Both the position numbers and the translations under genes were made by a program. 24,098 nucleotides of DNA from a bacterium (GTDB taxonomy: Bacteria; JAJVIF01; JAGGVT01): assembly GCA_021157815.1 (NCBI GenBank), contig JAGGVT010000020.1, positions 1 to 24,098 of the forward strand, written 5' to 3'. Below are positions 1 to 24,098 of the stretch, piece by piece; position 1 is the stretch's first letter, and the number at the start of each line of letters is the position of its first letter. The notes under the pieces were generated by a model. That model did no database searches. It saw only the letters and a program-made list of their open reading frames with translations, and had not been told where the DNA came from.

Positions 1-640
1 GAAAAAACTCGTACGCCCATCGGTTGGAATCCGTAAATAATTCCCATGCACCCTCATCATAAACCAATTTCATGTGAACTACCTGATGAGCTGTGAAGAA
101 ATCCCGCTCTTTAAGGGCAATTGCAGACTCATCCACAACGTAATTGATACAGATCGCTTTGGGTTTTCGAAGAATCCGCTCACGCCAGATACGGATTACT
201 AACAGGTTGTATAAATCAACCAGCCATAACCGGTTGGCTTTAACAATCAGAAACAGGTCGATATCATCACCCATTCGTGCATTATCAAACGCCGCTGAAC
301 CTGTTAGCGCGACTGTTCGCACCCACGGCAAACGGCATATTCGTTCTATTTCATATTTATGTTTCCCCAGTAGTTTTTGAGTTATTTGCTTTTTATGGTC
401 TCGCAGATTTACAAGATAATCCCGCCCCTTGAGAAAAAACATGCCATTCCGATTTTCTAAAACATGTTCAAGACCGTTTGGATTAATCAGGCACGATTTG
501 AGATCATCGCCGGATACTGAAACAGACGGCAGGTCGAAATGTATCTCATCGATTGTAAGCGGGAAATCATAGAGGTCGGCGTATGCGACAACGCTCAGAA
601 CCAAATCACGAATCCGCTCTTGCTGTTTTGCATCAGTCAT
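1..640 (-). CDS. Nucleotidyltransferase-domain protein (partial, runs off left edge)
   Basis: The reading frame is open for 213 codons from the ATG at 638-640 to the window edge, so the C-terminus is missing. Residues 10-35 (with VVAYADLYDFPLT) resemble the winged-helix-like head seen in some stand-alone nucleotidyltransferases. Residues 114-128 carry the polymerase-beta-type signature: G114-S115, then D126 and D128 in GDDIDLFLIV, which would bind metal and nucleotide. The family transfers a nucleotide to a small molecule, RNA or protein; the substrate cannot be read from this sequence. The ATG overlaps the stop of the radical-SAM gene by four bases (ATGA), so the two are probably translationally coupled and may act together. 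I am sure of the domain, not of the role. Confidence 0.75.
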   Translation of the reverse strand, partial: MTDAKQQERIRDLVLSVVAYADLYDFPLTIDEIHFDLPSVSVSGDDLKSCLINPNGLEHVLENRNGMFFLKGRDYLVNLRDHKKQITQKLLGKHKYEIERICRLPWVRTVALTGSAAFDNARMGDDIDLFLIVKANRLWLVDLYNLLVIRIWRERILRKPKAICINYVVDESAIALKERDFFTAHQVVHMKLVYDEGAWELFTDSNRWAYEFF

Positions 641-2013
641 TTGCCATCGCCGACAATCGATGTGATTTTCAAACCAGTACTGTAGATAGTTAGTTTTATT
701 CTGTCGAGAAGAGATGGTGTTGATTGCCTTGAACCCAGTTGCGCATGTTTGAGAATAAGGCGTCGCGCGAATCGATAGAAAACTGGAGCGTATCGTGTTT
801 TAAAAATCGGACGGTTCTCTCCTGTTATTTTCCATGCTTCATCGAAACCATCACCGACAACCTGATTATAGAATTGAGTCCCCGCAATCGGATAGGCGAC
901 ACTCACTCCGACTTGCTCAGGCTTCGTTTCCCTGACCAGATTAACAGTCGCAAGTACATCGTTTATATCCTCAGGCGGATATCCCAGCATTATAAAGAAA
1001 CCGACACGTATATTCGAATCACGCATTATTTTACGCGTTTGATGAACATCCTCCAGTTTGAATCCCTTGTTCATGGCATCCAAAATTCGCTGCGAGCCTG
1101 ACTCCACACCGAACCAAATCAGGCGGCATCCTGTCTTTTCAAGAATCTCAGCCTTATGGCCGCTAATTTCATCAACACGCCCAAGGCATTCATACGTTAT
1201 TTTCAAATTTCTGGCATTAAGTTCCTGTTGGAAATTTTCAAGCCATTTAAGCGATGATGTAAACGAATCATCCGCGAACCAGAGATAATCCAGATTGAAT
1301 TTATTCCTGAGTAATTGGATTTCATCAACGAAATATTCAACACCGCGCCGTCGGTATGTCCGTCCGAAAACATTACGCGAACACCATGTGCATCCGTGAG
1401 GGCATCCGCGTGATGAAATCACCGCCAGTGCTGTTTCCCCATGCGCCTTTTGCCAGGCGTTAATATATTTCTCAACCGGAACAAATCTCCAGTCAGGCAT
1501 TGGAAGTGAATCAAGATCATCCACAAGTTTGCGCTTTCCCGTGAATGATTCCGCTTCGCCATTTCTGTAATAGATTCCGGGGATTTCATTAATATCCAAT
1601 TGCTTATTAGTGCAAACCATGCTGGCAAGTTGGGATAGTGTGATTTCACCCTCGCCATCACAAACCCAATCAGCGCCGGAATCAAAACAGGCATCGCGGC
1701 AGTTGACCGGGTCGCATCCGCCCATGACCACTTTGCATCCTGATTCTTTCGCGATACGACATATCTCCAATGCTGTCCCGCGACAGATTTCCACTGAGCT
1801 AATCCCAACCAGTTTCGGTTTCTCTTCTTGAATAATGCTTTTGAATTTATCAAGATTGATTTCAAAAGTGTTGTCGAGAAGTCGGATATTGAAACCCTCT
1901 TCTTTCAGAAAAGCCGCAAGATACATAATTCCAAGCGGGGGATACGGTCTCATTATCCGCTTTTCGGGAGGGTCACGCTCAATCAGGTAGCTCTGTGTCA
2001 GTAGGACATCCAA
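637..2013 (-). CDS. B12-binding-domain radical SAM protein
   Basis: A 458-residue protein of the BchE-like group of B12-binding radical SAM enzymes. Residues 1-130 form a Rossmann-like cobalamin-binding region (MDVLLTQ, then PYPPLGIMYLAAFLKEEG). The usual DxHxxG lower-ligand motif is not visible, so any cobalamin would bind without a protein histidine. The radical SAM core begins near residue 195 with C204, C208 and C211 in SRGCPHGCTWC, the CxxxCxxC [4Fe-4S] ligands. Family members methylate or rearrange unreactive carbons in lipids, cofactors and natural products; the substrate here is unknown. The start is TTG at 2011-2013: an in-frame stop lies just upstream, and the next ATG would remove the first B12-domain strand. 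The Shine-Dalgarno is weak. It overlaps the downstream nucleotidyltransferase gene by four bases. Confidence 0.88.
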   Translation of the reverse strand: MDVLLTQSYLIERDPPEKRIMRPYPPLGIMYLAAFLKEEGFNIRLLDNTFEINLDKFKSIIQEEKPKLVGISSVEICRGTALEICRIAKESGCKVVMGGCDPVNCRDACFDSGADWVCDGEGEITLSQLASMVCTNKQLDINEIPGIYYRNGEAESFTGKRKLVDDLDSLPMPDWRFVPVEKYINAWQKAHGETALAVISSRGCPHGCTWCSRNVFGRTYRRRGVEYFVDEIQLLRNKFNLDYLWFADDSFTSSLKWLENFQQELNARNLKITYECLGRVDEISGHKAEILEKTGCRLIWFGVESGSQRILDAMNKGFKLEDVHQTRKIMRDSNIRVGFFIMLGYPPEDINDVLATVNLVRETKPEQVGVSVAYPIAGTQFYNQVVGDGFDEAWKITGENRPIFKTRYAPVFYRFARRLILKHAQLGSRQSTPSLLDRIKLTIYSTGLKITSIVGDGK

Positions 2014-2052
2014 GGGTTCATTCTTTCAATGCTTGAATTGAAAACAATCAGG

Positions 2053-2081
2053 TTGAATCACTTTAACGCGACAATTATATA
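2053..2081 (+). promoter_or_regulatory. Candidate sigma-70 promoter for the OsmC-family gene
   Basis: TTGAAT at 2053-2058 and TATATA at 2076-2081 are separated by 17 bases. They point toward the OsmC-family gene, leaving a leader of roughly 75 nt. The call rests on consensus match and position in a divergent intergenic gap. Confidence 0.45.
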
Positions 2082-2161
2082 CTCCAGATGCACTGGTTGG
2101 ATACCATGAATCCGGGTGATATAATCACGATTATTTCTATCAACACTTGAGGGATTAAAAC

Positions 2162-2608
2162 GTGTCAAAAAAACTACCAAGAACAATGGAATTTCAAGCC
2201 GGAATTAAATGGCGCAACAGCAAATTTGGCGAGGTTTTTGTCGGCGAGGAAAAGCAAAGCCGGGGACTGGTTAATCCTGCACCCGTGTTTGGCGGGTATG
2301 AGGGAACATACTCCGCCGAGGATATGCTTCTTGCCGCTCTCGCGTCATGCCAGCTGTCCTCATTTCTTTTCTTTGTCGATGCAAATGGAATAAACCTGAT
2401 TTCGTATGAAAACAATGTCACCGGTATATTGACAAAGGGCCAAGACGGTTTCAGTTACACTCATTTCAAAATTGACATTAATGTTGTTGTAGCGTCTGGC
2501 CATACTGAAAAAGCGGAAAAAGCGATAGAATTGTCGAAAAGGTTTTGTATAATTTCAAACTCTCTAAAAGGTGAAGAGGAATATAATATTAATATTTCTG
2601 AAAGTTGA
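2162..2608 (+). CDS. OsmC/Ohr-family protein
   Basis: A 148-residue protein of the OsmC family, which typically reduces organic or lipid hydroperoxides using two redox cysteines. C63 sits in AEDMLLAALASCQLSSFL at the start of the central helix. C129 sits in SKRFCIISNSL, matching the usual CPVSNSL-type site. Both family cysteines are therefore present and a thiol peroxidase role is plausible, although many single-copy OsmC proteins have no proven substrate. The start is GTG at 2162, with GAGGG at 2149-2153 as ribosome binding site; this yields a normal family length. No signal peptide, so cytoplasmic. It is monocistronic, diverges from the radical-SAM gene and converges on prfA with a 33-bp gap. 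Confidence 0.87.
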   Translation: MSKKLPRTMEFQAGIKWRNSKFGEVFVGEEKQSRGLVNPAPVFGGYEGTYSAEDMLLAALASCQLSSFLFFVDANGINLISYENNVTGILTKGQDGFSYTHFKIDINVVVASGHTEKAEKAIELSKRFCIISNSLKGEEEYNINISES

Positions 2609-2641
2609 TTGTGATAAGCAGAGGTGCAGCAAGCGGCGCCC

Positions 2642-3712
2642 CTACACCTTATCACCGACCGCCATTGCAGCAGCCTGTGCCGCGACTCTCAATGCCTCGA
2701 CAAGATCATCCAGTTCGCCCATCATTATGCCCTGAAGGTTATGGCTTGTGAATCCGATTCGATGGTCTGTAATTCTGGATTGCGGATAATTGTATGTTCT
2801 GATTTTTTCCGACCTGTCACCACTTCCAACCATGTTTCGCCTTGATTCACTCATCTCGCTCATCTGCTTTTCCTCCTCCATTTTGAGAATGTGAGCTTTC
2901 AGGATTCGCATCGCCTTGTCCTTGTTTTGGTGCTGCGAGCGCTGGTCCTGGCATGTAACGACAAGACCGGTTGGAATATGTGTCAGGCGAATCGCGCTTG
3001 ATGTTTTGTTTACATGCTGGCCACCGGCTCCGGATGAGCGGTATGTGTCAACGCGGATATCCTCCATTTTTACATCGATATCAACATCATCCGGTTCGCT
3101 TAAAACGGCGACTGTTACAGCCGATGTGTGAATTCGCCCCTGCGATTCAGTCTCCGGCACTCTCTGTACCCTGTGTGTGCCAGCCTCAAATTGCAATTTC
3201 GAAAACGCGCCTTCACCCTCAATTGTGAAAACAATTTCCTTCGCGCCGCGCATATCACTCTGGTTAATGCTGGCAATCTCCAGTTTCCAGTTTAAGCGTT
3301 CAGCGTAACGGGAATACATTTCGAAAAGGTTCATGACAAACAGGCATGCTTCCTCGCCTCCTGTTCCGGCGCGGATTTCAAAAATCACCGGCCGTGAATC
3401 GCGAGGGTTTCTCGGAGTCAAAAGTGTTTTTATCTCTTTTTCTATAAGTTCAAGTTGGTTATCATATTCTTTTATCTCCGCTTCAATCATCGATTTGTCA
3501 TCGCCACTGGCATCCAGCATTAGTTCCTCGGCGGCTTCCCTGTCACCCTGAACGCTTTTATATTCCCTAAATTTAAAAACAACCGGTTCAAGCGATTTGA
3601 ATTCCTTTCCGAGTTTCGATTGAAGTTCCCGATTTGAAAGGTTTTCGGGCTTTATCATTTCCTGTTGAAGTTCAAGATAACGATTTTCAATTTCTGTCAG
3701 TTTCTCGTTCAT
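2642..3712 (-). CDS. prfA: Peptide chain release factor 1
   Basis: A 356-residue class-I release factor that recognises UAA and UAG in the ribosomal A site and triggers peptide release. The catalytic GGQ is at residues 230-232 (SSGAGGQHVNKT). The codon-recognition tripeptide reads P186-E187-T188 in RVPETESQGRIHTSA, the PxT form of RF1; RF2 has SPF. Length and motif spacing are normal. The ATG at 3710-3712 is preceded only by A/T-rich sequence without a clear Shine-Dalgarno. The usual prmC/hemK partner, which methylates the GGQ glutamine, is not adjacent. The stop codon lies inside a GC-rich patch (about 2622-2645) that looks unlike coding sequence and may be a dispersed repeat. Confidence 0.96.
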   Translation of the reverse strand: MNEKLTEIENRYLELQQEMIKPENLSNRELQSKLGKEFKSLEPVVFKFREYKSVQGDREAAEELMLDASGDDKSMIEAEIKEYDNQLELIEKEIKTLLTPRNPRDSRPVIFEIRAGTGGEEACLFVMNLFEMYSRYAERLNWKLEIASINQSDMRGAKEIVFTIEGEGAFSKLQFEAGTHRVQRVPETESQGRIHTSAVTVAVLSEPDDVDIDVKMEDIRVDTYRSSGAGGQHVNKTSSAIRLTHIPTGLVVTCQDQRSQHQNKDKAMRILKAHILKMEEEKQMSEMSESRRNMVGSGDRSEKIRTYNYPQSRITDHRIGFTSHNLQGIMMGELDDLVEALRVAAQAAAMAVGDKV

Positions 3713-3761
3713 TTTTTATTAACGTGCATCACTCATAATATGGATAACTTTACTACTCGAT

Positions 3762-3770
3762 AGTATAACA
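3762..3770 (-). promoter_or_regulatory. Candidate extended -10 promoter for prfA
   Basis: On the minus strand these bases read TGTTATACT, an extended -10 (TG-n-TATACT). Transcription would begin near 3755, giving a leader of about 40 nt before the prfA ATG. No good -35 is required or seen. Confidence 0.4.
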
Positions 3771-3822
3771 CTCGTCAATGCATTCATCATCTTTGCTTTT
3801 TTTCTCATCAGGCTTAAGAAAA

Positions 3823-3831
3823 TGATATAAT
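3823..3831 (+). promoter_or_regulatory. Candidate extended -10 promoter upstream of the PKD lipoprotein
   Basis: The bases read TGATATAAT, a consensus extended -10. If used, transcription begins near 3838 and the lipoprotein mRNA carries a leader of about 260 nt containing the inverted repeats at 3973-4000 and 4027-4039. A weaker alternative is TATAGT at 4048-4053, nearer the gene. Confidence 0.35.
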
Positions 3832-3972
3832 AATGAAAGATGATTATGTAAAATATTATCTTTTCCAGGATACTGATAAATTTACGCTTTTCGATATTGA
3901 CATTGCGGATACTGTTTGCAATCAGGCAGTATGACGTGATACAATTTCAAATTATATTAAGAGTGGGGAAAT

Positions 3973-4039
3973 ACAGTTAGAATGGTAAAATACTAACTGT
4001 TAAACGTATTTTTAATTTGGATTTAACGGCATTATGCCG
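3973..4039 (+). promoter_or_regulatory. Two inverted repeats in the 386-bp gap before the PKD lipoprotein
   Basis: ACAGTTAG (3973-3980) and CTAACTGT (3993-4000) are perfect 8-base arms around 12 bases. CGGCAT and ATGCCG (4027-4032 and 4034-4039) flank one base. Either could be an operator or an RNA hairpin. The remainder of 3713-4098 is AT-rich with no convincing gene. Confidence 0.4.
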
Positions 4040-4098
4040 ATAATTTGTATAGTTTAAATATGATTAAATCTCTTGATTTTATCAGGTGGTGAAGAGCC

Positions 4099-7000
4099 TT
4101 GGTAAACAGAATTGTCCCTATATTCATAATGATACTTATTCTAATGGGATTAACAGCTTGTAGCAGTGGTGGCGGATCAGATAATCCGACAGCGCCATAT
4201 CTGCCCCCATCAGGTGAACCACCGGAAGAACCAGAGGATTCTCTTTTCCCATATGCTCCTGAAGAGGAAGAGGAACCATTGCCTGATCGTGTTGGAGGAA
4301 TCTACTATGAGACTTCAACAGCACAATACGGCAGAGCAATTATCCCCGGTTTTGAAAGAGCGGATAAACGCTCACAGGCATATCTGCCCATGAGGGTAGC
4401 TGTTGTTGAGAGCGATGGTGACCCGCTAAAACACAAAATCGTCAGGAGAATCCTTGTAGGGGATGAGTATATCCTGATCGTGTGGGATCCCACTGGTTTC
4501 TACAATCCGAGATTCATTTATTCCGAAGCCATATCCCGTACACTCGCTGCCGACAAGGATGAACGCTCCGCGATGCTGTCTGAATATCTTGGTGTTGAGA
4601 ATCCGGCAACAACAAATATTGGCATTGGAGCGGAATCAATTGATATCTCAGTCGGCCTGGACAGGATTTCCGAGTTGGATGAGAGCTCCATTTCAACATA
4701 CGCGAGTTTTTTCACAGACGAAAATCTTCTTACAATATTCGCCTCGCTTCTTGAATCAAATGTATTCGGGGGAAATATTGTTAAATTCCATGGAACTTAC
4801 GGCCAATACCAGCTTTCGGATGCCATCAGCACAATGGTAGATGACGGCGCGCTTATAATGATTGGCGGTTATGTTGATCTGGCAGACAAGCTTTTATCCA
4901 CATTCCAAATGGGCACTCCCGATGATGCTTTTTCCGAAGAAAACGACCTTATTAATTCTTTTGTATATCCACGAATACCAACTGAATCAGACAATTGCAT
5001 GACTGTTTTCTCAAGTTTCATGCAGGTAAATGCGGGCACTGACCCCGGCGCTGTTAAAAGCACGTTTGAAAATGTGTTTATTAACCATCCATTTCGCCTG
5101 TTATTGGGTGGAGAGCAGCGGTATATGATTATCAATTTCCGGCCTGTTGTTGATGTTGACCCGGAAATAATTACCGCACCCATCGTCAGAACACAAAATA
5201 TGATTGTCATTCTTCCTATTGACCCGCTTGCGTTAAATCTCGAACCAGGCGACGGGTCTTTCCTGTTCAGCTCAGGTATAACCAAGATATTCAAAGTCAC
5301 AGCGCATTATTCACTGGGCGCTACTTATGATATGACACCAAACCCAACTGAATCGAACTGGTTCAGAAATCGTATAACTACAAATGTAGATCCAATCCTC
5401 CCCGGTGATGTTATTGCATACCCTGGACAGGGACTTCTGCCAAGCGCTACGTTCCTTTCAGAGCTCGACAGATTTGTTAGCGTAACGCATTTCACACGCG
5501 ATTATTCAAACGATGAAAAACTTCATCTTAGATCGAATGTAATCTCAATTACACCTCATGGCGGAAGTGTTACGAATTTGCCGCCTGATTTAAGTGGAGT
5601 AAGAGCTATGCCATCAGAAGGCAGAGCGCCGCTGACTGTTACATTTGATGCCACAGGCGCTGTTGACGCTGATGGTGAAATTATTTCTTACGAATGGAAT
5701 TTTGGAAATCCTGATGTTCAAGGCGGCGGAACAGATGAGGGTCCCGTTGTTGTTCACATGTATGGCACACCCGGCATAAGAACCGCGCTTCTTACCGTCA
5801 AGGATGATGGGGTGCCTCAGAATACTGTAATGAAGCAGTTAACAATTAACATCACAGCCAACCTGCCACCTGTCGCAATTATCTCTGAGATCGCAGTTAC
5901 AGAGGGAATGGCTCCATTCACGGTTCAGTTTGACGGTACCGAATCCTATGACCCGGATGGCCAAATTGCTGAATTCAGATGGGATTTCGGTGAGGGAGTT
6001 CCATCACCTCTCGCTGCTCCTGAACATACTTTCTATAATGACGGCGATTTCCTTGTAACTCTGAGAGTTACTGATAATGGGCCATCTCCTCCAAAGTTTA
6101 ACGAGGACACGGTCTGGATTCACGTTCTTCCTGAAAGCACCAACACTGATCCGGTCGCGAAGTTCATTGCAGACCCGCAATCCGGACAGGCTCCTCTGAC
6201 TGTCCAATTCGATTCATCGCAGTCATACGACCCGGATGGAAATAATTTAACCTATGAATGGTTCTTTGGCGATATGGGAGTTATCGGTGGTGGAATGAGC
6301 CAGGATCCAAATCCGGTGCATACATACAATCAAGCCCAGAACGCGATTGTAACCCTCAAAGTTACTGATGATGACGCGAATTATCCGCTGAGTAACACAT
6401 TCCAGCTTGAAATAGAAGTAACGGACGTTGTAAATGAAGATCCGGTGCCTGTATTCACAATGACGCCGGATTCAGGTATGGCTACATTGACTGTTGACTT
6501 TGACGCGTCTGATTCTTACGATCCGGATGGCAACATAACCGGATATAGCTGGGACTTCGGCGACAGCGGAAACGCTTTCGGCCATCTTGTTCAGCATGAT
6601 TTTATAACTGATGGTATCTATAATATCTCATTGATTGTTGGCGACGACGCATCCCCGCCCGGTACAGGAATGGCGGTGGGAGAAGTTGTTGTTGGAAACA
6701 CAAGACCGGTCGCCGTGATTGGCGCTGATACATACGAAGGAGAAGCTCCTTTGACTGTTAACTTCGATGCGACCGGTTCATACGACGATGATGGCGATAA
6801 TCTTAGCTACTACTGGGAATTTGGCGATGAGGAATTCAGTACTGATGCGGTGGTTCAGCATATATATAATATACCCAGAGATTTTACTGTAACTCTCACT
6901 GTAACTGATGATCATGGAACGCCAAAAAATCTTGATGGTGTATCCACAGCTGTAATCTCAGTTTCCGAACCGCCACCAAACGCGCCTCCTATAGTTATTA

Positions 7001-7809
7001 TTGGAACTGATAATTACTACGGAAGCTCTCCTCTCACAGTCCAATTTGATTGTGTTGACAGTTATGATCCCGATGGTGACAATATAGTTGGATATCACTG
7101 GGATTTTGGCGACCTTGTAGGTGAATCAGATGAGATAGATCCACAATACACGTATAACGATCCAGGAACATATTTCGTAACTCTTCAGTTAACCGATGAT
7201 GGTTCACCGGCTGAATCCGGTTATGGGACACAGGGTATATATGTTGATGTAAATGTACCTCCAGTTCCTATCATGGATGCTGATGTTCTCGAAGGTGAAC
7301 AACCACTGACTATACAATTTACCGGAGAGGATTCCTACGACCCGGATGGCTCAATTATTCTATATATATGGGATTTTGGAATGGGTGCCTCTTCAGAAGA
7401 GGTAAATCCAGAGTTTACATTCTATGGTGATGGTGAGTTCATGGTCGTACTCAGTCTCATTGATGATAATGACCCTCCCGCAATGGCAATGGATTTCCTT
7501 ACAGTTAACGTTTCAAAGTGCGCGACAAACGAACAACCAGTCGCTGAAATTATCGCAATGCCAACCTTCGGCTCCGCTCCGTTGACTGTCGATTTTTCTG
7601 CTGAATCATCGACTGACCCGGATGGTGAAGTTATTGAAGTACTATGGAATTTCGGTGATCCCGATGTTCCAGGTGGCGGTGAAAGCACGAGTTTCGTAAC
7701 TCAACACACCTATAATTCCCCTGGCAGCCACAAAGTAACGCTGCTCGTTTGCGATGATGGAACTCCGCAGCTATGCGACATGGAATTGGTGTTTATCGAC
7801 GTCATGTAA
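4099..7809 (+). CDS. Lipoprotein with eight PKD repeats
   Basis: A 1236-residue exported lipoprotein: hydrophobic signal MVNRIVPIFIMILILMG, lipobox LTAC with the lipidated cysteine at residue 21, then a Pro/Glu/Ser-rich linker (22-60). Residues about 65-490 form a region I do not recognise. Eight PKD-type immunoglobulin-like repeats follow, starting near residues 494, 588, 682, 779, 867, 961, 1052 and 1144, with a period of 88-97 residues. Each has the core APLTVxFD...SYDPDG...YxWDFGD and an HxY strand. PKD repeats usually serve as spacers or carbohydrate/protein-binding modules on surface proteins. There is no catalytic, dockerin or sorting domain at the C-terminus. The start is TTG at 4099, chosen because AGGTGGTGA lies six bases upstream; the next ATG would lose the basic signal-peptide N-region. 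It is monocistronic, with its own terminator. Confidence 0.85.
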   Translation: MVNRIVPIFIMILILMGLTACSSGGGSDNPTAPYLPPSGEPPEEPEDSLFPYAPEEEEEPLPDRVGGIYYETSTAQYGRAIIPGFERADKRSQAYLPMRVAVVESDGDPLKHKIVRRILVGDEYILIVWDPTGFYNPRFIYSEAISRTLAADKDERSAMLSEYLGVENPATTNIGIGAESIDISVGLDRISELDESSISTYASFFTDENLLTIFASLLESNVFGGNIVKFHGTYGQYQLSDAISTMVDDGALIMIGGYVDLADKLLSTFQMGTPDDAFSEENDLINSFVYPRIPTESDNCMTVFSSFMQVNAGTDPGAVKSTFENVFINHPFRLLLGGEQRYMIINFRPVVDVDPEIITAPIVRTQNMIVILPIDPLALNLEPGDGSFLFSSGITKIFKVTAHYSLGATYDMTPNPTESNWFRNRITTNVDPILPGDVIAYPGQGLLPSATFLSELDRFVSVTHFTRDYSNDEKLHLRSNVISITPHGGSVTNLPPDLSGVRAMPSEGRAPLTVTFDATGAVDADGEIISYEWNFGNPDVQGGGTDEGPVVVHMYGTPGIRTALLTVKDDGVPQNTVMKQLTINITANLPPVAIISEIAVTEGMAPFTVQFDGTESYDPDGQIAEFRWDFGEGVPSPLAAPEHTFYNDGDFLVTLRVTDNGPSPPKFNEDTVWIHVLPESTNTDPVAKFIADPQSGQAPLTVQFDSSQSYDPDGNNLTYEWFFGDMGVIGGGMSQDPNPVHTYNQAQNAIVTLKVTDDDANYPLSNTFQLEIEVTDVVNEDPVPVFTMTPDSGMATLTVDFDASDSYDPDGNITGYSWDFGDSGNAFGHLVQHDFITDGIYNISLIVGDDASPPGTGMAVGEVVVGNTRPVAVIGADTYEGEAPLTVNFDATGSYDDDGDNLSYYWEFGDEEFSTDAVVQHIYNIPRDFTVTLTVTDDHGTPKNLDGVSTAVISVSEPPPNAPPIVIIGTDNYYGSSPLTVQFDCVDSYDPDGDNIVGYHWDFGDLVGESDEIDPQYTYNDPGTYFVTLQLTDDGSPAESGYGTQGIYVDVNVPPVPIMDADVLEGEQPLTIQFTGEDSYDPDGSIILYIWDFGMGASSEEVNPEFTFYGDGEFMVVLSLIDDNDPPAMAMDFLTVNVSKCATNEQPVAEIIAMPTFGSAPLTVDFSAESSTDPDGEVIEVLWNFGDPDVPGGGESTSFVTQHTYNSPGSHKVTLLVCDDGTPQLCDMELVFIDVM

Positions 7810-7848
7810 ATCGCATGTCAATTGTATTTTGATTTATTCCAAAAGCAC

Positions 7849-7881
7849 AAACTCCCGCTCGTTAATGAACGGGAGTTTTTT
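7849..7881 (+). terminator. Rho-independent terminator of the PKD lipoprotein gene
   Basis: The arms AAACTCCCG (7849-7857) and CGGGAGTTT (7870-7878) form a stem that runs into a six-T tract (7876-7881), 40 bases after the stop codon. Confidence 0.85.
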
Positions 7882-7883
7882 CA

Positions 7884-7913
7884 TGGAAAAACCGGACAGA
7901 TAATGTCCGGTTT
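7884..7913 (-). terminator. Rho-independent terminator after tRNA-Trp
   Basis: Perfect 10-base arms (7889-7898 and 7904-7913) flank a 5-base loop. On the minus strand the stem ends in a run of five T, 11 bases beyond the tRNA 3' end. It probably ends the rpiB-trmFO-ABC-F-tRNA transcript. Confidence 0.75.
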
Positions 7914-7924
7914 AGTTTTCAAAT

Positions 7925-7997
7925 TAGGCCCGGAAGGAATTGAACCCTCAACCTCTGGTTTTGGAGACCAGCGCTCTACCAATTGAGCTACGAGCCT
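7925..7997 (-). tRNA. tRNA-Trp (anticodon CCA)
   Basis: A 73-nt cloverleaf: acceptor AGGCTCG/CGGGCCT, D arm GCTC...GAGC, anticodon stem CTGGT/ACCAG around the loop CTCCAAA (anticodon CCA), and T arm GAGGG-TTCAATT-CCTTC. The 3' CCA is not encoded. The discriminator (complement of 7925) is A, whereas the E. coli and B. subtilis tRNA-Trp have G at position 73, an identity element for bacterial TrpRS. It lies 48 bp downstream of the ABC-F gene on the same strand and may share its transcript. Confidence 0.95.
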
Positions 7998-8045
7998 TTA
8001 CTAATATAAAATCTACCGTATGAAGCCACGTTTTGCAAGTCCAGG

Positions 8046-9965
8046 TTAATCACCTGAATACAATTCGCTTTCCCTCTTTTCAATTTCTTTGTGAATATCA
8101 TCAGCCTTAAGATTCAGATTATCAACCTCTTTTTTCAAATCCGCGCCCTTTTTCCAATCCTTTGATACATCCGGTTGGGACATCTCGACATGCAGTTTTT
8201 CAATCTCCTTTTCGATAATCTCCAATCTGTCATATAGCTCCTCAATACGATTTACCTTATAGATATTCACCTTTTTCGACCCGGCAGGTTTTTTCTTATC
8301 TGTTTTATCCAATTTACCGGACGATTTTTCCTTTTCCACACTTGCTGATTGAGCCATTTCCTCTGCTTGCTTTTCACGCATGTAAGCATAGTTACCCAGG
8401 TAGATTTTCCCTTTGCCGTCTTTCATATAGAGAGTTCTGTCTGCAAGGCGGTCAAGCATGCGCCTGTCGTGTGAAACAAGAATCAAGGTTCCAGTGTAGT
8501 TTTCAAGCGACATTTCAAGCGCCTCAGACGCGATTATGTCAAGATGGTTTGTCGGCTCATCCAGGATAAGAACGTTCGGTTTTTTAGCGATAAGAATCGA
8601 CAGCGCGAGTTTGCTTCTTTCACCGCCACTCAGGTTTGAAATAGGTTTTTCCAAATCGTCAAGATTGATATAAAATCCACCCAGAAATTGTTTGCACTCA
8701 TCGATTTTCCAATCAGGGAAATGCCTTCGAAAAGCCTGAAGGAAATTATCGTTCTCATCGAGTTCGATTCTATCCTGTGCGAAATAACCGATTTCAGTGT
8801 TTCCGCCCCAACGGTATATCCCGCTGTCCAATGTGTCGCGACCCATAAGGCATCGAAGAAGCGTTGATTTCCCCTGCCCGTTTCTGCCAGTAATCGCGAA
8901 TTTTTCTCCTTTCAAAATGGTGAATTCCAATTCGCTGAACAATTGCTTTCCGACGTATGATTTCCCCGCGTCGCTAACCTCAAGGACTTTAGTAAACGAT
9001 TGGCCGCCGCTGTCAATATGGATGCTAAACGCCTTCTGGCCTGAACGGGGGCGTTTCATGGGAGTAATCCGTTGCAGCGTTTTCTCGCGGCTTTTCGCCT
9101 GTCTGGAGCGTCGCTTGTCCGCTTTCCAACGATTGATGAATTTCTTGAGCCTGACTATTTCCTCTTTCTGGCGTTTGTATTCCTTCCACTCGCGCTCGAT
9201 CTTCTCGCATTTCAAGCGAAGGTAATCGCGATAATTGCCGGTGTAACTGGTGATTGCGCCATCATCAAGTTCGAGTATTACCTGTGTCGTGTTGTCGAGG
9301 AAGTAACGGTCATGGGAAACCATCAGGCACGCGCCTTTATATTCACGAATGAATGATTCAAGCCATTCAACGCTTTCGATATCGAGATGATTTGTCGGCT
9401 CATCCAACAGCATAAGATTCGGTTTTGAAATCAGCAGTTTGCCGAGAACGAGCCTCGTTCTTTCACCGCCCGACAGGTCTTTCACGCGCTTATCAAAATC
9501 CTCCTCAAGAAACCCAAGCCCCTTGAGAGTCTTTTGAACTTCGCCCTCATAGTTGTAACCGCCGAGAAAGAAAAATCGCTCCTCAAGGTCGGCGTACTCT
9601 ATTGAGAGTTTTTCAATCGCTTTTGAATCAGTTTCAGTGTTAAGGCGCTCAATAATCTGTTCCATTTTTACACTGATATTTGTAATCTCAACACCTGCAG
9701 AAAGAGCATCATCCAGAAGTTTTAATTCATCTGCAACAGTGTAAAACTGGTCCAGCATTCCAAGATGAAAATTCCTTATGGGTGTTTCAATAACGCCTTT
9801 GTCATACTCCTCTGTACCTCCGAGTATGTTCAAAAGGGTTGTTTTGCCTGAACCGTTAGGGCCAATTAATGCGACTTTACGCCCGGGTCCCACAGTGAAA
9901 TTCACCTGTGAAAACAGGAGGCGTTCGCCAAAGCGCTTTTCAAGATTTCTTACAATCAGTGTCAT
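8046..9965 (-). CDS. ABC-F family ATPase (Uup/YdiF/EttA-like ribosome factor)
   Basis: A 639-residue soluble protein with two ABC ATPase cassettes and no membrane segments. Cassette 1: Walker A GPNGSGKTT (35-43), signature LSGGERTRL (164-172), Walker B LMLLDEPTNHLD (184-195). Cassette 2: Walker A GRNGQGKST (360-368), signature LSGGERSKL (445-453), Walker B VLILDEPTNHLD (465-476). The charged linker at about 248-310 corresponds to the P-site tRNA interaction motif. Residues about 575-636 form a charged coiled-coil tail like those of Uup and YdiF. ABC-F proteins act in the ribosomal E site to relieve stalling or set translation state; antibiotic protection cannot be inferred from sequence alone. 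Its ATG overlaps the trmFO stop by four bases, indicating translational coupling; no separate Shine-Dalgarno is evident. Confidence 0.95.
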   Translation of the reverse strand: MTLIVRNLEKRFGERLLFSQVNFTVGPGRKVALIGPNGSGKTTLLNILGGTEEYDKGVIETPIRNFHLGMLDQFYTVADELKLLDDALSAGVEITNISVKMEQIIERLNTETDSKAIEKLSIEYADLEERFFFLGGYNYEGEVQKTLKGLGFLEEDFDKRVKDLSGGERTRLVLGKLLISKPNLMLLDEPTNHLDIESVEWLESFIREYKGACLMVSHDRYFLDNTTQVILELDDGAITSYTGNYRDYLRLKCEKIEREWKEYKRQKEEIVRLKKFINRWKADKRRSRQAKSREKTLQRITPMKRPRSGQKAFSIHIDSGGQSFTKVLEVSDAGKSYVGKQLFSELEFTILKGEKFAITGRNGQGKSTLLRCLMGRDTLDSGIYRWGGNTEIGYFAQDRIELDENDNFLQAFRRHFPDWKIDECKQFLGGFYINLDDLEKPISNLSGGERSKLALSILIAKKPNVLILDEPTNHLDIIASEALEMSLENYTGTLILVSHDRRMLDRLADRTLYMKDGKGKIYLGNYAYMREKQAEEMAQSASVEKEKSSGKLDKTDKKKPAGSKKVNIYKVNRIEELYDRLEIIEKEIEKLHVEMSQPDVSKDWKKGADLKKEVDNLNLKADDIHKEIEKRESELYSGD

Positions 9966-11278
9966 GCCAGATTATTATCCGCGATGAATTTGCTCAAAAT
10001 ATCCAATGATCGTTCAGCCAGTTTTTCGCGCCTTTCCCGACGACCTCGAATCCGCTTTTCAAGAGGTGGCACCATTCCGAAATTGACTTTCATCGGCTGA
10101 AAGCTTTTGCCCTCAAAGTTAATAAGAGATGATGCGAACGAGCCAAGTATAGTTTCTTTGGGAAAGAGAATCGGTTCTTTTTCGTTTATGATTCGCGCGA
10201 CATTTATCCCAGCGCATGTTCCCTGCGCGATTGCCTCTAAATACCCCTCACCGCCTGTTACCTGTCCAGCTGTGAAAATATTCGAATCCGATTTAAGGCG
10301 TAAATATTCATCGAGCAGTTTGGGAGCATCCATGAAAAAGTTTTTGTGCATGTGCCCGTAACGTACGAATTTCGCATCTTTGAGCGCGGGAATCATACTG
10401 AAAATACGCTTCTGCTCCGGGTATTTAAGCCGTGTTTGAAAACCTACCAGATTCAGATGCCTGCCCTCTTTATCCTCGCGACGAAGTTGCACAATCGCGT
10501 AATATTTTTCTCCCGTTTCAGGATGGCTCAATCCGACAGGTTTCATCGGGCCAAATCTCATTGCCTCGGAATCACGCATCGCGATAATCTCAATCGGGAG
10601 GCATGATTCAAACAATTTATCCGGCTCGAAATCTTTTATATCCACGCGTTCAGCATCGGCCAGCGCCTTGTGAAACAGGTTGAATTCATCGATTTCCAAC
10701 GGGCAGTTCAGATAATCATCGCCGTCCGGATCTCGCCTGTTTGCCCAGAACGCGCGTGACATGTCGAGAGATTCAAGTGTAACAGTTGGGGATGTCGCAT
10801 CGAAAAAGTAAAGGCCATCGCATCCGGCGATTGATTTTATATCCGCCATGAGAGCATCGCTTGTTAGAGGGCCGGATGCCAGAATCACAATCGTATCGCG
10901 GGGAATTTTAGTAATCTCCCCTCTTTTCAATTCGATATTTGGATTTTGCTCAAGGCTTTTTGTAACAGCGGATGAAAAGCCAAGCCTGTCAACAGCCAGC
11001 GCCTGTCCGGCGGGTACAGCGTTTGATTTGGCGATTTGAAGAAGTTCGCATCCAAGTAATTCCATCTCGGACATCAGAAGTCCGTTCGCGCTGAAATTCC
11101 TCATGCTTCCAAATGAATTTGAGCAGACAGGTTCCGCCAGTTCACCAGTTGAATGAGCCGGTGTCATTTTGTTGGGACGCATCTCACGAAGGACAACAGG
11201 GATGTCTCGTGCCACCAGTTCAAGCGCCGCCGCGCTGCCCGCGAGTCCTCCACCGATTATTGTTACTTTGGATTCCAT
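9962..11278 (-). CDS. trmFO: Folate/FAD-dependent tRNA (uracil-54 C5)-methyltransferase
   Basis: A 438-residue flavoprotein that makes ribothymidine at U54 in the tRNA T loop, using methylene-tetrahydrofolate as carbon donor and FADH2 as reductant. The N-terminus has the FAD-binding glycine motif IIGGGLAGSAAALEL (7-21), followed by VVLREMRPNKMTPAH. The two family cysteines are visible: C52 in ELAEPVCSNSFGS and C226 in FESCLPIE, the latter at the same position as the Bacillus subtilis catalytic cysteine. Length is normal. The ATG overlaps the rpiB stop (TAATG) and its own stop overlaps the ABC-F start, so the three genes form one tightly packed operon. Both tRNAs in this window have the expected T at position 54. 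Confidence 0.96.
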   Translation of the reverse strand: MESKVTIIGGGLAGSAAALELVARDIPVVLREMRPNKMTPAHSTGELAEPVCSNSFGSMRNFSANGLLMSEMELLGCELLQIAKSNAVPAGQALAVDRLGFSSAVTKSLEQNPNIELKRGEITKIPRDTIVILASGPLTSDALMADIKSIAGCDGLYFFDATSPTVTLESLDMSRAFWANRRDPDGDDYLNCPLEIDEFNLFHKALADAERVDIKDFEPDKLFESCLPIEIIAMRDSEAMRFGPMKPVGLSHPETGEKYYAIVQLRREDKEGRHLNLVGFQTRLKYPEQKRIFSMIPALKDAKFVRYGHMHKNFFMDAPKLLDEYLRLKSDSNIFTAGQVTGGEGYLEAIAQGTCAGINVARIINEKEPILFPKETILGSFASSLINFEGKSFQPMKVNFGMVPPLEKRIRGRRERREKLAERSLDILSKFIADNNLA

Positions 11279-11736
11279 TACTGTGGATTCAACTTGTCAT
11301 TTTCATAATCGCTTATCTGTTTCCTGCGCCTGATGAAGCGTTCATCGTTATCCGCATCTGTTTCCAGCCAGACTTTTAGAATCGCTTTCGCAGGCTCAAT
11401 CTCAATGAAATTCGCACCGAAGGCAATTACATTCGTATCGTTGTGCTCCCTCGACATTCGCGCCTGATCTTCGTTCATCGGAGCGAATGCGTACACACCC
11501 TTGACCTTGTTTACGGAAACGGTTACTCCAACGCCAGAGCCGCAGATTACAACGCCCCGATCAACTTCTCCTGACACAACCGCCTCCCCTACTTTAAATG
11601 CGGCGATTGGATGGTCGGATGATTGCTCATCGTGAAACCCCATGTCTGTTACTTCGTGTCCGAGTGTCTTTAGGAAATCGAGCAGTGCAAGTTTGAGTTT
11701 GTATCCTCTATGATCATTTCCGATTGCGATTTTCAC
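11278..11736 (-). CDS. rpiB: Ribose 5-phosphate isomerase B
   Basis: A 152-residue cytoplasmic RpiB/LacAB-family sugar isomerase that interconverts ribose 5-phosphate and ribulose 5-phosphate in the pentose phosphate pathway. Visible landmarks: MKIAIGNDHRGYKLK with D8 and H9, the catalytic C65 in VVICGSGVGVTVSVNKVKG, and H98 in MSREHNDTNVIAFGAN. Length matches the family. The start is GTG at 11734-11736, supported by GGAG seven bases upstream (complement of 11744-11747). It is the first gene of the block with trmFO and the ABC-F gene. The pairing with translation factors looks like loose housekeeping co-transcription, not a pathway. Confidence 0.95.
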   Translation of the reverse strand: MKIAIGNDHRGYKLKLALLDFLKTLGHEVTDMGFHDEQSSDHPIAAFKVGEAVVSGEVDRGVVICGSGVGVTVSVNKVKGVYAFAPMNEDQARMSREHNDTNVIAFGANFIEIEPAKAILKVWLETDADNDERFIRRRKQISDYENDKLNPQ

Positions 11737-11785
11737 GTTAAGACTCCATGTTTTGTTGATGAAGCATTATAAAAAGAAAAAAAGT

Positions 11786-11822
11786 AATATGTAACCCGGC
11801 GTCCCTTCGCCGGGGTATTGCA
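11786..11822 (+). repeat. Dispersed CCCGGCG hairpin, copy 1
   Basis: Arms CCCGGCG/CGCCGGG surround TCCCTT. The 37 bases recur in inverse orientation at 16087-16123 with one difference. It lies just upstream of rpiB and next to the 45-bp tandem array. Confidence 0.85.
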
Positions 11823-11830
11823 TGAATTAT

Positions 11831-11962
11831 CCACCATTTTCCCCCGGTTAAGGGAAACCGGGTTACATGTTTTAGCCACCATCTTTCCCCGGTTAAGGGA
11901 AACCGGGTTACATGTTTTAGCCACCATCTTTCCCCGGTTAAGGGAAACCGGGTTACATGTTT
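11831..11962 (+). repeat. 45-bp tandem repeat, about 2.9 copies
   Basis: Units start at 11831, 11876 and 11921. Each contains a CCCGG...CCGGG palindrome with a 7-base stem (CCCGGTT/AACCGGG) followed by TTACATG. Because 45 is a multiple of three, all minus-strand frames stay open and give spurious repetitive ORFs. Units abut without spacers, so this is not a CRISPR array. It fills the gap between the YfhO-family gene and rpiB. Confidence 0.9.
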
Positions 11963-11983
11963 CAAGTTGCGCGCGTTACATAT

Positions 11984-14578
11984 TTATTCATCAAATTCCC
12001 CTTCCTGTAAAAACATATTCTCGTCATCCGGTTCTTCAATGTACTGGTCCTTCCGTGTTAATGATACAAACGCCATGGCAATCCATAACAGAATCCCAAT
12101 GGATGACATTATAAGCCCATTTCTGAAAGATTTCGGTTTGAATTGAAAACTGGCATTGAACGGGCCGGCTTTAACCGGAACAGCCCTGAAATAGCCATAC
12201 GCGCGATATATTTGCTTCTTTTCATCGTTTATCCTGCATTCCCATCCGGGATAGAAGGAATCTGTCAAAATAAGATAACCGTCAGTAACCGCAATTCCGC
12301 TTATCTCGACCATGCCGTTTTGGTATTTCTCAATTTCAACCTTCGAAAAATATGTTGAATCAAGCATCGGCTCTCGCTGGTAGTAGATTTCCTTTCCCGT
12401 TTCGAGAATCAGATTCCGTACCGGGTCAATATCCCCCACTGTGAAAGCGTGCATTACATGCGGAGTTTCAGGGACAACCTTCTCAGGATACAGAACGAAT
12501 GCTCGCGGCTGGGCGCGTTTATTCTCATACACATAAACCTCGCCCCTGTGACGTAGTTCCAATCTGCCCTCTGGAAGCTGGACATTCGAAATCACATATT
12601 TCACTCCGCATAAATCCCACAGATGCACTCTTGTGCGGAAGTAATCCGGGTTACTCAGAAACACTTTCTCCTGGTGTTCGTACATAAGCATAAACTTGTC
12701 AAACGATGATGTATAAAGCGATGATATCCCGCTGACATAGTTCAGACCGTAGTTGTTTCCGAAATTTGGATTTAGTATCTCCCTAAACCTAATGAAATCC
12801 TCAATTGTCGCGCCGCCGTGATACCACAGCATTAATGGGGTATTCCCGAATACTGTCTGCGCGAAATCATACGATCCAAGAATCGAAATCCTGTAAGGAT
12901 TGATTCCATCCGGATCAATTCGAGATACGGTTTGCGTGGCGTTGTTATTCGAGTTTAAACCATCCTGCCCGCTTTGTTCAATAAGAGGAACGCCCTCGCG
13001 GTCGCTGAAATGAATCGCCTGTACTGATGCCGGCTGCGTTGTGTAATAGTCAGGATTAATAAGCCTTGTGCCGGGATTCATTTTAAGATAATACCCGACC
13101 TCACATAAACCAAGCACAAATATAATCACACCTAAAACCGCCACCCGAGACGGATGATTCCTCAGCTGAACCGATGCGGCAATTAACAACCCAATAAGGA
13201 AACCTGCAATTATCAATTCCAGCTTGGCGGCGGAAAGTATTTGAGACAGATTTGAAAAAACGCTGGCAAGTGAGATTATGTTAAATACACTGAATCGTAA
13301 ATCGGTATAAATCGATTCAACTGTCTGCGGCAGGAATCTGTCAACTAATAGAGCGCCGATTAACAGAATCATAACGATAATGCCTGTGATAAAGTACGAT
13401 TTGCGTTTAATTTCAGGATCCGCCGGCAGTTCTTTTCCAAGGAAATATCGGAAACCATACCCGGCAAGCAAAGACGCGCTGATTGCATAAAAAACCAGAA
13501 ACCTGTCCGGGGCGCGGAATCCTGAAAGCAGAGGCATTATTTTCAATAGGAGCGGATAGAAAAACGTATATCCGCCAAGCCCAATCAGGATGCCGATAAT
13601 CGCGATAATGCGCCACAGCCATGATGATTTACTCATGACGAATCCGATCAGCGCCATTATAAATGGAATTGTTCCGATGTATAGAAACAGTGTCATCTGG
13701 AAGGGAATCGTGTCGTTTCCCAGTATTTCCTTCGACTGCGCCCAGTACGGCGGAATCACCAAATCCAACAAGTGATATGGCGAAAACGAATAACTGGTGG
13801 ATTCATTCGTTGAATCAAGATGTATAAACGATTTCTGGTACAGTTCAAGGGATGGCATAATCTGCGCCGACGCGATTAAAAAAGCAAGTGGAATAGCGAT
13901 AAGCCCTAGTATTAATGCCGGCGCAACGACAGGCTGCTTTTTTATGATACGGTCTATCAGCATGTAAATCGACATGAATAAAACCAGCATCAGTGTAATC
14001 GCGACAATTTGAATACTGCCAGCCAGAATTTGCAGCGCAAGGCAAACTGTCAGAAAAAGGCTGCTTCTAAGCCTGTTTCCCCGCCAGACACTCCATGTTA
14101 GAAGAACAATTATCGGAACCCATGCGGCTGAACGTAGTATGGGAGCATTTACAATCAGGCAAACCGGATAACCGGCAAGAGTATAGACAGCGCCGGCGTA
14201 GAGAGATGAGTAATAACCAAGGCCGATTCGGCGCCCCAGCAGATAGAGGAAAAATCCGCCCAGAACAAGATGAATCAGCATATCGATTGAAAAGCCCCGC
14301 GCGCCATCGAAAAATCGGTATGCGATTCTCGTTACAGGATAGAGTATCCCGCTTTGCCCCTCTGCATGGATTGGATGTCCGCAGAAAAAACCATTTTCCC
14401 ACTGCGGAAAATTGCCGCTCTCTATTTCCTCATCGACCGCGGTCTCCCATGGGACATAATGCTGTGATATGTCACCCGCGAAAAACACTCCGCGACCGGT
14501 AATCACGCCTGTGAACACCAGTACGACTAACGCGCAGTACAGCAGTAAAGCGGATGTGTTTTGCCCAAGCCGATACAT
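11984..14578 (-). CDS. YfhO-family multi-pass membrane protein
   Basis: An 864-residue integral membrane protein of the YfhO type. The N-terminal helix (8-28) is followed by a large outside loop with GDISQHYVPWE and PQWENGFFCGHP, the region resembling the acidic loop of GT-C glycosyltransferases. About ten more hydrophobic segments fill residues 100-490. The C-terminal third is a soluble region ending in SFYPGWECRIND and YRAYGYFRAVPVKAG, typical of the family, and a last helix near 830-850. Members of this family in Gram-positive bacteria help add sugars to lipoteichoic or wall polymers, so a lipid-linked sugar transferase role is likely but unproven here. The ATG at 14576-14578 has no Shine-Dalgarno and sits where transcription should begin. 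It is separated from rpiB by 247 bp of repeats. Confidence 0.85.
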   Translation of the reverse strand: MYRLGQNTSALLLYCALVVLVFTGVITGRGVFFAGDISQHYVPWETAVDEEIESGNFPQWENGFFCGHPIHAEGQSGILYPVTRIAYRFFDGARGFSIDMLIHLVLGGFFLYLLGRRIGLGYYSSLYAGAVYTLAGYPVCLIVNAPILRSAAWVPIIVLLTWSVWRGNRLRSSLFLTVCLALQILAGSIQIVAITLMLVLFMSIYMLIDRIIKKQPVVAPALILGLIAIPLAFLIASAQIMPSLELYQKSFIHLDSTNESTSYSFSPYHLLDLVIPPYWAQSKEILGNDTIPFQMTLFLYIGTIPFIMALIGFVMSKSSWLWRIIAIIGILIGLGGYTFFYPLLLKIMPLLSGFRAPDRFLVFYAISASLLAGYGFRYFLGKELPADPEIKRKSYFITGIIVMILLIGALLVDRFLPQTVESIYTDLRFSVFNIISLASVFSNLSQILSAAKLELIIAGFLIGLLIAASVQLRNHPSRVAVLGVIIFVLGLCEVGYYLKMNPGTRLINPDYYTTQPASVQAIHFSDREGVPLIEQSGQDGLNSNNNATQTVSRIDPDGINPYRISILGSYDFAQTVFGNTPLMLWYHGGATIEDFIRFREILNPNFGNNYGLNYVSGISSLYTSSFDKFMLMYEHQEKVFLSNPDYFRTRVHLWDLCGVKYVISNVQLPEGRLELRHRGEVYVYENKRAQPRAFVLYPEKVVPETPHVMHAFTVGDIDPVRNLILETGKEIYYQREPMLDSTYFSKVEIEKYQNGMVEISGIAVTDGYLILTDSFYPGWECRINDEKKQIYRAYGYFRAVPVKAGPFNASFQFKPKSFRNGLIMSSIGILLWIAMAFVSLTRKDQYIEEPDDENMFLQEGEFDE

Positions 14579-14584
14579 AATGAA

Positions 14585-14593
14585 ATTGTATCA
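14585..14593 (-). promoter_or_regulatory. Extended -10 promoter abutting the YfhO-family start codon
   Basis: The minus strand reads TGATACAAT, then six bases, then ATG. Transcription would start at or next to the A of the start codon, predicting a leaderless mRNA. Confidence 0.5.
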
Positions 14594-14748
14594 TATTAAG
14601 TTTTATCGATTAAGCGTAATCATGGAGAGTTGCATGAGGACTGTGTTTGTTAATTGATTGATGTTTGGAAAAGCATTGGTATTTGGATAAGCAGAGGGTT
14701 ATAGAGCCTGTCGGGAAAGGTGTCACAAACAAGAAGCCCCCACCCCAG

Positions 14749-14938
14749 CCCTCCCCGCGAGCGGGGAGGGAGAGCGTTGTTTCTTCCCTTCGCAAATGTA
14801 TAGCCGGATATGTAGAACGTTATCTTTTCCCTTCATAAGTATATAGCCGGATATGTAGAACGTTGTCTTTTCCCTTCATAAGTATATAGCCGGATATTTT
14901 GTTTAAAATGCAAAAAAATCTCCCCCCGCTCGCGGGGG
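14749..14938. repeat. Pair of GC-rich hairpins bracketing a tandem repeat
   Basis: The first palindrome has arms 14749-14758 and 14761-14770 (CCCTCCCCGC/GCGGGGAGGG). The second has arms 14923-14929 and 14932-14938 (CCCCCGC/GCGGGGG), followed by a G run. They resemble each other and flank the 43-bp repeats. Apart from these and the promoter at its right end, the gap 14579-15025 shows nothing gene-like. Confidence 0.75.
14775..14897 (+). repeat. 43-bp tandem repeat, about 2.9 copies
   Basis: Full units begin at 14799 and 14842 (TATAGCCGGATATGTAGAAC and on), with a partial diverged copy before (14775-14798) and a 13-base remnant after (14885-14897). Two full units differ at one base (GTTATC against GTTGTC). 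Confidence 0.85.
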
Positions 14939-14975
14939 ATTAAGGGGGGGAAGATATAAAAAACCTCTGCTATTT

Positions 14976-14984
14976 TGATATAAT
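14976..14984 (+). promoter_or_regulatory. Extended -10 promoter for the aspartoacylase-like gene
   Basis: TGATATAAT is a perfect extended -10. Transcription would begin near 14991, about 35 nt before the ATG at 15026. No good -35 is visible. Confidence 0.55.
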
Positions 14985-15025
14985 TTGCCCGTATTTTTGA
15001 ACAAGGCAAAAGGAAAACACTCATT

Positions 15026-16063
15026 ATGCCAGTCAGTATTGGTAATCTGGTAGGGCTTCCGGGACGCGGGATTAATGGAAACTGGGATGTCATCGACGGC
15101 TCCGACGGCAACGGCTTTTCGTTATCCATGAGTATCCATACCGGTAAAACAGGCGATTTGCGAATCCTTATCGCGACCGGACCGGAGCATCCATCCCCTG
15201 TTGCGGAAAACGCGCTTTTAGCAATAGCGGAAACAATTAACCCGTCGAAAATAAACGGAACTCTAATCACACTGCATGATTTCGCAGCCAGATGGAATGA
15301 CATTCCCCATTCAAACAAACCGGCATTCCCCGGCTGGCCCAAAGGGGATATGGCTGAACGAGCCGCTTATGAAATAATCAACCAGCTTCTCAAACATGTT
15401 GACTACGCGCTTTTTCTGGAAGGCCCTACTCCGGGAATGATCCATCTTCCACATGCCGCGGTTTATACATATGACAATCCACCGATGACCAGCTGCCATC
15501 CCGAAATTCTTAAAATGATGGGGCACGATTTGATCCTGCAAAAAGATGGCATGAGAGGCTCTTTGGTGATTGAGGCTCAGCGTGAATTTGGTTTGCCTGT
15601 TCTTGTCGCGCAGCTGGATGATGTCGAACCCAATCCTGATACAGAAAACTACCTCAAGGAAAAAGTGCTTAACTTTCTGGCATGGGTGGACCTTTTTGAC
15701 TTCAAACCTCTGATTCCCGATAAAACATACGTCGCAACACAGGAAAACGAAATTCGCTCAGTTCGAGATGGTGACATGGAATTCAATCGCTCGCTTGGCG
15801 AGTTCGTATCCTCAGGCGACAGTTTGTGTGTAATCAAAGGTAAAACTGAAAAAGATCGCAGCGAAATTGAAAACGAACATAACGGTTATGTTGTCCGGCA
15901 CAGACATCCAGGCACAATATTAACCGATGATGTTATCTGCTCACTTCTGGAAGTTGGTTTTGTCAAGGGCAACCCTAACAGAATTTTCTGCAGGACCGCG
16001 CTCGATAACGCTGACATGAATGTTAATTTGCGTGAGAATCGTCTGTTTATGGGCGTTGGGTAA
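15026..16063 (+). CDS. Divergent succinylglutamate desuccinylase/aspartoacylase-family protein
   Basis: A 345-residue protein with the two-part layout of AstE/aspartoacylase zinc hydrolases. Residues about 45-210 resemble the peptidase fold, with AFPGWPKGDMAERAAYEI (100-117) matching the family's NRxFPG...ERxA stretch. Residues about 245-335 resemble the C-terminal barrel (LGEFVSSGDSLCVIKG, IENEHNGYVVRHRHPG). By eye, the metal and catalytic residues are absent: HGxE appears as T51-G-P-E54, the DLH motif as F130-L131-E132, and the catalytic ExG-type glutamate as Q196 in VLVAQLDD. It may therefore be a non-catalytic or re-purposed member. Cytoplasmic, with no signal peptide. AGGA lies about 11 bases before the ATG. 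It is probably monocistronic, with palindromes downstream. Confidence 0.6.
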   Translation: MPVSIGNLVGLPGRGINGNWDVIDGSDGNGFSLSMSIHTGKTGDLRILIATGPEHPSPVAENALLAIAETINPSKINGTLITLHDFAARWNDIPHSNKPAFPGWPKGDMAERAAYEIINQLLKHVDYALFLEGPTPGMIHLPHAAVYTYDNPPMTSCHPEILKMMGHDLILQKDGMRGSLVIEAQREFGLPVLVAQLDDVEPNPDTENYLKEKVLNFLAWVDLFDFKPLIPDKTYVATQENEIRSVRDGDMEFNRSLGEFVSSGDSLCVIKGKTEKDRSEIENEHNGYVVRHRHPGTILTDDVICSLLEVGFVKGNPNRIFCRTALDNADMNVNLRENRLFMGVG

Positions 16064-16086
16064 TAGTAAGTGATTATATCAATCCG

Positions 16087-16123
16087 TGCATTACCCCGGC
16101 GAAGGGACGCCGGGTTACATATT
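16087..16123 (-). repeat. Dispersed CCCGGCG hairpin, copy 2
   Basis: The inverse complement of 11786-11822 over 37 bases with one mismatch. The stem is CCCGGCG (16095-16101) with CGCCGGG (16108-16114). It lies 24 bp after the aspartoacylase-like stop and may also end or stabilise that mRNA. Confidence 0.85.
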
Positions 16124-16140
16124 CCTGGTTAGAAAATCCA

Positions 16141-16245
16141 TGCTGGGAGTGTCGGCATCCTTGCCGGCAAAGGGGCGTAAGCACCGGTTTTTATCAAGGT
16201 GCTGAAGCACCAAACTTTCCGGCAAGGATGCCGAATCTCCCGGCA
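16141..16245. repeat. 105-bp long inverted repeat
   Basis: Arms of about 32 bases (16141-16172 and 16214-16245) match with three mismatches and one bulge; both contain TCGGCATCCTTGCCGG or its complement. The interior holds a smaller palindrome, GGTGCT-GA-AGCACC (16198-16211). No coding capacity. It occupies most of the 304-bp gap before the substrate-binding protein gene. Confidence 0.85.
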
Positions 16246-16303
16246 CATAATCTCCCGGTATTCTTTTTCAGAAACCTAATTTAGTAACATCACCTGCCCT
16301 TTC

Positions 16304-16312
16304 TGCTATAAT
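16304..16312 (+). promoter_or_regulatory. Extended -10 promoter for the substrate-binding protein gene
   Basis: TGCTATAAT is a consensus extended -10, placing the start of transcription near 16319 and giving a leader of about 50 nt. Confidence 0.5.
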
Positions 16313-16367
16313 TTCACCGCGAGAATAAATCGAATTTAATTATCATCACTCCGCCGGAGGTTTTATC

Positions 16368-17996
16368 ATGAGTTTTTTCAAATCAGCGCTTGTAATGTGT
16401 GTCGCAATATTGATGTTTACGGGATGTGTCCAACAGGAAACAGGCTCGGTTGAACAATCAAAATATCCTGAGATTTATCGATTCGCGATGGATACAGATG
16501 CCCCTACTCTCGATCCCGCGATGGTTACCGACACAGTCAGCGACAAGGTAATACGCGACATTTTCGACTGCCTGATTAAATTCGACAGCGACATGAATTA
16601 CGTTCCGGTGATTGCCGAGTCATGGATTGCTCCCGAAGCTGGCGGAACTGAATGGATATTTAATCTCCACAAGGGAATCAAATTCCACAATGGACGTGAG
16701 ATAACCGCTAAGGATGTCGAGTATTCCCTTACTCGCGTTCTAGATCCTGAAACAGCGAGTCCGCGCACATGGGTGCTTAATATGATAAAAGGCGCGAAGG
16801 CTTTCATTGATGGTGAAGCTGAAACTGTTGAGGGAATTGAAGTTCTTGACAACTACATCATTAAGATAACTCTTGAAACGCCGTTCGCGCCATTTCTGGG
16901 ATGCCTTTGCATGTCAACGTGCTCTGTGATTCCTCGTGAGGAAATCGAAAAACTGGATGACCAGAGTGAGTTTTCGCTCAATCCGATCGGCTCAGGCCCT
17001 TTCATGTTTAAGAAATGGGTTCCGGATAATGAAATCGTTCTTGTTGCGAATCCTGATTATTTTGAAGGAGCTCCCAAACTAAAAGGCGTTACATACAGAA
17101 TAATTAAAGAATCGATGGCACGAGTTCAGGAATTTGAAAATGGAAATGTAGAGCATACTGATATTCCCCCACAGGAACTCGACAGAATTCTTGAGGATCC
17201 GGTGTTGTCGAAACTGGTGGTAAGGACATCGCTGCTGGATGTCTATCACATGGGATTCAACTGCAATGAGGAGCCGTTCAAGGATAATATCGATTTGCGC
17301 AAAGCGTTCAATTACGCAGTTGACAAGGAACATATCGCGAATAACATTCTTAAAAATAACATGGAGGTTGCCAAAGGATATATCCCGCCAAGGATGCCGA
17401 ATTACAAATCACAGGCGGAAGGATATGAGTATAGTCCGGTTGTGGCATCTGAATATCTCGAGAAAGCGGGCTACCCCGAGGGCAATGGACTTGAACCGAT
17501 TACGCTTTACATTGACAACGATGAAATCCACAGGCGAATCGCGGAATCCGTTTCCAACGATCTGAGGAAAATCGGAGTGGAAATTAGCATTCGCCAGATG
17601 GAGTGGGGCGCGTTTCTTGATGCTGTCGATGAGGGTGAGGCAAAATTCTTCCAATTGACATGGCTGGCTGATTATCCCGACCCGGATAATTTCCTCTTCG
17701 TTCTCCTTCATACAGACAATTGGGGCAAACCAGGAAACCAGACCCTTTTCTCAAATCCTGAATTTGACCAACTTACCAAACAAGCGCAGATCGAAACAGA
17801 TTGGGCGGTACGCCATGAGCTTTACATCAAAGCGGAATCAATCGTAATGGAGGAATGTCCGTGGCTGATTCTGTTTACCAACCGGTGCAACATACTGGTT
17901 CAGGATTATGTCCGCGATTTGGATATAACCGCGCTTGACAGATCGCCTCGGCTTCCGAATGTTGAGTTGGAAAAGGTTTGGTTTGGCGAGGAATAG
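16368..17996 (+). CDS. ABC transporter substrate-binding lipoprotein (peptide/nickel family 5)
   Basis: A 542-residue extracytoplasmic solute-binding protein of the DppA/OppA family, which captures peptides or similar ligands for an ABC importer. The signal peptide MSFFKSALVMCVAILM ends in the lipobox FTGC with C20 lipidated. Mature landmarks follow the family: TDAPTLDPAMVTD (43-55), WIFNLHKGIKFHNGREITAKDV (in two parts, 96-117), NPIGSGPFMFKKW, and LRKAFNYAVDKEHI. GGAGG at 16356-16360 is seven bases from the ATG. No permease or ATPase genes are adjacent, so it is an orphan that must use a transporter encoded elsewhere. It converges on the pepF-like gene, an oligopeptidase that could process imported peptides, but they are not co-transcribed. 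Confidence 0.92.
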   Translation: MSFFKSALVMCVAILMFTGCVQQETGSVEQSKYPEIYRFAMDTDAPTLDPAMVTDTVSDKVIRDIFDCLIKFDSDMNYVPVIAESWIAPEAGGTEWIFNLHKGIKFHNGREITAKDVEYSLTRVLDPETASPRTWVLNMIKGAKAFIDGEAETVEGIEVLDNYIIKITLETPFAPFLGCLCMSTCSVIPREEIEKLDDQSEFSLNPIGSGPFMFKKWVPDNEIVLVANPDYFEGAPKLKGVTYRIIKESMARVQEFENGNVEHTDIPPQELDRILEDPVLSKLVVRTSLLDVYHMGFNCNEEPFKDNIDLRKAFNYAVDKEHIANNILKNNMEVAKGYIPPRMPNYKSQAEGYEYSPVVASEYLEKAGYPEGNGLEPITLYIDNDEIHRRIAESVSNDLRKIGVEISIRQMEWGAFLDAVDEGEAKFFQLTWLADYPDPDNFLFVLLHTDNWGKPGNQTLFSNPEFDQLTKQAQIETDWAVRHELYIKAESIVMEECPWLILFTNRCNILVQDYVRDLDITALDRSPRLPNVELEKVWFGEE

Positions 17997-18045
17997 AGAT
18001 TTAATCTGGACTGATATAAAGACGCACCACGAGTTTTTCGGAACG

Positions 18046-18070
18046 CACCACGCTAAAGCATGGTGTTATT
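18046..18070 (+). terminator. Weak candidate terminator after the substrate-binding protein gene
   Basis: CACCACGC (18046-18053) pairs with GCATGGTG (18058-18065) around TAAA with one mismatch, followed by TTATT. A T-rich tail is mostly missing. A separate perfect palindrome with arms CAGAGGGTT/AACCCTCTG (18102-18121) lies beyond it. Confidence 0.3.
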
Positions 18071-18148
18071 GCATAACATTGTATATTAAAAAATAAAATA
18101 GCAGAGGGTTTTAACCCTCTGTGGAGATTTTCGAATCATCAATAGCTC

Positions 18149-18250
18149 GGGTGCCGCCCACACATCACGTCTTTTTGTGATTTGTGGGTGAAATGCGTAA
18201 CTTCGCAACATGTCACCCATAAAGCCGAGACGGCTGTATGGGCGGCACCC
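18149..18250 (+). repeat. 102-bp cloverleaf-like element, copy A
   Basis: The ends GGGTGCCGCCCA and TGGGCGGCACCC are perfect 12-base inverted repeats. Inside are three consecutive hairpins: CACACATCAC/GTGATTTGTG, GGGTGA/TCACCC and AGCCG/CGGCT. The same 102 bases recur inversely at 23788-23889 with five differences. It lies between the convergent substrate-binding protein and pepF-like genes and carries no ORF. Confidence 0.9.
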
Positions 18251-18269
18251 AACTTGGTTTTCTCATTAA

Positions 18270-20081
18270 CTACTTCCGCTTCGCCAGTAGTTCCTTATAC
18301 TGCTTCAACGGTTCCGAAAGGCTCGTTATCGCATCGTTCCAGAATGATGGGTCTGTAACATCGGCGCCAATACTTCGTTTCGCGACATTCTCCACAGTAT
18401 CGCTTCCTGTCAATCTGAGGAATTCCTCATATTTCGGCAGGAAATCTGCTCCCTCTTTCTGGAACAGGTTATATAGAGAACGAGCGAGGAGGAATCCGAA
18501 TGTGTATGGGAAATTGTAGAACGTTACCCCTGTAATATAGAAATGCAGTTTAGACGCCCAGAACATTTCATCCTCGCTGCCCTCGGCAAGAGCATCTCCA
18601 AATACCTCTTTTTGCTTTTGAACCATCAGCTCTTTCAGCCGTGACACACTAACCTCGCCGTTTTTACGCTCCTCATAGAATGCCTTCTCGAATTCAAATC
18701 GAACTGTGATGTCCAGAATAAGAATCGCAGCGCCGCAAAGGTCGGCATCGAGCATGATTAGCTTTTGCGAATCGCTTATGGAGTCATCTTTGTAAATGCC
18801 TCCCGCGAGAATGTGCTCGGCGAAAATGGATGCTGTCTCGGCAAGAGTCATGGGATACCGTCGAGCGATTGGCCTTAACTCTTTTAAAATGTGTCCATGA
18901 AAGGCGTGTCCGACCTCGTGCGCGAGTGTGGTAACATCGCCAAGAGCGCCGTTGAAAGTCATGAATACACGCTGTTCCTTTGTTACAGGAGTACTTGTGC
19001 AGAAAGCCCCCGGACGTTTTCCGCCGCGCGCTTCCGACTCAATCCACTTTTTATCCAGAAACGATTTGTAGTAATCGGCAAGAGCGGGATATACGGTTCC
19101 AAACGCTTTCTGCACCATACCGCTGCCCTCTTCCCATGTGAATTCCGCAGTCTCCTTGATATTTAGCGGAGCCTCACGCTCAAACCACCATATTCCTTTT
19201 CTGCCATTAAACGCACCCTTAGTCCGCAGGATATCGCGAGCGATTTCCAGATTATCGTGAATGGCTTCATACATGGCATCGAGAGTTTCACGTTTCATAG
19301 TCGCCTGAAACAATGCTATATCCAGGAAATGATCAACTCCTCGATGCTTGTAAAGCGTTAGCCTGTTGCCGGCGATTGCATTCAACGCTGCCGCGCATGT
19401 ATCCTCAATTGTTTTCCATGCTTCATTTCCACCTAGATATGCCGCTTTCCCAATTTCAAAATCGACGTTCGACATAAGCGACCGCCATTCGGAAATCGGT
19501 TTGCGCTCGGTTTTGCCATCTGGGTATTTCATATCAAATTCAAGCTTGCCGGAAATTGTGTCATACAGCCGTCCCCATGAATGTAATCCATCAACGCCCA
19601 GTTCAGCAGCAAGCATCTCCTTCTCGCGAGTCATTGTGTGCTGCGCTTTTTCCTTTATTCTTTTAATAAAGTGCTCACAATCCTTGAGCGCATCACGCGA
19701 AAGAAATTTCTCGAATTGCTCATCCGGTGTCTCTTTGAAAGCTCTTAACAAATCGACTTCCAGTTTATCCTTTTCAGCGGACATCGATGACAGTTTCGAT
19801 TGCTCCTGCGAATACGCCTCGTTAGCGGTATCAGCAGATGAAAGACAGCCTATATAGGAGGAAAGATGGGTAATCCCTGAAATGAAATCCTCAAAATCCA
19901 GTAAAATCCGCTCCCAATCATCAGCGTTGCCATCTGAAAGAACATCCAGATTCCCGGCTTTTTCCTGCAGTTTTTTAATATCCTGAGCCAGTTTTTCCTT
20001 GAAAGCAATCATATCGGGACCGTTGAATTCGCTGAAGTAGCTTGTTAAATCCCAGTTTACGCCTTGTTTTTTATCCGACAT
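18270..20081 (-). CDS. pepF: Oligoendopeptidase F-like M3 metallopeptidase
   Basis: A 603-residue cytoplasmic zinc peptidase of the M3B family, which cleaves short peptides but not proteins. The zinc motif is H388-E389-V390-G391-H392 in TTLAHEVGHAFHGHIL. The third ligand is E415 in MTLAETASIFAEHIL. The upstream substrate-binding strand GGKRPGAFCTSTP is also present. The N-terminal half is the usual helical lid (LTSYFSEFNGPD...). Length matches PepF (about 600). AGGAGA lies eight bases upstream of the ATG (complement near 20090-20095), and TATAAT on the minus strand (complement of 20102-20107) could be its -10. It probably degrades peptides taken up or produced by protein turnover. Monocistronic; its end is 19 bp from copy A of the cloverleaf element. 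Confidence 0.94.
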   Translation of the reverse strand: MSDKKQGVNWDLTSYFSEFNGPDMIAFKEKLAQDIKKLQEKAGNLDVLSDGNADDWERILLDFEDFISGITHLSSYIGCLSSADTANEAYSQEQSKLSSMSAEKDKLEVDLLRAFKETPDEQFEKFLSRDALKDCEHFIKRIKEKAQHTMTREKEMLAAELGVDGLHSWGRLYDTISGKLEFDMKYPDGKTERKPISEWRSLMSNVDFEIGKAAYLGGNEAWKTIEDTCAAALNAIAGNRLTLYKHRGVDHFLDIALFQATMKRETLDAMYEAIHDNLEIARDILRTKGAFNGRKGIWWFEREAPLNIKETAEFTWEEGSGMVQKAFGTVYPALADYYKSFLDKKWIESEARGGKRPGAFCTSTPVTKEQRVFMTFNGALGDVTTLAHEVGHAFHGHILKELRPIARRYPMTLAETASIFAEHILAGGIYKDDSISDSQKLIMLDADLCGAAILILDITVRFEFEKAFYEERKNGEVSVSRLKELMVQKQKEVFGDALAEGSEDEMFWASKLHFYITGVTFYNFPYTFGFLLARSLYNLFQKEGADFLPKYEEFLRLTGSDTVENVAKRSIGADVTDPSFWNDAITSLSEPLKQYKELLAKRK

Positions 20082-20264
20082 TTTCGATTCTCCTGTGCTT
20101 GATTATAATTGTTCAAATACAAAATGAACGCGCGCCATTATATCACGATTGAATTATCCAATACCAAGTTGCTTTGGAATTAAACCTGAAGATAGAGATT
20201 GTCGACAGATAAAGCATCTGATGCAGTATCACAGCATGGAAAGCGTCAAAGAACCCGGGTTTTC

Positions 20265-20374
20265 TGTCATTCTGAGCGAAGCGAAGAATCTATGTGCTTC
20301 TGCATTCATGATTAAATCTGAAGATAGATATTTATGTTACCGCGAATAGATTCTTCGCTTCGCTCAGAATGACA
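20265..20374. repeat. Perfect 29-bp inverted repeat
   Basis: Arms 20265-20293 and 20346-20374 are exact inverse complements (core GAGCGAAGCGAAGAATCT) around 52 bases. Nearby, TTAAACCTGAAGATAGAGAT and TTAAATCTGAAGATAGATAT form a diverged direct repeat. The rest of 20082-20491 has no gene I can support. Confidence 0.9.
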
Positions 20375-20491
20375 ATTATAGCCATTTTCCTGAATTCTGA
20401 TACACCATTCATGATATGGCACAACAGAGAATGTTCTCATTTTGAAAGCAATTCAGCATAAACCCTTTTTGGAGTAACAGGGGAAAGAAAA

Positions 20492-20565
20492 TGGGCGGTA
20501 CAGGATTTGAACCAGTGACCTCTACCGTGTGAAGGTAGCGCTCTAACCAACTGAGCTAACCGCCC
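20492..20565 (-). tRNA. tRNA-Val (anticodon CAC)
   Basis: A 74-nt cloverleaf: acceptor GGGCGGT/ACCGCCC, D arm GCTC...GAGC, anticodon stem CTACC/GGTAG around TTCACAC (anticodon CAC), and T arm ACTGG-TTCAAAT-CCTGT. The middle T-stem pair is a T-T mismatch. The discriminator is A and CCA is not encoded. It stands alone, with no other tRNA or rRNA nearby. Confidence 0.93.
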
Positions 20566-20597
20566 TTATTAGCAAAACTGAATTTTATCATATATTC

Positions 20598-20657
20598 GGA
20601 AATATATCGTAAAGATATATTCCTGATATTTTTCCTTTCATCTACCGCAAAGATGAA
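20598..20657 (+). promoter_or_regulatory. Two operator-like inverted repeats before a small ORF
   Basis: GGAAATATATC (20598-20608) pairs with GATATATTCC (20614-20623) with one bulge. TTTCATC pairs with GATGAAA across 20636-20657. The loops share GTAAA/GCAAA. Both lie in the 150 bp upstream of the 46-residue ORF, where a regulator or RNA structure would act. Confidence 0.35.
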
Positions 20658-20726
20658 AAAGCTGGTATAAATAAAAATAGGGAAATCAGGAAATAGCGAT
20701 AGTCATGAATCAAGGAGCAATGAGAC

Positions 20727-20867
20727 ATGATTAGCCGCTTTTTCTCGTACGTTGTTACATCACTAACGTTCCTAACCTTTCTTTCCATCTATACTCTCTA
20801 TATGATTTACCAAGTTGATTTTATCAATCGACCAATCCTGGGAGTTATATCTTTCGTGAATTTCTAA
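20727..20867 (+). CDS. Probable small single-pass membrane protein (46 aa)
   Basis: The ATG at 20727 opens a 46-codon frame encoding a basic start (MISRFF), one strongly hydrophobic stretch (about residues 8-28, VVTSLTFLTFLSIYTLYMIY) and a short polar tail (QVDFINRPILG). AAGGAG at 20712-20717 lies nine bases before the ATG, one of the better ribosome binding sites in the window; an ATG at 20720 in another frame ends after four codons. I do not recognise the family. The ORF stands alone between tRNA-Val and the lipoprotein genes on the opposite strand. The call rests on the ribosome binding site plus the membrane-peptide character. Confidence 0.5.
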   Translation: MISRFFSYVVTSLTFLTFLSIYTLYMIYQVDFINRPILGVISFVNF

Positions 20868-20953
20868 CGAACATTCCGTTGAGTTAATATATTGAAATGC
20901 ATTACAAGACTAATCCGGCATTCTGGATATGTCCGGGGATTGTGAAACGTCAG

Positions 20954-22165
20954 TTAATCATCAACGGTTTCAAAGTCGCTGTTCAACTCGATTTTATCCT
21001 CGGACAGGTTGCCAATATCCAATTTGCCGGGTTGTTTCGCTTGTTCTGTTTTCAGTAATTCATCCAACGCCTGGAGTTTTTTAAGCGCTTTCGCGTGATA
21101 TTCATCATCGCCGATACGTTCGAAAGCGGATGCCAGTTTGGGCACAAGTACAATATCCATTTTCGAATTGTCAAACGCCTCTCGGAATTTATCGCGCGCC
21201 GCTGTTATATCCTTTGAGTTTTCCAGATTCAACGCCAGCTCATAGAAATAATACGGCTTCATTTTCAGGTCAGCGCATTTTTCGATTGCCAGTGTAAAAT
21301 ATTCCCCTATTTCAGCAGTGATTTTATCATCAGGATTGGCTTCATTAATCTTCTCAAGAACTCTGCACATTAAGAAAGCGGCGATATCACTTCTCTCGCC
21401 CTTATGCTGCAGATATTTATTCAAATCCTCTCTTGCATTCTCGTAATTTTCATTGAAATAGTTATCAATCGCTGAATAGAACTTGTCTTGAATTCGAATA
21501 TTCCATTTGTCGCTTAGTTCTTTTTCAATCCGCCTTTGAGCCTCATCACGCGGGAAAAGAAAATCGAGCTGTTTGATATCCGCCCAATCCTCCCCCCGGT
21601 CATTAGTGCCGCGTTCGATAACCTTGAAAATCAGAACTCTGTCGTAGTGCACAACGGGACCTGAAATAGCGCCAATTTCGGCATCCCAGACAGCATCATC
21701 GTAAACCGGATTCCTGCCTTTAATCATTCGAACAGTATCCGAGGGTTTTTCTATTTTGTATTGCTCAGCCACAGATTCAAAATCACCGGATTTACGCAAT
21801 TGAGCTGCAATCTCATTTCCCTTTTCAATCGCTATTTCTTCAGCCAGTTTCACAATATCCTTTGAACTGATATCGTTGCCAGGCTGCGACAAGCCTGTTT
21901 GCCTGATAACTTTTCCCAGCGCGGTATATTCCAGTTTCAGCAAATCATCAGGAGATGGTTGAAAAAGCACTGTTCTGACAGAGCGATGATAACTCAGATA
22001 GCTCTCGACCTTGTCCCTGATGCTGATAAGGTAAACTGCATCAGCGTTGACATGCGCAATTATGGTTTTTTGTCCTGTTTCATCCCTTTTGACCTCATTG
22101 CCACTGCCGGTGCAGCCTGTCAAAAAGACAAGAAGAAATATTATAAATGGTATTACTCTATGCAT
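20954..22165 (-). CDS. SurA/PpiC-like lipoprotein with TPR-like C-terminus, paralog 1
   Basis: A 403-residue lipoprotein: signal MHRVIPFIIFLLVF and lipobox LTGC with C18. Residues about 33-90 (IIAHVNADAVYLISIRDKV...) resemble the N-terminal segment of SurA/PpiC folding factors. Residues about 105-190 look like a parvulin domain: KGNEIAAQLRKSGDFESVAE and then GAISGPVVHYDRVLIFKVIE, the usual G-x-IS-x-PV...hhhKV pattern. Whether it has prolyl-isomerase activity is uncertain. Residues about 225-375 are alpha-helical, TPR-like repeats. The neighbour at 22319-23602 is a full-length paralog sharing ETGQKxII, VNAxxxYL, QPGxDI and the same domain order, so the pair arose by tandem duplication. GAGG lies seven bases before the ATG. 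Likely periplasmic, membrane-anchored. Confidence 0.7.
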   Translation of the reverse strand: MHRVIPFIIFLLVFLTGCTGSGNEVKRDETGQKTIIAHVNADAVYLISIRDKVESYLSYHRSVRTVLFQPSPDDLLKLEYTALGKVIRQTGLSQPGNDISSKDIVKLAEEIAIEKGNEIAAQLRKSGDFESVAEQYKIEKPSDTVRMIKGRNPVYDDAVWDAEIGAISGPVVHYDRVLIFKVIERGTNDRGEDWADIKQLDFLFPRDEAQRRIEKELSDKWNIRIQDKFYSAIDNYFNENYENAREDLNKYLQHKGERSDIAAFLMCRVLEKINEANPDDKITAEIGEYFTLAIEKCADLKMKPYYFYELALNLENSKDITAARDKFREAFDNSKMDIVLVPKLASAFERIGDDEYHAKALKKLQALDELLKTEQAKQPGKLDIGNLSEDKIELNSDFETVDD

Positions 22166-22179
22166 CGAAGTACCTCGAA

Positions 22180-22311
22180 GAGACCTCTGAAAAAAGGAAA
22201 TAATTGGTAGCCCGGTTTCTCATTAACCGGGGTAATGGGTGAGTATTACCCGTGTTTTCCCGGCTAATGAAAAGCCGGGTTGCAATAGAATAAACCTTTT
22301 TCAGAGATCTC
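22180..22311. repeat. Inverted repeat enclosing three hairpins, between the lipoprotein paralogs
   Basis: Outer arms GAGACCTCTGAAAAAAGG (22180-22197) and CCTTTTTCAGAGATCTC (22295-22311) enclose three hairpins: CCCGGTT/AACCGGG (22211-22231), GGGTAAT/ATTACCC (22230-22251) and CCCGGCT/AGCCGGG (22259-22279). The two CCCGG hairpins belong to the dispersed family seen at 11786-11962 and 16087. The element occupies almost the whole 153-bp intercistronic gap. Confidence 0.85.
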
Positions 22312-22318
22312 TCTTTTA

Positions 22319-23602
22319 TTAATCCAGTTTGGAAAAATCAAGTTCCAATTCAATTTTCCTTGCATCATTCACTTCTTCAATTAATTCATCGATATCCTCA
22401 TGCAGGAATCCCTCGCCTGTCTTTACGCGGCTGGATTTCTCCACATGCCTGCTGCCGGACATTATTTCCGATTTAATCTGCTCATCGAGCAAATCTATCT
22501 TGGATTTCGCAATCGCTGTATATTCAGCATCACCAAGAGTTTCAAATTTCCTCGCGAGTTCTTTTGTCAGTTCAATATTACCTGAAAGTTTATCAAGCGC
22601 AAGCCTGAGTTGTTCGAGAGCTTTATCATTTTCACCTGATTTAACCATCACATCCGCGAGTTCATTTCTCAATAAGGGCTTAATGCCAGCGTCATCACAA
22701 ATATCAACGGATTTCTGAAGGTTTCTTTTGATATCTTCAAGCAAAGCATCATCCTGTGAATATTCAAGCTCCTTGGAAATTATTCTTGCCATGAAATAAA
22801 ACGCGAAAAAATCACGTTTGCCTTTCTTCTTTAGATATTTTTCGAGGGTTTTACAGGCATCGGGCACATTATCGGAGAAATACATAATCAGCGATTTGTA
22901 GAATCCGTTATTTATTCGAACATTCCACTCCTCCGACATCTTATTCTCAATAAGCCTGTTTGCTTTACTGAATGGAATTGCAAAGTAAAGAACTGTCGCT
23001 TTTACCCATTCAGTGCCGTCATCATCAGCGCCTTTGTCATAAACCTTGAAAAAATAGACTCGTTTATCCCTTATGCTGATCGATGGTTTTGAAATGCCAC
23101 CGTTTTCCGTCTCCCACAAAACCACATCCCATTCCGGTATTTTGCCTTTGATTATTTCCTGCGGAGCTTTTGCGGTCTCAAGATCAAACTCCTCGACGAT
23201 TTCATCAATTCCAGCGCCTTCGTTGAATCGCGAATAAATCAGGTTAAGTTTGTCATTCATCAACTCAAGCGCGAATTCCTCCAGTTCTTTTCTGTCAATA
23301 TCCACCCCGGGCTGATTTAATCCCATCTTCCTGATTTCCCTGTTAATGCTGATAAAACGGAAAAAGAACAGGTCATCCAGCGATGGCTGGTAAAAAATCC
23401 CGTATTTGCTTCTGGCTTTATCAACCACAAATTTAACGCGTGTTTCCACATTCACCAGGTATATTGACTCAGCGTTGACATATCCAATGATCTTTTTTTG
23501 TCCTGTCTCATCGCTGCTCCCGGATAGATTCGCACCATTGGTACATCCCGAAAGACTCAAAACCAGAATAATCATCGAAAAACAAATCGCATATATACGC
23601 AT
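22319..23602 (-). CDS. SurA/PpiC-like lipoprotein with TPR-like C-terminus, paralog 2
   Basis: A 427-residue lipoprotein: signal MRIYAICFSMIILVLS and lipobox LSGC with C20. The domain order matches its neighbour: a SurA-like N-terminal segment (ETGQKKIIGYVNAESIYLV), a weaker parvulin-like region ending in NGGISKPSISIRDKRVYFFKV (in two parts), then TPR-like helices (about 230-375, e.g. NDKALEQLRLALDKL). It has an extra acidic tail (EDIDELIEEV...LELDFSKLD). Identity to the neighbour looks low overall but runs end to end. GGAGG is 12 bases before the ATG (complement of 23616-23620), rather distant. Being first in the direction of transcription, it may be co-transcribed with paralog 1 through the structured gap. 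Probably a membrane-anchored extracytoplasmic folding or assembly factor. Confidence 0.68.
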   Translation of the reverse strand: MRIYAICFSMIILVLSLSGCTNGANLSGSSDETGQKKIIGYVNAESIYLVNVETRVKFVVDKARSKYGIFYQPSLDDLFFFRFISINREIRKMGLNQPGVDIDRKELEEFALELMNDKLNLIYSRFNEGAGIDEIVEEFDLETAKAPQEIIKGKIPEWDVVLWETENGGISKPSISIRDKRVYFFKVYDKGADDDGTEWVKATVLYFAIPFSKANRLIENKMSEEWNVRINNGFYKSLIMYFSDNVPDACKTLEKYLKKKGKRDFFAFYFMARIISKELEYSQDDALLEDIKRNLQKSVDICDDAGIKPLLRNELADVMVKSGENDKALEQLRLALDKLSGNIELTKELARKFETLGDAEYTAIAKSKIDLLDEQIKSEIMSGSRHVEKSSRVKTGEGFLHEDIDELIEEVNDARKIELELDFSKLD

Positions 23603-23643
23603 TATCTGTCAAAACCTCCGATATGGCTGCAATTCCCTATTTC

Positions 23644-23673
23644 ATTGTAATATGATTTATCATCATGATACAA
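23644..23673 (-). promoter_or_regulatory. Candidate sigma-70 promoter for the lipoprotein pair
   Basis: On the minus strand TTGTAT (complement of 23668-23673) and TACAAT (complement of 23644-23649) are 18 bases apart, giving a leader of about 35 nt before the ATG at 23602. Confidence 0.4.
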
Positions 23674-23787
23674 GGTTCGAGTGAATAAATGTAAAAAACA
23701 CGCAATTAAAGATAATAGCAAAGGGGTTAAACAAAGTAGAGGGTTAAAGAGGATATCGGGAAAGGCGTCAATCTGATTCAAAATGTC

Positions 23788-23889
23788 GGGTGCCGCCAAT
23801 ATAGCCGTCTCGGCTTTATGGGTGACATATTGCTAAGTTACGCATTTCACCCACAAATCACAAAAAGACGTGATTTGTGGGCGGCACCC
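23788..23889 (-). repeat. 102-bp cloverleaf-like element, copy B
   Basis: The inverse complement of 18149-18250 with five mismatches over 102 bases and no indels. The first inner hairpin is perfect here (CACAAATCAC/GTGATTTGTG), while copy A has one mismatch. The outermost ten bases of the two ends pair fully; the inner part of the closing stem differs from copy A. It lies about 190 bp upstream of the lipoprotein pair. Confidence 0.9.
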
Positions 23890-23981
23890 GGCCACTTAAA
23901 TCAATATTCATCGAATAACCCGTCATTCCCGCGAAAGTGGGTTCTTTAGTCTGTCCTCGGAAATCCAATTAAAAAATAAGA

Positions 23982-24098
23982 TATGTCAATTCTTCAATAA
24001 AAGAAAAAAATGGATTCCCGCTTTTGGGACTGTTGAAAAACCTAATTATATAGGGGCAGGTCTCTGTGCCTGCCTTATGTCAATTCTTCAATAAAAGA
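23982..24098 (+). repeat. 23-bp direct repeats at the window's right end
   Basis: The 23 bases at 23982-24004 (beginning TATGTCAATTCTTCAATA) recur exactly at 24076-24098, a 94-base period. Between them is a small hairpin, GGCAGG/CCTGCC (24055-24074). The gap 23603-24098 otherwise holds only the promoter and copy B. Confidence 0.8.

Follow-up and report, generated by a model that had tools for sequence, protein, structure and literature searches.

A GTGC-footed variant of the REPIN/RAYT system in a bacterium of a barely sampled phylum

Introduction

The foot of a canonical REP reads GT[AG]G, and the residues W94, Q95, E100, H101 and R104 of the Escherichia coli TnpA-REP protein contact the tag (PMC6006769). 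In CGTC-tagged REPs, by comparison, one end of the palindrome bears an unpaired CGTC and no transposase is associated, and REPs as a class can also function at the RNA level (PMC3733652). Here we report on a 24,098-nucleotide stretch of bacterial DNA (hereafter the window) in which an earlier note, made from the letters alone, had described a 102-bp repeat in two copies. We conclude that the 102-bp unit is a REPIN (also called REP doublet or BIME), consisting of two inverted REP modules and a variable spacer of ∼21 nt. The REPIN/RAYT type of system is already known, and it is the GTGC recognition tag that departs from the usual GTAG/GTGG. Because the architecture is that of a REPIN/BIME (PMC3116915, PMC6006769) but the GT[AG]G and CGTC definitions do not apply, we named the unit a GTGC-footed variant.

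Results

The two copies in the window were said to lie in opposite orientation, and this was borne out by their alignment, which showed 95% identity with five differences and no gap. Copy 1 occupies positions 18149–18250 on the forward strand, copy 2 positions 23788–23889 on the reverse strand. The terminal inverted repeats are perfect in both cases (GGGTGCCGCC/GGCGGCACCC) and, as described, both copies are intergenic: the convergent genes on either side of copy 1 end at 17996 (+) and 18270 (−), and copy 2 precedes the start of a gene at 22319–23602 (−) by ∼186 bp. Alignment scores revealed no arms of a host element beside copy 1, which is therefore a free REPIN. Copy 2 (alignment row L016, host class −/R1) is abutted by a single arm at 23749–23787 (−), a remnant of the right arm (R1 type) of a ∼197-bp host element (E 9.7e-7 for the match to the host right arm), the other arm being missing. 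Folding of both strands, which the earlier note had recommended, yielded strong structures on either strand of both copies, beyond chance. RNA folding gave −51 to −58 kcal/mol, with z scores of −7.6 to −9.6 against dinucleotide shuffles, none of which equalled the native sequence, and folding with DNA parameters gave z scores of −6.3 to −7.5.

When the modules were folded singly as DNA, both types adopted the same structure. GGGTGC stays unpaired, and the hairpin has a basal stem of 8 bp, a mismatch in an identical position, an upper stem of 5 bp and a loop. Since both halves fold alike on their own, the 102-bp unit reads as a type-1 module, a spacer and an inverted type-2 module. In copy 1, the type-1 module (18149–18191, +) comprises the unpaired GGGTGC followed by the hairpin CGCCCACA-c-ATCAC / GTGAT-t-TGTGGGTG. 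The spacer (18192–18212, +), of subfamily A, corresponds to the variable alignment columns and contains a weak small hairpin. The inverted type-2 module (18213–18250, −) has the GGGTGC foot and the hairpin CGCCCATA-c-AGCCG / CGGCT-t-TATGGGTG, the upper stem of which shows compensatory changes across the family. The corresponding modules of copy 2, placed by sequence and alignment, are found at 23847–23889 (type 1, −) and 23788–23825 (type 2, +). What had been described as terminal inverted repeats are the facing feet and stem bases of the two modules, and the middle arm of the proposed cloverleaf consists of the paired 3′ ends of the modules together with the spacer.

The two-module structure was examined across 52 full copies. 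Its cells were paired in 95.9% of cases, as compared with 94.6% in shuffles and 35–50% in controls in which the structure had been slid along the alignment. Double-changed cells numbered 27 as against 10.8 in the shuffles, and none of 500 shuffles reached 27, a comparison that gives no strict probability because the copies are mutually related. Examples of compensatory change are the third hairpin, where GCCG/CGGC became GCCC/GGGC in 10 copies, and the basal pair C13-G36, which became T-A. The four-armed cloverleaf with three inner hairpins that the earlier note had described, with module helices paired in 94.7–99.6% of cells and the small spacer helix in 77%, is one of two near-equivalent foldings. 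It scores almost as well as the two-module folding, and the pairing counts choose neither. What favours the two-module folding (plus outer stem) as an account of the anatomy is that the type-1 half exists separately.

Several variants of the unit were observed. In subfamily B the spacer, ATTACTGCGAAGTCATGCAATTTC, looks like that of subfamily A in reverse complement, as though the middle arm had been flipped (examples are L020:521–622, L032, L037, L040, L104–L107 and L172). At L039 and L108 the type-1 loop CGTCTTTTTGTG is swapped for CGCGAAGCGGG with the lower stem kept, and at L028, L079, L086 and L087 the right end of the REPIN is replaced by a common CCCTCGATAAACTCGGGATCTACGAGCGGC, resulting in a chimera with another palindromic repeat. 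In the window itself, the unoccupied palindromes AGCAGAGGGTTTTAACCCTCTG and CACCACGCTAAAGCATGGTG lie just left of copy 1, at 18100–18122 and 18046–18065, the former also scoring as a terminator-like site; at other sites these palindromes are occupied at their centre by the 197-bp element. The arms of a perfect inverted repeat of 29 nt, TGTCATTCTGAGCGAAGCGAAGAATCTAT, lie at 20265–20293 and 20346–20374, 52 nt apart.

The 3.2-Mb genome, assembled in 221 contigs, contains at least 52 distinct full copies of 98–103 nt. The sequence GGGTGCCGCC occurs 68+70 times (138) in the whole genome, as compared with 2+1 (3) for the backward control, and paired perfect 10-bp ends occur 44 times versus never for the control. 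The copy census is a lower bound, as it was compiled from searches and retrieved stretches, and several contigs end in such repeats. No DNA-level match to the repeat was found in the 58 other genomes searched. In a 418-kb sample with gene positions taken from simple ORF calls, most tags lay between ORFs and 8 tag sites fell within such calls. Around the REP sites, the genes were in tandem in 11 cases, divergent in 2 and convergent in 2, counts too small to speak of a bias. Inverted REPs separated by a variable spacer over ∼100 bp, a high and mainly extragenic copy number and a RAYT gene flanked by the same REPs are thus all features of this family, and the foot is GTGC in both modules in place of the GT[AG]G of the GTAG super-family. 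The prospect raised in the earlier note that only the two window copies exist, with homologs breaking all the inner stems, was checked and did not materialize.

In addition to the full copies, ∼21 sites carry a single type-1 module, just GGGTGCCGCCCACACATCACGTCTTTTTGTGATTTGTGGGTG plus a piece of the spacer. Two of these adjoin a transposase gene, and another is truncated where its contig ends. The foot (5′ end) of the single modules is exact and their 3′ side is ragged, REPIN homology ending 1 to 53 nt beyond the module. Single modules are nearly always of type 1, 21 such cases standing against one clear type-2 module and one variant. This pattern fits one-ended insertion or abortive events starting from the type-1 foot; truncation after insertion may also have produced such modules. 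At L174:1250 (G000:C158, near a contig end), a type-1 module is followed by the last bases of the RAYT gene described below and shares the outer flank of that locus, representing a second, partial copy of its 3′ part.

Nine genes in the genome match Pfam Y1_Tnp. One of them is located on another contig than the window (G000:C84:16586–17134) and encodes a protein of 182 aa, which scored 92.8 bits against the NCBIfam model NF047646, REP-associated tyrosine transposase (cut-off 80), and matched Pfam Y1_Tnp (PF01797). It is a single-domain Y1 protein in which the HUH motif (H61-V-H63) and the catalytic tyrosine in its Y-x-x-NP context (Y139-IHNNP) are intact, as in RAYT/TnpA-REP proteins. A type-1 module ends 20 bp before the ATG of this gene, and an inverted type-1 module starts 10 bp after its stop codon, which is the classic RAYT layout. 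Together with the at least 52 full copies, this bracketing supports the suggestion in the earlier note that a transposase encoded elsewhere in the genome moves the family. Used alone as a query, the protein gave no match among solved structures; with a clade profile, the best solved structure was E. coli TnpA-REP (4ER8; E 1.2e-9). No RAYT homologues were found on plasmids.

Two other RAYT genes, on contigs C182 and C85 (L117, L118), have their own, different REPs in the form of GTAACCCGG-type flanking hairpins. REP hairpins of the GTAACCCGGCGTCCCTTCGCCGGGG type, like those around these two genes, are also present in the window at 11783–11962 and 16070–16126, where the stretch 11818–11962 forms a 45-bp tandem repeat. 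The other six Y1 genes (L111–L116) mostly encode longer proteins, and no REPIN module was found beside any of them. Three of the six have inverted repeats on both sides (e.g. AAAGGGGACGGACACTTTTT and AATAGGGACAGTCCCC) that are unrelated to the REPIN; such an arrangement is described for TIR-associated tyrosine transposases. An assignment of the present unit to the TIRYT elements (group-1 Y1, non-hairpin TIRs, GGGGWSAS) was rejected, as the modules beside the gene form hairpins and the motif does not occur. Likewise, it was not assigned to the CGTC-tagged REPs, since CGTC occurs inside the hairpins only and a RAYT is associated.

According to alignment scores, ∼41 of the 52 full REPINs have at least one arm of a larger element adjoining, and at least 11 copies are free, in unrelated flanks. 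The commonest host measures ∼197 bp (194–200 bp), has 16-bp ends GAGCCTGTCGGGAAAG and is represented by 33 elements in the genome (for example L005:1445–1641, L015:693–888, L098:470–663, L100:625–821 and L198:18427–18624). A perfect 4-bp direct repeat, mostly TTAA, TTTA, TTTC or TAAA, was found at 17 of these 33 elements, as compared with 4.8 in shuffled pairings, and for 23 of the 33 the insertion point is the dyad centre of a small palindrome, versus 7.8 in shuffled pairings, several unrelated palindromes being involved. The length of this host is nearly constant and its interior is exchangeable, holding a REPIN, pairs of G/C-rich hairpins or other REP-like pairs. A second host of ∼287 bp, with ends CTCGACTTTCGACATTT, also has a REPIN inside (L024, L071–L073, L075, L082, L093, L173 and L176), and several assembly contigs end in it. 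No arms like those of the REPIN-bearing elements were seen in an empty state, without a REPIN. A search for an autonomous transposon with host ends gave one long candidate (L210:3503–5102), which was rejected, as it holds a seryl-tRNA synthetase-like gene and no transposase. The spacer subfamilies track the host arms (A with R1, C with R2, B with Ry/Rz and D with dL/dR), which indicates that host and REPIN were multiplied together.

When the foot and both stem bases were used as a pattern, 6 stretches were retrieved from only two further genomes among 84,980 species. Both belong to the same class, being G001 (LacPavin_0920_SED3_MAG_49_9) and G003 (Planctomycetota CSMAG_1386), and together they encode six relatives of the RAYT, with 46–60% identity. 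All six relatives have flanking modules with quite different hairpins and feet reading GGGTGC, CGGTGC or GGGTGG; the GTGG foot was seen at L132 only, the remainder having GGTGC. At five loci the modules are found on both sides in inverted orientation, and at L138 downstream only; those of two relatives (L127 and L135) fold weakly. Neither a RAYT of this type nor a module was found in a third class relative, G002, whose genome is nearly complete. The motif GGGYDRN is invariant in the clade; the protein stretch that contains it, around W117–N126, corresponds to the part of E. coli TnpA-REP with tag-contacting residues. A distant homologue from another lineage has a GTGG-footed hairpin on both sides. 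The apparent link between the RAYT clade and the GGTGC foot is one of co-occurrence, and this co-occurrence rests on few independent lineages because the phylum sample consists of four genomes.

Discussion

A REPIN family with its module anatomy and compensatory changes, a RAYT gene bracketed by its modules and relatives of that gene accompanied by the same foot all occur here, and RAYT-driven single-strand transposition of a non-autonomous REPIN is therefore the best explanation, one that we consider very probably correct. In single-stranded DNA, such as the lagging-strand template, the modules would fold, and the RAYT, as an HUH endonuclease, would bind the foot and hairpin. Its tyrosine would then cleave beside the REPIN, which would be joined at a new site without a target-site duplication. 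No target-site duplication was visible around the free copies, which is compatible with the RAYT mechanism. Many copies have in addition multiplied as passengers of larger elements. The non-canonical foot, the weakly folding modules at L127 and L135, the host arms beside most full copies and the small number of independent lineages count against this explanation.

The weight of such passengers is what a different reading turns on, in which the RAYT made the REPIN long ago and the present copies are mainly cargo of the ∼197- and ∼287-bp transposons, with another transposase acting on their ends. The predominance of copies with host arms, the pairing of spacer subfamily with arm type, the hosts with other interiors and the excess of perfect 4-bp direct repeats at the host elements all speak for it, and the host, not the RAYT, may indeed have spread most full copies. 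Against this stand the free copies in unrelated flanks, the presence of the same REPIN inside two unrelated hosts, the exact 5′ end that single modules have kept and the intact RAYT gene; moreover, a transposase with the host ends was not found. As a full account we regard the cargo reading as rather unlikely, and it supplements the main explanation without replacing it. The RAYT-driven explanation is also to be preferred over one in which the 102-bp unit itself is a MITE of a classical (DDE) transposon, mobilized via 10–12-bp terminal inverted repeats. The 44 occurrences of perfect 10-bp inverted ends and the high copy number would suit such a MITE, but free copies show no target duplication of constant length, unlike the ∼197-bp host. 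One half of the unit is commonly found alone, and single modules are present on both sides of a Y1 transposase gene whose relatives are flanked by the same foot, so that we consider this origin extremely improbable.

The earlier note had proposed a small structured RNA as its other alternative, and the support for this lay in foldability. A small RNA, a bidirectional terminator or an mRNA-stabilizing element retained for its RNA function would account for the very stable fold on both strands, the compensatory changes and the intergenic position, copy 1 lying between convergent genes. However, the two strands fold equally, and compensatory changes would be expected no less in single-stranded DNA that a RAYT recognizes. 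At the gathering and E-value thresholds of Rfam, the window yielded tRNAs only and the repeat itself no match, its miRNA matches being far below the threshold. The repeat has no terminator-like site, the nearest one lying in the neighbouring palindrome, no promoter-like site was found, and the repeat is absent from the other phyla tested. Conservation for an RNA function thus appears highly improbable, although a secondary effect at the RNA level would be in keeping with a REPIN.

Beyond the RAYT-driven transposition itself, we tentatively propose a broader scenario, which we consider possible rather than likely. RAYTs of the GGGYDRN clade (W-[QK]-x-GGGYDRN) may have shifted their tag from GT[AG]G to GTGC, the foot being kept across genera with the hairpins diverging. 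The RAYT would act mainly from the type-1 end and leave one-ended insertions that are exact at the 5′ side and ragged at the 3′ side, and the REPINs would ride in palindrome-targeting MITEs, amounting to a three-level nesting of mobile palindromes. If this is true, the tag shift would be a case in which the guide sequence has changed in nature, and the cleavage dinucleotide should be altered with it. By the guide rule reported for Marinomonas TnpA-REP (PMC8266576), a GTGC foot would be predicted to shift this dinucleotide from CT, presumably to GC. The natural series of RAYTs and tags, with GTGC at the GGGYDRN proteins and GTGG at the distant homologue, offers material for testing the guide-sequence model of cleavage. 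Furthermore, our findings extend the REPIN/RAYT systems to a phylum that has barely been sampled (four genomes), and the one-ended fragments and hosted REPINs bear on the origin of single REPs and on the RAYT-dependent spread of repeats when the RAYT gene stays put.

The closest parallel is provided by the REPINs and RAYTs of Pseudomonas fluorescens SBW25 (PMC3116915), where likewise an extragenic inverted doublet of ∼100 bp has conserved ends and a variable spacer with compensatory changes, the RAYT gene is flanked by the same REPs and single REPs are present. Unlike in SBW25, the foot described here is GTGC instead of GTAG/GT[AG]G, the two modules differ in type, the singles are nearly as conserved as the paired modules and keep the type-1 end, and most doublets are found inside other elements (PMC3116915). 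The E. coli REPtron with its Y and Z REPs and TnpA-REP (4ER8) (PMC6006769, PMC8266576) shares the combination of two REP types of one family as a heterodimer, the long stem with a conserved mismatch, the single REP-flanked RAYT gene and the HUH-Y1 protein, and it differs in the foot. Where the E. coli protein contacts the tag, the present clade reads W-[QK]-x-GGGYDRN, and R104 is not conserved. With respect to the RAYT subclasses (PMC6006769), the H-x-H, W-Q and YIHNNP motifs resemble those of 2.4 and 2.6, a likeness by features and not by a tree. The three G-C pairs at the base of the REP stem are reminiscent of subclass 2.4 and the REPs without GT[AG]G of subclass 2.6, while, in contrast to both, the HUH motif is [ED]H[VF]H and not NH. 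Finally, the joining of REP units to unrelated inverted repeats in many copies is reminiscent of the composite REP/stem-loop TIRs of Pseudomonas putida and P. fluorescens (PMC3733652). In contrast to these composite elements, a whole REPIN is here contained in an element that has 16-bp ends and a 4-bp target duplication and is itself centred in small palindromes.
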